Assembly (NCBI GenBank): GCA_007128425.1
Contig: SKXL01000019.1
Span: 1 to 53,342, forward strand
Length of the DNA stretch: 53,342 bases
Reading direction: 5' to 3'
From: Balneolales bacterium
GTDB lineage: Bacteria > Bacteroidota > Rhodothermia > Balneolales > Natronogracilivirgulaceae
The notes below the pieces were generated by a model. The model saw only the letters and a program-made list of their open reading frames with translations. It made no database searches and had not been told where the DNA came from. This document shows, piece after piece, positions 1 through 53,342 of this stretch. Position 1 is the stretch's first letter, and each line of letters begins with the position of its first letter. A program made the translations under genes and the position numbers.

Positions 1-575
1 CCCGTCACACGAACATCGGCATACGACGAGATCACCCAGTACCGTTCCGGATTTTGATCCGAGTGAAGTGCTCCTATTAACCCTCCGACAATCCAATCCC
101 CGGAAACCTGCCCTACAGCATAACAGGACTGAATCACACTTTCGTAATTTCTGCCCACCAAGCCTCCTACATTGTTTCTGCCAATAACATTGATATCTTC
201 AAGCCCAAGATTTTTAATGACGGCATTTGGGAAAGCAAAACCGAACAAGCCAACTTCATTCTCCTGTTCACGGGCGATGGTTAGTCCGGTAATGACATGT
301 CCGTCTCCATCGAAATGGCCATCAAACCGGAGCGGTTCAAACCCTTTCCCGTCATTCCACTCCGCTGTTTCCGAGGCATCAATATCGGCAATCAGGATAA
401 AATGACTGCTTCGGTGCTCCTCCTGACCGACATCCTGTAGCTGCTCAATGGTCTCAATCTGGTAGGGATCCTCTTCGGTGCCTGATCCCCCGGCAAATTG
501 GGACATTATGGGGGAAGTAAACAGCGGCAAGAAAAAAACAGTCAGAATTAATATTTTCACAGTCAATGTATTCAT
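1..575 (-). CDS. secreted GLUG-repeat protein (partial, N-terminal part only)
   Basis: The reading frame is open from an ATG at 575 down to the window edge, so about 191 residues are visible and the C-terminus is missing. It begins with a hydrophobic signal peptide (residues about 5-25, ending near PIMSQFAGG). The pattern GGSGTEEDPYQI then follows, the usual opening of exported GLUG-motif proteins. After it come HFDGDGHVITGLTI and two GLUG-like repeats (VGLFGFAF... and VGGLVGRN..., then VGGLIGAL). GLUG repeats build beta-helical surface or adhesin-type proteins, often with a T9SS tail in this phylum; that tail would lie outside the window. The substrate or partner is unknown. A short perfect palindrome (589-603) and a TATAAT on the minus strand (602-607) lie just upstream, so it probably has its own promoter. 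Confidence 0.8.
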   Translation of the reverse strand, partial: MNTLTVKILILTVFFLPLFTSPIMSQFAGGSGTEEDPYQIETIEQLQDVGQEEHRSSHFILIADIDASETAEWNDGKGFEPLRFDGHFDGDGHVITGLTIAREQENEVGLFGFAFPNAVIKNLGLEDINVIGRNNVGGLVGRNYESVIQSCYAVGQVSGDWIVGGLIGALHSDQNPERYWVISSYADVRVT

Positions 576-583
576 ATTCAGCC

Positions 584-1009
584 TTATGATTTTAGTCTAA
601 AATTATAGATGAGAATGCCTGTATAACTCCTTTTACTGTTGAGATTGAAAAGACTCACAGAACAGGTGCCGTCGGACACCCGGGCAAATCGCGAATGGTG
701 CCGGTTGTATTGGTGGTGTATTCCTGGAGACAGGGTAATGGCTTCGGACAAGTGGCGACACAGGCGAGACCGCCGGGTTTCGGGCGAATGCCGCAGTGTG
801 TTACCGGATCTATGGCCATTCACACTTATCTGTTCCAGAATCACATTCGTAATGGTGTTGCTGGAGGTGTGTCTAAAAAGTCCTGCGCCGGCATGTTGGC
901 CCAATGCCGGACTCGGGTCCTTCGTAATCAACTCTCCCGTCATTATGGTTGATAATTCCAGGATCGCGAGTCCTCCGGTCTGTCTCCCGGTTGTCAGCAT
1001 CGTATTCAT
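584..1009 (-). CDS. doubtful 141-residue reading frame, possibly frameshifted or a chance ORF
   Basis: I do not recognise this protein. The ATG at 1009 is preceded by AGAGGG at good spacing, and codon use looks natural for roughly the first 65 residues. After that the more protein-like reading moves to another minus-strand frame, which has its own ATG at 819 and stops at 655. That second frame encodes 54 residues with six cysteines (pieces include THCGIRPKPGG and ATCPKPLPC). A plus-strand frame (695-952) is also open. The interval could be a decayed gene with a frameshift, two small overlapping genes, or non-coding sequence that happens to be open. I see no signal peptide or known motif. Confidence 0.22.
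   Translation of the reverse strand: MNTMLTTGRQTGGLAILELSTIMTGELITKDPSPALGQHAGAGLFRHTSSNTITNVILEQISVNGHRSGNTLRHSPETRRSRLCRHLSEAITLSPGIHHQYNRHHSRFARVSDGTCSVSLFNLNSKRSYTGILIYNFRLKS
589..603. promoter_or_regulatory. 15-base palindrome upstream of the GLUG gene
   Basis: The sequence ATTTTAG-T-CTAAAAT is a perfect inverted repeat with 7-base arms. It sits 14 bases upstream of the GLUG gene's start codon. A minus-strand TATAAT (602-607) overlaps its distal edge. It could be an operator or a small hairpin in the mRNA leader. The binding protein is unknown. Confidence 0.35.
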
Positions 1010-1480
1010 GATGCCCTCTTTTCATGGGTAATAATGTCAAAAAAAATCGGACGAATAATGATAAATATGCCAGGCACCTGGCTTGCCGATCCCAAAAAAT
1101 AAAAAAGCAATCCGGTTAATATTAAGATACCCCCCCCTTATTTAAGGTCAAATTTTTTTGAAATTATTTTAATATTTTCGATAAAATCAGGATTTTGATT
1201 CACTTATTGAACCTTGCAAGGTGCTTCACGGAAGGCGGCTCCATTCCGCTTTTCACTGCAAACCGGTACTTTGATTTCATAAGCGGTACTTCTCTTTTTA
1301 CATAACAGAGGACCGGGCCACCCTCACGGGTTTTCCGACTATCTTTAAGTTCACGTGTTTATCAAATGTGCAAACAGTGCGGCGTAAAGTTGTTTAAGTA
1401 CTCTCAGGGGGTTATCCGCACGTTGCCCTTCACGAGGCCACTGTCGACGTTCACCTTGCGATTGCAACCCGTCAGCTCAC
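1010..1480. other. intergenic stretch without a convincing gene
   Basis: No credible coding region is visible. The part from about 1040 to 1200 is AT-rich and contains a run of eight C (1130-1137). The dyad CCAGG-CA-CCTGG lies near 1070. A 12-base perfect palindrome ACCTTGCAAGGT is at 1211-1222. A plus-strand frame at 1366-1572 has unnatural composition and runs antisense into the end of the protease gene, so I do not call it. The interval probably holds the terminator of the protease gene and the promoter of whatever is read at 1009. Confidence 0.5.
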
Positions 1481-3211
1481 TCACCTTACAAACGTCATTT
1501 TTCCTGTTTTTCTTACTGAACCAGCTCTTATCTGATAGATATAAACGCCACTTGCCAACCCTTGCGCGTTAAACGGCACCAAATAGTGGCCCGGGTCTGC
1601 CTCGCGATCAAAAAGCCGGGCCACTTTCCGCCCGGTCACATCATATACGGCGACAACCACATGCTCCCGTTCCGGCACGCTGAAAGGGATGATCGTACCC
1701 GGATTACCCGATTTCTCCGAAAAAGGGTTGGGATAATTGGGTTCCAGCACCACCACATCCGGCAGGCTTCTGATTTGAAATTCCAAATGAAAAGACGCCG
1801 GTTCATGCGGATCGGTATTTGTAACGGCTATGATAATTGAATCCAATCGGGATACCGTGAAGCGGGATGTCTTTTGCGTTAAACCGCCCGGGTCGGTTTC
1901 GGGAATCCACTCGGCGGTAGTCCCATCATTGAAATAACCCAGCACCCCGATCACAGAGTTGCTGTGACTGTGGATCTTCGACAAAGAAATCTGCCCGACC
2001 TGGTCGGATTCGGGGTAAAACATCCAAAATGCACTCGAGATAGTGGAAAGCTGATCACTCACATTGTATCCATCAGCAAGCGTATCCGGAACCGGCTCGA
2101 TGGCGGCATCCGGGTAGGCGGCTGATTCAGTGAAACCGTATCCGTCAACCGTACGAATACCTGAAGCAGCATGCCATAGATAGTTGCGTGCAATGAGCTC
2201 ACGAAGCCGGTTGCTCCCCGTAACCGGATCACTGCTGAGAGCCTGTGTCATCGCCTGTATCATCGGGATCACCGGATCGCGCCGAATCTCCTCCCAGACA
2301 TCAACCCAATACGCAATGCCAAGGTGTTCGGCAAAGAAAAGTGACCAGGTCACGTGACTGTATGCAACCGGGGTGGATTTTCGGGGATTGCCGAAAATTC
2401 CCCAATCGCCCCGAATGTAGTTGTAATAGTCATTGACCTTAGGAAAAACGATATTCTCCATCATGGTCGCATCCATCTCAATCCAGTGAGTCGTCCCTGC
2501 ATCGCCCTGCCACTGGTTTGTCGCAAACTGGATGGCGTGTTTGAGTTCGTGTGCAATGGTCACCTTAAGCGCTCCAGGCTGATTGCCCTCGGGATCGTCG
2601 TTTGGAGGAAAATTGATGAAATTGTGATGCACCACGATGCGCGTGGAGGACCCATCCTGGATGGTGTAACCATAGGTCCGCGAACCGATATTCCGAAATT
2701 CAATGGTCAGAGGTCCGTCTGCCGCCGGATCAGCAAATCCCATCTCTTCGACTTGCCGCTGCCAGGAATAGTCCGCAAATTCCGAAGCCCGTTCAATATA
2801 GTCGGGGATTCCGGAATTGTTTTCATCGTTGCCGGGTACGGCATGGAAACCATCCCGATTAAACACCAGCTGAAAGCGTCCCGAAGCAGACTGATATGTT
2901 TCCGTGGTTTCCATATCCTGGGTTACGACGTCCTCAATCTTTCTTCGGATGTGAGGCTCCACCGACTCCGGGTCTTGGCCATGAAGCATGATCCATGGTG
3001 TGAGGCATTTTATCGGTTCGGAATCTGCGGTCCAAGGTTCGGAACTTGCAGGCCGCGTTTCAAAGTCTGCAGGCCGCGTTTCAGAATCTGCAGGCCGCGT
3101 TTCAGAATCTGCAGGTCGGTGTCCGATCGCTTGAGCCGACAGCGGCACAATTCCTGTCAGTATAAGACTTACCACCACACGGATTGATAGAATAAACAAA
3201 AATCGACACAT
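1481..3211 (-). CDS. secreted HExxH metalloprotease with T9SS C-terminal sorting domain (MXAN_6640-like)
   Basis: A 576-residue exported protein. I place the start at the ATG at 3211, giving MCRFLFILSI; the frame extends only to a TTG at 3271. A signal peptide is followed by about five copies of a seven-residue unit (RPADSET and variants). The catalytic region contains IAHELKHAIQF (HExxH at about residues 221-225), with a likely third zinc ligand in HWIEMDATMMEN. The last 80 or so residues form a T9SS type A sorting domain: NYPNPF, then IPFSVPE, VYDVTGRKV and GLASGVYIYQI. The layout matches the MXAN_6640-type putative metalloproteases. It is probably secreted through the outer membrane and processed or anchored at the cell surface. 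Substrate unknown. It is divergent from trhO with only about 80 bases between the starts. Confidence 0.88.
   Translation of the reverse strand: MCRFLFILSIRVVVSLILTGIVPLSAQAIGHRPADSETRPADSETRPADFETRPASSEPWTADSEPIKCLTPWIMLHGQDPESVEPHIRRKIEDVVTQDMETTETYQSASGRFQLVFNRDGFHAVPGNDENNSGIPDYIERASEFADYSWQRQVEEMGFADPAADGPLTIEFRNIGSRTYGYTIQDGSSTRIVVHHNFINFPPNDDPEGNQPGALKVTIAHELKHAIQFATNQWQGDAGTTHWIEMDATMMENIVFPKVNDYYNYIRGDWGIFGNPRKSTPVAYSHVTWSLFFAEHLGIAYWVDVWEEIRRDPVIPMIQAMTQALSSDPVTGSNRLRELIARNYLWHAASGIRTVDGYGFTESAAYPDAAIEPVPDTLADGYNVSDQLSTISSAFWMFYPESDQVGQISLSKIHSHSNSVIGVLGYFNDGTTAEWIPETDPGGLTQKTSRFTVSRLDSIIIAVTNTDPHEPASFHLEFQIRSLPDVVVLEPNYPNPFSEKSGNPGTIIPFSVPEREHVVVAVYDVTGRKVARLFDREADPGHYLVPFNAQGLASGVYIYQIRAGSVRKTGKMTFVR
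3027..3131 (-). repeat. 21-base tandem repeat encoding a heptapeptide linker
   Basis: Three near-identical 21-base units (3048-3068, 3069-3089, 3090-3110) lie in tandem, flanked by two decayed copies. Each encodes RPADSET or a close variant, directly after the signal peptide of the metalloprotease. The two units at 3069-3110 are identical, so copy number may have changed recently. The stretch is acidic and proline-containing, consistent with a flexible linker. Confidence 0.9.
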
Positions 3212-3290
3212 ATATGAAGAAGCCGTATTGAAGCGTTTTTTCAATTTACCACTAACGAGCGGCAGAACCAACTAATCACAGATCCAGCAC

Positions 3291-4265
3291 ATGACAGAGC
3301 AACTGTTTTCGGAACCCTATCGCGTTATTCTCTACTACAACTTCGTGCCGCTTGCAGACCCGGTGGCGTGGAAGGATAAGCATCTGGACTTTTGCCGCCG
3401 CCTGGAATTGATGGGACGCGTGTATGTCTCGGCTGAGGGGGTCAACGGCACCCTGTCCGGGACGAACAGCTGTATCGAGGACTATAAAAAGGCGCTTCGC
3501 TCCCTGGACGGGTTCGAGGGCACCGAATTCAAGGAAGATCCCTGCGACCGCATTCCCTTCGCCCGGCTTAGTGTGAAACTTCGACCGGAAATTGTGACGC
3601 TGAAAGTGGATGAACAACTCAATCCGAATCGTGAAGGCGGCAACCGGCTTCGCCCTGATGAATGGCGGCGTGTTATGGAATCCGGCGAGGACTATGTGAT
3701 GATCGACGTGCGCAATAACTACGAGTCGCGCATTGGCCATTTTGAAGGGGCGTTGCGACCGGATGTCGAGAATTTCTATGACTTTCCCAGGTGGCTGGAA
3801 GAGTCCGGCATCGACAAGAATAGAAAGGTGCTGATGTACTGCACCGGTGGCATTCGCTGTGAAAAATTCTCGGTGCTCATGAAAAAGCGGGGTTATGGGG
3901 ATGTGAACCAGCTGCACGGCGGCATCCTCAACTATGCACGTGAGGAGGGTGGGCGCCATTTCCGGGGCAAATGTTTCGTTTTTGATGACCGACTGGTGGT
4001 CCCGGTCAGCCCGGCCCACGAGGAACCTATCAGCTATTGCGATATCACCGGCGAACCGTGCGACACCTACATCAATTGTGCCAACATGGAGTGCAACCGG
4101 CTTTTTGTCTGCTCAGAGAAAGGGGCTGAAATGATGGAGGGATGCTGCAGCGAGGAGTGCCGCCGGCATCCGCGAAAACGACCGTTTGACCCCGACAAAG
4201 TGTATGCCCCCTTCCGTCGGTGGTACCACTACTTCGACACATCCTTCAAGGAACGCTCCGCCTGA
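3291..4265 (+). CDS. trhO: tRNA uridine(34) hydroxylase TrhO (rhodanese family)
   Basis: This 324-residue protein (formerly YceA/UPF0176) performs the oxygen-dependent hydroxylation of uridine 34 in certain tRNAs, the first step to 5-(carboxy)methoxyuridine. The N-terminal acylphosphatase-like region (YNFVPLADP, AEGVNGTLSG) is followed by a rhodanese domain. The catalytic loop reads YCTGGIRCEK at about residues 184-193, then LHGGILNY. The C-terminus is cysteine-rich (CDTYINCANMECNRLFVC, CCSEEC), probably a metal site as in many family members. It starts 79 bases from the divergent protease and is followed 18 bases later by a pseudouridine synthase in the same direction, so the two RNA-modification genes are likely co-transcribed. 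Confidence 0.95.
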   Translation: MTEQLFSEPYRVILYYNFVPLADPVAWKDKHLDFCRRLELMGRVYVSAEGVNGTLSGTNSCIEDYKKALRSLDGFEGTEFKEDPCDRIPFARLSVKLRPEIVTLKVDEQLNPNREGGNRLRPDEWRRVMESGEDYVMIDVRNNYESRIGHFEGALRPDVENFYDFPRWLEESGIDKNRKVLMYCTGGIRCEKFSVLMKKRGYGDVNQLHGGILNYAREEGGRHFRGKCFVFDDRLVVPVSPAHEEPISYCDITGEPCDTYINCANMECNRLFVCSEKGAEMMEGCCSEECRRHPRKRPFDPDKVYAPFRRWYHYFDTSFKERSA

Positions 4266-4283
4266 CTGTTACCGGGGTAAATA

Positions 4284-5264
4284 ATGCCGATCTCAACTGC
4301 CATTCCATCCATAATACCACACTCCGATGCTCTTTTTCGTAGTGTGCGGACTGTCGCGCCTTATGCGAGGCACCTGACATGCCGGATAAAGCGGGAGGAT
4401 GTCGATATGGAGATCGGATCGTTTCTCATGCGCCGGCTTCCATTCCGATCGCTTTCCGACTGGAAGCAACGGCTGCACGACGGACTGATTCTCCAGGGCG
4501 ATATCGTTATGAGGCCGGGAATGCGGCTGCAACTTGATCCGCCGCTTGTTTTTTTCACTCCGGCCCAGACGGAGCCCAGTGTGCCGGATGAGGTTGCCAT
4601 ACTGGAAGACACCGCCGACTACCTGCTGGCCTACAAGCCCGCTCCTATGCCGGTGCATCCGGGTGGACGATACAACAGGAATGCGCTTACATCCATCCTT
4701 AAGAAACAAATCAAGGTGCTGCATCGCCTTGATTCTGTCACTTCCGGACTGATGCTATTCGGTCGCAGCCGTTTGTTTTCTCAAAGGGTCAGGCAGGCTT
4801 TTTCAAATGGTGATGTGGAAAAATCGTACCTGGCTGTAGTTTCCGGAAATCCGGATGAAGACCGCATAACCATCGCCAAGCCCATCCGGAGAAAAGAAGG
4901 TTACATTTTTGAATGTGCTTTGAACGGCAAAGCTTCCATTACAGGGTTTGAGGTGCTCATGCGTGGCAGGAGTGCCGGCGGTGCCAGGGCGGCACTGGTT
5001 GAATGCCGACCGGTGACCGGTCGCACCCATCAAATCCGGCTGCACCTCCGTGAGTGGGGCCACCCGGTGATCGACGACCCGCTTTATGGCGTCCCGACAA
5101 CCCGAATCGTTGGTACCGACAGCTTCCCGATGCAAAACAGGGGCATTTCACTGCTCCATTATGCTCTGCATATCCCCCGGATGGGTCTCTCCTTTGATCT
5201 TGCCGATTATTCGTCAATACCGGAATTATCAGCAACAATAACGGGATTGCGGCAGTACAGATAA
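4284..5264 (+). CDS. RluA-family pseudouridine synthase
   Basis: A 326-residue enzyme converting specific uridines in rRNA or tRNA to pseudouridine. The catalytic signature is VLHRLDSVTSGLMLFGRS, with the invariant Asp in HRLD. The conserved VTGRTHQIRLHLREWGHPVIDDPLYG lies near the C-terminus in two blocks. The N-terminal 100 residues are S4-like or degenerate (RRLPFRSLSDW...), so RNA recognition may differ from RluD. A second, more canonical family member is encoded at 11988-13022. The site modified cannot be told from sequence. It follows trhO by 18 bases and is probably in the same transcript. Confidence 0.9.
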   Translation: MPISTAIPSIIPHSDALFRSVRTVAPYARHLTCRIKREDVDMEIGSFLMRRLPFRSLSDWKQRLHDGLILQGDIVMRPGMRLQLDPPLVFFTPAQTEPSVPDEVAILEDTADYLLAYKPAPMPVHPGGRYNRNALTSILKKQIKVLHRLDSVTSGLMLFGRSRLFSQRVRQAFSNGDVEKSYLAVVSGNPDEDRITIAKPIRRKEGYIFECALNGKASITGFEVLMRGRSAGGARAALVECRPVTGRTHQIRLHLREWGHPVIDDPLYGVPTTRIVGTDSFPMQNRGISLLHYALHIPRMGLSFDLADYSSIPELSATITGLRQYR

Positions 5265-5513
5265 AACAATTTAACAGCTACCCCGGCTGTCTTTCCAGAA
5301 TGTTTCACATAGCATGGCATAAACATCATTTGCTTTGCATACTTTTACTTGCCATTCTTTCTCATTTTATGTCGTTTTAACCATCTTTCCCGTTATCTTG
5401 AGTGATAGAGCTGTTTACTTTCCCGGGCATATGCAAGTAGCAGCAACAAAAATCCATAACCTTCTCTTTTCAATCCGGTGTGTCAAACTGACCAAATCTC
5501 AAATTGTACCTGC

Positions 5514-6230
5514 ATGCCAATCACAACAAACAAGAGCGTAAAACAGCAGAAACACCTGTTTTACATACAGCATCTCCTGCCCGAAATTGTGCGACCGGGC
5601 TCCCGGAGCAGCCACAGGAACTACTCGGGATTACCTGGTTTTGCTTGGCTTTATGGAGGCCGGAAACTGCTATTCGTTTTTGTGCTAATTGGGATGCTGA
5701 TTACATCCTGCAGCCTTTTCGAAACCCGCGACCCGGAGGATCCGGGAACCACCACCGTGCCGGTCTTTATCCAGCCGGATCGCCCACAGGATGTGATACA
5801 GAACTTGCAGAATGCAGTCAGGGCTCTGAATCTGGACAACTACCGCCGCTGCCTTGCCGAGCGTTTCGAATACGAGCCCTCCTCAGATGCCCAAAGCAGC
5901 AACCCGGATCTCTGGCAGGGATGGGGCTTTGCTGAAGAGGAGGTCTATTTCAACAATATGCGCGCCGAGGCAGAGGGTCTTAGTGGACATGAACTGCAGC
6001 TGGAGAATCGTAATTTTGTCCAGATTTCGCAGGATCAGGAGCGATTTGAGGCAGACTACCGGATGACGGTTCAACACAATCGTCAGGGACTTCCCGTTTC
6101 GGCGGAAGGCCGTATGCGGCTTCTGATAACCAGGGACGAATCGGGTATATGGGCCATCGAGACATGGACAGATGATATCTCCGGAGAAAGTGATTTCACC
6201 TGGAGCGACTTCCGGGCGGCTTTCTTCTGA
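5514..6230 (+). CDS. hypothetical lipoprotein
   Basis: I do not recognise a family. The frame is open from a GTG at 5478, and I prefer the ATG at 5514. About 60 residues in, a hydrophobic stretch (KLLFVFVLIGMLITSC) ends in a lipobox-like ITSC, so the mature protein would start at Cys and be lipid-anchored. The remaining 170 or so residues are soluble and acidic. They include DNYRRCLAERFEYEPS and end in a region (GIWAIETWTDD) resembling the small SnoaL/NTF2-like folds found in lipoproteins of this phylum; that comparison is by style only. The long segment before the hydrophobic stretch is odd, so the true start may be further downstream at a non-ATG codon. Confidence 0.7.
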   Translation: MPITTNKSVKQQKHLFYIQHLLPEIVRPGSRSSHRNYSGLPGFAWLYGGRKLLFVFVLIGMLITSCSLFETRDPEDPGTTTVPVFIQPDRPQDVIQNLQNAVRALNLDNYRRCLAERFEYEPSSDAQSSNPDLWQGWGFAEEEVYFNNMRAEAEGLSGHELQLENRNFVQISQDQERFEADYRMTVQHNRQGLPVSAEGRMRLLITRDESGIWAIETWTDDISGESDFTWSDFRAAFF

Positions 6231-6354
6231 TTAATAAACCGATATCAAAGTTTTTTTAATTTTCTCAGTAATAAAGGTTCCAGTAAAATAGACTTGATAC
6301 CTTTCATGACAAGTTGAGCGTTTTTTTCAGTGGTCTGATCAGCTTTTTTGTCAT

Positions 6355-7212
6355 TTAAGCATTATCGTGTATTAAAAATGCCCGCGCAATTCGCTGAAAA
6401 CGGTCCGGCTGATCAAGAAAAGCATAGTGCCCCGCACGGTCGATGCCAACCAATGCTCCGTTTTTCAAGCCCTTCTCCATGCGTTCAGCCTGATACCAGG
6501 GTGTCGCTTCATCCTCTTTACCCCATAGCAGCAGCACTTCATGCGATATTCGGGGTAAACAATATTCCAGATGCTCCGAAACCGATCTGACAAACGTCTC
6601 TCGCATCACACCATCCAGTTTTTGATAGTCTGACGATCCAAGCGACTTCCATAAACTCGTATTTCTAAGCCATTCATTGGCTTTGATTTTTAAAGCATTG
6701 GGTAAAAGGACAAAAGGCGCTTTTAGTATACTGGCTGTACATCTTCGTCTGTAATAAGAAAAGCTTCTTTTTGGTTTCATTCCGGCACCACCGGTAATAA
6801 TGATTTTTTTCAGTTCTTCCTGATGTTCATTCTGTGATTCATTGCCCGGAATCACAGGATCCAGGTCATCTGCTGATGCTTCCGTTCCGGCCCACTTGAG
6901 CACGATACGGCCACCAAAAGAATGTGCAAGCACATCGGTCGATTCGCCAATAACTTCCCTGGTGAATACCCGTGTAAATTCCGTGTATTCAGTAATTCCC
7001 CAGGCAATTCCCGGAGGAGGAGTTTCGCCGAATCCAGGCAGGTCGGGTACATAGCATGTACGGATATCCGACAGAGTTCGTGCCACGGGCAGCATAACCC
7101 TGGAACTGCTCCCCCAGCCGTGAAGGATCAGCAACGGAGGGCCGCTTCCGACTTTATGATAGGAAACCGGAATTCCCTGATATTCAAATTGTTCCTTTTT
7201 TATTTCTGTCAC
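6355..7212 (-). CDS. alpha/beta hydrolase
   Basis: A 285-residue hydrolase starting at a GTG. The fold markers are in order: the oxyanion strand LLILHGWGSSSRVM, the nucleophile elbow AHSFGGRIVLKW (Ser in SFGG), the acid in LLLWGKEDEATPW and the catalytic His in GIDRAGHYAFLDQP. There is a lid-like insertion around residues 150-215. No signal peptide is present, so it is probably cytoplasmic. The nearest well-known relatives are esterases and C-C hydrolases of the MenH/BioH type, but the substrate cannot be assigned. It lies downstream of recN on the same strand with a 44-base gap. Confidence 0.88.
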   Translation of the reverse strand: MTEIKKEQFEYQGIPVSYHKVGSGPPLLILHGWGSSSRVMLPVARTLSDIRTCYVPDLPGFGETPPPGIAWGITEYTEFTRVFTREVIGESTDVLAHSFGGRIVLKWAGTEASADDLDPVIPGNESQNEHQEELKKIIITGGAGMKPKRSFSYYRRRCTASILKAPFVLLPNALKIKANEWLRNTSLWKSLGSSDYQKLDGVMRETFVRSVSEHLEYCLPRISHEVLLLWGKEDEATPWYQAERMEKGLKNGALVGIDRAGHYAFLDQPDRFQRIARAFLIHDNA

Positions 7213-7256
7213 TTTTCTCCGATCGAAACTTGCTTTGAAACAACAGGCATCGCATG

Positions 7257-9068
7257 TTAACCGGTCTTTCTTCTGTTGCGTACTTTGGCCACCATCTCCC
7301 GGGCACCGGCAACGGCATGATCACTTACATCTGCACCGCTCATCAGAGAGGCGATTTGCCGGATGTGCGCCTCCTCATCCAGCTTGTGAATATACGTCGC
7401 CATACGATCACCCGTCTCCTGCTTTTCAACCATAAAGTGATTGTCGGCCTGACCCGCAATCTGCGGTTGATGCGTAATCGCTATGATCTGGCAGTGTTCG
7501 GCCAGGTCATGCATGGTCCGGCCGACCTGCTCGGAAACCGCACCTCCAATACCCGTGTCAATCTCGTCAAAAATCATCACCGGCAGGTGCTGTTCGCGTG
7601 CAATGACCGATTTCATGGCCAGCATAACACGTGAAATTTCTCCACCCGATGCAATGCGCACCAATGGTTTGGGTGGCTCCCCCTTATTGGTGCTGATGAA
7701 AAACACGATGTCGTCCGGTCCGTCAGAGTGGCACGCCACACGATCTCCATCCACTTCTATCCATCCGCTTTCATCACGACGCCAATCAACATGCGTTTCG
7801 AACTGGTTGTTCGGTATGCCCAGCTTCATCAAGGCTTCCGAGATCTGCCTGCTCAATATATCACCAGCATTCACTCGCACATCATGAAGTGCTGCTGCTT
7901 TTGCCTGCAGGAGTTCAAGCGATGCTGCAAGCTCTTTTTCCTTTTTACCAAGCTCCAGATCAAAATTTTCAGCCAGGTTGACCGACACCTCGAGTTCCTG
8001 TCTGTACCGGATCAGGTCGGGAAGCAGACGGCCGTATTTCTTTTCCAGCCGGCGTACTTCCGCCTGTTTCCTTCGAAGCTCTTCCAGGCGCTCCGGATTG
8101 AACTCAATTCGCGACCGGTACCGTTCGGTATGGGAGAGCAGCTCCTGGAAACTGACTTTAGCAGATTTTAATTCTTCGGAGTAGGTACGAAACTCCTCTT
8201 CAATCTCGGCCATATCATCCAGTGCATCCTCGACAAGCGAAAGAAGATCCATCATGTTGCGTTCACTTTCGGATCCCAGTTCGCCGATCAGCGCCGCTTT
8301 CTGATCCAGCTCCTCGGCATTGTCCAGCCGATTCATTTCGGCCTTCATCTCTTCGAAGGCTTCGGCGTCCAGCTCTGCCGCCTCCAGCTCATTCAATTGA
8401 AACTTGTGTAGTTCCATTTTTTCATGCAACTCCCTTTCCCGCCTGGCCAGTGTTTCACGCTCTTTCCTGATCCGTGTCACCTGTCTGTAAGCCTCGTCAT
8501 AAGCCACTTTGTGCGGTTGTACCCGGGGTAACGCATCTATCACTTCGCGATGATGATCCTGTTTCAGCAGAAGCTGATGATCGTGTTGCCCGTGCAGATC
8601 CACCAGTCGATCTCCAGCCTCACGCAGAACCGATAAATTCACTGGTGTGTCATTTATGAATGCCCGGCTGCCATGGGGTCGGATCTCCCTGCGCAGGATA
8701 ATTTCACCGCTTTGATCACCGCCCTTCATATTCTCCGATTCGCCACCTCTGTCTCCTACCGTTTGCCCGGCCGGGCCATCATCACCCCAATCCTTCATAT
8801 AGCCTTCGATCTCATTTTCAGCCAGAAGCCGGCCTACCACCGGATCCGGTTTGCCGCTGGTCAGGATAACCGCTTCCACGATAGCTTTTTTCGCACCCTG
8901 CCTGACCGTCTCGGTATCCGCACGCTCTCCCAGAACGGCATTCAGCGCCCCGATGATGATGGATTTTCCCGCTCCGGTCTGGCCCGTAAGGATATTAAGT
9001 CCGGTGCCGAATGTCACCTCCAGTTCATCGATCAGCGCATAGTTTTTAATGTACAGGCTCTTAATCAC
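7257..9068 (-). CDS. recN: DNA repair protein RecN
   Basis: RecN is an SMC-like ATPase for double-strand break repair. I choose the GTG at 9068 (VIKSLYIKNYALIDELEV), where family homology begins; an ATG at 9176 would add 36 unlike residues. Walker A is GQTGAGKS at residues 29-36. Then come a long coiled-coil middle (about 170-370) and the ABC signature ASGGEISRVMLAMKS. Walker B is VMIFDEIDTGIGG, followed by the switch His in IAITHQPQIA. The 603 residues exceed the usual 550-570. The extra length sits near residues 95-125, a Gly/Asp-rich insert (GDDGPAGQTVGDRGG) just before the conserved ILRREIRPHGSRAFIN. It is divergent from lon. Confidence 0.95.
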   Translation of the reverse strand: MIKSLYIKNYALIDELEVTFGTGLNILTGQTGAGKSIIIGALNAVLGERADTETVRQGAKKAIVEAVILTSGKPDPVVGRLLAENEIEGYMKDWGDDGPAGQTVGDRGGESENMKGGDQSGEIILRREIRPHGSRAFINDTPVNLSVLREAGDRLVDLHGQHDHQLLLKQDHHREVIDALPRVQPHKVAYDEAYRQVTRIRKERETLARRERELHEKMELHKFQLNELEAAELDAEAFEEMKAEMNRLDNAEELDQKAALIGELGSESERNMMDLLSLVEDALDDMAEIEEEFRTYSEELKSAKVSFQELLSHTERYRSRIEFNPERLEELRRKQAEVRRLEKKYGRLLPDLIRYRQELEVSVNLAENFDLELGKKEKELAASLELLQAKAAALHDVRVNAGDILSRQISEALMKLGIPNNQFETHVDWRRDESGWIEVDGDRVACHSDGPDDIVFFISTNKGEPPKPLVRIASGGEISRVMLAMKSVIAREQHLPVMIFDEIDTGIGGAVSEQVGRTMHDLAEHCQIIAITHQPQIAGQADNHFMVEKQETGDRMATYIHKLDEEAHIRQIASLMSGADVSDHAVAGAREMVAKVRNRRKTG

Positions 9069-9217
9069 GGCGCCGGCTTTTCCGTTATTTGATCCGGTTG
9101 CTATTTTATTGGAATGACGGACAAGTTTACTGTTTACAAGCTTCATCCGCTTTGCAAAGATAGGACTATTTTTCATTCTTGTGGAAATCTCCTGGTTTAT
9201 GGTGCCAACACCTGGCC

Positions 9218-9239
9218 TTTTCCATTAGACAATGGAAAA
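9218..9239. promoter_or_regulatory. 9-4-9 inverted repeat between recN and lon
   Basis: TTTTCCATT-AGAC-AATGGAAAA has perfect 9-base arms and a 4-base loop. It overlaps the first possible lon start (9232) and lies about 150 bases upstream of recN. It may be an operator for the divergent stress genes or a hairpin in the lon leader. It does not match CIRCE. Confidence 0.35.
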
Positions 9240-11742
9240 AGTAAATACTTACACTGCGGATTTGGCAGGAAAATGGCTATTTTGTCATGCAATGAAAAAA
9301 AAGATGAAGCATCTCCAAGATCATCATATTGTTGACGCACCGGATCGCGTACCGGTGATTCCCCTGAGGGATACTGTCATATTTCCAAATACCATGTTCC
9401 CGATTCTTGTCGGGCGATCTTCAACGATAGCTGCCATCAATGCGGCGGTGGAAAAAGACAAGTATGTCCTTTTGTGCGCTCAGCAGGAACCGGATGATGA
9501 CAGTCCAGCCCCGGATAAAATTCACAAAAAAGGCACACTGGCACAGGTAATCCAGGTGCTCCACCTCCCAAATGACTTGTTGAAGGTGCTGATCAGCGGT
9601 ATCCGGCTAGCCGAAGTCGTCCGATTTGAGCAGACCGCACCTTATTTCGAGGCTTCCCTGAAAATCGAGGAGCCGAAAAAAGTCCGGATGACACCACGGC
9701 TTAAAGCGCTCATCCGTAAAACAAAAGAGGGTTTTGAAAAACTGGTGCTCCTCAACCAGGAATTACCCGAGGAAGTGCTGCTTGGATTTGAGCAGAATTA
9801 CAATCCTCAAAACCTGCTCTATTTCATAGCATCCTATCTTGATCTGGACATCGATGAAAAGCAGCAGCTTCTTGAGGAATCTGATCTGAGCAGGCAATAC
9901 CGCAAGGTACTCACCCACCTGACCGGTGAACTCGAACTGCTTGCCGTCTCCAATGAGATTAACGAAAAGGTTCAGGATGAAATCCAGGAGACTCAGCGGC
10001 GCTTTTATATTCAGGAGCAGATCAAGGTGCTTCAGGAAGAGCTGGATGATGAAAGCTTCTCCGATCCTGAACTGGCGAAAATAAAAGAGAGTCTTGAGAC
10101 CCGGTCAATTCCTGACGCCGCACGCGCCAAAGCATTTGAGGAGCTGGAAAGACTGCGGAAAACACCCGTAATGTCACCTGAATACAGTGTTTCCCGCAAC
10201 TATCTTGACTGGATACTTGCACTGCCCTGGGGGAACTATTCCGAAGACCGCCTTGAAATAAAAACTGTGGAGGAGGCACTTGAAAAGGACCACTTCGGCC
10301 TTGAAAAACCCAAGGAACGCATTCTCGAATATATTGCGGTCCTGAACCTGGTCAAAAAAATCCGGGGACAGATCCTTTGCTTTGTGGGTCCGCCCGGCTC
10401 TGGAAAAACCAGTCTGGCCAAGTCCATCGCCGATGCAATGAACAGAAAAATGGTCCGTATTTCCCTTGGGGGAGTCAGTGATGAGGCTGAAATACGCGGC
10501 CATCGCAAGACCTACATCGGCTCCATGCCCGGACGCATCATTCAGGCAATAAAAAAGGCCGGAACAATGAATCCGGTGATCATTCTTGATGAAATTGACA
10601 AACTTGGCCGTGATCTGCGGGGCGATCCCTCTTCGGCTGTTCTTGAAGTCCTTGATCCGGAGCAGAACGATACGTTTAATGACCACTATCTTGACATGGA
10701 CTTTGATCTTTCACAGGTCATGTTCATTACCACGGCAAACGTGGCAAGCCATATTCAACCGGCCCTTCTTGACAGAATGGAGGTCATACCGCTGCATGGA
10801 TACCTTGAGCATGACAAGATCGAGATTGCAAAACGGCATCTTTTGCCCAAGCTGCTGAAGTCACACGGCCTGGTACCTTCCCGGGTTCATTTCAGGGATG
10901 AGGCCATACGCCTTGTTATTCAGAAGTATACTGCTGAGGCCGGAGTACGTGTACTGGAACAGAATCTGGCCTCTATTTGCCGCAAGGTGACTAAAAGAGT
11001 AGTGCAGGATCAGAAAGAAGGCAAACGATTTTCACGAATAACCATAAATCCGAAGCGGGTCCGGGAGTTTCTCGGAGTGGAGAAGTTTAAGGATCGAGAC
11101 CTCGAGAAAGTTGACAAAGTAGGAAGTGTCAACGGTCTTGCATGGACCAACACCGGTGGCAGTATTCTCAACCTTGATGTCGCCCGGATGTTCGGCAAGA
11201 ACAAGCTCCTCATGACCGGGCAGCTTGGTGATGTAATGAAGGAGTCCGCCCAGGCCGCCCTCACCTACATCCGCTCACATGCAGCCGACTTCGATCTGTC
11301 GGAAGATTTCTTTGAAAAAAACGAGATCCATGTGCATATACCTGAAGGTGCCATACCAAAAGATGGTCCAAGTGCCGGAATGGGTATTGCGCTGGCCATG
11401 ATTTCCCTGCTGACCAACACTCCTGTTCGCCATGATGTTGCGGTGACCGGTGAACTCACGCTTCGGGGTGAAATTTATGCCATCGGCGGACTCAATGAAA
11501 AACTGCTCGCCGCTCAGCGCAAGGAGTTAAACAAAGTGATCATTCCAGCTGAAAACATACCCGATCTTGAGGAGATCCCGGAAAAAGTAAAACAGGGCCT
11601 TCAGATTGTCGGTGTAAACCACATATCTGAAACACTGCCTCACGTTTTCCGTTCACTCCGTTTTCCATCCTCAAGGACCGCTGCCTATTCAAAGAACAGG
11701 GGTCGCGCTGCAAATAAACGCAGTGTTACACAAAATCACTGA
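9232..11742 (+). CDS. lon: ATP-dependent protease Lon (LonA type)
   Basis: An 836-residue AAA+ serine protease that degrades misfolded and regulatory proteins in the cytoplasm. The N-terminal LAN substrate-binding domain starts at VPVIPLRDTVIFPN. Walker A is GPPGSGKTS (about 386-394). Walker B and neighbours read VIILDEIDKLGRD, followed by the characteristic GDPSSAVLEVLDPEQN. The protease domain has the catalytic dyad Ser714 (KDGPSAGMG) and Lys757 (NEKLLAAQ), spaced 43 residues apart as in E. coli Lon. ATGs at 9232, 9292 and 9304 are all possible; the later two give a leader length closer to other Lon proteins and would put the 9218-9239 inverted repeat in the mRNA leader. Confidence 0.97.
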   Translation: MEKVNTYTADLAGKWLFCHAMKKKMKHLQDHHIVDAPDRVPVIPLRDTVIFPNTMFPILVGRSSTIAAINAAVEKDKYVLLCAQQEPDDDSPAPDKIHKKGTLAQVIQVLHLPNDLLKVLISGIRLAEVVRFEQTAPYFEASLKIEEPKKVRMTPRLKALIRKTKEGFEKLVLLNQELPEEVLLGFEQNYNPQNLLYFIASYLDLDIDEKQQLLEESDLSRQYRKVLTHLTGELELLAVSNEINEKVQDEIQETQRRFYIQEQIKVLQEELDDESFSDPELAKIKESLETRSIPDAARAKAFEELERLRKTPVMSPEYSVSRNYLDWILALPWGNYSEDRLEIKTVEEALEKDHFGLEKPKERILEYIAVLNLVKKIRGQILCFVGPPGSGKTSLAKSIADAMNRKMVRISLGGVSDEAEIRGHRKTYIGSMPGRIIQAIKKAGTMNPVIILDEIDKLGRDLRGDPSSAVLEVLDPEQNDTFNDHYLDMDFDLSQVMFITTANVASHIQPALLDRMEVIPLHGYLEHDKIEIAKRHLLPKLLKSHGLVPSRVHFRDEAIRLVIQKYTAEAGVRVLEQNLASICRKVTKRVVQDQKEGKRFSRITINPKRVREFLGVEKFKDRDLEKVDKVGSVNGLAWTNTGGSILNLDVARMFGKNKLLMTGQLGDVMKESAQAALTYIRSHAADFDLSEDFFEKNEIHVHIPEGAIPKDGPSAGMGIALAMISLLTNTPVRHDVAVTGELTLRGEIYAIGGLNEKLLAAQRKELNKVIIPAENIPDLEEIPEKVKQGLQIVGVNHISETLPHVFRSLRFPSSRTAAYSKNRGRAANKRSVTQNH

Positions 11743-11777
11743 CTTGCAGGCATACCAACCAGGACACAAGGTTCCTC

Positions 11778-11954
11778 ATGTCCCGGTTTCAGGAGGATGC
11801 GCACCAGCTTGTTTCCGTGCTATCAGATGAAAACGATCATCCGCTTCATTCTGACTTTCCACCAGAAATTCCGGTGCGACACGCTCAACGAATAGTTATT
11901 CATATGATCATCTTTTCACCAAATCCTTACATCATTTTTTTGTTTATTTTGTGA
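11778..11954 (+). CDS. possible 58-residue small protein
   Basis: An ATG frame in the lon-rluD gap encodes 58 residues. The hydrophilic acidic first half (MSRFQEDAHQLVSVLSDEND) is followed by PPEIPVRHAQR and a hydrophobic tail (IVIHMIIFSPNPYIIFLFIL) that could be a C-terminal membrane anchor. Codon use in the first half looks natural, but the tail falls in AT-rich sequence typical of intergenic DNA. No convincing ribosome binding site precedes it. No family is recognised, and it may be chance. Confidence 0.22.
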   Translation: MSRFQEDAHQLVSVLSDENDHPLHSDFPPEIPVRHAQRIVIHMIIFSPNPYIIFLFIL

Positions 11955-11987
11955 TGATTCCCATTCATCACGGCCAATAATCTTCTG

Positions 11988-13022
11988 ATGACTGACGTAT
12001 TTGCCCAGGATCAACTTCATGAGGACGACCGGGAGGCACTCACCCGGCATGATCTTGTTGTGCCCGAGGGTCATCTCGAACAGATGCGCCTGGATAAATA
12101 CATCACCCAATTCATCCAGAATGCAACCCGAAACAAGGTCCAGGAGGGCATTCGCAATGGCTGGGTGCGGGTTAACGGACTTCTGGAAAAGGCATCTTAC
12201 CGGGTTCAACCGGGTGACGAGATCGTCATTATCATCCCAAAAGCACCACCGCCGGAAGCCCGGGCCGAAAACATTCCTCTGGATATCGTTCATGAAGATG
12301 AGGATCTCATTGTAATCGACAAACCTGCCGGAATGGTTGTGCACCCGTCCTATGGAAACTGGACCGGTACACTTGTCAATGCGCTGCTTTACCACACCCG
12401 CAAGCTCTCCAGGGTCAGTGACCAGCAAGATTTCATGCGTCCGGGTATCGTGCACCGGCTGGATAAAGGTACCAGCGGGCTTCTCGTCGTTGCAAAAAAC
12501 GATCATGCACACCACCACCTGTCAAAACAGTTTGCCGAGAAAAGCGTCGAACGTACGTACCGCGCCGTGATCTGGGGTGTTCCGCAACAAGACGAAGGCA
12601 CAATCGACCAGCCCGTTGGTCGCGACTCCTCTGACCGTAAAAAAATGGCTGTTCAGGAGCAGGGTAAGGGAAAGAATGCCATCACGCACTACCAAGTGCT
12701 GAAGCGCTATGATCATCTGGCCCTGCTGGATGTCACCCTTGAAACCGGCCGCACGCATCAGATCCGTGTGCATTTTTCCTGGATGCGGCATCCCGTGCTC
12801 GGCGATCCCGTTTATGGTGGAGATTCGGTGCGTTACGGACCCAATACCGGCAGCAGGAAAACCATGTTTCAGAATATATTCTCACTTCTGGGGCGCCAGT
12901 GCCTGCATGCCCGGACGCTCGGCTTCGAACACCCAACCACTGGAGACTGGTTCCAGTTCATCTCTGAAGTACCGGAGGAGATGGAAAAAGTATTAAAAAA
13001 ACTTGATCGTTACTGCTCATGA
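11988..13022 (+). CDS. rluD: RluD-family 23S rRNA pseudouridine synthase
   Basis: A 344-residue synthase with an N-terminal S4 RNA-binding domain (MRLDKYITQFIQNATRNKVQ...GWVRVNG, residues about 30-95). The catalytic domain follows: PAGMVVHPSYGNWTGT, GIVHRLDKGTSGLLVVAK (catalytic Asp in HRLD), GRTHQIRVHFSW and HPVLGDPVYGG. The order and the S4 domain fit RluD, which acts on helix 69 of 23S rRNA, although RluA-family substrate assignment by sequence is only approximate. gldC and a response regulator follow within short gaps in the same direction. Confidence 0.93.
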   Translation: MTDVFAQDQLHEDDREALTRHDLVVPEGHLEQMRLDKYITQFIQNATRNKVQEGIRNGWVRVNGLLEKASYRVQPGDEIVIIIPKAPPPEARAENIPLDIVHEDEDLIVIDKPAGMVVHPSYGNWTGTLVNALLYHTRKLSRVSDQQDFMRPGIVHRLDKGTSGLLVVAKNDHAHHHLSKQFAEKSVERTYRAVIWGVPQQDEGTIDQPVGRDSSDRKKMAVQEQGKGKNAITHYQVLKRYDHLALLDVTLETGRTHQIRVHFSWMRHPVLGDPVYGGDSVRYGPNTGSRKTMFQNIFSLLGRQCLHARTLGFEHPTTGDWFQFISEVPEEMEKVLKKLDRYCS

Positions 13023-13085
13023 CGCTATTTGGCCGAACAGTCTGCCCAATAACACAACCACGAACAGAATACCAACACAGAAACC

Positions 13086-13424
13086 ATGACAAACAAAGAG
13101 ATTCGCATCAGCGTCTCACTCGACGATAACAACATCCCGGATAACATTATCTGGGATGCAGATGACACCAGTGCATCCGCCATGCCGGTCAGAGCCATGC
13201 TGCTCGCCCTCTGGGACCACCAGAACAAGGACACCCTGCGACTCGATCTCTGGACCAGGGACATGAGCCGGGATGAGATGAAGATTTTCTTTTACGAAAC
13301 ACTCAAGACCATGGCCGATACGCTTGAACGATCCATCGATGATAAACGCATATCAGGAGACATGCGAGATTTTTGTTCCTATTTTGCAGAAAAAATGGAT
13401 ATTTTGGAAAAACCTGGGAATTGA
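13086..13424 (+). CDS. gldC: GldC-like protein
   Basis: A 112-residue protein resembling gliding-motility protein GldC of Bacteroidota. It has EIRISVSLDDNNIPDNIIWDAD at the start in two conserved blocks, MLLALWDHQNKDTLRLDLWT in the centre and DEMKIFFYETLKTMADTLE near the end. GldC is a small cytoplasmic protein genetically linked to gliding and T9SS function; its biochemical role is unclear. The T9SS-tailed protease in this window fits that context, but no other gld genes are present here. It sits 63 bases after rluD and 34 bases before the response regulator. Confidence 0.88.
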   Translation: MTNKEIRISVSLDDNNIPDNIIWDADDTSASAMPVRAMLLALWDHQNKDTLRLDLWTRDMSRDEMKIFFYETLKTMADTLERSIDDKRISGDMRDFCSYFAEKMDILEKPGN

Positions 13425-13458
13425 ATGCCCGTTTCCTGTCAATAACCCACATATTATA

Positions 13459-13848
13459 ATGCAGACAAAACAGATTCTATACGTCGAAGACGATACGGCT
13501 AACCAGACGCTGATCAAACTGTTTTTCAAGAAAGAGCCCTTTGAGCTGACCACAACGGACAATCCTGATGATGCACTCGACCTCATCAAATCCAACTCCT
13601 ATCATGTGATCATTGTGGATTTGAACCTGCGAAAGGAAGGTGACGGAGCCGAACTGATACGTGAGATCCGCGAAGTTGACGGATACGAATCTGTGCCCGT
13701 TTTTGTATTCAGTGGACATGATATCCACAGCTTCCGGGATTACGGGATTGAAGACATGATCCAGACCTATTTCAGCAAGCCGGTCAACAAGAAAACTCTG
13801 ATCAATGCGATTTGGGAAGCTCTTGAAATAGAACAGAACCAAACGTGA
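13459..13848 (+). CDS. single-domain response regulator (receiver only)
   Basis: I start it at the ATG at 13459 (MQTKQILYVEDD), giving 129 residues, the length of one receiver domain with no output domain. The acidic pair is EDD at residues 9-11, the phosphorylated Asp is in IIVDLNL, the conserved Ser is in VFSGHD and the Lys is in YFSKPVN. It is therefore a CheY/Spo0F-type protein that transmits a signal by protein contact. No histidine kinase lies in the window. Its last 47 bases overlap the end of the convergent Memo-family gene. Confidence 0.92.
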   Translation: MQTKQILYVEDDTANQTLIKLFFKKEPFELTTTDNPDDALDLIKSNSYHVIIVDLNLRKEGDGAELIREIREVDGYESVPVFVFSGHDIHSFRDYGIEDMIQTYFSKPVNKKTLINAIWEALEIEQNQT

Positions 13849-15163
13849 CCGCGCTTTCCCGTTCACTTTCGTGCCACAAGTCATAGCCGGCAACCGATCC
13901 TTTAAGTTCGGGAAGAGCGCACATAGCGGTATAGAGAGGAGGAAAACCGCAAATCCGGTAGGGATCAAAGTCTCGCTTTATCAACGCGAGCAGTTCTTCT
14001 CTCTGCCCGTTTACAGCCAGATCAAGAAACTCCCGGTCAAACCGTTCAATGGCTTCAAACATGGTGGATGCCGGATCGGGATCGCCAAACTTTTTGCCTA
14101 CGTGTGCAAGATCTCCCGATATCAAAAAAAAGGTGTCGGGATCGTCAGCGAAATGGTGACTGAGGAGCGAAGCCATGGCAGCTACTTTCTGACCGGTATC
14201 ACCATCCTCCATATAATACAACTCTTCAAGTGAACCTACCAGAATCGGGACAACGGAAAAGGAATGTGACCATAGATACTGCAGAAAAATAAGGTGCAGT
14301 TCAATGCTGTGCTCGTTCCGGTGCGCCCGGTCCGTAAAAGAGCAACCGGACATCTCTGAATTTTTTTCAAGTATATCAATAAAATCCTGATCGGCAGGAA
14401 CCACACCCAGCGGTGTTTCAAAACTTTTTCGCGTCACCACAAACGGCTTTCCATCATAAAGCGGATAGTATGATCCGGAATAGTGGGAAGTTGCCAGAAG
14501 GACCACCCGTTTGGGCCGAAGGTCCGCCAGCCGGTGAAATGCCGGAATATAGGATGAGAGTCCGACCCGGAAATCTATATGAGGGGCATAAAGCGCTTTA
14601 ATTCGTCCCTCTTTCGCGCTCAGCCTGTGCTGATCCTCTCCATTTTGTGAAAACGCGGCATTCAGCAACTCTCTAATCTCCATTTCCGTCTGCGGATAGG
14701 ATTGCCCCGCACAGACAGCCGGCCTCACATCTTGACTCTCAAAGACCTCTTCGATCTCCTGCTTGCACTTCCGGAACCATGGCGACATCAGCAGGCACGA
14801 CTCGTCGAGTTGCCGCACAAATGCCAACAGCTCCATCTCATCCACCTCGCTTCCGTATCGCTTCAGGTCATTGCAGATATCCCGTACAGAGAAATTGCCG
14901 TCAAGCATCGGCAACAGCGCTGCAATTTGCCGGTCAAGGGCTATGGGTCCGGGCAAATAGCCCTGCGGATCATGGAAATAGATCAGCTCTTTATCTTCAT
15001 GGGTGACCGGAATCATCTCCACATCCGACCTGATTGGTGGAAGATTTATTTCCACATCACTGACCAGCAATTCTTTTTTTCGTTTGTCACTATCACGTTT
15101 TTTGCTGCTTCCGGCGCCACCGGTTTGGTCGTTTTGGGTGCTATCGTTGCTGCCGTTTTTCAT
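13802..15163 (-). CDS. Memo-family protein (AmmeMemoRadiSam system protein B) with N-terminal PqqD-like domain
   Basis: A 453-residue protein. The C-terminal 300 residues are a Memo/AMMECR-associated domain: YAPHIDFRVG (His195), LATSHYSG, HRNEHSIELHLIFLQY, SGDLAHVGKKFGDP and the conserved Cys in RICGFPPLYTAM. Memo folds like class III extradiol dioxygenases and carries metal or redox ligands at these positions. The first 50 residues are charged and low-complexity. Residues about 60-125 (AALLPMLDGNFSVRDICNDL...LAFVRQLDESCLL) look like a PqqD/RRE-type winged helix. The usual radical-SAM and AMMECR1 partners are not in the window. The start overlaps the nth stop by ATGA, implying translational coupling. 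Confidence 0.9.
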   Translation of the reverse strand: MKNGSNDSTQNDQTGGAGSSKKRDSDKRKKELLVSDVEINLPPIRSDVEMIPVTHEDKELIYFHDPQGYLPGPIALDRQIAALLPMLDGNFSVRDICNDLKRYGSEVDEMELLAFVRQLDESCLLMSPWFRKCKQEIEEVFESQDVRPAVCAGQSYPQTEMEIRELLNAAFSQNGEDQHRLSAKEGRIKALYAPHIDFRVGLSSYIPAFHRLADLRPKRVVLLATSHYSGSYYPLYDGKPFVVTRKSFETPLGVVPADQDFIDILEKNSEMSGCSFTDRAHRNEHSIELHLIFLQYLWSHSFSVVPILVGSLEELYYMEDGDTGQKVAAMASLLSHHFADDPDTFFLISGDLAHVGKKFGDPDPASTMFEAIERFDREFLDLAVNGQREELLALIKRDFDPYRICGFPPLYTAMCALPELKGSVAGYDLWHESERESAVTFGSVLFQELPKSH

Positions 15164-15825
15164 TTTCGATGATTGTTACAGGTGCAATGAGTGCCATAGG
15201 TTTCACAAACGGGGTGGTCCGGAGGCGTTGAAAAACGCGCCTTGCACACCGCCCTGCCATGTGCAATCAACAGATGCGACAAATTGGTCCATTCCTGCTG
15301 TGGAAAAAGAGTCATCAGATCACGTTCGATTTTTTTCGGATCCTGGTGTTTTGTTAGTGCAAACCGGTTTGCCAACCGCCTGACATGCGTATCCACTACA
15401 ACACCATAATTGATACCAAACGCATTTCCAAGTACAACATTCGCCGTTTTTCGGGCTGCACCGCGAAGTGACAAGAGTTCATCCATGGTCTGCGGTACCT
15501 CGCCTCCAAAGTCAGCAACAATTTTTTGCGCCGACTCCTTGATAGCCTTTGCCTTGTTCCGGTAAAACCCGGTCGTGCGGATCGCCTCCTCGATCTCCGG
15601 CAGCGGCGCATCAGCCATCGCCTGCGGTGTAGGCCAGATCCGGAACAAATCTTCCGTCACAATATTGACCCTTACATCTGTACACTGTGCACTCAATATG
15701 GTTGCCACCAGCAATTCAAACGGATTTCTAAAATTCAGAGCGCAGTGTGGGTTGGGATAATGAGCATAGAGGTCTGCCAGGAGCTGATCGGCTCTGTCTC
15801 TCTGTTTTTCCGTTTTCCGCGGCAT
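15160..15825 (-). CDS. nth: endonuclease III
   Basis: A DNA glycosylase/AP lyase for base-excision repair of oxidised pyrimidines. The ATG at 15825 gives 221 residues; a GTG at 15852 would add nine. ATILSAQCTDVRVN is the family opening. The helix-hairpin-helix reads LRGAARKTANVVLG, keeping the catalytic Lys (RKTAN) but departing from the usual LPGVGRKTA. The catalytic Asp is in VVDTHVRRLANR. The C-terminal cysteines are spaced C-x12-C-x6-C-x1-C (CKARFSTPPDHPVC, THCTC) instead of the canonical C-x6-C-x2-C-x5-C of the [4Fe-4S] cluster. The stop overlaps the downstream Memo-family gene. Confidence 0.93.
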   Translation of the reverse strand: MPRKTEKQRDRADQLLADLYAHYPNPHCALNFRNPFELLVATILSAQCTDVRVNIVTEDLFRIWPTPQAMADAPLPEIEEAIRTTGFYRNKAKAIKESAQKIVADFGGEVPQTMDELLSLRGAARKTANVVLGNAFGINYGVVVDTHVRRLANRFALTKHQDPKKIERDLMTLFPQQEWTNLSHLLIAHGRAVCKARFSTPPDHPVCETYGTHCTCNNHRK

Positions 15826-15986
15826 TTTCTGTTTATTATTAGATGATTTCACGTGTTCTGCGAGCTACTTTACTTTTTAGTGGATGGATCCGTATTATTT
15901 TACGTAATTTACTTATACTATTGAAGCAGCCTTAAACATTCGCATTATTACCATTAACCAGCTGTCTCTGATTCTTAACATTTACC

Positions 15987-16298
15987 ATGGCAATGGCTTC
16001 CGAATCGATCTCCCTGGATTATCGCAAGCTGGATAACCTCATTCACTCGCGAATCCGGCTTGCACTGATGTCCGTCCTGACAAAGGTTGATGATATCAGT
16101 TTTAATGAACTGAAGAAAGCCCTGAATGCAACCGATGGCAACCTGAGTACCCATCTGTCAAAACTGGTAGATGCCGGTTATGTGTCCGTGGAGAAACTGA
16201 CCTACGATAACAAAACAGAATCACGTTATCGCGTCACCCCAAAAGGCCTTAACGCATTTGCCAACTATATCATTGACCTTGCACCTTTTATTGGATGA
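15987..16298 (+). CDS. winged-helix transcriptional regulator (HTH_34 type)
   Basis: A 103-residue protein that is almost entirely one winged helix-turn-helix domain. RIRLALMSVLTKVDDISFNEL forms the first helices in two blocks, the recognition region is DGNLSTHLSKLVDAGYVSVEK, and the wing is ESRYRVTPKGLNAF. This is the 'transcriptional regulator' family close to ArsR/MarR, usually acting as a dimer. It has no obvious ligand domain and no metal-binding cysteines. Its target is unknown. It is flanked by divergent nth and convergent glutamate dehydrogenase, so it is transcribed alone. Confidence 0.88.
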   Translation: MAMASESISLDYRKLDNLIHSRIRLALMSVLTKVDDISFNELKKALNATDGNLSTHLSKLVDAGYVSVEKLTYDNKTESRYRVTPKGLNAFANYIIDLAPFIG

Positions 16299-16354
16299 GG
16301 CGGCCGCTGCCGTTGTTCGACGCCGGTAAAGCGACAGTGGTACCGTTGGGCCGG

Positions 16355-17758
16355 TTACGGGAAGATTCCCATCTGCTCGTACGAAACGGCCACCTTTTTG
16401 ATGGCACTGATATACGCTGCTGTACGTAAATCTGTCTGGAATTTACCGGCAGTTTCGTGCAGCATGTGATACGCCATCACCATGGTATCTTCAAGACCTG
16501 AATCCACAATATCCCGCTCGTCAGGACCTTTTCCGATGCGTTTGAAATCATCATCGCTGAACTGCTCGCCGGTGAGGCCCTCAATGGCATTCAGCAACCG
16601 TGACATCGCATTTTCCTCGTAGCGACGGTCCATTCGACCGAAGCGGATATGGGACAGGTTCTTTATCCACTCGAAATAGGAAACCGTCACACCACCGGCA
16701 TTGAGATAAATATCGGGAACAATTAGGATGTTTTTCTCAAGCAAAATGGCATCCGCTTCGCTTGAAAGCGGTCCGTTGGCTCCTTCGCCGATGATCCTGG
16801 CGTTCACTCTTCCGGCATTTTCAGCGGTGATCTGGTTTTCAAGTGCTGCAGGGATAAGGATATCACACTCCATCTCCAACATGCCGGCCGACTCCTCAAT
16901 AAACCTGCCCTCGGAATATTCACGAATCGATCCTGTTTCACGCAAGTGATCGCGAAGTTTCTCAATGTCAACTCCTTTTTCCTCATAAATGCCACCATGC
17001 ACCTCGGCAACACCAATGATGATCGCTCCGGCATCCCGGAGGTATTTGGCGGCGTAGTAACCTACGTTGCCAAGACCCTGGACAATGACTTTTTTGCCTT
17101 CCAGGCCGGTTGTGAGACCGAGCGCCTCCATGTCTTCCTTGTTGTCGCAGGCTTCTCTCAGGCCGAAGTAGATTCCGCGCCCTGTGGCTTCGGTCCGGCC
17201 GCTGATTCCGCCCTGTTCAATCGGTTTTCCAGTCACACAACCCTCACTGTCGAGTGAGTCGACCATACTCTGGTAGGTGTCCAGAATCCAGGCCATTTCT
17301 CTGCTGGATGATCCGTAGTCAGGGGCGGGAACATCGAGTCCCGGTCCGATGAAGTTCTTCTTGATCAGTTCAAAGGTGAAACGGCGGGTTACGCGCTCTA
17401 TTTCAGCAGCGGAGTATTGTGACGGATTGATACGGATCCCCCCCTTGGCCCCGCCAAAAGGCACGGACACAACCGCACACTTATAAGTCATCAGGGCCGC
17501 AAGTGCCGTTACTTCGTCCTCGTTTACTTCAAGAGCATAGCGAATGCCTCCTTTCGTAGGCATTTTATGAGTGCTGTGAGCGGAGCGCCAGCCGTGAAGA
17601 ACCTCTACACTACCGTCATCCCTCCGCAAGGGAAAAGAGACGTGATAGGTACTGTTGCATGCCTTGATCTGACTGAGCAGACCTTTTGGAATTTCAAGAT
17701 ACCCCGCCGCCCGGTCGAAATTTTTATTTACCTGTTTGAAAAATTGATACGCAGCCAT
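16355..17758 (-). CDS. gdhA: glutamate dehydrogenase (Glu/Leu/Phe/Val dehydrogenase family)
   Basis: A 467-residue cytoplasmic enzyme linking 2-oxoglutarate and ammonium to glutamate. [17 protein letters not shown] and [18 protein letters not shown] carry the substrate and catalytic lysines. [15 protein letters not shown] follows, then the dinucleotide-binding loop [25 protein letters not shown] and [15 protein letters not shown] are the conserved C-terminal blocks. The dehydrogenase family members overlap in substrate, but length and motifs best fit glutamate. The coenzyme is not predicted here. The gene is apparently monocistronic. Confidence 0.95.
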
Positions 17759-17865
17759 AATGAAATAGTTTAAGGAGGATTAAAATTGCTTGGGTGGTAA
17801 GAAAACTTTCGGTAATGAAAGGTTATAAAATGATTGTCAGGAAATTATAAAGGTACGCGGGGTTT

Positions 17866-18405
17866 TCAGGTCAACAGTGGTATATGCCCGATATCCTTCC
17901 ATGTATCTGGCGGGCCTGACACACGCACCAGATATATTTTATCCGGAATAAAGACCAGGTCAAAGCGCTTTCCCACCCGGTCAACGATCTGCGCTTTCTT
18001 GTCAGGATCCATTTTACGATACATCAGGCTTACATGCGGCATGTAGCTGTCATGTTCCAATCTGAACTCTCTGAGACAGCGTTCACGTAAGGCAAGAAGG
18101 GCTTCATTGGGAGCAATTCTCACAAAAAGCGAAAGGTATAATTCATCTTCGTAATCTGTATCCAGCAAATGCAGGGTCATTGGCTGACTCCCTTCTGCGG
18201 CCCTGTTCAGCCTCACGTGAAGATCCTCCTCCGACCCGTGGATGCCGCTCGCCACGGTAATGTGCGGATCAAACCTTGGTGCGCTATAAGAATCGGCCAG
18301 GCTGTCGATAATACGCCTGAGTATATCATCTACCTCACCAGTCGGCTTGAGCCAGAGGGCATATTCCCCGCTTTCTCTGATTTGCGCTTCTTTATGCAAA
18401 CTCAT
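17866..18405 (-). CDS. 2H phosphoesterase (2'-5' RNA ligase / cyclic phosphodiesterase family)
   Basis: A 179-residue protein with the two signature histidine motifs of the 2H superfamily: PHITVASGIHG (HxT) near residue 46 and MPHVSLMYRKM (HxS) near residue 120. The opening GEYALWLKPTGEVDDILRRI resembles cyclic phosphodiesterases of plant/yeast CPDase type. These enzymes hydrolyse 2',3'-cyclic phosphates of nucleotides or RNA ends. The cellular substrate is unknown. An RtcB RNA ligase, which also uses cyclic-phosphate ends, is encoded 14 kb away, but no operon link exists. It lies just upstream of gdhA on the same strand, separated by about 107 bases. Confidence 0.85.
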   Translation of the reverse strand: MSLHKEAQIRESGEYALWLKPTGEVDDILRRIIDSLADSYSAPRFDPHITVASGIHGSEEDLHVRLNRAAEGSQPMTLHLLDTDYEDELYLSLFVRIAPNEALLALRERCLREFRLEHDSYMPHVSLMYRKMDPDKKAQIVDRVGKRFDLVFIPDKIYLVRVSGPPDTWKDIGHIPLLT

Positions 18406-18480
18406 CTTTTGTGAACGTGTAACGATTCTTCATGCAAACTGTTCAGGTCTAATCTCATGATATCGGCAATGGAAGTCAAC

Positions 18481-19104
18481 TTATAAGTTCAGGGTTTTTT
18501 TTCTTAGCTCACCGGTTTTAAGAATCATGTTGGTTGATCCGATGCCACAACTTAATATCGTTCGCAGGGCCTCGTCAACCGGAACATCAACGATATGAAC
18601 GCGCTCTCTCGGAAGATGGTAGATGTTGCCTGAAGTGGGATTCGGAGCCGTGGGAATAAACACGGTATAACTGCCGTCGGGGTGCTCATCTGTGATGAAG
18701 GCGGTCATCATCGTCTCACTGGAAAAGGGACGTACAAGGGCTACTGCTGAAAACGGCGATTTACTCCTGCCAAAAAACATCATCACCGTCTCCTTTATCA
18801 TGCTATAACCCGGAGCGTGACGAAGAGTGGCATTTTCAACTCCCCTAAAAACAAGGTTTCCCATTTGGGTCTTAACAAACACCCCGATGAGAAAACAAAT
18901 AATAAGTATTGATGAAATGACAATCACATCTGCCAGAATCTGCTGCAGTGGTGTCTTCTCTACAAGAAGCGAGGTTACCGGGTAAATCACATCGGTCATA
19001 GCACGGTACAGCCAGCGTACTACCAGAAAAAAAACCAGTACCGGCATCAATACCACCAAACCACCGAACATTGACGTGCGTATGAAGTTTTTAAATTTGG
19101 TCAT
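18481..19104 (-). CDS. DUF502 family membrane protein
   Basis: A 207-residue inner-membrane protein. TM1 is residues about 14-33 (GLVVLMPVLVFFLVVRWLY) and TM2 about 58-77 (ADVIVISSILIICFLIGVFV). A soluble domain follows, with ENATLRHAPGYSMIKETVMMFFG, ALVRPFS, VFIPTAPNPTSGNIYHLPRERV and a C-terminal regulatory-looking segment. The conserved PTAPNPTSG loop is diagnostic of DUF502, a widespread family of unknown function. No direct operon partner is apparent. Confidence 0.9.
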   Translation of the reverse strand: MTKFKNFIRTSMFGGLVVLMPVLVFFLVVRWLYRAMTDVIYPVTSLLVEKTPLQQILADVIVISSILIICFLIGVFVKTQMGNLVFRGVENATLRHAPGYSMIKETVMMFFGRSKSPFSAVALVRPFSSETMMTAFITDEHPDGSYTVFIPTAPNPTSGNIYHLPRERVHIVDVPVDEALRTILSCGIGSTNMILKTGELRKKTLNL

Positions 19105-19170
19105 CTCTTAGTTACCTGCGGGGATAGTATCAGCTTGAATCAAATTTTGTGTCTATATAAAGATGTAAAC

Positions 19171-19281
19171 TTAACGGTTATGCATCACATTGCAATACAT
19201 CTTTAAAAAAAATTCAGGTCCTTTCCACTCCGGAATCTTGTCCTCCGCTATCGCTTCACTGATCCGGCATGGCATTTCCAT
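19171..19281 (-). CDS. possible 36-residue zf-HC2/anti-sigma-like small protein
   Basis: A minus-strand frame (open to 19392, ATG at 19281) encodes MEMPCRISEAIAEDKIPEWKG followed by EFFLKMYCNVMHNR. The pattern of a Cys near the start, SEA, a central Trp and a late 'Leu-x-Met-x-Cys' loosely resembles very short zinc-finger anti-sigma-like proteins common in Proteobacteria and Bacteroidota. The second CxxC Cys is missing, and no sigma factor is adjacent. Weak support; it could be chance. Confidence 0.25.
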   Translation of the reverse strand: MEMPCRISEAIAEDKIPEWKGPEFFLKMYCNVMHNR

Positions 19282-19347
19282 CACATAATTGCAAATCTGA
19301 CCATCTGCGGATATCTTGCTAATTCTCTTCAATAGAATCAAAACCGG

Positions 19348-21072
19348 ATGACCAGCAAACAAAGACAAAACGAAAATCATACTGAAGACCACTCAGGTCA
19401 GGAGGAAATGGAGCGTATTGATTCGGGGAAAAAATCCGGTTTTGACCCGCTTGCTCCATACAAAGGATTGGTTCGACGTTTTTTTCAAATACACCGCCAT
19501 GTAACCGGTTTATTTATGGGCGGTATTATCGCCTATGTCGCATCACTCTCAAAAGAGCGAAAAAAAGGGCTTCGTTCCTTTCCATCCCGTTTCTCAGCCT
19601 TCCTGATGCGGCCATTTGTCAAAAGGGACTTACGCAACCTTCCTTTTCCCGTACAGCTTCGAAGGCGTCTAGAATTGCTTGGACCCACCTACATCAAGCT
19701 TGGCCAGATTCTTGCTCTCAGGGAGGATATTCTTCCAGAAGTTGTTACCCGTGAACTGAAAAACCTGTTATACAACCTCCCACAGGTTCCTTTTGAAAGC
19801 ATTCGTGAAATCGTGGAACAAAACCTGCGTGGCAGGCTCGAGGATTTTTTTATCTCTGTGGATGAGCAACCGCTCGGCTCCGCCTCGATAGCTCAAACCC
19901 ACAAGGCGGTAACACTTGACGGAAAAGTAGTTGTACTTAAAGTGGTCAAGCCCGGAATTCGTGATACCGTTGAAACGGATATGATCCTGCTTCGGTGGCT
20001 GGGACACTTTTTAAACTGGACCATTCCTCAGTATCAGCCAAGAAGGCTGATACGTGAATTCGGATCCTATACCATCAAAGAGGTCGATCTGGAGAACGAA
20101 GCGGACAATGCCGAAATATTCAAGGCTAATTTCAGCGATGTGAAATACATCCGCTTTCCGGAGATTTACAGGGAGTACAGTACAAGAAATGTGTTGTGCA
20201 TGGAGTTTATGGATGGAAGATCACCGGATTCAAAAGAGCTGGCTGAATCTTCGGCTGAACGAAAAAACAAGATCATAGACCGTGGCGCAGAAGCGATTAT
20301 ACGGATGCTCTACAAAGACGGTTTTTTTCATGCCGATTTGCACCCCGGGAACCTCATGATCATGGACGATAATAAAATCGGCTTCATTGACCTGGGTATG
20401 GTTGGACGCTTTGAGGACAGGACCCGACGCCGCATGCTCTATTACTTTCACGCCCTGGTTTCCGGTGATGTTGAGGGTGCAACCCGAAACCTCACTGCAA
20501 TGGCGCGCATTGGCAAAAACGGAGATCCAAGCGGATTTCGGCGCTCTGTAACCGATTTGCTCCGCCGGTTCTATCAGCACGCTTCGTATGGTGACTTCAG
20601 CCTGGGGCAGCTTATCATCAAATCTCTCGCAGTCGGTGGACGGCACCGTGTATTCTTTCCTGTTGAAATGACACTTATGACCAAGGCGCTAATTACCTAC
20701 GAGGGTGTCGGCAAAATGCTTAATCCAAAAATCGATGTTCCTGCGGTCTCCAGGAAATATGCATTGAAGATTTTCCAGGAGCAGTTCCATCCGGCTTCCA
20801 TTGCCAATGAATTGTGGCGAGGAACTCCGGAACTGATCGATGTAATCATGAGGCTGCCGCGAATAACCGCCGACACCCTGAACCACCTTGAAGACACGCT
20901 CAACGACCGGACACCCAAACCCGATTCGATTCAAAACCTCGGAAGTAATATCATGAGTGGAGCTTTCGTACTGGCCGGAACACTGGCCGTTGTACAAAAC
21001 GGTCCGTGGCCGTTATGGAGCGGACTGTTTATCATTGGTCTACTCTTCTTTTTATTCAACCGACGACTATGA
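19348..21072 (+). CDS. UbiB/ABC1/AarF-family atypical kinase
   Basis: A 574-residue protein of the AarF/UbiB family. The family-specific KxGQ motif is YIKLGQILALREDILP (about residues 116-131), followed by PLGSASIAQTHKA, which corresponds to the Ala-rich loop. The ATP-site Lys is in VVVLKVVKPG, the catalytic loop reads HADLHPGNLM and the metal-binding motif is GFIDLGMVGR. Two hydrophobic C-terminal helices (about 530-570) anchor it in the membrane. UbiB proteins support isoprenoid quinone or other lipid handling, with ATPase rather than classic kinase activity. No ubiquinone genes are nearby, so the symbol is withheld. Its stop overlaps the following acyltransferase by ATGA. Confidence 0.93.
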   Translation: MTSKQRQNENHTEDHSGQEEMERIDSGKKSGFDPLAPYKGLVRRFFQIHRHVTGLFMGGIIAYVASLSKERKKGLRSFPSRFSAFLMRPFVKRDLRNLPFPVQLRRRLELLGPTYIKLGQILALREDILPEVVTRELKNLLYNLPQVPFESIREIVEQNLRGRLEDFFISVDEQPLGSASIAQTHKAVTLDGKVVVLKVVKPGIRDTVETDMILLRWLGHFLNWTIPQYQPRRLIREFGSYTIKEVDLENEADNAEIFKANFSDVKYIRFPEIYREYSTRNVLCMEFMDGRSPDSKELAESSAERKNKIIDRGAEAIIRMLYKDGFFHADLHPGNLMIMDDNKIGFIDLGMVGRFEDRTRRRMLYYFHALVSGDVEGATRNLTAMARIGKNGDPSGFRRSVTDLLRRFYQHASYGDFSLGQLIIKSLAVGGRHRVFFPVEMTLMTKALITYEGVGKMLNPKIDVPAVSRKYALKIFQEQFHPASIANELWRGTPELIDVIMRLPRITADTLNHLEDTLNDRTPKPDSIQNLGSNIMSGAFVLAGTLAVVQNGPWPLWSGLFIIGLLFFLFNRRL

Positions 21073-22247
21073 TATCCAGTCATCGCTACTCCAATATCAC
21101 TCCCGAAGAGGATCCTGTGGATTTCGAGTACCTCGAAAGTTTCTACAGGGAGGTCTCATCGTGGATCATTGCCTACTATTACCGTGCCTCTCTCCATGGA
21201 TTCGATAATATACCCAAAAGTGGTCCTGTAATTCTTGCCTCAAACCATAGCGGCAATGCCTTTCCCCACGATTCCTTTGTTCTTGATCAGCTGTTGTGGC
21301 AAGAGGGTGGATTTGGAGTGAATGCCAAAATAAAGCCGCTTTATTCACCAAAGTTGGCCGTTAACTGGTGGATGAGACCTTTCGGCCTTGACAACTGGTG
21401 GCGCAAGTTTGGGGCTGTTGACCAAACCTATATTAATTTCGACCGTATGCTCGCACGAGGCGGACGGATGATCTATTATCCTGAAGGCATCCCCGGCATT
21501 GGAAAGGGTTTTAATCGCAGGTATCAGCTGCAAAGGTTTCAGCCCAGCTTTGTAAAACTTGCATCACGCTATAATGTTCCCGTGGTGCCGGTTTACGGAG
21601 TTAATGCCGAATGGATTAACCCTGCCAATTTTACATTTCGCCGGCTTGACTTCCTCAGCAACCGGATTCTCGGCATTCCATTTCTGCCTGTTCCCCTTTT
21701 TATACTTGCCGTCATATTTCCTTTCTTCTTTTATTTTGGCTTTCCCTGCAATATGAAGTTTTTTGTCGGAAAACCCATTTCCATCAGAGATGAATCTGCC
21801 CATGGAAATAGCCATTCAAATAATGAACTCAACAGGGAAGAAGCGGAATCTATAGCAGAACATATACGCAAGAAAATGCAGAAGGAATTGAACGAGCTTA
21901 CAGTGGAGCATGGTCTTCGTCCCTACGATTTTGCATCCTTTTTCCAGGCTTTTCGCAGATTGAAAAAGAGAAGATGGATTACAAGTCCGTTTGGCTGGCC
22001 TATACTGTTTACACGCCACTATCGTGATTTCCATGACCGAAAAGCAAAACGAAACATCACGAGCCGTTGGATGCGTGATTGGGACCTTATCGGCTACTAC
22101 TTGCCTTTTGGTTGGATTTTCCTGGCTCTGTTTCGCAAGCTTCGAAAACCGCCTTATGGCAACCGTGGCTTGAGTAAAGTGGAAAAAATGCGAAAGGAGG
22201 GGAGCTTCGTCTGGTCTATTGCCCGGGAATCTGACACCAATAGCTGA
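21069..22247 (+). CDS. PlsC-like lysophospholipid acyltransferase
   Basis: A 392-residue protein. I choose the ATG at 21069, which overlaps the UbiB stop (ATGA). The acyltransferase core is in order: SGPVILASNHSGNAFPHD, a block ending in the NWWMRPFGLDNWW segment, IYYPEGIPGIGKGF and VPVVPVYGVNAEW. The catalytic His-Asp spacing is H-x7-D (NHSGNAFPHD) rather than the textbook H-x4-D, as in the diacylglycerol-acyltransferase-like branch. A strong membrane segment at about 195-220 (PFLPVPLFILAVIFPFFFYF) follows. It likely acylates a glycerolipid at the inner membrane. Coupling to UbiB suggests a shared lipid role, which is inference. Confidence 0.85.
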   Translation: MISSHRYSNITPEEDPVDFEYLESFYREVSSWIIAYYYRASLHGFDNIPKSGPVILASNHSGNAFPHDSFVLDQLLWQEGGFGVNAKIKPLYSPKLAVNWWMRPFGLDNWWRKFGAVDQTYINFDRMLARGGRMIYYPEGIPGIGKGFNRRYQLQRFQPSFVKLASRYNVPVVPVYGVNAEWINPANFTFRRLDFLSNRILGIPFLPVPLFILAVIFPFFFYFGFPCNMKFFVGKPISIRDESAHGNSHSNNELNREEAESIAEHIRKKMQKELNELTVEHGLRPYDFASFFQAFRRLKKRRWITSPFGWPILFTRHYRDFHDRKAKRNITSRWMRDWDLIGYYLPFGWIFLALFRKLRKPPYGNRGLSKVEKMRKEGSFVWSIARESDTNS

Positions 22248-22277
22248 AGCTCCCAAAAAATGATTGGCTATCTCTTT

Positions 22278-22733
22278 CTATTTTTTACCCCCGTCTGACT
22301 TTCCTCCGCTTTTTTGAGAGGTGCGGGCAGATGAGCCCTCTTTTTCTTTCATACTGTCCAGTTTTTTATTAAGTGCATCAACCTTGTTTGAAAGTTCTTC
22401 TATTTCCCTCCGAGTAGGAATACCCAGTCCGGAAATAATGGACTTGAAGTTCTTTTCAATACGCTCTTCGGTTTTGTCGAAAGACTCATTGATCTTGCTG
22501 CCGGTTTTCTCATAGCGCTCGGATACCTCATCCCAAAGTTCGTCCAACTGCTCTTTCCTCTTTTTTTCATATGAAGCTCCACGATCTACAAGCGTGCGGA
22601 ACAGCTTGCTGCCCTCTTCTTCAACCGCTGACAGAGCGCCTAATCCGGCCAGCCATATTTCCTTGGCCCGTTCATTCCATTCGTGTTTCTCCTTCTTTTC
22701 TTTTCCGGTCTCTTTTTTCTTTTCACTGCTCAT
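22278..22733 (-). CDS. phasin family protein (polyhydroxyalkanoate granule-associated)
   Basis: A 151-residue, Lys/Glu-rich, mostly helical protein. The diagnostic region is EIWLAGLGALSAVEEEGSKLF followed by FRTLVDRGASYEKK, the common start of PhaI/PhaF-like phasins. A middle helical region has 'GSKINESFDKTEERIEKNF', then GIPTRREIEELSNKVDAL, a heptad-type coiled coil. The tail is Lys/Ser/Gly-rich, as in DNA-binding phasin tails. Phasins coat PHA granules and may tether them to the nucleoid. It follows phaR by 30 bases. No PHA synthase is in the window, so granule formation is unproven. Confidence 0.85.
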   Translation of the reverse strand: MSSEKKKETGKEKKEKHEWNERAKEIWLAGLGALSAVEEEGSKLFRTLVDRGASYEKKRKEQLDELWDEVSERYEKTGSKINESFDKTEERIEKNFKSIISGLGIPTRREIEELSNKVDALNKKLDSMKEKEGSSARTSQKSGGKSDGGKK

Positions 22734-22763
22734 AATGCAACCTCGTTGGATAATTTGATGATT

Positions 22764-23168
22764 TTATTTATCGATTTCGTCTACTTTCTTTTCCAGCTCC
22801 AGCACTTTTTTCTTCAGTTTTTCGAATTCATCCCGATTCAGCCCTTTTAGCAACCTGGCTTTTCGATCATGGATCCAGTCTCCCATTCCGCTTCGGAAAT
22901 CATCCCATTGCTGATCCAGGAATGATCCACCCATTCTGACCCATTCATGCAGGATAGGCACAGATGAAGAACCAGATTGCTTGTTTTGATCCATGATGAT
23001 TTGACGAAGTACCTGGGCGGTGTAATCCTCCTTTCCGCTTTTGTCTGTTACTCGTATGCTTTCTCCCGATCTGATGAATTCAGCCAGATCACCAAGTGAC
23101 ACATACCTGCTTTCTTCTACGTCGTACATTTTGCGGTTTGTGTACCGCTTTATCCATCTTTCAGTCAT
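22764..23168 (-). CDS. phaR: polyhydroxyalkanoate synthesis regulator PhaR
   Basis: A 134-residue protein from the ATG at 23168. The N-terminal PHA_gran_rgn/PhaR DNA-binding domain is unmistakable: RWIKRYTNRKMYDVEESRYV, then DLAEFIRSGESIRV and a 'T-A-Q-V-L-R-Q-I-I' helix. A C-terminal helical region (EKLKKKVLELEKKVDEID) can form a coiled coil. PhaR proteins repress phasin and PHA genes and bind granules. Placement directly upstream of the phasin supports an autoregulated phaR-phasin operon. The start chosen matches the family start (MTERWIKRY). Confidence 0.93.
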   Translation of the reverse strand: MTERWIKRYTNRKMYDVEESRYVSLGDLAEFIRSGESIRVTDKSGKEDYTAQVLRQIIMDQNKQSGSSSVPILHEWVRMGGSFLDQQWDDFRSGMGDWIHDRKARLLKGLNRDEFEKLKKKVLELEKKVDEIDK

Positions 23169-23405
23169 GATATTATCCTCTCGGTGTATCTGTTGCAAAA
23201 AAACTGTGTAACTTCATATACGACAAATAACGCTTCGTGTTACGAATTATTATGCGGTGCGTTAATAAAGGAATCTGTCTTTGAGTTACTCATGGCCGTT
23301 ATTCAAGTTATTTTTTATCTGATTTTGTCTATTTCATCCGGATTGATATATTCTTTATGGAGTATTAAACATCCTCCAACCCTCCTTAAACATTATTAAT
23401 AAAAG

Positions 23406-23966
23406 ATGAGAATAATAATATTTGGTCCTCCTGGTGCCGGAAAAGGCACCCAGGCAAAAATGGTAGCTGATCATCTCGGAATCGTTCACCTTTCTACCGG
23501 AAAATTGTTTCGCGAGGCCATCAACGCAGGTACGGAACTGGGCAACATTGTCAAGTCTTTTATAGATGAAGGACATCTTGTTCCGGACCAGACTGTCGTG
23601 GATATGGTGGAACAAACGATAGCCGGTGATGAATACAAAGATGGGTATGTCATCGATGGATTTCCTCGGACTGTTGAACAGGCAGTGGCGTTCGACCATC
23701 TTCTGGAGCGTCGAAACGAAGTTGTGGATGCCTTCATTTCCCTACATGCACCTGATGAAGAACTCATACAGCGTCTTTTGAGTCGCGGAGAAGGCAGGTC
23801 AGACGACACGGAAGAAAAAATAAAGACTCGTCTGGATGTCTATAAAGAGGAAACCGCACCCGTCATGGAATACTATCAGCAGGCGGGTATGTTTCGGTCT
23901 GTCGACGGTACAGGCTCCATTGAAGAGATATATCAGCGGATATTATCGGCTTTACCCAAGCGATGA
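23406..23966 (+). CDS. adk: adenylate kinase
   Basis: A 186-residue enzyme interconverting ATP + AMP and 2 ADP. The P-loop is GPPGAGKGTQAK at residues 7-18. LSTGKLFREAI is the AMP-binding helix, DGFPRTVEQA is the central motif, and RLLSRGEGRSDDTEEKIKTR includes a short LID without zinc cysteines. The short-LID form is typical of Bacteroidota relatives. It ends 15 bases inside the convergent downstream gene. The usual secY-adk ribosomal context is absent. Confidence 0.97.
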   Translation: MRIIIFGPPGAGKGTQAKMVADHLGIVHLSTGKLFREAINAGTELGNIVKSFIDEGHLVPDQTVVDMVEQTIAGDEYKDGYVIDGFPRTVEQAVAFDHLLERRNEVVDAFISLHAPDEELIQRLLSRGEGRSDDTEEKIKTRLDVYKEETAPVMEYYQQAGMFRSVDGTGSIEEIYQRILSALPKR

Positions 23967-24860
23967 CCGGTACCACTCCACACAAAGCGGAGTCACATCC
24001 TGAATGGTTTTCACATCGCTGAATAGTGTGGCTCCTTTGCCAAGTACAAAAAAAGGCACAGCGTTTCGAGTGTGGGTTTTAACTGAAAGATCCTCAAGAT
24101 TACCGTGGTCACTGGTCAGCAGCAATGTAAAGTCGTTTTCCGGCTGTTGATCCAGCAAGTGTTGCAAAAACCGGTTTAGCCGGACGAGTATATTGTGTGC
24201 GAGAGCGGCGTCCCGGCTGTGTCCGGCTTTGTCGGTTAGATAGTATTCCACCAGTACAAGATCACTGTTTCTGGTAGATTTAATCACCCTATCAGCTGCC
24301 TCTGTTTCGGTAATGACGGGTACATCTATTGCAAGACGTTTCCGCCAGGCATCCTGGGTCAACTCCGCTGTTATGGCGCTACCATTGATAATTTCTTTTA
24401 CCGAATTCAGTTTAAATCCGGCTTTTACGGTCATAAAAGTGGTGCTCGACCATCGGTTGGTAGAAGTCACATAATCAATAAATCGTTTTGGAAAGGCATT
24501 AATAAAAAAACAGCGGCCCTTTTCTGCACCAATTTTTCTGAAGATGCTCTTCTCTGCCAGGAGTTCGCGAATTGCCGAATGGGGATATGGGCCAAAGTGT
24601 CTTCCAAGCATACGGGCGGAGTTGATACCTGTAAAAAGTGTTACCTGACCTGTTCCGCTTTGCGGCAATCCCTCCACGCCCAGGCACGCATCAACCGGAA
24701 GAAAGACATGATTACCATTATGATATTTTTCAACTGCAGATGTAAATGACTGTCCCCCTGTCATCGCTGAAAATGCGGGATAGTCATTCATTGTGAATGG
24801 GTTATGCCCATTATCAGCACCAAGTCCGACTCCATCTAAAAAAATGAATACCAAGGCCAT
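23952..24860 (-). CDS. metalloenzyme of the alkaline phosphatase / phosphoglycerate mutase superfamily
   Basis: A 302-residue protein. The superfamily metal sites are visible: FIFLDGVGLGADNGHNPF at the N-terminus, the likely nucleophile Ser in GLPQSGTGQVTLFTG, EYYLTDKAGHSRDAA, and LLLTSDHGNLEDLS near the C-terminus. The PQSGTGQ loop is typical of the PF01676-type metalloenzymes related to phosphopentomutase and cofactor-independent phosphoglycerate mutase. At 300 residues it is shorter than either, so it is probably a phosphatase or phosphotransferase of unknown substrate. No signal peptide is evident. It starts one base inside the dtd stop codon (TGATG), so the two are co-translated. Confidence 0.86.
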   Translation of the reverse strand: MALVFIFLDGVGLGADNGHNPFTMNDYPAFSAMTGGQSFTSAVEKYHNGNHVFLPVDACLGVEGLPQSGTGQVTLFTGINSARMLGRHFGPYPHSAIRELLAEKSIFRKIGAEKGRCFFINAFPKRFIDYVTSTNRWSSTTFMTVKAGFKLNSVKEIINGSAITAELTQDAWRKRLAIDVPVITETEAADRVIKSTRNSDLVLVEYYLTDKAGHSRDAALAHNILVRLNRFLQHLLDQQPENDFTLLLTSDHGNLEDLSVKTHTRNAVPFFVLGKGATLFSDVKTIQDVTPLCVEWYRSSLG

Positions 24861-25300
24861 CAGCGCTCAACTATGATTGTCACAGGTCCGTCATTAACCA
24901 GAGAAACCTCCATTTTAGCAGCAAAAATCCCGGTTTTTACTTTACCGGGTATCGTCCGCTCCATATGGTAAACCATCTGTTCATACATCGATTCGGCCTT
25001 TTCTGGTCCGGCTGATGCTATAAAGCTGGGACGTGTCCCTTTCTTTACCTCTCCATACAGCGTAAACTGGGACACCAGGAGCACCTCTCCATCCACATCC
25101 TCCAGACTTCGGTTCATTTTGCCCTCATTATCCTCGAAAATTCGAAGACGTCGGCATTTGTCCGCCACCCATTTGAGCTGATTTTCCGTATCATCCCTGT
25201 GCACTGCCAGGAGAATGAGCAAACCTCTTCCAATATGACCTGTAATTTTGCCATCAACTTTAACTGATGCCTCTGAAACCCGTTGAACTACTGCTCTCAT
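24860..25300 (-). CDS. dtd: D-aminoacyl-tRNA deacylase
   Basis: A 146-residue homodimeric proofreading enzyme that hydrolyses D-amino acids from mischarged tRNA. MRAVVQRVSEASVKVDG is the family start. The active-site blocks are LLVSQFTLYGEVKKGTRPSF (SQFTLYG) and, at the end, VSLVNDGPVTIIVE (the cross-subunit Gly-cisPro loop). Full length. It overlaps the following metalloenzyme gene by one base and is read away from the AT-rich gap at 25301-25803, which probably contains its promoter. Confidence 0.96.
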   Translation of the reverse strand: MRAVVQRVSEASVKVDGKITGHIGRGLLILLAVHRDDTENQLKWVADKCRRLRIFEDNEGKMNRSLEDVDGEVLLVSQFTLYGEVKKGTRPSFIASAGPEKAESMYEQMVYHMERTIPGKVKTGIFAAKMEVSLVNDGPVTIIVER

Positions 25301-25803
25301 ATGCTATTCTATTGTTGACAAGCATGGGGATAACCACACTGTTAACTTGTTAATCCGGTTTCCGGTATTGAATGGTGTTCAGAAGATAACCAATTATTAA
25401 CGGCTATTCGTTTCCTTTCAACATTTCATACTGACGATCAGTCCTGTTGAGATGTATTGATCCAGAAAATGTATGGAATATGTTTGCCGTTGAAAGATTG
25501 CTGAATATCTTCTTAAAAGATTTTTAAAACCCTTTTTTATCAACAAACTTGTTAACAAACAGAAAAAGACAAATCGATTAAAAAAGAAAACTTTTTTATA
25601 AACATATCCACATGGTCTATATAAGAACACAAACTTTTAAAAAAATATTTCTTTGTAATAAATCCGTGTGGAAAAAAAAAAGAAAGCTCTTCTTGGTTTT
25701 GTTTTGTTTTGTCACAAACTTTAATCGGTCTCTTTACAATGGACTGTAAATGCTCCCGGAACGGCCTTAAATAGTAAACCAAGCAACAGATATTATTAGT
25801 TAT
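25301..25803. other. AT-rich 503-base intergenic region with DnaA-box-like 9-mers
   Basis: No credible gene is visible; the open frames here are AT-rich and low in complexity. The region is notably richer in A/T than its flanks, especially 25500-25720. Three sequences differ from TTATCCACA at one position: TTATCAACA (25537-25545), ATATCCACA (25604-25612) and, on the minus strand, TTTTCCACA (25667-25675). Repeated GTTAACAA/TTGTTAA motifs occur near 25340 and 25549. It may simply hold divergent promoters for dtd and purM, but an origin-like element cannot be excluded. Confidence 0.4.
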
Positions 25804-26817
25804 ATGAAAAAAACACATACATACAAATCATCCGGTGTGGATGTGGAAGCGGGGAACCGTTTTGTAAAATCGATTGGTCAGCTGGTTGCCGATACACATC
25901 GTACTGAAGTGATCAACACCATCGGCGGATTTGGAGGACTGTTTGAACCTGATTTTTCTTCGATGAAGCAACCGGTGCTGGTAAGCAGTGTGGATGGGGT
26001 AGGTACGAAACTGATTGTTGCATTCAAAGCAGGGGTATATGATACGGTCGGACAGGATCTGGTCAACCATTGTGTCAACGATATTGCTGTTTGTGGTGCT
26101 GAACCTCTTTTTTTTCTGGATTATTTTTCAACCGGAAAACTGGAACAAAATGTGGCCTATGATGTGATCAAGGGGTTCAGTATTGCTTGCAAAGAGAACG
26201 GATGCGCACTGATAGGTGGTGAAACGGCTGAGATGCCCGATATTTATTCCAGGGGGGAGTTTGACCTGGCCGGAACCGTCGTTGGTGTAGTGGATCGTGA
26301 CATGATTATTGATGGTTCCGGTATCCGGGATGGTGATATCATCATTGGCGTTACCGGAAATGGATTACACACAAACGGGTATTCGCTTGCCCGAAAGGTT
26401 CTTTTTTCAAAGTACAAGATAGATGATTTTGTAGATGCACTGGGGATGAGCATTGGTGAAAGTTTGTTGCAAATTCACCCATCCTACCTCCCTTTCATCA
26501 GAGAATTTAAAAAAAAGGATGGGGTAAAAGGTTTTGCCCACATTACGGGCGGTGGAATTGAGGGGAACACCAGCAGAATTGTACCTGAGGGATTGCAACT
26601 GGCGATAGACTGGAAATCATGGGAATGGCCTGCCGTGTTTAAGCTTATAAAAAAAATTGGAGATGTACCTGTGGATGATATGCGCCGGGCATTCAATCTT
26701 GGAATAGGTCTGACCATGGTGGTTTCTCCGGATCACTGTGATGCCATGCTAAAGACTCCGGTACCTGGATGGATGGAAATTTTCAAAATAGGTCAGATTA
26801 AAAAGATCCCAGAATAA
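25804..26817 (+). CDS. purM: phosphoribosylformylglycinamidine cyclo-ligase
   Basis: A 337-residue ATP-dependent enzyme that closes the imidazole ring to form AIR in purine synthesis. Conserved blocks in order are VSSVDGVGTKLIVAFK, GQDLVNHCVNDIAVCGAEPL, FFLDYFSTGKL, GCALIGGETAEMPDIY, GVTGNGLHTNGYSLAR and HITGGGIEGNTSRI. The gene is separate from other pur genes. It starts after the AT-rich gap, and its last 20 bases overlap the end of the convergent surface-protein gene. Confidence 0.96.
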   Translation: MKKTHTYKSSGVDVEAGNRFVKSIGQLVADTHRTEVINTIGGFGGLFEPDFSSMKQPVLVSSVDGVGTKLIVAFKAGVYDTVGQDLVNHCVNDIAVCGAEPLFFLDYFSTGKLEQNVAYDVIKGFSIACKENGCALIGGETAEMPDIYSRGEFDLAGTVVGVVDRDMIIDGSGIRDGDIIIGVTGNGLHTNGYSLARKVLFSKYKIDDFVDALGMSIGESLLQIHPSYLPFIREFKKKDGVKGFAHITGGGIEGNTSRIVPEGLQLAIDWKSWEWPAVFKLIKKIGDVPVDDMRRAFNLGIGLTMVVSPDHCDAMLKTPVPGWMEIFKIGQIKKIPE

Positions 26818-29722
26818 AACCGGTATTGTTGCGCGTAGGTTCGTAAGCTGCTGCAAAGCCGATATCAATCGGAAAATTGAATAAACGCATCTGAAGGCGA
26901 ATACCACCACCAAACAGCGATCGTGACTCGTTCAGCCAGTCCTCATATTGACGGGATCGAACCGGAATCACAGTGTCACTGAAAAAAACCAAATAAAAAC
27001 GGTCAAGGTAAAAAGGTACAAAAACCTGTCCACGGTCAGCGTGCCACAAAGGTATAGTATAGCGGGAATTAAGTCTTGCTGCATTATTTACTCCAGCCAG
27101 TACATTATCTACAAATCCAAGGGAATAAAATCCGCTTATGTCAAAAAATGGGCGGGTCTGGGTCACTGCTTCCATACCCAGACGCAGTGACTGGTTGCTG
27201 CTCTGACTGAAAGTGAGATAGCGATACAAACCCCCGCGAACGGCATGCAAATGTTGAGATCGATCGGTTTGAAGATCGCTGTTCAAAACCGAAAAAAGAA
27301 TCCATCCGGTGTTGGGTTGCAGATCGCGAATATTCTGCTGCAACCGGTGCTGATATGATAAAAAAAGTGAAGCTCGGGTAAGCTGCACCCAACCGGATTC
27401 AGGGCTGCCGGCTGTTGTAATGATACGTTCACGCAAATAATCCAATCCCGGAATGACCGTAATTCCTGATATGCGTGTATTTTGATCTATATTGAACCGG
27501 AATGGAAAATCAATGCCGGCTCCCTGTCTTTCCAGTAAAAAATTGGTTGTATTAATCGGGCGACGGTATGTATCAAGACGAAATCCCGGGAAAAAACCGC
27601 TGTAATTATATTTCGCATCATACCATAATGTATTGTTTGAAGTGCTAAGCTCGGTGAAATAGCTGTGTTTTCTCAAAACATCACCACCGGAGAGCGCAAC
27701 TCCGTACCGGTGACCTGTAAATTGCCCCTCGTTTACCCAGTAAGGGAAAAATGACCGGGGTCTGAGCCACCTGGTGCCTGTGCGGTAGTCTGTGAGCGAC
27801 CACTCTTCCGGAGGAGATATTTCATCATTTTTTGGATCGCGGCGTACAGGTGAATTCGGTGACGGTCCGCCAAATGGCGGATCTTGCCACATATGATCAG
27901 GTACAGGTTCATGGGAGAGATCATTTCTGTCAAGTATTACAAGTTCAAAGCGGTTTTTGTTGATCTGGACCGCTGCAAGATGTGATCCATCCCTGCTGTA
28001 GGAACCCTCCATAATGCCAAACCGATGATCTGTGAGTCTGTATACAATTTTGTTAGACCAATCGTATTCATAAAGATTCATTCTTCCATCAAAATCAGAC
28101 GTAAATAAAAGTTTGTTACCGGACGGGTGCCAATGGGGATCATATATAGATGCGTGATTAAAAGCGATATCTGGGGATTTCCGATTGTATTTATGCAGAA
28201 CGTCGCGATGCAGAAACCAGATCCCCTGGAGGCCGTTGCGGTTGGCCAGCAATGCCAGAGAATCGGATTGGTGCGGATGAAATGCCAGCTGAAGCAGATG
28301 GCCGTTTTCCGGTATCAGCAGCGTATCCAACCCCTGTGACCCAAGTGAAACCAGAATGTTTCGTTCGTGGTGTGTTTGGAGTGACCAAACCGATCCATCA
28401 GGACTGTAGACAGGTGCATGCAACCGGTCGATGAGTTTCTCCGACTTGTCGGTTGTGTCTGCAGCTTTAGCAATGATTTCTGTTTTTCCGGCGACGCACA
28501 GGCGATCGTCGGACTTTTCGCATTTGATATCCACTTCATATAGCCTCATCCGCTGGTAATGGTCATAGTACAAATGGCGGTGATAGCGGGAATAAGTCAG
28601 CCGGGACTCGGTGGGATGTCTCGCAAACAGGTAATCTTCGGTGGACCGGGTTTCAAGGAAACGCGAAGATTGATTACTCTGAAAATCAAAGCTGTATAAA
28701 CCTGGTCGCCGGTTGTAAAACATTCCATAAAAGAGCACGACATCATTAGAAACCCAGAATGGATGCCGGACCCGTTCAGCGGTTACAGAAACAGGACTTT
28801 CATAAATATTTCGCGTTTTTCCGGAATCCCGATTGCGGGTGTCTTCCTCCTGGTGTACCCTGAATTGCCGGTACAGACGGGATGGGCGCTCACCAGTATG
28901 GTACCACAGTGCGGTACCATACCCTAAAAAAGGCCACCGCGAAACAAAGCGAATGGTCTTTTTGGTTGTTTCCATACCGTATTCGTACTGAAGCCAGTGA
29001 ATGAATTCATAGCCGCCGATGTAATGGCGGTCAAACGGCCAGGTGCGTACCGGATCTGTCAGCATCTGGCTGAGGGACCAACGATATCGGCTGTTGTAGA
29101 CAGCCTGGTGTTGCTGGGTGAAAAAGGGATGGTTTCCCCTTCCGCTGAGGCCATACTGACGGTGAGATTCATGAAATACAGCGATACCCTCAATCATGCC
29201 AAGGGGAGCGGCAAGATGAAGGGAGCGGGCCATGTCAGGCGAAAACGGACGCAAGATACCGCTCACCCCGAAAGTCGGGATCACATTCAGGTGCAGCGCA
29301 TGGACCAGTTCGTGGGGCATAACCGTATTGAGCCAGCTTCCGTCAAGCGGATTCATGGTCTTGCCCTTGATTCTCGGTATTTCAACCTCAATTCGAAAGT
29401 TTTGTGTGGTCACATAACCATTGGACAAGTCGTTTTGGCTATTCAGTACAACCGGCAATCCACGTAAAGATCCGCCGACAAGCGACTGTACAATGGAATA
29501 CTGATCCTCAAGGAGATATCCAGTCTGAAGCGCTGCGGATTCCTCGCCCTGCTGGAAGATGATGCGAAAATGGGGTGTGTTGAGCTGCTGCCACTGGGGT
29601 TGGCGCGGCCTGTATATGTTGTCATAAATCTGTGCGAGAGAGCTGCTTCCCGTGAAAAAAAATATCAGAAGGAGAGGGATTATACATCGTACACGGGGCC
29701 GGATTGTCTGGCATTTCACCAT
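26798..29722 (-). CDS. outer-membrane protein: HExxH peptidase-like domain + beta-propeller + C-terminal barrel
   Basis: A 974-residue exported protein. The signal peptide is residues about 12-30 (IIPLLLIFFFTGSSSLAQ). A metallopeptidase-like domain follows, with PHELVHALH (HExxH at 137-141) and a candidate third ligand in GMIEGIAVFHES (E178). The middle (about 330-650) has TolB/WD40-like blades: PVYSPDGSVWSLQ, DPHWHPSGNKLLFTSDFDG and GSYSRDGSHLA. The last 300 residues are rich in alternating aromatic strands (LSGGDVLRKHSYF, RLGMEAVTQTRPFF) and end in a terminal Phe (FILGSF), typical of an outer-membrane barrel. I infer a surface-tethered protease or a binding protein derived from one. It is convergent with purM. 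Confidence 0.8.
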   Translation of the reverse strand: MVKCQTIRPRVRCIIPLLLIFFFTGSSSLAQIYDNIYRPRQPQWQQLNTPHFRIIFQQGEESAALQTGYLLEDQYSIVQSLVGGSLRGLPVVLNSQNDLSNGYVTTQNFRIEVEIPRIKGKTMNPLDGSWLNTVMPHELVHALHLNVIPTFGVSGILRPFSPDMARSLHLAAPLGMIEGIAVFHESHRQYGLSGRGNHPFFTQQHQAVYNSRYRWSLSQMLTDPVRTWPFDRHYIGGYEFIHWLQYEYGMETTKKTIRFVSRWPFLGYGTALWYHTGERPSRLYRQFRVHQEEDTRNRDSGKTRNIYESPVSVTAERVRHPFWVSNDVVLFYGMFYNRRPGLYSFDFQSNQSSRFLETRSTEDYLFARHPTESRLTYSRYHRHLYYDHYQRMRLYEVDIKCEKSDDRLCVAGKTEIIAKAADTTDKSEKLIDRLHAPVYSPDGSVWSLQTHHERNILVSLGSQGLDTLLIPENGHLLQLAFHPHQSDSLALLANRNGLQGIWFLHRDVLHKYNRKSPDIAFNHASIYDPHWHPSGNKLLFTSDFDGRMNLYEYDWSNKIVYRLTDHRFGIMEGSYSRDGSHLAAVQINKNRFELVILDRNDLSHEPVPDHMWQDPPFGGPSPNSPVRRDPKNDEISPPEEWSLTDYRTGTRWLRPRSFFPYWVNEGQFTGHRYGVALSGGDVLRKHSYFTELSTSNNTLWYDAKYNYSGFFPGFRLDTYRRPINTTNFLLERQGAGIDFPFRFNIDQNTRISGITVIPGLDYLRERIITTAGSPESGWVQLTRASLFLSYQHRLQQNIRDLQPNTGWILFSVLNSDLQTDRSQHLHAVRGGLYRYLTFSQSSNQSLRLGMEAVTQTRPFFDISGFYSLGFVDNVLAGVNNAARLNSRYTIPLWHADRGQVFVPFYLDRFYLVFFSDTVIPVRSRQYEDWLNESRSLFGGGIRLQMRLFNFPIDIGFAAAYEPTRNNTGFILGSF

Positions 29723-29751
29723 AGTAACGTAAAATAAATAAGCTCAGAACA

Positions 29752-30420
29752 TCAGTAATAGATCACATACTGATACATCAGCCAGAAAAAGCAGAAACTT
29801 CCGACCATCACCATGATATGCCAAATGGCATGAAAATTAAAATACTTTGGTGATGGATTGGGCCATTTGAATCCGTAGATGAACGCACCTATGGTGTAGG
29901 CGAGACCACCCATAAGAAGCCAAACCAAGGCGCTCAACGAAAATACACGCCACAATTCAGGAAAGGCGATCAATGCCATCCAGCCCATGGCCAGATAGAG
30001 CACCAGGGAGATCCATTTTGGGGCGTTGAACCAAACAACCTTGAAAATCACGCCAAGTACCGCAATAGCCCAGACGGCGGTGAAAAGGGCCCATCCGGCA
30101 AAACCTTCCAAAACAATAAGTGTGATGGGAGTGTAGGTACCCGCAATGAGGATGTAAATCATGATATGATCAATTCGTCGCAGAATGCGGATACCTTTTT
30201 CGGATACGGAGAGCATGTGATACAGGGTGCTGGAGAGGTAGAGCAAAACCATGCTGCTTCCGAAAATGGAGAAAGCCACGATATGAACCGGCTGCCCGTA
30301 CAAAGCCGATTTATGGATCAGCAGCACAAGTCCGAGCACGGATAACAGCACTCCGGCCAGATGGGTGTAGGTATTGGCCGGTTCACGAGCCATGGATAAA
30401 ATTTTTTTTAGCTGATTCAT
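29752..30420 (-). CDS. trhA: hemolysin III / PAQR-family membrane protein TrhA
   Basis: A 222-residue protein with seven predicted membrane helices. The family motifs are present: EPANTYTHLAGVLLSVLG, SSTLYHMLSVSEKG, RRIDHIMIYILIAGTYTPI and HAIWHIMVMVGSFCFFW, whose His residues are zinc-site candidates. TrhA homologues affect membrane energetics or fluidity; the historic 'hemolysin' label is weakly supported. Its start overlaps the cstA stop by ATGA, implying co-translation with cstA. Confidence 0.93.
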   Translation of the reverse strand: MNQLKKILSMAREPANTYTHLAGVLLSVLGLVLLIHKSALYGQPVHIVAFSIFGSSMVLLYLSSTLYHMLSVSEKGIRILRRIDHIMIYILIAGTYTPITLIVLEGFAGWALFTAVWAIAVLGVIFKVVWFNAPKWISLVLYLAMGWMALIAFPELWRVFSLSALVWLLMGGLAYTIGAFIYGFKWPNPSPKYFNFHAIWHIMVMVGSFCFFWLMYQYVIYY

Positions 30421-32075
30421 GAAGGTGAAACGGTTTTTATGCCCGCTTTCGTTTGCCTGTGTTTTTCATCAGCGTAAAATTTGAGCAGGCTGTTACGGGC
30501 CATTACCACAAGCACCACAGCCAGCAAAAACAGAGATACCGAAAGAATGCTCAGAAACCAGGCATTCTGCTGGTATTGATTCCATGCGAATATGAGCAGC
30601 GACAAAAGAGTGACGGAGAACATAAAGATCATCGGGACGAGAGTGAAGATGGGATTTACATTCATTTTTGCCAACCAAACCGTAACAGCAAGCAAGGCCA
30701 GTGCCGCTAAAAGCTGGTTTGCTGATCCAAAAATCGGCCAAAGCTGCTCAAACTGCCCTGTAAACAGCAGCAGACTGCTCATCACAACAATCAGGATCGT
30801 CGTAATGAATCGATTCTGGAGCAGGGATTTGGCGCGTATTGCCGGTATATCCTCGGCATATTCCTGTATGATGAATCGAGCCAGTCTTGTACAGGTGTCC
30901 AGGGTGGTAAGAGCAAATGCGGATACGGTGAGAGCAACGAATGAGACGGCAACGGCTACCGGTATACCCATGGAAGAGATAAATCCACCCAGCCCCTCTG
31001 CAAAGAGCGTAACCGGACCCGCGTCAGCAAGCCGAAGGGCAAAATCGGCTCGTGTCATAACAGCAACGGCCATCACGGCCATGACAGCGAGCAGGGTCTC
31101 GATCAGCATGCCGCCGAAACCGATGATTTTCACATCCTCCTCCATGTTAATTTGCTTGGAGGTGGTGCCGGAAGCGACAAGCGAGTGGAACCCCGATATG
31201 GCTCCACATGCAATGGTGACAAACAGGACAGGAAACAGATATCCGAGGTGTTCAACCTGGAATTGCATATTTGAAGCCATCGCAATACGAGGGTTGCCGA
31301 TAAGAACACCGATCACACCGAACAGGATCATGCCGTACAGCAGGAAGGAGTTGAGGAAATCACGGGGCTGAAGCAGTACCGATACAGGTGTTACGGCTGC
31401 CATAAAAATGTAGCCGGCCAGGATGGCAATCCAAGCTGCGTAACTGATCTGGAATGGAATCAACTCACCCAGGTAAACGAAAAAATAGAGAAACCCCACG
31501 CCAAAAACAGTGCTGATCCAGAGGGGAAAGCCCAGCCGGTTTATAACGAAACCGAACAGGAGGGCCAGTAAAATGAAGAAGATGGATGCGGAAGCCGCGG
31601 AGGGAACGGTGACAAATGTACGGGCAACAATATCCATAAATACGGCTATCACCAACAACAGGGTGGCAAAAGCGAAGATCAGGAAAAGCTTTTTACCCGA
31701 ATCGCCAATGTATAGCTGGATGATTTCGCCTATGGACTTACCACGGTGCCGGAGAGAGGCGGTCAAGGATGTAATGTCGTGTACAGCACCGAAAAAGATG
31801 CCACCGACGATGATCCATGCCAGAGCCGGTATCCATCCAAAAGAAACAGCAATTACAGGACCGATTATGGGACCGGCTCCTGCGATGGAAGCAAAGTGGT
31901 GTCCCAGAACGACAAAGCGGTTGCTGGGAACATAATCAACCCCGTCTTTTTGTGTGTGGGCCGGGGTGATATTGTTGTTGTCCACGCCCAGCTTGCGTGC
32001 AATAAACGAACCATAGAAGCGGTAGGCGCTCAGAAGAATGGCTATGGTTCCCGCCAGAATGGCCAGCACAGACAT
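30417..32075 (-). CDS. cstA: CstA-family pyruvate/peptide transporter (carbon starvation protein)
   Basis: A 552-residue polytopic membrane protein with about 14-16 hydrophobic helices. The CstA signature is VVLGHHFASIAGAGPIIGP, followed by AWIIVGGIFFGAVHD, SLTASLRHRGKSIGEI and GFHSLVASGTTSKQIN. Family members import pyruvate or peptides when carbon is scarce. It is shorter than E. coli CstA (about 700 residues), as in many non-enteric members. It is translationally coupled to trhA. An importer for peptides would fit the many exported peptidases in this window, but that link is inference. Confidence 0.93.
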   Translation of the reverse strand: MSVLAILAGTIAILLSAYRFYGSFIARKLGVDNNNITPAHTQKDGVDYVPSNRFVVLGHHFASIAGAGPIIGPVIAVSFGWIPALAWIIVGGIFFGAVHDITSLTASLRHRGKSIGEIIQLYIGDSGKKLFLIFAFATLLLVIAVFMDIVARTFVTVPSAASASIFFILLALLFGFVINRLGFPLWISTVFGVGFLYFFVYLGELIPFQISYAAWIAILAGYIFMAAVTPVSVLLQPRDFLNSFLLYGMILFGVIGVLIGNPRIAMASNMQFQVEHLGYLFPVLFVTIACGAISGFHSLVASGTTSKQINMEEDVKIIGFGGMLIETLLAVMAVMAVAVMTRADFALRLADAGPVTLFAEGLGGFISSMGIPVAVAVSFVALTVSAFALTTLDTCTRLARFIIQEYAEDIPAIRAKSLLQNRFITTILIVVMSSLLLFTGQFEQLWPIFGSANQLLAALALLAVTVWLAKMNVNPIFTLVPMIFMFSVTLLSLLIFAWNQYQQNAWFLSILSVSLFLLAVVLVVMARNSLLKFYADEKHRQTKAGIKTVSPS

Positions 32076-32221
32076 ATTGGATCAGATGTGGATGTATTGA
32101 AAGAACAATAGGTACAAGAAATTGAGAAGTTAATCAAGTGGAAAATGGGGGTAAATGCAAGAGCGCGATCTGTAATTGGAACCCATTGCCATCCGGACAG
32201 TGATCACTTCCAGTTCATCCG

Positions 32222-33457
32222 TTAATCGCGGTACGGATCGAAGATATCTGGACCCGCCATTACGACTCCGAGCGGTTGTAGCCAATGACAGACTTTGATG
32301 GTCTCTTGATGAGCATTGAGTACATCGGTGAGTCTGCGATAGACATGCGGCGACTCATCCAGTCCCCCGCCGCGCAGTTTGACGCCCTTTTTCTTGAGCC
32401 ACTCCTGCATCATCCCGGGAGTCACCTCGCCGGCCCGGATCTGTTTCCGTTTTTTCCCACGGCCGCGATATTTGCCGGCAGCCCTTGTACGTGACATTAC
32501 ACGTCCGGCCCCGTGAATGGTTGAATAGAGGGCTCTCTTGCTATCGGAGCTGTCGACTCCTTCCAGGATTACCGACGGATCGCCCATACTACCGCCAACA
32601 AAACTGAGTTGACCGGGGAATGCAGGCGTTGCTCCCTTACGGACAACCAGGTAGTCGCGCAATACGGTTTTGCGGCCCTCCTTCAGCAATTTGGCATCCA
32701 TATGTTGCTCTTTCCAGGCATAATTGTGATGATTGTGAACGCGTTCAACGATTTCGGTATCTGTGAGTTTTGCCACATATTCACACACCCATTCGCGACC
32801 GGCCCATGCGTAGGCGCCGCACAGCCGCATGGCACGGTAATACCGTTCGCCGAGATCGCTGTCGATATCCAGAAGCACCTCTTTTTCGATCGCACGAACA
32901 TTCCATGGCCGATCCTGCGACAGGTTGATGAATCCGGTTGCGGTTTTATGTCCCAGTCCGCGGCTTCCGAAATGGGCACCCACCCAGATGCGATCCTGTT
33001 CATCGGCAAAAATGTCCACATAGTGGTTTCCGGCCCCTACGGTACCCAGCTGGTCGCGGCCCAGTTTCATCAGTTCAGCCCGCAGGGATGCCGGTTCGTA
33101 CGCGTCCCAGTCATCGCTGTCGAAAATGGGATGATCACGGGGAGCTTCCGGGTTGGTCTGCCCGATTCCGAAGGAGATGTATTTTTCGATGCGATCAAGC
33201 AACAGGTCCAGATGCAGGTCTTTTTTCTGAATATCCAGCCGGACAGCCATGTTGCCGCATCCGATATCAAATCCGACACCAACCGGGGACAGCTTGTTCC
33301 GGTAGGCTGCAACGCCCCCGATGGGCATGACATAGCCAAGATGTCCGTCCGCCATCAGAGCACCATACTCCGCTCTGCTCATGACATCCAGAAATTGGCG
33401 GATGGTCTGCTCGTCATGATGTCCGTAAACGGGATATCCTTCTATTTTTTGAAACAT
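32222..33457 (-). CDS. rtcB: RtcB-family RNA ligase
   Basis: A 411-residue Mn- and GTP-dependent ligase that joins 2',3'-cyclic-phosphate or 3'-phosphate RNA ends to 5'-OH ends. Conserved blocks are ADGHLGYVMPIGGVAAY, VGVGFDIGCGNMAVRL (metal ligands), LGTVGAGNHYVDI, VHNHHNYAW, VRKGATPAFPG and the GTP-linked His in STIHGAGRVMSRTRA. It is somewhat shorter than archaeal RtcB. No archease or RtcA gene is adjacent. In bacteria the enzyme serves RNA repair and sometimes tRNA or rRNA end healing. Confidence 0.93.
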   Translation of the reverse strand: MFQKIEGYPVYGHHDEQTIRQFLDVMSRAEYGALMADGHLGYVMPIGGVAAYRNKLSPVGVGFDIGCGNMAVRLDIQKKDLHLDLLLDRIEKYISFGIGQTNPEAPRDHPIFDSDDWDAYEPASLRAELMKLGRDQLGTVGAGNHYVDIFADEQDRIWVGAHFGSRGLGHKTATGFINLSQDRPWNVRAIEKEVLLDIDSDLGERYYRAMRLCGAYAWAGREWVCEYVAKLTDTEIVERVHNHHNYAWKEQHMDAKLLKEGRKTVLRDYLVVRKGATPAFPGQLSFVGGSMGDPSVILEGVDSSDSKRALYSTIHGAGRVMSRTRAAGKYRGRGKKRKQIRAGEVTPGMMQEWLKKKGVKLRGGGLDESPHVYRRLTDVLNAHQETIKVCHWLQPLGVVMAGPDIFDPYRD

Positions 33458-33691
33458 AGCGGAATATTCTTGTATTTAAATGAGTGACTGGTTTCAGCTT
33501 GAATCCGGTTTTTTCAATATCAGGCTAATTAGTATTATGGAACCACACCAGCGGTACGATTGAGTGCGGTTGTGTTTTTGAGACGCCGAGTTTTTTGAAA
33601 TCACCCGTTATTCAATGTTACCAGTGACGTGTCGTCTTTTGACATTCCATCTATCACAAATAACGTATACAGCGGTTCACGCATTTCCATC

Positions 33692-36475
33692 ATGATGTAC
33701 AAAATTTCCACCATATTTGCACTCCTGGTTCTTATTTCAGTTCAGGGAAGCATACCCCGGCCCGTAAACGGATCCGTTCCGGAAACCGATTCATCATGGG
33801 GGACTCCGGACAATCCATGGATTGAATCCGCCTCAAAGAAATCCCCAAATCCGTTTTTTCTATCCACGCCGAAATCCGTGATATCCGGTGACATATGGTC
33901 GCTCCTTTTTCCGGAAGGTACTTCGCTGCCCCGGCCCGAATCGTTTCGGAGCGATATCACTGCGCCGGAAGAGGTTCTCGGTTTTGAACCGGGCGATTGG
34001 CATGTCCGGCACGACCAGATTGTTGCATATATGTACCGCCTGGCAAGAGAGTCGGATCGTATTCAAGTACAGGAATACGGTCGGACCTGGCAGCGCCGAC
34101 CACTGCTGTTGCTTACGATTTCACACCCGGACAATCTTGCCTCCATTGACTCCCTTCGCACAGACCATCTGGCCCTGAGCGACCCGTCGCAGTCGATGGA
34201 TCTCGATCTTAACCAAATGCCGGTTGTAACATGGCTGGGATATTCGGTACACGGAAATGAGTCAAGCGGGGCCAATGCCGCCGTGCTCGTAGCCTATTAT
34301 CTTGCGGCCGCCGAAGGAGAAAACGTCGAACAACTGTTGCGGGAGTCTGTTGTGCTGCTTGATCCGACCTATAATCCCGACGGACTCGACCGGTTTGCGA
34401 CTTGGGTGAACAACAACCGCTCCTTCACACCTTCCGGCGATCCCTTCCACCGCGAACACCGCCAGCCCTGGCCCGGATCCCGTACCAATCACTACTGGTT
34501 TGACCTGAACCGGGACTGGATGCCGGTCCAGCATCCTGAGAGCCGCGGCCGGATACGCTCATTCCATTTCTGGAAGCCGAATGTGCTCACAGACCACCAT
34601 GAAATGGGTACACACGCTACCTATTTTTTCCAGCCGGGAGTGCCCTCCCGTGACAACCCGCTAACACCGCCACGCACATTCGAACTGACCGCCAAACTGG
34701 CTGATTACCACTCGAAATATCTGGACGAAGTGGATCAACTTTACTGGACCAGTGAGATTTTTGATGACTTCTATGTTGGGAAGGGTTCCACATATCCGGA
34801 TTTACAGGGTACGGTTGGCATACTGTTTGAACAGGCCAGTTCACGTGGACATCTGCAGGAAAGCCGACATGGAGATGTCGCTTTTCCGATTACTATCCGA
34901 AACCAGTTCCTGACTTCGCTATCGACACTGTACGGCGCCCGGGACCTGCGCCTTGAACTCCATAATCTCATGAGGGAATCCGCATCAAGCGCATTAGATG
35001 ATGCCCGAAACAATCCGGTGAAAGCATGGGTTTTCGGGGATCCGTATGACCGGGCGCGGAATGCCCATCTGCTGGACCTGCTGTCGCATCATGACATCCG
35101 TATCCATGAACTTGACGGTTCAGTAACCGCAGACGGACACCGTTTTGAGAGTGGCAAAGCCTGGATTATACCGGCTGAACAATCGCAATACCGGCTGATT
35201 CGCAGTTTGTTTGAGACTCGCAAGGAATTTGTGGACAGCGTTTTCTATGACGTTTCCACCTGGACCCTGCCTCTGGCGTTTGATATACCATTCGTGGAGC
35301 TGGATCGCAGTACATATCGTGAAAACCTGCTTGGATCATCCGTCGTCGATGTGCCTTTCCCTGAAGGCCGGTTTCGGTCCGGCTCGCATGCGCAGGCATC
35401 ATCTGACAGCCCATCTGCAAATAGTCATCGTCCGTACGCATATCTTTTCGAATGGCACGGATATTATGCACCTCGCGCGGCATATCGTCTGATGGATGCC
35501 GGTGTGCGTCTCAAGGTTGCAACCCGGCCTTTCCAGGCAAATACAGCAGAAGGGACATATGATTTCGACTATGGCACCATCCTTGTAAGCGCCGGCATTC
35601 AGGACCGGGTGAATGGGGATGTGCTCCGCGAGCTTATGATGGAGGTGGCAAAGAAGGATGGGTTGGAAGTGCATGTGACAAGCACCGGCCTGACAGAACA
35701 CGGAATTGATTTGGGAAGCCCTTCATTTCATATGGTTAATAAGCCCAAAGTCATGGTCGTTACGGGCGACGGGGTCAACAGGTATGAGGCGGGCGAAGTG
35801 TGGCACCTTCTGGACCAGCGATACCGGATGCCGGTTACCATGGCCGATATCAGATATCTGAACAGTGTTGACCTGGACCGATACAATACCGTGGTAATGG
35901 TGCATGGTAATTATCAGCGACTTCCAGAGGCATTCCGTGACCGACTGAAACAGTGGGTTGGAGCTGGTAATACCCTGCTGTTACAGAAAGGTGCCGTTTC
36001 GTGGATGGCAGGTCAAGGCTGGTTAGACTTTGAGATACAAAGTCCCGAATACTCCCATCCCGAAAATAAGGAAATCCGCTATCGGGACCTGGCATCGTTG
36101 CGTGGTTCACGTGCCATTGGCGGGGTGATCATGGAGGCAGAGATCGACCGGTCTCATCCGCTCGGTTATGGTTTCAAGCGCGACAAGTTGCCGGTTTTCA
36201 GGAACAGCACCCTGTTCCTGGATCATCAGGAAAACCGATTTGCGGTACCTGTTCGGTACACAGACGAGCCATTGCTGAGCGGATTCGTGTCCACCGAGAA
36301 CAAGGAGTGGCTTCCGGAACGCCCGGTTTACCTGACAGGGCGTATGGGGTCTGGGCGGATAATTATGACAACAGACAATCCGAACTTTCGCGCCTTCTGG
36401 TTCGGTACGAACCGGCTGTTTGCCAATGGCCTGTTTTTCGGTCACATCATCCACCGGGATGCCACCATACATTGA
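33692..36475 (+). CDS. large secreted M14-family zinc carboxypeptidase
   Basis: A 927-residue exported peptidase from the ATG at 33692 (a second ATG follows directly). It opens with a signal peptide (MMYKISTIFALLVLISVQG). In numbering from an upstream in-frame position 21 residues earlier, the M14 zinc ligands are H208 and E211 (GYSVHGNESSG) and H323 in TDHHEMGTH. The substrate site is FDLNRDW, and the catalytic Glu is E401 in GILFEQASSRG. Mature length is about twice a bare M14 domain. The C-terminal 400 residues include a class-I-glutamine-amidotransferase-like segment (PKVMVVTGDGVNRYEAGEVW, then YNTVVMVHGNY). This is the layout of 'M14 family metallopeptidase' proteins in Bacteroidota and Balneolota. 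It has no T9SS tail. Confidence 0.93.
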   Translation: MMYKISTIFALLVLISVQGSIPRPVNGSVPETDSSWGTPDNPWIESASKKSPNPFFLSTPKSVISGDIWSLLFPEGTSLPRPESFRSDITAPEEVLGFEPGDWHVRHDQIVAYMYRLARESDRIQVQEYGRTWQRRPLLLLTISHPDNLASIDSLRTDHLALSDPSQSMDLDLNQMPVVTWLGYSVHGNESSGANAAVLVAYYLAAAEGENVEQLLRESVVLLDPTYNPDGLDRFATWVNNNRSFTPSGDPFHREHRQPWPGSRTNHYWFDLNRDWMPVQHPESRGRIRSFHFWKPNVLTDHHEMGTHATYFFQPGVPSRDNPLTPPRTFELTAKLADYHSKYLDEVDQLYWTSEIFDDFYVGKGSTYPDLQGTVGILFEQASSRGHLQESRHGDVAFPITIRNQFLTSLSTLYGARDLRLELHNLMRESASSALDDARNNPVKAWVFGDPYDRARNAHLLDLLSHHDIRIHELDGSVTADGHRFESGKAWIIPAEQSQYRLIRSLFETRKEFVDSVFYDVSTWTLPLAFDIPFVELDRSTYRENLLGSSVVDVPFPEGRFRSGSHAQASSDSPSANSHRPYAYLFEWHGYYAPRAAYRLMDAGVRLKVATRPFQANTAEGTYDFDYGTILVSAGIQDRVNGDVLRELMMEVAKKDGLEVHVTSTGLTEHGIDLGSPSFHMVNKPKVMVVTGDGVNRYEAGEVWHLLDQRYRMPVTMADIRYLNSVDLDRYNTVVMVHGNYQRLPEAFRDRLKQWVGAGNTLLLQKGAVSWMAGQGWLDFEIQSPEYSHPENKEIRYRDLASLRGSRAIGGVIMEAEIDRSHPLGYGFKRDKLPVFRNSTLFLDHQENRFAVPVRYTDEPLLSGFVSTENKEWLPERPVYLTGRMGSGRIIMTTDNPNFRAFWFGTNRLFANGLFFGHIIHRDATIH

Positions 36476-36627
36476 TGAAACGCGGGGTTGGATCCGGCAG
36501 GTTGAACAGGGACAGGGCAACGGGACTGCAAACGACTGTGAATAGGAGGGATTTGAGGTTCGTTGACAGCTGAAACGGGCAGCCAGGCCGTAGCAAAAGA
36601 TATTGTAATCAGATCAGTCGATCTTTT

Positions 36628-37767
36628 TCAGAGACCGGCCTGTTTTTTCAGATTGTCGACGTGATCCAGTTTCTCCCAGGGGAATTCATCCCGGCCAAAA
36701 TGGCCATATGCGGCCGTTTTTCGGAAGATGGGTTTTCGCAGATCAAATCGACGGATAATTCCATCCGGTGTGCAGTCAAAGTTTTTCTGGATCAGTGCAA
36801 CCAGCTTTTCGTCACTGATCTTTCCGGACCCGAACGTGTTGACATTGATGGACACCGGTTCGGGAATGCCAATAGCATAAGCGAGCTGGATCAGACACTC
36901 GTCAGCAATCCCTGCGGCATTAATGTTTTTCGCAATATGCCGAGCGGCGTAGGCAGCGCTCCTGTCTACTTTGGATGCATCCTTACCGGAGAATGCGCCA
37001 CCACCATGGGCACCCCGTCCACCGTAGGTGTCCACGATAATTTTTCGGCCAGTCAGACCGGTATCGCCGTGTGGGCCGCCGATAACAAATTTTCCTGTAG
37101 GATTTACGTGAAGTATAGTATCATCATCCATCAGGTTTTTTGGAATTACACGGGGAATCAGAAAAGCACGAACATCCTCTTTTATTTTTTCCTGATCCAC
37201 ATCTTCATCATGTTGGGTTGAGATGACAATGGTGTGGATTCGAACAGGTTTGTTGTTTTTGTCGTACTCAACTGTAACCTGACTCTTGCTGTCGGGCCGC
37301 AAATAGGGCATATCTGAGGTGTTTTTACGAATATTGGCCAATTCCCGGACCAGGTCATGTGCGTACTGCAGCGTCATCGGCATGTAGGTGTCCGTTTCAC
37401 GGCTTGCATAACCGAACATCATACCCTGATCACCAGCTCCAAGTCGGTCAACACCCATGGCGATATCCGGGCTTTGCTGGTGTATCGAAACCATCACACC
37501 GCAGGAGTCGGCATCAAACCTGTACCCGGGTTTGGTATAACCTATTTCACGGATCACATCCCGAACCACTTCCTGGACATCAACGTATGCTTCAGTGGTG
37601 ACTTCGCCGGAGATGACAGCGAGTCCGGTTGTTACAAGCGTCTCTACAGCAACCCGGGAATTGGGGTCCTGTGCAAGCATGGCATCCAGAATGGCGTCAG
37701 AAATTTGATCGGATATCTTGTCGGGATGGCCTTCAGAAACGGATTCAGAGGTAAAAAGATTTTTCAT
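36628..37767 (-). CDS. metK: S-adenosylmethionine synthetase
   Basis: A 379-residue enzyme making SAM from methionine and ATP. The N-terminal ATP motif is [30 protein letters not shown] (methionine/phosphate site), [21 protein letters not shown] and [19 protein letters not shown] follow. Full length. No SAM riboswitch-like leader is apparent in the 85 bases before it. metH lies 13 kb away, so both ends of the activated-methyl cycle are partly encoded here but not as an operon. Confidence 0.97.
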
Positions 37768-37851
37768 CGCAAGGTGTTGCTGGTGCAGGTCTGTTTACAT
37801 TTTTTGTAGCTGGCAAATATACGAAAAAAAGAAATGGTTAAGAAAAGAGCA

Positions 37852-38880
37852 TTAATCCGCTGTGAACAGATTCTTTCCGGTGTCATGCTTTTTTGGTACC
37901 GGAATACCCAGATATTCAAAAGCTTTTCGGGTGGTCATCCGGCCCTTTGGAGTTCTTTGCAGAAATCCCTCCTGAATCAGAAATGGCTCATACACCTCCT
38001 CAATGGTTCCCTTGTCTTCACCAACAGCAACCGCCAGTGTTCCCAGGCCTACCGGTCCGCCCTGATAATTTTCGATAATACTGTTGAGTATCCGGATGTC
38101 CATTTCATCCAATCCACGCGGGTCCACATCAAGTGCATTCAGTGCTTTGTCTGCAATTTTTTCGTCGATTTCCGATTTGTTTTCGACTTCTGCAAAATCA
38201 CGGGTTCGACGCAGCAGGCGGTTGACGATGCGTGGTGTTCCCCTGCTTCTGCGGGCGAGTTCGTATGCACCTTCCCCGGTGATGTCAAGTCCGAGAATAC
38301 CGGCCGATCGTACGGCAATATGCTGCAGCAGCTCCACGCCGTAGTAGTCCAGTCTGAGATCAATGCCGAACCGGGCTCTGAGTGGTGATGTAAGCAGTCC
38401 CTTCCGGGTGGTGGCCCCAATTAATGTAAAAGGCATGAGATCGATCTGCACACTTCGCGCACTGGGACCTGAGTCAATGACAATATCCAGCTTGAAGTCC
38501 TCCATAGCAGAGTAAAGATACTCCTCGACAACGGGGTTCAGCCGGTGAATTTCATCGATAAACAGAACATCGCCCCTTTCAAGATTGGTCAACATTCCAG
38601 CCAGATCACCCGGCTTTTCCAGTACGGGTCCGGTTGTCGGCTTGATTTGAACGCCCATTTCATGTGCGATGATGTGAGCAAGGGTAGTTTTGCCGAGTCC
38701 GGGCGGACCGGATAAAATGACGTGGTCCAAAGCATCGCCACGCCGACGAGCGGCTTTGATGAAAACCTCCAGATTTGAGATGATTTTGTGCTGTCCAATG
38801 AACTCATGTAGCCGTGAAGGACGAATATGTTGCTCAAAACCGGGATCATTTTCGGAGGCATTCAGCAGGGGGTTTGCCAC
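37852..38880 (-). CDS. ruvB: Holliday junction branch-migration helicase RuvB
   Basis: A 342-residue AAA+ motor acting with RuvA and RuvC. It starts at a GTG ([11 protein letters not shown]). Key blocks are [14 protein letters not shown], Walker [13 protein letters not shown], Walker [13 protein letters not shown], sensor 1 in [16 protein letters not shown] with the arginine finger region LRARFG, and the winged-helix C-terminus [20 protein letters not shown] ending in RTPKGRMTT. The other ruv genes are not in the window. The gap to metK is about 84 bases. Confidence 0.97.
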
Positions 38881-39081
38881 AATTCAGGAATGTTTGTGAA
38901 TAAGGGATGGTACAAAGGTTAAAAATACACAGCGTCAGCACACAATTGCCAAAAAAACGTTTGAATTTGTAGCATTTCAATCCCGAAGATACTTAGATGA
39001 ACATGCCGGAGGAGGTTGCACAGGATTGGTGTACAAGTATAGTACAATTTTTTTAACCCATTCGCCGAATGGCTTCCGGTT

Positions 39082-39873
39082 TTACTTTTCCTGAAAATAT
39101 TGGATTTTTCGCACCAGGTCGATGGCATCATGCTGATATATGCTTCCTTTTTGCAGAATGATTTCTGCGCTTTCCCTTGCCCTTTCCAGGTTATTGACGG
39201 CAAGGAAGCTGTTTGTCATGAACCAATAGCATGACTCTACACGAACATTTCCATCAAGTTGTTCGCAGTCAACGGTCTGAAATAATTCAGCAGAATTAAG
39301 ATGTTGACCGGTATTGTAATAAATGATGGCAAGGTTGTAGTCAACCCAGTTTCGCTTGATATCATTGTAATCAAGCAGTTGTTCATATTCCGCTATGGCG
39401 CCCTTGGCATTACCCGATAGTGACAATAGATATGCCCGGTAAAGTGCTTGTTCGAAATTCGACATCTCGGTTGCCGTTGATCGTGATATATCCGGAGCTA
39501 TCAGGTTTGTGGTGTGTATTTCATCGATCAGTGGCCGGATTTCCGTTTCTACCGGACTCCTGAAAATATTCAGTAGAACGGCGATGACAACAACAGCCGC
39601 CAATGCACTTACCCATGGTGTTTTGCTCTCATTCACGAAGCCACTGTACGGCTCCTGGTCATCTGTACTACCATCATCATCTTTATTTTCCAGTTTTCTG
39701 CGTATTTCCTCCACATCCATTCTCTTCATGGCTGCTTGTGTCTCAAGAAGAGGATAATATTCAGGGTTCTGCATCAGCAGGACCCACAGATGATCTATCT
39801 GCGACTGATTGAGTCGTCCTTTCAGATAATCATCAATAAGCCTTACGACGTCTGATGGGGTATCTTTTGGCAT
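39082..39873 (-). CDS. membrane-anchored TPR protein, probable anti-sigma partner
   Basis: A 263-residue protein. The cytoplasmic N-terminus (about 90 residues) opens with an anti-sigma-like helix (DVVRLIDDYLKGRLNQSQIDH). One membrane helix lies at about 87-103 (WVSALAAVVVIAVLLNIF). The C-terminal half is TPR-like (EQALYRAYLLSLSGNAKGAI, YNLAIIYYNTGQHLNSAELF, NSFLAVNNLERARESAE). It follows the ECF sigma gene by 60 bases on the same strand. A one-TM protein with an N-terminal helical domain next to an ECF sigma is a common anti-sigma layout, so I infer it holds that sigma factor. No zinc-binding HxxxCxxC is present. Confidence 0.78.
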   Translation of the reverse strand: MPKDTPSDVVRLIDDYLKGRLNQSQIDHLWVLLMQNPEYYPLLETQAAMKRMDVEEIRRKLENKDDDGSTDDQEPYSGFVNESKTPWVSALAAVVVIAVLLNIFRSPVETEIRPLIDEIHTTNLIAPDISRSTATEMSNFEQALYRAYLLSLSGNAKGAIAEYEQLLDYNDIKRNWVDYNLAIIYYNTGQHLNSAELFQTVDCEQLDGNVRVESCYWFMTNSFLAVNNLERARESAEIILQKGSIYQHDAIDLVRKIQYFQEK

Positions 39874-39933
39874 AATAGTATTGATGTTTGAAATATTTAA
39901 CTATAAGACAAGGATCCTGGCCATTCCTTACAC

Positions 39934-40512
39934 CTATTCATTTATTTTTTTTTGAATGCAGTCGCTAAGTTTTTTAACGAGTCGGTGTCTTTTAGTCCAG
40001 ACATTGTTAACAGAAATGTTAAACAACTGGGCCACAACATTTCCCCGTGCGTTGGGATTCTCAATCCAAAACAGGATAAACTCGCGTGAGTCCTCATCAA
40101 GTTTTTCGATGCATGACTCGAGGGCTTTGTTCCTTTCCTGTTCAGCAAGGCGGTCAATCTGTTCTTCGACGGGTGCATAAACTTCCATGTCTTCCTGAAA
40201 GTTGCTTCTTCGCTGTTCGAATCGCACTCTCATATACCGGTTCTTTGCACTTTGCAGGAGGTACGAGTAGATGCTGTCAGGATCACGAATAGCCCCTTTC
40301 CGAACACGCTCCATGGTTTTGACAAGGGCATGCTGGGCGCAGTCTTTTGCGTTCTGTTCATCAGCCCTCATGTTTGTGCGCAGATAGGAACACAAAACCT
40401 CAAAAGCATCACTGTAGAGCTTGCTGAATTCTTTCAGGTCACCATTTTCAAGTGTTTCCACCAGCTTTCTGTAGTCCATTCCCCGCCTCTGATTTCCTTT
40501 TTTTTTCCGCAT
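39934..40512 (-). CDS. ECF-type RNA polymerase sigma factor
   Basis: A 192-residue sigma-70-family protein. Region 2 is visible in FSKLYSDAFEVLCSYLRTNM and DAKDCAQ-type sequence (NAKDCAQHALVKTMERV), with YLLQSAKNRYMRVRFEQRR in 2.3-2.4. Region 4 is ALESCIEKLDEDSREFILFW followed by the helix-turn-helix NVVAQLFNISVNNVWTKRHRL. The ATG at 40512 adds a Lys-rich lead; a second at 40479 (MDYRKL) fits the family start better. It is transcribed ahead of the TPR/TM protein. The divergent scpA gene starts about 180 bases away, leaving room for an autoregulated promoter. Confidence 0.88.
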   Translation of the reverse strand: MRKKKGNQRRGMDYRKLVETLENGDLKEFSKLYSDAFEVLCSYLRTNMRADEQNAKDCAQHALVKTMERVRKGAIRDPDSIYSYLLQSAKNRYMRVRFEQRRSNFQEDMEVYAPVEEQIDRLAEQERNKALESCIEKLDEDSREFILFWIENPNARGNVVAQLFNISVNNVWTKRHRLVKKLSDCIQKKINE

Positions 40513-40694
40513 TTGTGATTGGATTCATTCTGATTGAAACCAGCTCTGCTGTAAGTCAAATAAACACTATCGCTCGGCAACAGTCAACACAGGAGCACAT
40601 AATGGCAACCATTGGCACGTAATTGAACTTATAATAATCAAACCGGGCATCCTGTTGTAAAAAAAGTTATTTTCATCGAAAAGTTGTGATATCA

Positions 40695-41447
40695 ATGTAC
40701 CGTGTACAGCTCCAAAACTTCGAAGGACCGCTAGATCTGCTGCTTTTTTTTATAAAGCGGGATGAGCTGGATATTTACGATATCCCCATATCCTATATTA
40801 CGGAACAGTTTCTTGAGTATATACGATTTTTAGAGGAGTTGGATCTTGGTATTGCCAGTGAGTTCATCTACATGGCCAGCACCCTAATGGCTATCAAGGC
40901 AAGGATGATGCTGCCCGAACCGGAAACGGATGAGGACGACGACCCGGAGCAGGATCCGCGTTTTGAGTTGGTGCGGGCTCTGTTGGAATACAAGCGTTAC
41001 AAGGAAGTTGCCGAAGAGATGACCGTGTTCGATAAAAAAGCCCGTTATTCTTATGTCAGAGGCAACACCGAACCCGACCAGGTGGAGCGGGAGCAAAAAG
41101 GGGAGGCCCTCCGGGAAGTGACCATGCTGGACATCATGGCAGCATTCAAGAATGTCATGAAGTCTGTTACCGACATCCATTATCACGATGTGCGCCGAGT
41201 GGAAACGGATGTAGAAACGCAGTCAGAGTATGTCGTCAGTCATCTTCAAAAACATGGAAAAAGCTCCTTTCAACAGATTTGTACCGGACTGACAACCCGC
41301 ATATATGTTATTGTGACATTTCTGGCCATCCTCGAACTGATAAAGGAGAGGCAGGTCAAATTGCTTGCCACCGGCAATCATAACGAGTTTTTTCTTGAAC
41401 TATATTCCCCGGATGAACTGTTCAAAGCGGGTAGTACAAGCAGATAA
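40695..41447 (+). CDS. scpA: segregation and condensation protein A
   Basis: A 250-residue kleisin that bridges the SMC heads with ScpB. I start at the ATG at 40695 (MYRVQLQNFEGPLDLLL), the conserved family start; a GTG nine bases upstream is also in frame. LLFFIKRDELDIYDIPISYI and SEFIYMASTLMAIKARMMLP are typical N-terminal kleisin blocks, and the C-terminal winged helix ends at HNEFFLELYSPDELF. scpB and smc are not in the window. An M28 peptidase gene begins two bases after its stop. Confidence 0.94.
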   Translation: MYRVQLQNFEGPLDLLLFFIKRDELDIYDIPISYITEQFLEYIRFLEELDLGIASEFIYMASTLMAIKARMMLPEPETDEDDDPEQDPRFELVRALLEYKRYKEVAEEMTVFDKKARYSYVRGNTEPDQVEREQKGEALREVTMLDIMAAFKNVMKSVTDIHYHDVRRVETDVETQSEYVVSHLQKHGKSSFQQICTGLTTRIYVIVTFLAILELIKERQVKLLATGNHNEFFLELYSPDELFKAGSTSR

Positions 41448-41449
41448 CC

Positions 41450-43153
41450 ATGAAAAACCCGATGAAACAGAAAAATAGCAGCCGGTCAGGCAAGCTTCTG
41501 ATCCTGATGCTGCTTTTTATTTTGCCGGCATGCACTGCTTCTTCAGAGCTTACGGATGATACGATTTTATTGCCACCCGATATCCTCCCGGGAGAGAGTC
41601 CGGCCCGATTTGTCGAAAAGTCGTTTCTGATGGAGCAAATTCAACAGCTGGCTTCCGATGCCATGATGGGTCGAGGAACAGGCCAGAAAGGTTCAAGACG
41701 GGCACTGGAATACCTGGAACAGTACTATACCTCTGACTCATTTTCCGGTTTTGAGAGTTTGCCGGTCATTCGCCAGTCATTTGAATTGGAGGGAGTTTTT
41801 TGGGATGCTGCAAGCTATGATATCTACAGCTTGAGTGTGGATACCGTGTACCTGTCACGGTCAAAGCTGGAAAAGGGCGGTACCGCGGATTTTTTCCCCC
41901 TGCAGGGTGGAACCCGCGCTCATGATGCTCCGGTCGTTTTTGCTGGTGACGGCTTGATTGATGTATCAGACCAGGATTTGCAGTCTGTTCGCAGCACTCT
42001 GCAACATGCATGGGTGATGGTATTTGAGCCTGATCCCGACGGTAATGGATCACGATCAGCAAAAGTTCAAAAGATGGTCACAGAATTTGGTGCGACAGGT
42101 GTAATTTTTATCCCGGATAGAGATGCGGAGTCGTGGGAAAAGAAATCAAAGAAGATGAGTCGTCAGCTGGAGCGTCCGACCATCGTCCGGCGTCCGGGTG
42201 GAAGACCCGCTACTACCGGAGGTTCACTTGGAGCAAGCGTTTCTGTTCATCCTTATATGGCTGCACGCATATTGGATCTGGATAATCCGGCGCAACTCGA
42301 CAGCTTGCGCCATTACTGGCGAAGCAACACTTCGACAACGATAGCACACGATACCGGCTTTCGGTTCGCCAGCACTCCAGTAATGAATACCCGCTTATTC
42401 GAAGAGGATAACCTCATTACCATTATACCCGGCAACCATCCGGAACTGAGCCGGGAAATGGTTGTGCTCTCGGCTCACTATGACCACATGGGGCTGGGAG
42501 AGCCGGACGACAATTACGATATTGTATACAGTGGAGCTGATGACAATGCCAGTGGTACCGCTGTACTGATGCAGATTGCCCGGGCATTTCATAAAGCAGC
42601 TGGTGATGGGTACTATCCATCCCGAACCCTTGTTTTTCTTCACGCTGCTGCCGAGGAGTGGGGGCTATACGGTGCCCGGTATTTTGTTGAAAATCCGCTC
42701 TTTCCCGACCATGAAATCGTGGTTAACGTGAATGTAGACATGGTTGGCAGCGTCGATGATAGCTACTCCGGACGCCAGGACAGCAGCTATATCCATGTGA
42801 TTGGGGCCGGTCTGGTTTCCACAATGCTTGATGACCTGTTGCAGATGGCCAATGACGCTACCGTTGACTTGATTCTGGATGAGGTTTACAACGACACGGG
42901 TCACTACCTTCAGCTTTACCGCCGAAGCGATCATTGGGCGTTTGCCTTGAAAAACATTCCGTTTGTCTTCTTTTTTTCCGGCCTCCATGAACATTATCAC
43001 AGACCATCAGACACTCATGAAAAAATTGCTGCTTCACTGCTTGCTGCCCGGACAGAACTTATTACCGAACTCGTATGGTATCTGGCCGAGGTGAAGGAGA
43101 GACCGGAATCCGACAGACGGCAATTCGGAAGAGCCCGGGCTCCCGCCCGCTGA
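41450..43153 (+). CDS. M28-family peptidase lipoprotein
   Basis: A 567-residue exported lipoprotein; the lipobox is LPAC with Cys28. A protease-associated-like insert spans about 150-310. The M28 two-zinc site is complete: H343 in VLSAHYDHMG, D364 in SGADDNASGT, the E402/E403 pair in HAAAEEWGLYGAR, D430 in NVNVDMVG and a late His in GLHEHYHRPSDT. It probably acts as an aminopeptidase in the periplasm or on the outer-membrane surface. It starts two bases after scpA, so it is co-transcribed with a chromosome-segregation gene despite having no functional relation. Confidence 0.92.
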   Translation: MKNPMKQKNSSRSGKLLILMLLFILPACTASSELTDDTILLPPDILPGESPARFVEKSFLMEQIQQLASDAMMGRGTGQKGSRRALEYLEQYYTSDSFSGFESLPVIRQSFELEGVFWDAASYDIYSLSVDTVYLSRSKLEKGGTADFFPLQGGTRAHDAPVVFAGDGLIDVSDQDLQSVRSTLQHAWVMVFEPDPDGNGSRSAKVQKMVTEFGATGVIFIPDRDAESWEKKSKKMSRQLERPTIVRRPGGRPATTGGSLGASVSVHPYMAARILDLDNPAQLDSLRHYWRSNTSTTIAHDTGFRFASTPVMNTRLFEEDNLITIIPGNHPELSREMVVLSAHYDHMGLGEPDDNYDIVYSGADDNASGTAVLMQIARAFHKAAGDGYYPSRTLVFLHAAAEEWGLYGARYFVENPLFPDHEIVVNVNVDMVGSVDDSYSGRQDSSYIHVIGAGLVSTMLDDLLQMANDATVDLILDEVYNDTGHYLQLYRRSDHWAFALKNIPFVFFFSGLHEHYHRPSDTHEKIAASLLAARTELITELVWYLAEVKERPESDRRQFGRARAPAR

Positions 43154-43176
43154 TCCTCCATTGAGAGGCCATATTG

Positions 43177-44148
43177 CTACGGAGTGCGGATCTTTTTTTC
43201 AAAAAGGGCCTGGACAAACGGTGCGCGCTCAAATACATGAAGATCCTCAATTTTCTCCCCAACCCCGACATATTTTACCGGCACGGACATTTCATGTGAT
43301 ATGCCGATCACTATACCGCCTTTGGCCGTACCGTCCAGCTTGGTGAGCGCGAGTCCGGTCACATCCACCACTTCCGAAAACGCCCGAGCCTGTTGAAGGG
43401 CATTCTGTCCGGTTGAAGCATCCAGTACCAGCAGCACTTCGTGGGGCGCACCCACCACCACCTTTCCCATCACTCGCTTGATTTTTCCAAGTTCGTCCAT
43501 GAGGGCTTTCCTGTTATGAAGGCGGCCGGCCGTATCCACCAGAACGACATCGGCACCCCTGGATTTGGCCGATGCCACGGTATCGTAAGCGACGGCGGCG
43601 GGATCGGCACCCTGGCCTTGCTGAATAAGCGCAACGCCGGCCCGGTCGGACCAGATTCGCAGCTGCTCAACCGCACCGGCACGAAAGGTGTCGCCCGCTC
43701 CAAGCATTACATTTTTCCCTGCAAGTTTGTACATATGAGAGAGTTTTCCAATGGTGGTTGTCTTCCCGACCCCATTGACTCCGACCACCATGATCACGTG
43801 TGGCTTGTGTTGCAGCTCCGCATCAAATTCAGCCGGACGATCCGATTCGTTGTCTTTAAGGAGTGCGGTTATCTCCTCTTTCAAAATGTTTTGCAGTTCA
43901 TTGCTGCTGACGAACTTGTCCCTTGCAACCCGCTCCTCGATCCGGCGAATGACTTCAAGTGTGGTTTTAACACCTACATCGGATGTGACAAGAATTTCCT
44001 CCAGGTCATCGAGCACCTCATCATCAACCCGGTCTTTTCCGACCAGAGCCTTGCCGATTTTATCAAGAAAACCGGTCCGGGTTCTCTCCAATCCTTCCTG
44101 TAGTTTTTCTTCTTTTTTCCCGAATCCCAGTTTGTCAAAAAGTCCCAT
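43177..44148 (-). CDS. ftsY: signal recognition particle receptor FtsY
   Basis: A 323-residue NG-domain GTPase that delivers ribosome-nascent-chain/SRP complexes to the membrane. The long acidic A domain of E. coli FtsY is absent. The N domain starts GKKEEKLQEGLERTRTGF. The GTPase motifs are GVNGVGKTTTIGKL (G1), DTFRAGAVEQL (G2), VLVDTAGRLHN (G3) and TKLDGTAKGG (G4). Membrane contact is likely through the N-terminal amphipathic helix (MGLFDKLGFG). It is 55 bases downstream of pgsA on the same strand. Confidence 0.96.
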   Translation of the reverse strand: MGLFDKLGFGKKEEKLQEGLERTRTGFLDKIGKALVGKDRVDDEVLDDLEEILVTSDVGVKTTLEVIRRIEERVARDKFVSSNELQNILKEEITALLKDNESDRPAEFDAELQHKPHVIMVVGVNGVGKTTTIGKLSHMYKLAGKNVMLGAGDTFRAGAVEQLRIWSDRAGVALIQQGQGADPAAVAYDTVASAKSRGADVVLVDTAGRLHNRKALMDELGKIKRVMGKVVVGAPHEVLLVLDASTGQNALQQARAFSEVVDVTGLALTKLDGTAKGGIVIGISHEMSVPVKYVGVGEKIEDLHVFERAPFVQALFEKKIRTP

Positions 44149-44203
44149 TATGGTTGTTGCTTGGTTTAGGTTGCTGATATCACAATACCCGGATTGTTAC
44201 AGC

Positions 44204-44797
44204 TCAGTTGTACTCAGCGCCTTTTTTTTGAATCAATACATAGCGGTGCACATATGAGCCGAGCGAGTAGATCAATAAAATAAGACTTAACCACATTAAA
44301 AATTCGACCGTTTGCTCTCTTTCGGGAAAGAAAAATGCGACAATCCAGTAAAATGCGAGTACATTTACCGCTACCTTGCCAGACACCACCGACATGGCGT
44401 ATTTGCCGCGCTTTCGTTTGATCATCAACGATCCAATGAGGATAAGTCCGTCGCGTATGACCAGGATAACCAGAAAAAAAACGGGAATGATATCGAGCAG
44501 AACGGCGTAGAAAAACAGGATGATGGCACATATCTTATCGGCAAGCGGATCGGCTACCTTGCCGAATTCGGTCACCTGATTGAATTTCCTCGCAAAATAA
44601 CCATCCAGGTAATCGGATACGAAGGCATAGGCAATGAGTGCCACGATGAGCCAGTTGGCCTCCTTGCCAGAGGCGTGGTGCAGCATCAAAATCGGTACGG
44701 CAATGAGCGCCCGCGACAGAGAAATGGCATTGGCGAGCGTAAGGACTTCCTGTTTTACAGGAATGATTTTTCCATCAATGTTGATTTCTTCGTTCAC
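44204..44797 (-). CDS. pgsA: CDP-diacylglycerol--glycerol-3-phosphate 3-phosphatidyltransferase
   Basis: A 197-residue membrane enzyme making phosphatidylglycerophosphate. The CDP-alcohol phosphatidyltransferase motif is complete: SDYLDGYFARKF...GKVADPLADK (D-x2-D-G-x2-A-R-x8-G-x3-D-x3-D). Several hydrophobic helices follow. Translation apparently starts at a GTG (44797). PgsA and CDP-alcohol enzymes are easily confused, and assignment to glycerophosphate is by length and overall similarity. The gene is upstream of ftsY; both serve the inner membrane. Confidence 0.88.
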   Translation of the reverse strand: MNEEINIDGKIIPVKQEVLTLANAISLSRALIAVPILMLHHASGKEANWLIVALIAYAFVSDYLDGYFARKFNQVTEFGKVADPLADKICAIILFFYAVLLDIIPVFFLVILVIRDGLILIGSLMIKRKRGKYAMSVVSGKVAVNVLAFYWIVAFFFPEREQTVEFLMWLSLILLIYSLGSYVHRYVLIQKKGAEYN

Positions 44798-44953
44798 TGC
44801 GCTCCTGGGTTACAAATGATTCCAGACACATGCGGTTTCTGCGTCAATGCCGGACGTTGAATTTGTTTCTCAATTTATTTTTCCGGGTGAATCATTGTAC
44901 CTTGTATTTTGCACTGATCAGCTACCCGGCAACCTAAAATATAAATTTATAGG

Positions 44954-45541
44954 ATGAACACGAAAGATACTGACCATTCCCTGCTGGAGAAGAAGCTGGA
45001 TTCCGAGAAAATTTTTTCGGGGAATCTGTTGCATGTTTACCGGGACAAGGTGCAACTTCCTGATGGAAGTACATCGCATAGAGAATGGATCGACCATCCC
45101 GGAGCCTCTGCTGTGCTCCCGGTTTTTGAATCAGGTGAAGTACAATTGGTCAAGCAATTCCGGTATCCGTTGCGCCAGAACTTTCTGGAGGTTCCTGCGG
45201 GAAAAATCGATGCGGGAGAAGATCCGCTGGTAACGGCAAAAAGGGAGCTCGAGGAGGAGTCTGGTATTCGTGGAGCACACTGGGTGTCTTTGGGAGGATT
45301 CCATCCCTGTATCGGCTATACCAATGAGATTATCTATCTTTTTCTTACATGGGGCCTTGAAGTTTCTGACAACCGGGTGGATGATGACGAATTTCTCAAA
45401 CAGGTACGCTTGCCCTTTGAGAAAGTGATAGAGGCGGTTTACAACGGTGATATCACTGATGGGAAAACCATTGCCAATATCCTCAGGGGCGCAAAATGGT
45501 GGCAAGAAAACAAACCGTTCCCAGTTAAACCGACGCCTTGA
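44954..45541 (+). CDS. Nudix hydrolase (ADP-ribose pyrophosphatase type)
   Basis: A 195-residue hydrolase of nucleoside diphosphates linked to another moiety. The Nudix box is complete: GEDPLVTAKRELEEESGI (G-x5-E-x7-REUxEExGU). EVPAGKIDAGE before it and GFHPCIGYTNEIIYLFLTWG after it are typical of ADP-ribose pyrophosphatases (NudF-like). ADP-ribose is the most likely substrate but not certain. The gene ends 35 bases from a convergent ECF sigma gene. Confidence 0.9.
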   Translation: MNTKDTDHSLLEKKLDSEKIFSGNLLHVYRDKVQLPDGSTSHREWIDHPGASAVLPVFESGEVQLVKQFRYPLRQNFLEVPAGKIDAGEDPLVTAKRELEEESGIRGAHWVSLGGFHPCIGYTNEIIYLFLTWGLEVSDNRVDDDEFLKQVRLPFEKVIEAVYNGDITDGKTIANILRGAKWWQENKPFPVKPTP

Positions 45542-45575
45542 TTCGCTTGCCGGAGCGCCCTGGTCTGAAGCGGTT

Positions 45576-46154
45576 TCAATTTTTCAGATAGCCGCGTTTT
45601 GCAGCGATTTCCTTGATTTTTTCCTTAAGGAGATTGCGTCCGCGATGCAGTCGTGAACGAACGGTCCCGATCGGGACATCCAGCATGTTGGCTATCTCTT
45701 CGTATGTGAAGTCTTCTACATCACAAAGCAACAAGGGCGTACGAAAATCCTCCGGGAGATTGTCCAGTGCCTTTTTGAAATCATCGTCGTACTCGCCACG
45801 GTAAAATTGCGCCTGGAGATCCGTCGTGTCGCTCTGTTCGCTGCGAATGGTTTCGTAATAGGTTGAAACTTCATCATAGTCCACATGGACCGGTTGTCGG
45901 GAAGCCTTTCGGTAGTTGTTTATATAGGAATTTTTTACAATGCGGTACAACCACGCACGGGCATTTGTTCCCTTTTGATAGCTGTTGAAGAATCTGAAGG
46001 CCTTAACAATGCTGTCTTGCAACAGATCTTCAGCATCATTCGGATCCGTAGTGAGACGGAGTGCGTAGTTGTAGGTAGCGTCAAGATGCGGTATGATTTC
46101 AGCATTGAAATCCTCTTGTTTTTTCCGCTCTTCCGCGGTCAGTTTGTCTGACAT
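45576..46154 (-). CDS. ECF-type RNA polymerase sigma factor
   Basis: A 192-residue sigma factor. Region 2 is NYALRLTTDPNDAEDLLQDS followed by VKAFRFFNSYQKGTNARAWL and YRIVKNSYINNYRKASRQP. Region 4 is FKKALDNLPEDFRTPLLLCD, then the helix-turn-helix FTYEEIANMLDVPIGTVRSR and LHRGRNLLKEKI. This sequence type is widespread and highly conserved in Bacteroidota and Balneolota relatives. No anti-sigma gene follows it; the next gene is the convergent Nudix hydrolase. It is downstream of marR on the same strand with a 48-base gap. Confidence 0.93.
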   Translation of the reverse strand: MSDKLTAEERKKQEDFNAEIIPHLDATYNYALRLTTDPNDAEDLLQDSIVKAFRFFNSYQKGTNARAWLYRIVKNSYINNYRKASRQPVHVDYDEVSTYYETIRSEQSDTTDLQAQFYRGEYDDDFKKALDNLPEDFRTPLLLCDVEDFTYEEIANMLDVPIGTVRSRLHRGRNLLKEKIKEIAAKRGYLKN

Positions 46155-46202
46155 GGTATCTCCAGGTTCGTTCTGTGCTCGGTAATTCTGTTTGATTCCG
46201 TA

Positions 46203-46652
46203 CTAACTGCGGATCTTGTCAAGAAGCCTGTTCAGCTCGGCAACTTCCCGGTCCGTCAGTGATGCCAGAATACCATCCATTTTTTCATTCAGATGATCCA
46301 TCCGGTCAAGCATTTCCAGTCCTTTTTGCGTGATAATGATATTCACTTTTCGACGATCTTCATGGCAGTGCTTGCGGCTGGCAAGCCCCTCTTTAACCAG
46401 CCGATCCACAATCCGGGTGATGTCGGACCGTGCATCAAGCATCTGTTTTCTAATGGCATTGTTACAGCAGGGTTTCGGGTACTGCCTTTGAAGAATGCGC
46501 AATATGTTGAATTGTTGAAGCGTCAGGTTGTGCTCGCCTAGCATTTTCTGCAGCCGGGACGTCACACTGCTGTAGGTAAAAAGAAATCTGGCAACAGCTT
46601 TGTGCCTGTCGTTGCGAAATCGCATCTTTATGGCTTCTTTTTCCTCTATCAT
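46203..46652 (-). CDS. MarR-family transcriptional regulator
   Basis: A 149-residue regulator from the ATG at 46652 (46625 is also possible). The fold is clear: HNLTLQQFNILRILQRQYP, the recognition helix region ARSDITRIVDRLVKEGLASR, the wing CHEDRRKVNIIITQKGLEML and a long C-terminal dimer helix. The Cys pair in KPCCNNA could in principle sense oxidants, as in OhrR-like proteins, but this is inference. An inverted repeat at 46717-46734 upstream is a candidate operator. Its neighbours on the same strand are a redoxin and a DsbD-alpha-like protein, which suggests a redox theme. Confidence 0.9.
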   Translation of the reverse strand: MIEEKEAIKMRFRNDRHKAVARFLFTYSSVTSRLQKMLGEHNLTLQQFNILRILQRQYPKPCCNNAIRKQMLDARSDITRIVDRLVKEGLASRKHCHEDRRKVNIIITQKGLEMLDRMDHLNEKMDGILASLTDREVAELNRLLDKIRS

Positions 46653-46716
46653 ATTGTGGTCTATAAAATTAGCATCACCATGAACAGGCCACAAATAATA
46701 CAAAAATTATTTATAT

Positions 46717-46734
46717 GTTGCAACAATAGTTGTT
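46717..46734. promoter_or_regulatory. candidate MarR operator
   Basis: The segment contains the palindrome GTTGCAAC (46717-46724), overlapped by AACAA-TAG-TTGTT (46722-46734). TTG...CAA-rich dyads of this size are typical MarR sites. It lies 65 bases upstream of the chosen marR start and 80 bases past the redoxin stop, so autoregulation is plausible. Confidence 0.4.
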
Positions 46735-46813
46735 AGAACGAGCAAAACGGCGGCATTTTTTTGCCGGTTTTCAGGTTGTAGCAAGCATGATTATGTTTTT
46801 TGAGTGTGTCTGG

Positions 46814-47434
46814 TTAATACTTGACAGTGCAACCGTAAGGCTGATAGGTATTGATTTCGATACCTCGTCCGTCCAACAGCAGATCGAGTGCCTCACTAAT
46901 GAAATTGCGAGCACCCTCGACATCGTCATGATTTGTCGTAGGCCGGTCGTCGATGGCGCCCATGTAGACAAGTTGACCCTGTGGATTGATGATATACATG
47001 TGTGGAGTAACTCTTGCGTCGTATGCCCGACCAACGTGCCCGTCGGGATCCAGCAGGACAGCTCGCGGGCCGGCATTTTTCTCCCGGGTGATTTTCCTGG
47101 CCTGATCCGGCTTCAGGTATCCCTGTTTGCCGGGGGCGGATGAAATAATAGAGAACCAGACAACCCCCTTGTCACGATATTTTTCCTGAAGCATCTGCAT
47201 GTTTCCGGTTGCATAGTGCTTTACCACGAAGGGGCAGTCATGGTTGAGCCACTCCAGCACTACAAACTTGTCTTCATAATCTGACAATGTGTGCTTTTTT
47301 CCGGTGGCGTCCGGCAATGTAAAATCGGGAGCTTTTTTACCTATTTCCGGGCGATTGCGATCCTCAGCCAGGACATTGCCAATAAAGAGAAGTCCAAACA
47401 GCAGTATCAAGATGCTTGAAAGTTGGTTTTTCAT
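46814..47434 (-). CDS. secreted redoxin (AhpC/TSA-thioredoxin fold)
   Basis: A 206-residue protein with a signal peptide (LSSILILLFGLLFIGNVLAED) and a thioredoxin-fold core: KAPDFTLPDATGKKHTLSDY, then LEWLNHDCPFVVKHYATGNM, AVLLDPDGHVGRAYDARVTP and HMYIINPQGQLVYMGAIDDR. The active motif has a single Cys (DCPFV) instead of CxxC; a second Cys near the C-terminus (YGCTVKY) could act as resolving Cys. This is the periplasmic 'thioredoxin family protein' type common in Bacteroidota and Proteobacteria. It follows the DsbD-alpha-like gene by 54 bases, which suggests it is reduced by, or works with, that protein. A weak stem near 46751-46766 may end the transcript. Confidence 0.87.
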   Translation of the reverse strand: MKNQLSSILILLFGLLFIGNVLAEDRNRPEIGKKAPDFTLPDATGKKHTLSDYEDKFVVLEWLNHDCPFVVKHYATGNMQMLQEKYRDKGVVWFSIISSAPGKQGYLKPDQARKITREKNAGPRAVLLDPDGHVGRAYDARVTPHMYIINPQGQLVYMGAIDDRPTTNHDDVEGARNFISEALDLLLDGRGIEINTYQPYGCTVKY

Positions 47435-47488
47435 GGTTTTTCTCCTATGATTGATGTGCGTTTGTGCGAAAAATTTCTGATGAGACGG

Positions 47489-48427
47489 CTACTCCGGATT
47501 GGCTCCAGAGGTGACAGGAAACGTGATTTCAATGGCCGGGATGTTGCGGTTCCGAAGCCAGCTTTTACCGGAATCACCAGATGACAGTACTCCGGTAATC
47601 CTGTCTGGAGTTGATCGAAGATAGCGTGAAATCTCAATCTCCAGCGTCAGGCGATTATCGGTGGCAGTTGCAATCTGGGGCGCGGTATGTTCAATCATTC
47701 CCTGCTTGTGTGGATAGAAGTAGATGTCATCCGAATCGGGAAACAGGGCCTTTTCGCTGCCGGGCTCCAGAGTGATGGTTAATATGCCGGATGCAAGCTC
47801 AGCTTCTGCCTGCCAGTCGGACACGTTCTTCGGCACCAGGCTTCGTGATAGTTCAATCATTCCGGCAGCGGTCTTTGAATAACCGGAAAAATTGCCTTCC
47901 TGGTCAATTGCAAGGGAAAGATGAGTGGATTCAGGCAGGCAGATGTCCTTGCAAACCAGCCAGTTCATATGAGCAGAAAGAGTATGTTGCTGGTTTTTAT
48001 TTGCCGTATTGTTTTCCGAAGCGCACATTTGTGCCTTGCTTTTCTCCCTTGAGACATTCACCGGAACCAGTAGCACCACACGATCAGAATATCCGTACGT
48101 GGTGATGCCATCCTCGTCAAAACGGGTGGGTTGAGGCCAGTGGATCTCGTCCGGCGTCAGAAATCCGTGCTCGTCCCACCGAATTGTTGTTGGCAAACCG
48201 GAATCACCGGGGTTGCGCCAGTAGACATGCCAGCCATCCATGATGTTCATGGCTACCCCGAGCCAGAGTGTATCGGTATTGCTGTCGATGTCGGTCAAAC
48301 CCGCAACTTCCGGAAAAAGTGTGACAGATACCCTGTTATTGGCATGGCCCGAAATGGTGATTGCCAGGATTAAAACCAGACAAGGGGGCAAAAACCCGGA
48401 AATGATTGTGAACCTGCACTTCTTCAT
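47489..48427 (-). CDS. DsbD N-terminal (alpha) domain-like periplasmic protein
   Basis: A 312-residue exported protein from the ATG at 48427; the frame extends further upstream without homology. A hydrophobic signal (IISGFLPPCLVLILAITISG) leads into a domain like the alpha domain of DsbD (DsbC/DsbD N-terminal family), with VAMNIMDGWHVYWRNPGDSG and the redox pair NWLVCKDICLPES (C-x3-C). In DsbD this domain passes electrons from the membrane domain to periplasmic partners. Here the membrane domain and the C-terminal thioredoxin domain are missing, and a redoxin is encoded next. So it is either a split DsbD, fed by a CcdA-type protein elsewhere, or a distinct relay. It heads the minus-strand group redoxin-marR-sigma. 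Confidence 0.85.
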   Translation of the reverse strand: MKKCRFTIISGFLPPCLVLILAITISGHANNRVSVTLFPEVAGLTDIDSNTDTLWLGVAMNIMDGWHVYWRNPGDSGLPTTIRWDEHGFLTPDEIHWPQPTRFDEDGITTYGYSDRVVLLVPVNVSREKSKAQMCASENNTANKNQQHTLSAHMNWLVCKDICLPESTHLSLAIDQEGNFSGYSKTAAGMIELSRSLVPKNVSDWQAEAELASGILTITLEPGSEKALFPDSDDIYFYPHKQGMIEHTAPQIATATDNRLTLEIEISRYLRSTPDRITGVLSSGDSGKSWLRNRNIPAIEITFPVTSGANPE

Positions 48428-50943
48428 AATTTTCTGAAATAATTCCGACAGGCGTATCATGGCAGTTCTGGGCCAGGTTACACGAACCATTGTGTGATAG
48501 TTCTATAATAACACAATTCTCATAAAGGATGAAGGCGACAAACGTATATGCTGATTTCAGGTGCATGTCTTCGCAGATGCAATATTGCAAACCATCATAT
48601 ATGTGGATAACATAGTAGAGACATCAGATCATCGTATGTCTTGAATCCATGCAAATATGCTGTAGTTTTCACGGAATTCCGGATGAATTGGAGTATGATC
48701 ATGAAAAAAGACGACATGGAAAAACGCTGGATCTGGTCAGGCATTACCGTAGCTCTGCTCTCCGGATGCCTGATGCTCTTTTTTCCACTTGTGAACTCAT
48801 TTCACCTGGATTCGGCTCTTGTTGCAGGAACGGTCGGGGCTTTTGTCGCTGCCTGGTTCGGGGCGCGTACCGACAGCAGAGATCGTGATCTGCTGCCGCT
48901 CATCATGATTTTTTATGCAACCGCAATCCCTCTTGTCGTACGTGATGCAACTTTTGGCTGTTTGAGCGTTGACGGGGCTTCGTTCTGGGCAACCATCCCC
49001 GTTTTCAGCGTCTTGTTCGGTTTCTCAATCGGACGCATGTTTCGGATTCCGGGATACCGGAGAGCCAGGGTTATGGCCATCGCCCTTGTTTTTATGGTTG
49101 CTGCCGGCGGCCTGCTCCTGCCACTGCTTCTCTTCCCGCAACTCTATTTTTTCAACCATGTTTTCGGGTACTGGCCAGGTGCCATTTACGACCAGGCGGT
49201 TGCGTATCCCGGAAGGATGGGGCTCTTCCGGCTCATGACGGTCACGTGGATCGCCATTATCTGGATGATTCCCCATCTCTCCGGTTCCGACCGCATCATC
49301 AAGAGTATTTTTGCTCTTCTGATGATATCGCTTGTAATAAATTACGCACTCGCAACCCGAAACGGACTGGTATCTCCGGAATCACGTATCCAAAATGAAC
49401 TTGGCGGAACATTCCAGACCGAGCATTTCATGCTTTACTACTCAAAGCAAGATTTCAATGCCCATGATTTGTCGTTTCTTGCCCGTCTTCATGAGTTTCA
49501 TTTCCAGGAACTGGCCGATACGCTGAATATTTCCTGGCCACCCGGCAAGCGTATCAGCAGCTATCTCTACGGCGATGAATGGCAGATGCAGCGCCTCACG
49601 GGTGCAAAGGGGGTGAGTTATGTTCCGGTCTGGCAAAGAAACCCGCAGATGCACATGAGAAAGGCAGCCATCGACGGCACCTTGCGGCATGAACTGGTGC
49701 ACGTCATCGCCAGGGAGTTTGGCAATCGGCTTCTTAACGCCTCCTGGAGCATCGGGATGGTGGAGGGACTCGCCGTAGCGCTGGCACCCGCTTCATCGGC
49801 CAGACTCACACATGACCAGCTTGTTGTGTCAAATGAAGCATTTTACTCCAGGGAAGAACTGGAGCGGCTGTTTTCATTTACCGGGTTTTATCGCGAATCG
49901 GGATCCGTTGCCTATTCTGTCTCGGGCTCGTTTACCGCTACGCTGCTTCGTGAGTATCCGGTTGAATACTTCAAAAAAGCGTATCGAAATTCATCGCTGC
50001 AAAAGGGGTATGGTGGGCTTCTGTCCGATGCCATCACAAAATGGCACCAGCGCGTGAGTGAGGTGACGGTTACAGACGAGGAAAAGAGGCTGGCTGAATC
50101 CGTGTTTGCCGTGCCGTCACTCTTTGATGTCCGTTGTCCGCGCAAGCTGACGAACGCAGAGAAATACCGGGATGATTATCGCCTTGCTCTTGCCAATGGG
50201 GACACGGCCAGGGCAACAGGTTTTCTTGAAAAAGTCCTGAATGCCGATCCGGACTGGGATGCCGGATGGTTGCAATGGATGCGCATGCAAATCGAGACCG
50301 GCAATGCAAATAGGGTAATCGCCATGTTTTCCGGAAAAGACGCTGCCATGGATAACGAAAAGATGCAGGATAGCGGTACGACACGTGATTTCCTGGCTCA
50401 GGGATATGGTAGGGCTCCGGATCACCCGTTGATATTTGTGCGGCTGGCAGATGCTTTTATAGCAGACGGTCGACCAGACCAGGCGTTGAAAATAAGACGC
50501 AGAGTCATAAATGAAATAGATCGGGGACAAAATTTGGGTAAAGACGCGGTCTCTGGCGGTATTTCTCCACCCGACTTACCGGACGCTCAGGTTCTGAACG
50601 CACAGACAGAAGCTGCCTGGAAACTTCGGGCCGACACAAGCCGGTGGAAGAAGCTGGTGAAGATTCTCTACCTGCCGGATCCTTCGATCGATTCCCCGCC
50701 CGATTTCGTGATGGAATCCGGTGAGGCCACCCTGGTGCGTGTATTCCTGTCGGAATGGTTCCGTAAAAATGTGCTGCCGTCGTCCGGCACCATTCCGTAC
50801 GATCTGGTTGAGATGGCTCTGCAGGACCCTGTTGATCCCGCCTTTTTTGAAGTCTATCGAAATCTGATCTACCTGACTTCACCACAGGTACCGGCCGCTT
50901 TTTTTGAGGATAAACTTTCGGATCGGGAATGGCGTCCATCCCT

Positions 50944-53342
<2,399 letters not shown>

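Follow-up and report, generated by a model that had tools for sequence, protein, structure and literature searches.

According to excerpts of PMC11081632, the molecular function of Memo proteins is a long-open question, also in humans. As reported there, human MEMO1 binds Fe and Cu via H49, H81 and C244, with D189 and H192 being dispensable for metal binding, and is genetically linked to iron homeostasis; dioxygenase activity was not detected with the substrates tried. With regard to RREs, the consulted portions of PMC12710340 (mSystems 2025) define them by an order of strand-strand-strand-helix-helix-helix, and mention a predicted fusion of an RRE to PF01875 (Memo), which is called unprecedented in RiPPs. 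Passages of PMC7159879 served as an additional source. Within the PMC literature searched, as far as its texts were accessible, no paper besides PMC12710340 was found to name an RRE together with Memo. The initial annotation of the DNA considered herein suggested, for such a fusion, a function not described for the family; the architecture itself is already named in the same portions of PMC12710340.

The RRE-Memo gene and its predicted metal site

The window (the whole stretch of 53,342 nt analysed, from a Balneolales genome with a completeness of 90.8 %) carries the RRE-Memo gene on its minus strand at 13802..15163, beginning with ATG and encoding 453 aa; coordinates for all parts of this gene likewise refer to the minus strand. 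Immediately upstream lies nth (endonuclease III; 15160..15852, minus), and in the ORF map the Memo start (ATG at 15163-15161) and the end of nth share a 4-base overlap, which confirms the coupling of the two genes noted at the outset. On the plus strand, a convergent response-regulator ORF (13324-13848) overlaps the Memo gene tail to tail by 47 bases (13802-13848).

Residues 150-443 (13835..14716) constitute the Memo domain (PF01875), which scores 128.3 bits in Pfam against a cut-off of 27, whilst the NCBIfam model for AmmeMemoRadiSam protein B (TIGR04336) is matched with 95 bits (cut-off 26). Structure comparison relates the domain to MEMO1 with a Z of 31.9 over 270 residues and an rmsd of 2.2, and to extradiol dioxygenases and their relatives with Z values of 13.6-19. 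Alignment and structure pair each MEMO1 ligand with a residue of the window protein: H195 (14579..14581) with H49, H227 (14483..14485) with H81, and C405 (13949..13951) with C244. Similarly, D351 and H354 (14102..14113) correspond to D189 and H192, and the alignment reveals a further invariant pair, E284-H285 (14309..14314), within an EHS motif. All seven residues are invariant in every one of the 76 rows of an alignment comprising the window protein and 75 of 80 relative loci, the other five, with partial or unclustered ORFs, having been omitted. From this correspondence, the window protein would be expected to bind metal via two histidines and one cysteine.

The N-terminal domain

Profile searches, AlphaFold and structure comparison place a PqqD/RRE-type winged-helix domain (βββ-ααα) at residues 39-128 (14780..15049). 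In the AlphaFold model it is preceded by an N-terminal tail (residues 1-36; 15056..15163), with pLDDT below 50 for residues 1-12 and a predicted helix at 19-32, and followed by a linking helix region (residues 129-147; 14723..14779). The full-length model has a mean pLDDT of 93.3 and a pTM of 0.90, and a model of the domain only reaches a mean pLDDT of 93.7. Three strands (49-55, 58-64 and 74-77) are followed by three helices (78-81, 93-102 and 109-121). A PqqD/RRE-type domain on this Memo protein had been proposed in the initial annotation for residues 60-125 or thereabouts; the fold predicted, at pLDDT 93, is indeed the βββ-ααα of PqqD/RRE, and structure comparison and profile searches bear the assignment out. 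The location given was correct, whereas the extent was slightly short, as the domain begins near residue 39 and includes R45.

When the domain model was compared with the PDB using VIA-align, the best 12 rows were all RiPP-pathway proteins (Z 7.8 to 5.8), including TbiB1 (7.8), TigE (7.4), the PbtF RRE (7.2), LynD (7.0), PqqD (6.8), TruD, ThcOx and MadB, all of them proteins with an RRE or PqqD fold. Below these rank two protein methyltransferases (Rv2067c and PKMT2), a carbamoyltransferase (NovN) and a ribosomal-protein hydroxylase (MINA53), and NO66 comes further down. Z values for the domain are middling, all of them below 8, but the matches agree with one another and extend over the domain. 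When the N-terminal domain alone was run against the PDB with Foldseek, no hit reached E 0.001, the best being TruD (E 1.5e-3) and TbiB1 (E 0.019), with prob 1.00. As modelled, the N-terminal domain has a PqqD/RRE-type fold.

In sequence searches, the Pfam PqqD match (residues 74-125) is sub-threshold, with 17.9 bits against a gathering cut-off of 23.4 (E 0.004), and at E 0.1 PF05402 matches only two of 39 fused relatives. As the PF05402 cut-off is not reached, the domain is named RRE-type herein, rather than being counted as a member of that family. NCBIfam likewise gives a sub-threshold match, at residues 55-125, to the RiPP maturation protein ApyI, and a profile built from sequences of the domain picks up PaaA (E 2.5e-4) and PqqC/D (E 0.003 and 0.03) in the PDB, with a fragment of SMC5 ranking between them. 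Across 296 genomes of the phylum, the profile recovers 59 Memo fusions together with weak matches in 10 further genomes, from which 13 ORFs were read (five M50-peptidase-like, four PqqD-type, one LanB-type dehydratase and three AAA/DUF4143). In the subset scanned for domains, three M50-like ORFs gave weak M50 matches and three PqqD-type ORFs all exceeded the PF05402 cut-off; the three AAA/DUF4143 matches, one of them scanned, look like chance. That the domain itself is more than chance is argued by the long frame ahead of Memo in 59 of the 296 genomes, and by the concordance of AlphaFold, Foldseek/VIA-align and the PDB profile search.

Amongst these weaker matches, the M50-like membrane proteins (L162, L163, L164, L165 and L166) match the profile at or near their N-terminus. 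A single genome, G219, encodes four proteins (three ORFs of L167, and L172:305-904) that combine a PqqD-type domain, a twin-arginine-like signal and a tail in which Cys, Ser and Asp recur.

Conservation within the N-terminal domain peaks at the consensus PxLRxDIQ (residues 42-49; 15017..15040), where R45 is invariant in 76 of 76 aligned proteins. More broadly, conservation across domain and linker centres on P42, R45, D47, D65, D120 and R147; β3 and α3 as a whole are conserved no better than the remainder of the domain. A contact between the two domains would account for the conservation of PxLRxDIQ as readily as ligand binding would. In 75 of the 76 aligned proteins, helix α3 carries a net charge of zero or below, and none of the 76 has a domain with a net positive charge; this acidity counts against a nucleic-acid-binding winged helix, and a DNA- or RNA-binding role for the domain was rejected on the basis of charge.

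Descent, partner genes and gene neighbours

A survey of relatives found the fusion, with the RRE-type domain lying directly ahead of Memo, in the 59 genomes of the phylum sample mentioned above. In a tree of the Memo domain only, with 65 rows, a branch with support 99 separates the 36 fused rows from all others, the tree being a quick, unrooted search with long-branch warnings. Its 65 rows were drawn from 164 Memo domains by removing those at least 55 % identical to a retained one, with fused rows shorter than 380 aa omitted; L075 and L056, despite their long frames, were entered as unfused, the N-domain profile having matched nothing in the genomes they belong to (G173 and G006, respectively). 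On these sequences, RRE-Memo proteins of several phyla group as a single clade, distinct from all other sampled Memo proteins, a topology in keeping with the fusion having arisen once. Fused rows with a named source come from Balneolota, Acidobacteriota, Planctomycetota, Aminicenantes, Rokubacteria, Fermentibacteria, Ignavibacteria/Kapaibacterium and deltaproteobacteria. RRE-Memo is viewed as an old, widespread form.

The source genome contains one Memo, and searches for AMMECR1 and for the TIGR04337 radical SAM enzyme each gave zero matches, although at 90.8 % completeness single absences of this kind are no proof. The lack of either partner, first noted for the locus, thus holds genome-wide here, and extends through the order sample, in which AMMECR1 is found in 0 of 42 genomes and the radical SAM enzyme reaches its cut-off in 0 of 42. 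Across the 296 genomes sampled from the phylum, Memo is matched in 161, AMMECR1 in 47 and the radical SAM enzyme above cut-off in 65; 58 of the 59 with RRE-Memo lack both partners by the same measure. The sole exception, G160, has both, and also a separate Memo-AMMECR1 frame. Amongst 20 further RRE-Memo genomes, mostly of other phyla (20 of the 80 relative loci, between L129 and L155), 11 have AMMECR1 and 13 have the radical SAM enzyme above cut-off, and the idea that RRE-Memo replaces the AMMECR1/radical-SAM system was dropped for this reason. The survey for distant partner genes suggested at the outset therefore gives a divided answer, with absence across the order sample and presence in more than half of these 20 genomes. 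Mutual exclusion is lineage-bound, and the fused protein neither needs nor excludes the system.

Neighbour tables were built from mechanical ORFs of at least 60 aa with first start codons, such that gaps and overlaps are approximate. Within 63 distinct Balneolales loci, nth is upstream and on the same strand in 56 (i.e. 56/56 where the neighbour script found it) and immediately adjacent in 52; L078 also has nth, which is absent from the neighbour table and was found by tblastn. Of 36 Balneolales genomes, 28 have nth no more than 1 kb away from the N-domain, whilst the other eight have it at a different place. Conservation of the nth overlap, raised in the initial annotation, was thus found in part: adjacency is usual in Balneolales, whereas the exact 4-base overlap occurs in only four of the 63 loci, namely the window and three close relatives (L076, L077 and L130). 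Outside the order, ribosomal L13 and S9 genes adjoin RRE-Memo in Ignavibacteria-type loci, arginase-family genes do so in Aminicenantes and others, and SDR, desaturase and peptidase genes are found elsewhere. No neighbour recurs across phyla among the loci compared, and a link to iron, RiPPs or DNA repair by way of neighbours was rejected on that account. The damage-related function originally suggested is not supported, given that nth lies elsewhere in those eight Balneolales genomes and that the neighbours in other phyla are unrelated.

In five loci of other lineages than Balneolales (L061:3451-3660, L067:3320-3523, L068:3277-3528, L069:3225-3467 and L071:4988-5257), the gene immediately upstream of RRE-Memo encodes a small protein of 67-89 aa with two likely TM segments. 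It is the sole recurrent small neighbour in the 13 loci compared for these, being present in the five and their duplicates.

Nth is generally an iron-sulfur enzyme. In Balneolales, all 64 Nth proteins compared (the window and 63 others, loci L036-L130; 55 distinct C-termini) display a cysteine pattern of C-x12-C-x6-C-x-C, as do those of seven more genomes of the order, six without RRE-Memo plus G290, whilst three class outgroups examined have C-x6-C-x2-C-x5-C. Judged from these motifs, the iron-sulfur site of Nth may be altered throughout Balneolales. A link between RRE-Memo and Nth via the motif was rejected, as it is present in the six genomes without RRE-Memo.

Proposed function and comparison with known systems

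Our preferred reading, held tentatively and with a little less than even confidence, is that of a self-contained Memo metalloprotein, probably an enzyme, which would use its RRE-type domain to dock a peptide or protein from another locus for redox or metal-dependent modification. The Memo domain, of LigB/extradiol-dioxygenase fold, would bind Fe(II), possibly Cu, by two histidines and one cysteine; the winged helix would dock a peptide segment of a substrate or partner protein encoded elsewhere in the genome, and the docked segment would be delivered to the Memo active site for modification. RRE-Memo would do so without AMMECR1 and the radical-SAM enzyme, as a long-lived paralogue rather than a decayed remnant of the AmmeMemoRadiSam system. 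We infer peptide binding by the RRE-type domain from its fold, and catalysis by the Memo domain from the invariance of the metal site plus the further Glu, His and Asp; that the ligand may be a cellular protein made elsewhere is suggested by the housekeeping contexts and the lack of an adjoining precursor. In RREs, the peptide groove is lined by β3 and α3, and the absence of special conservation in these elements counts against docking, as does the lack of a partner recurring across phyla. The model is also weakened by the modest Z values and Foldseek E-values of the domain alone, by the missing dioxygenase activity of human MEMO1 on the substrates tried, and by the fact that neither a substrate nor a precursor came to light. 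An extension of the docking model, which we consider unlikely but not negligible, would see the RRE used outside natural-product biosynthesis in a housekeeping enzyme, its docking domain selecting a core cellular protein for the Memo domain to modify with Fe(II). This rests on analogy with MINA53 and NO66, which hydroxylate ribosomal proteins, and the ribosomal-protein genes beside RRE-Memo in some Ignavibacteria-type loci would suit it.

The same metal site could instead serve iron or copper handling, in which Memo carries or buffers metal and the RRE-type domain only docks a client, such as an Fe-S or other metalloprotein, without covalent modification. All three ligands are invariant in RRE-Memo and Nth, one common neighbour, is in general an iron-sulfur enzyme; yet the invariant Glu, His and Asp seem more than a carrier needs, and most neighbour genes are not metal-related, leaving this a reading to which we give limited but real weight. 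It is also favoured by the use of the same three ligands for Fe and Cu in MEMO1, with its genetic tie to iron homeostasis (excerpts of PMC11081632), and by RREs reported on DUF59 iron-sulfur assembly proteins (excerpts of PMC12710340). The winged helix might, on the other hand, be structural or regulatory, mediating dimer or interdomain contact as in the ROX hydroxylases, with no peptide involved and Memo acting on a small molecule. Conservation at P42, R45, D47, D65, D120 and R147 instead of β3/α3 overall is in keeping with this, as are the ROX winged helices amongst the structural matches and the full-length pTM, which suggests a fixed domain arrangement in the model; the best matches are nevertheless RiPP-pathway proteins, among them PbtF and TbiB1, whose solved structures contain leader peptides, and we regard this possibility as unlikely.

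Modification of nucleic acids or nucleotide bases in connection with Nth repair appears far less plausible. Burroughs and colleagues (JBC, 2019) are said to have proposed this context, amongst others, for Memo, and 52 of 63 distinct Balneolales loci have nth as the gene next upstream, its strand being that of RRE-Memo in all 56 where the neighbour script found it; against this, nth lies elsewhere in eight of 36 genomes of the order and is not a neighbour in other phyla, helix α3 and the N-terminal domain are acidic, and the odd Nth cysteine motif also occurs in genomes without RRE-Memo. Maturation of a RiPP natural product with a nearby precursor would agree with the RRE-type fold, but is highly improbable: the window has no RiPP cluster or precursor gene nearby and, with upstream gaps of just 134 and 56 bases and a downstream gene that overlaps the Memo end, no room for a precursor between the genes flanking Memo and nth. 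Elsewhere, neighbours in several phyla are of the housekeeping type, and the two-TM protein is the one recurrent small neighbour among 13 loci.

Under the preferred docking model, the built-in domain offers a practical handle, as what it grips may reveal a Memo substrate; and as the clade occurs both in genomes that have AMMECR1 and the radical-SAM enzyme and in genomes that lack them, Memo chemistry can be studied apart from that system. If the housekeeping-modifier extension were true, it would provide the first substrate class for the whole Memo family, including human MEMO1.

In comparison with known systems, human MEMO1 (PDB 7kq8 and 3bcz) has the same Memo fold and metal ligands as the window protein, but its solved chains are without an RRE-type domain, and identity is some 22-23 % over the aligned structure. 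Whilst the window protein scores above the cut-off for AmmeMemoRadiSam protein B (TIGR04336), it differs in that partners A (AMMECR1) and the radical SAM enzyme are absent here, in its separate tree clade, and in its extra N-terminal domain. PqqD/RRE domains (PF05402, TbiB1, PbtF, TruD and LynD) share the βββ-ααα fold and match structurally over the N-terminal domain, whereas RRE-Memo falls below the PF05402 cut-off, has no RiPP cluster, and conserves PxLRxDIQ instead of the groove elements. The ROX hydroxylases MINA53 and NO66 also join a winged helix to an oxygenase, and the folds of the winged helices are alike (Z 5.2 and 3.8), but their catalytic domain is a different one (JmjC) and their winged helix is C-terminal, such that the likeness is one of analogy only. 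The RRE-Memo fusions of PMC12710340 represent the same pairing of an RRE-type domain with PF01875 and receive one sentence in the portions consulted, without the clade, context or co-occurrence given here. New in the present work are thus the RRE-Memo clade, its independence from AMMECR1 and the radical SAM enzyme, its genomic contexts and the PxLRxDIQ stretch.
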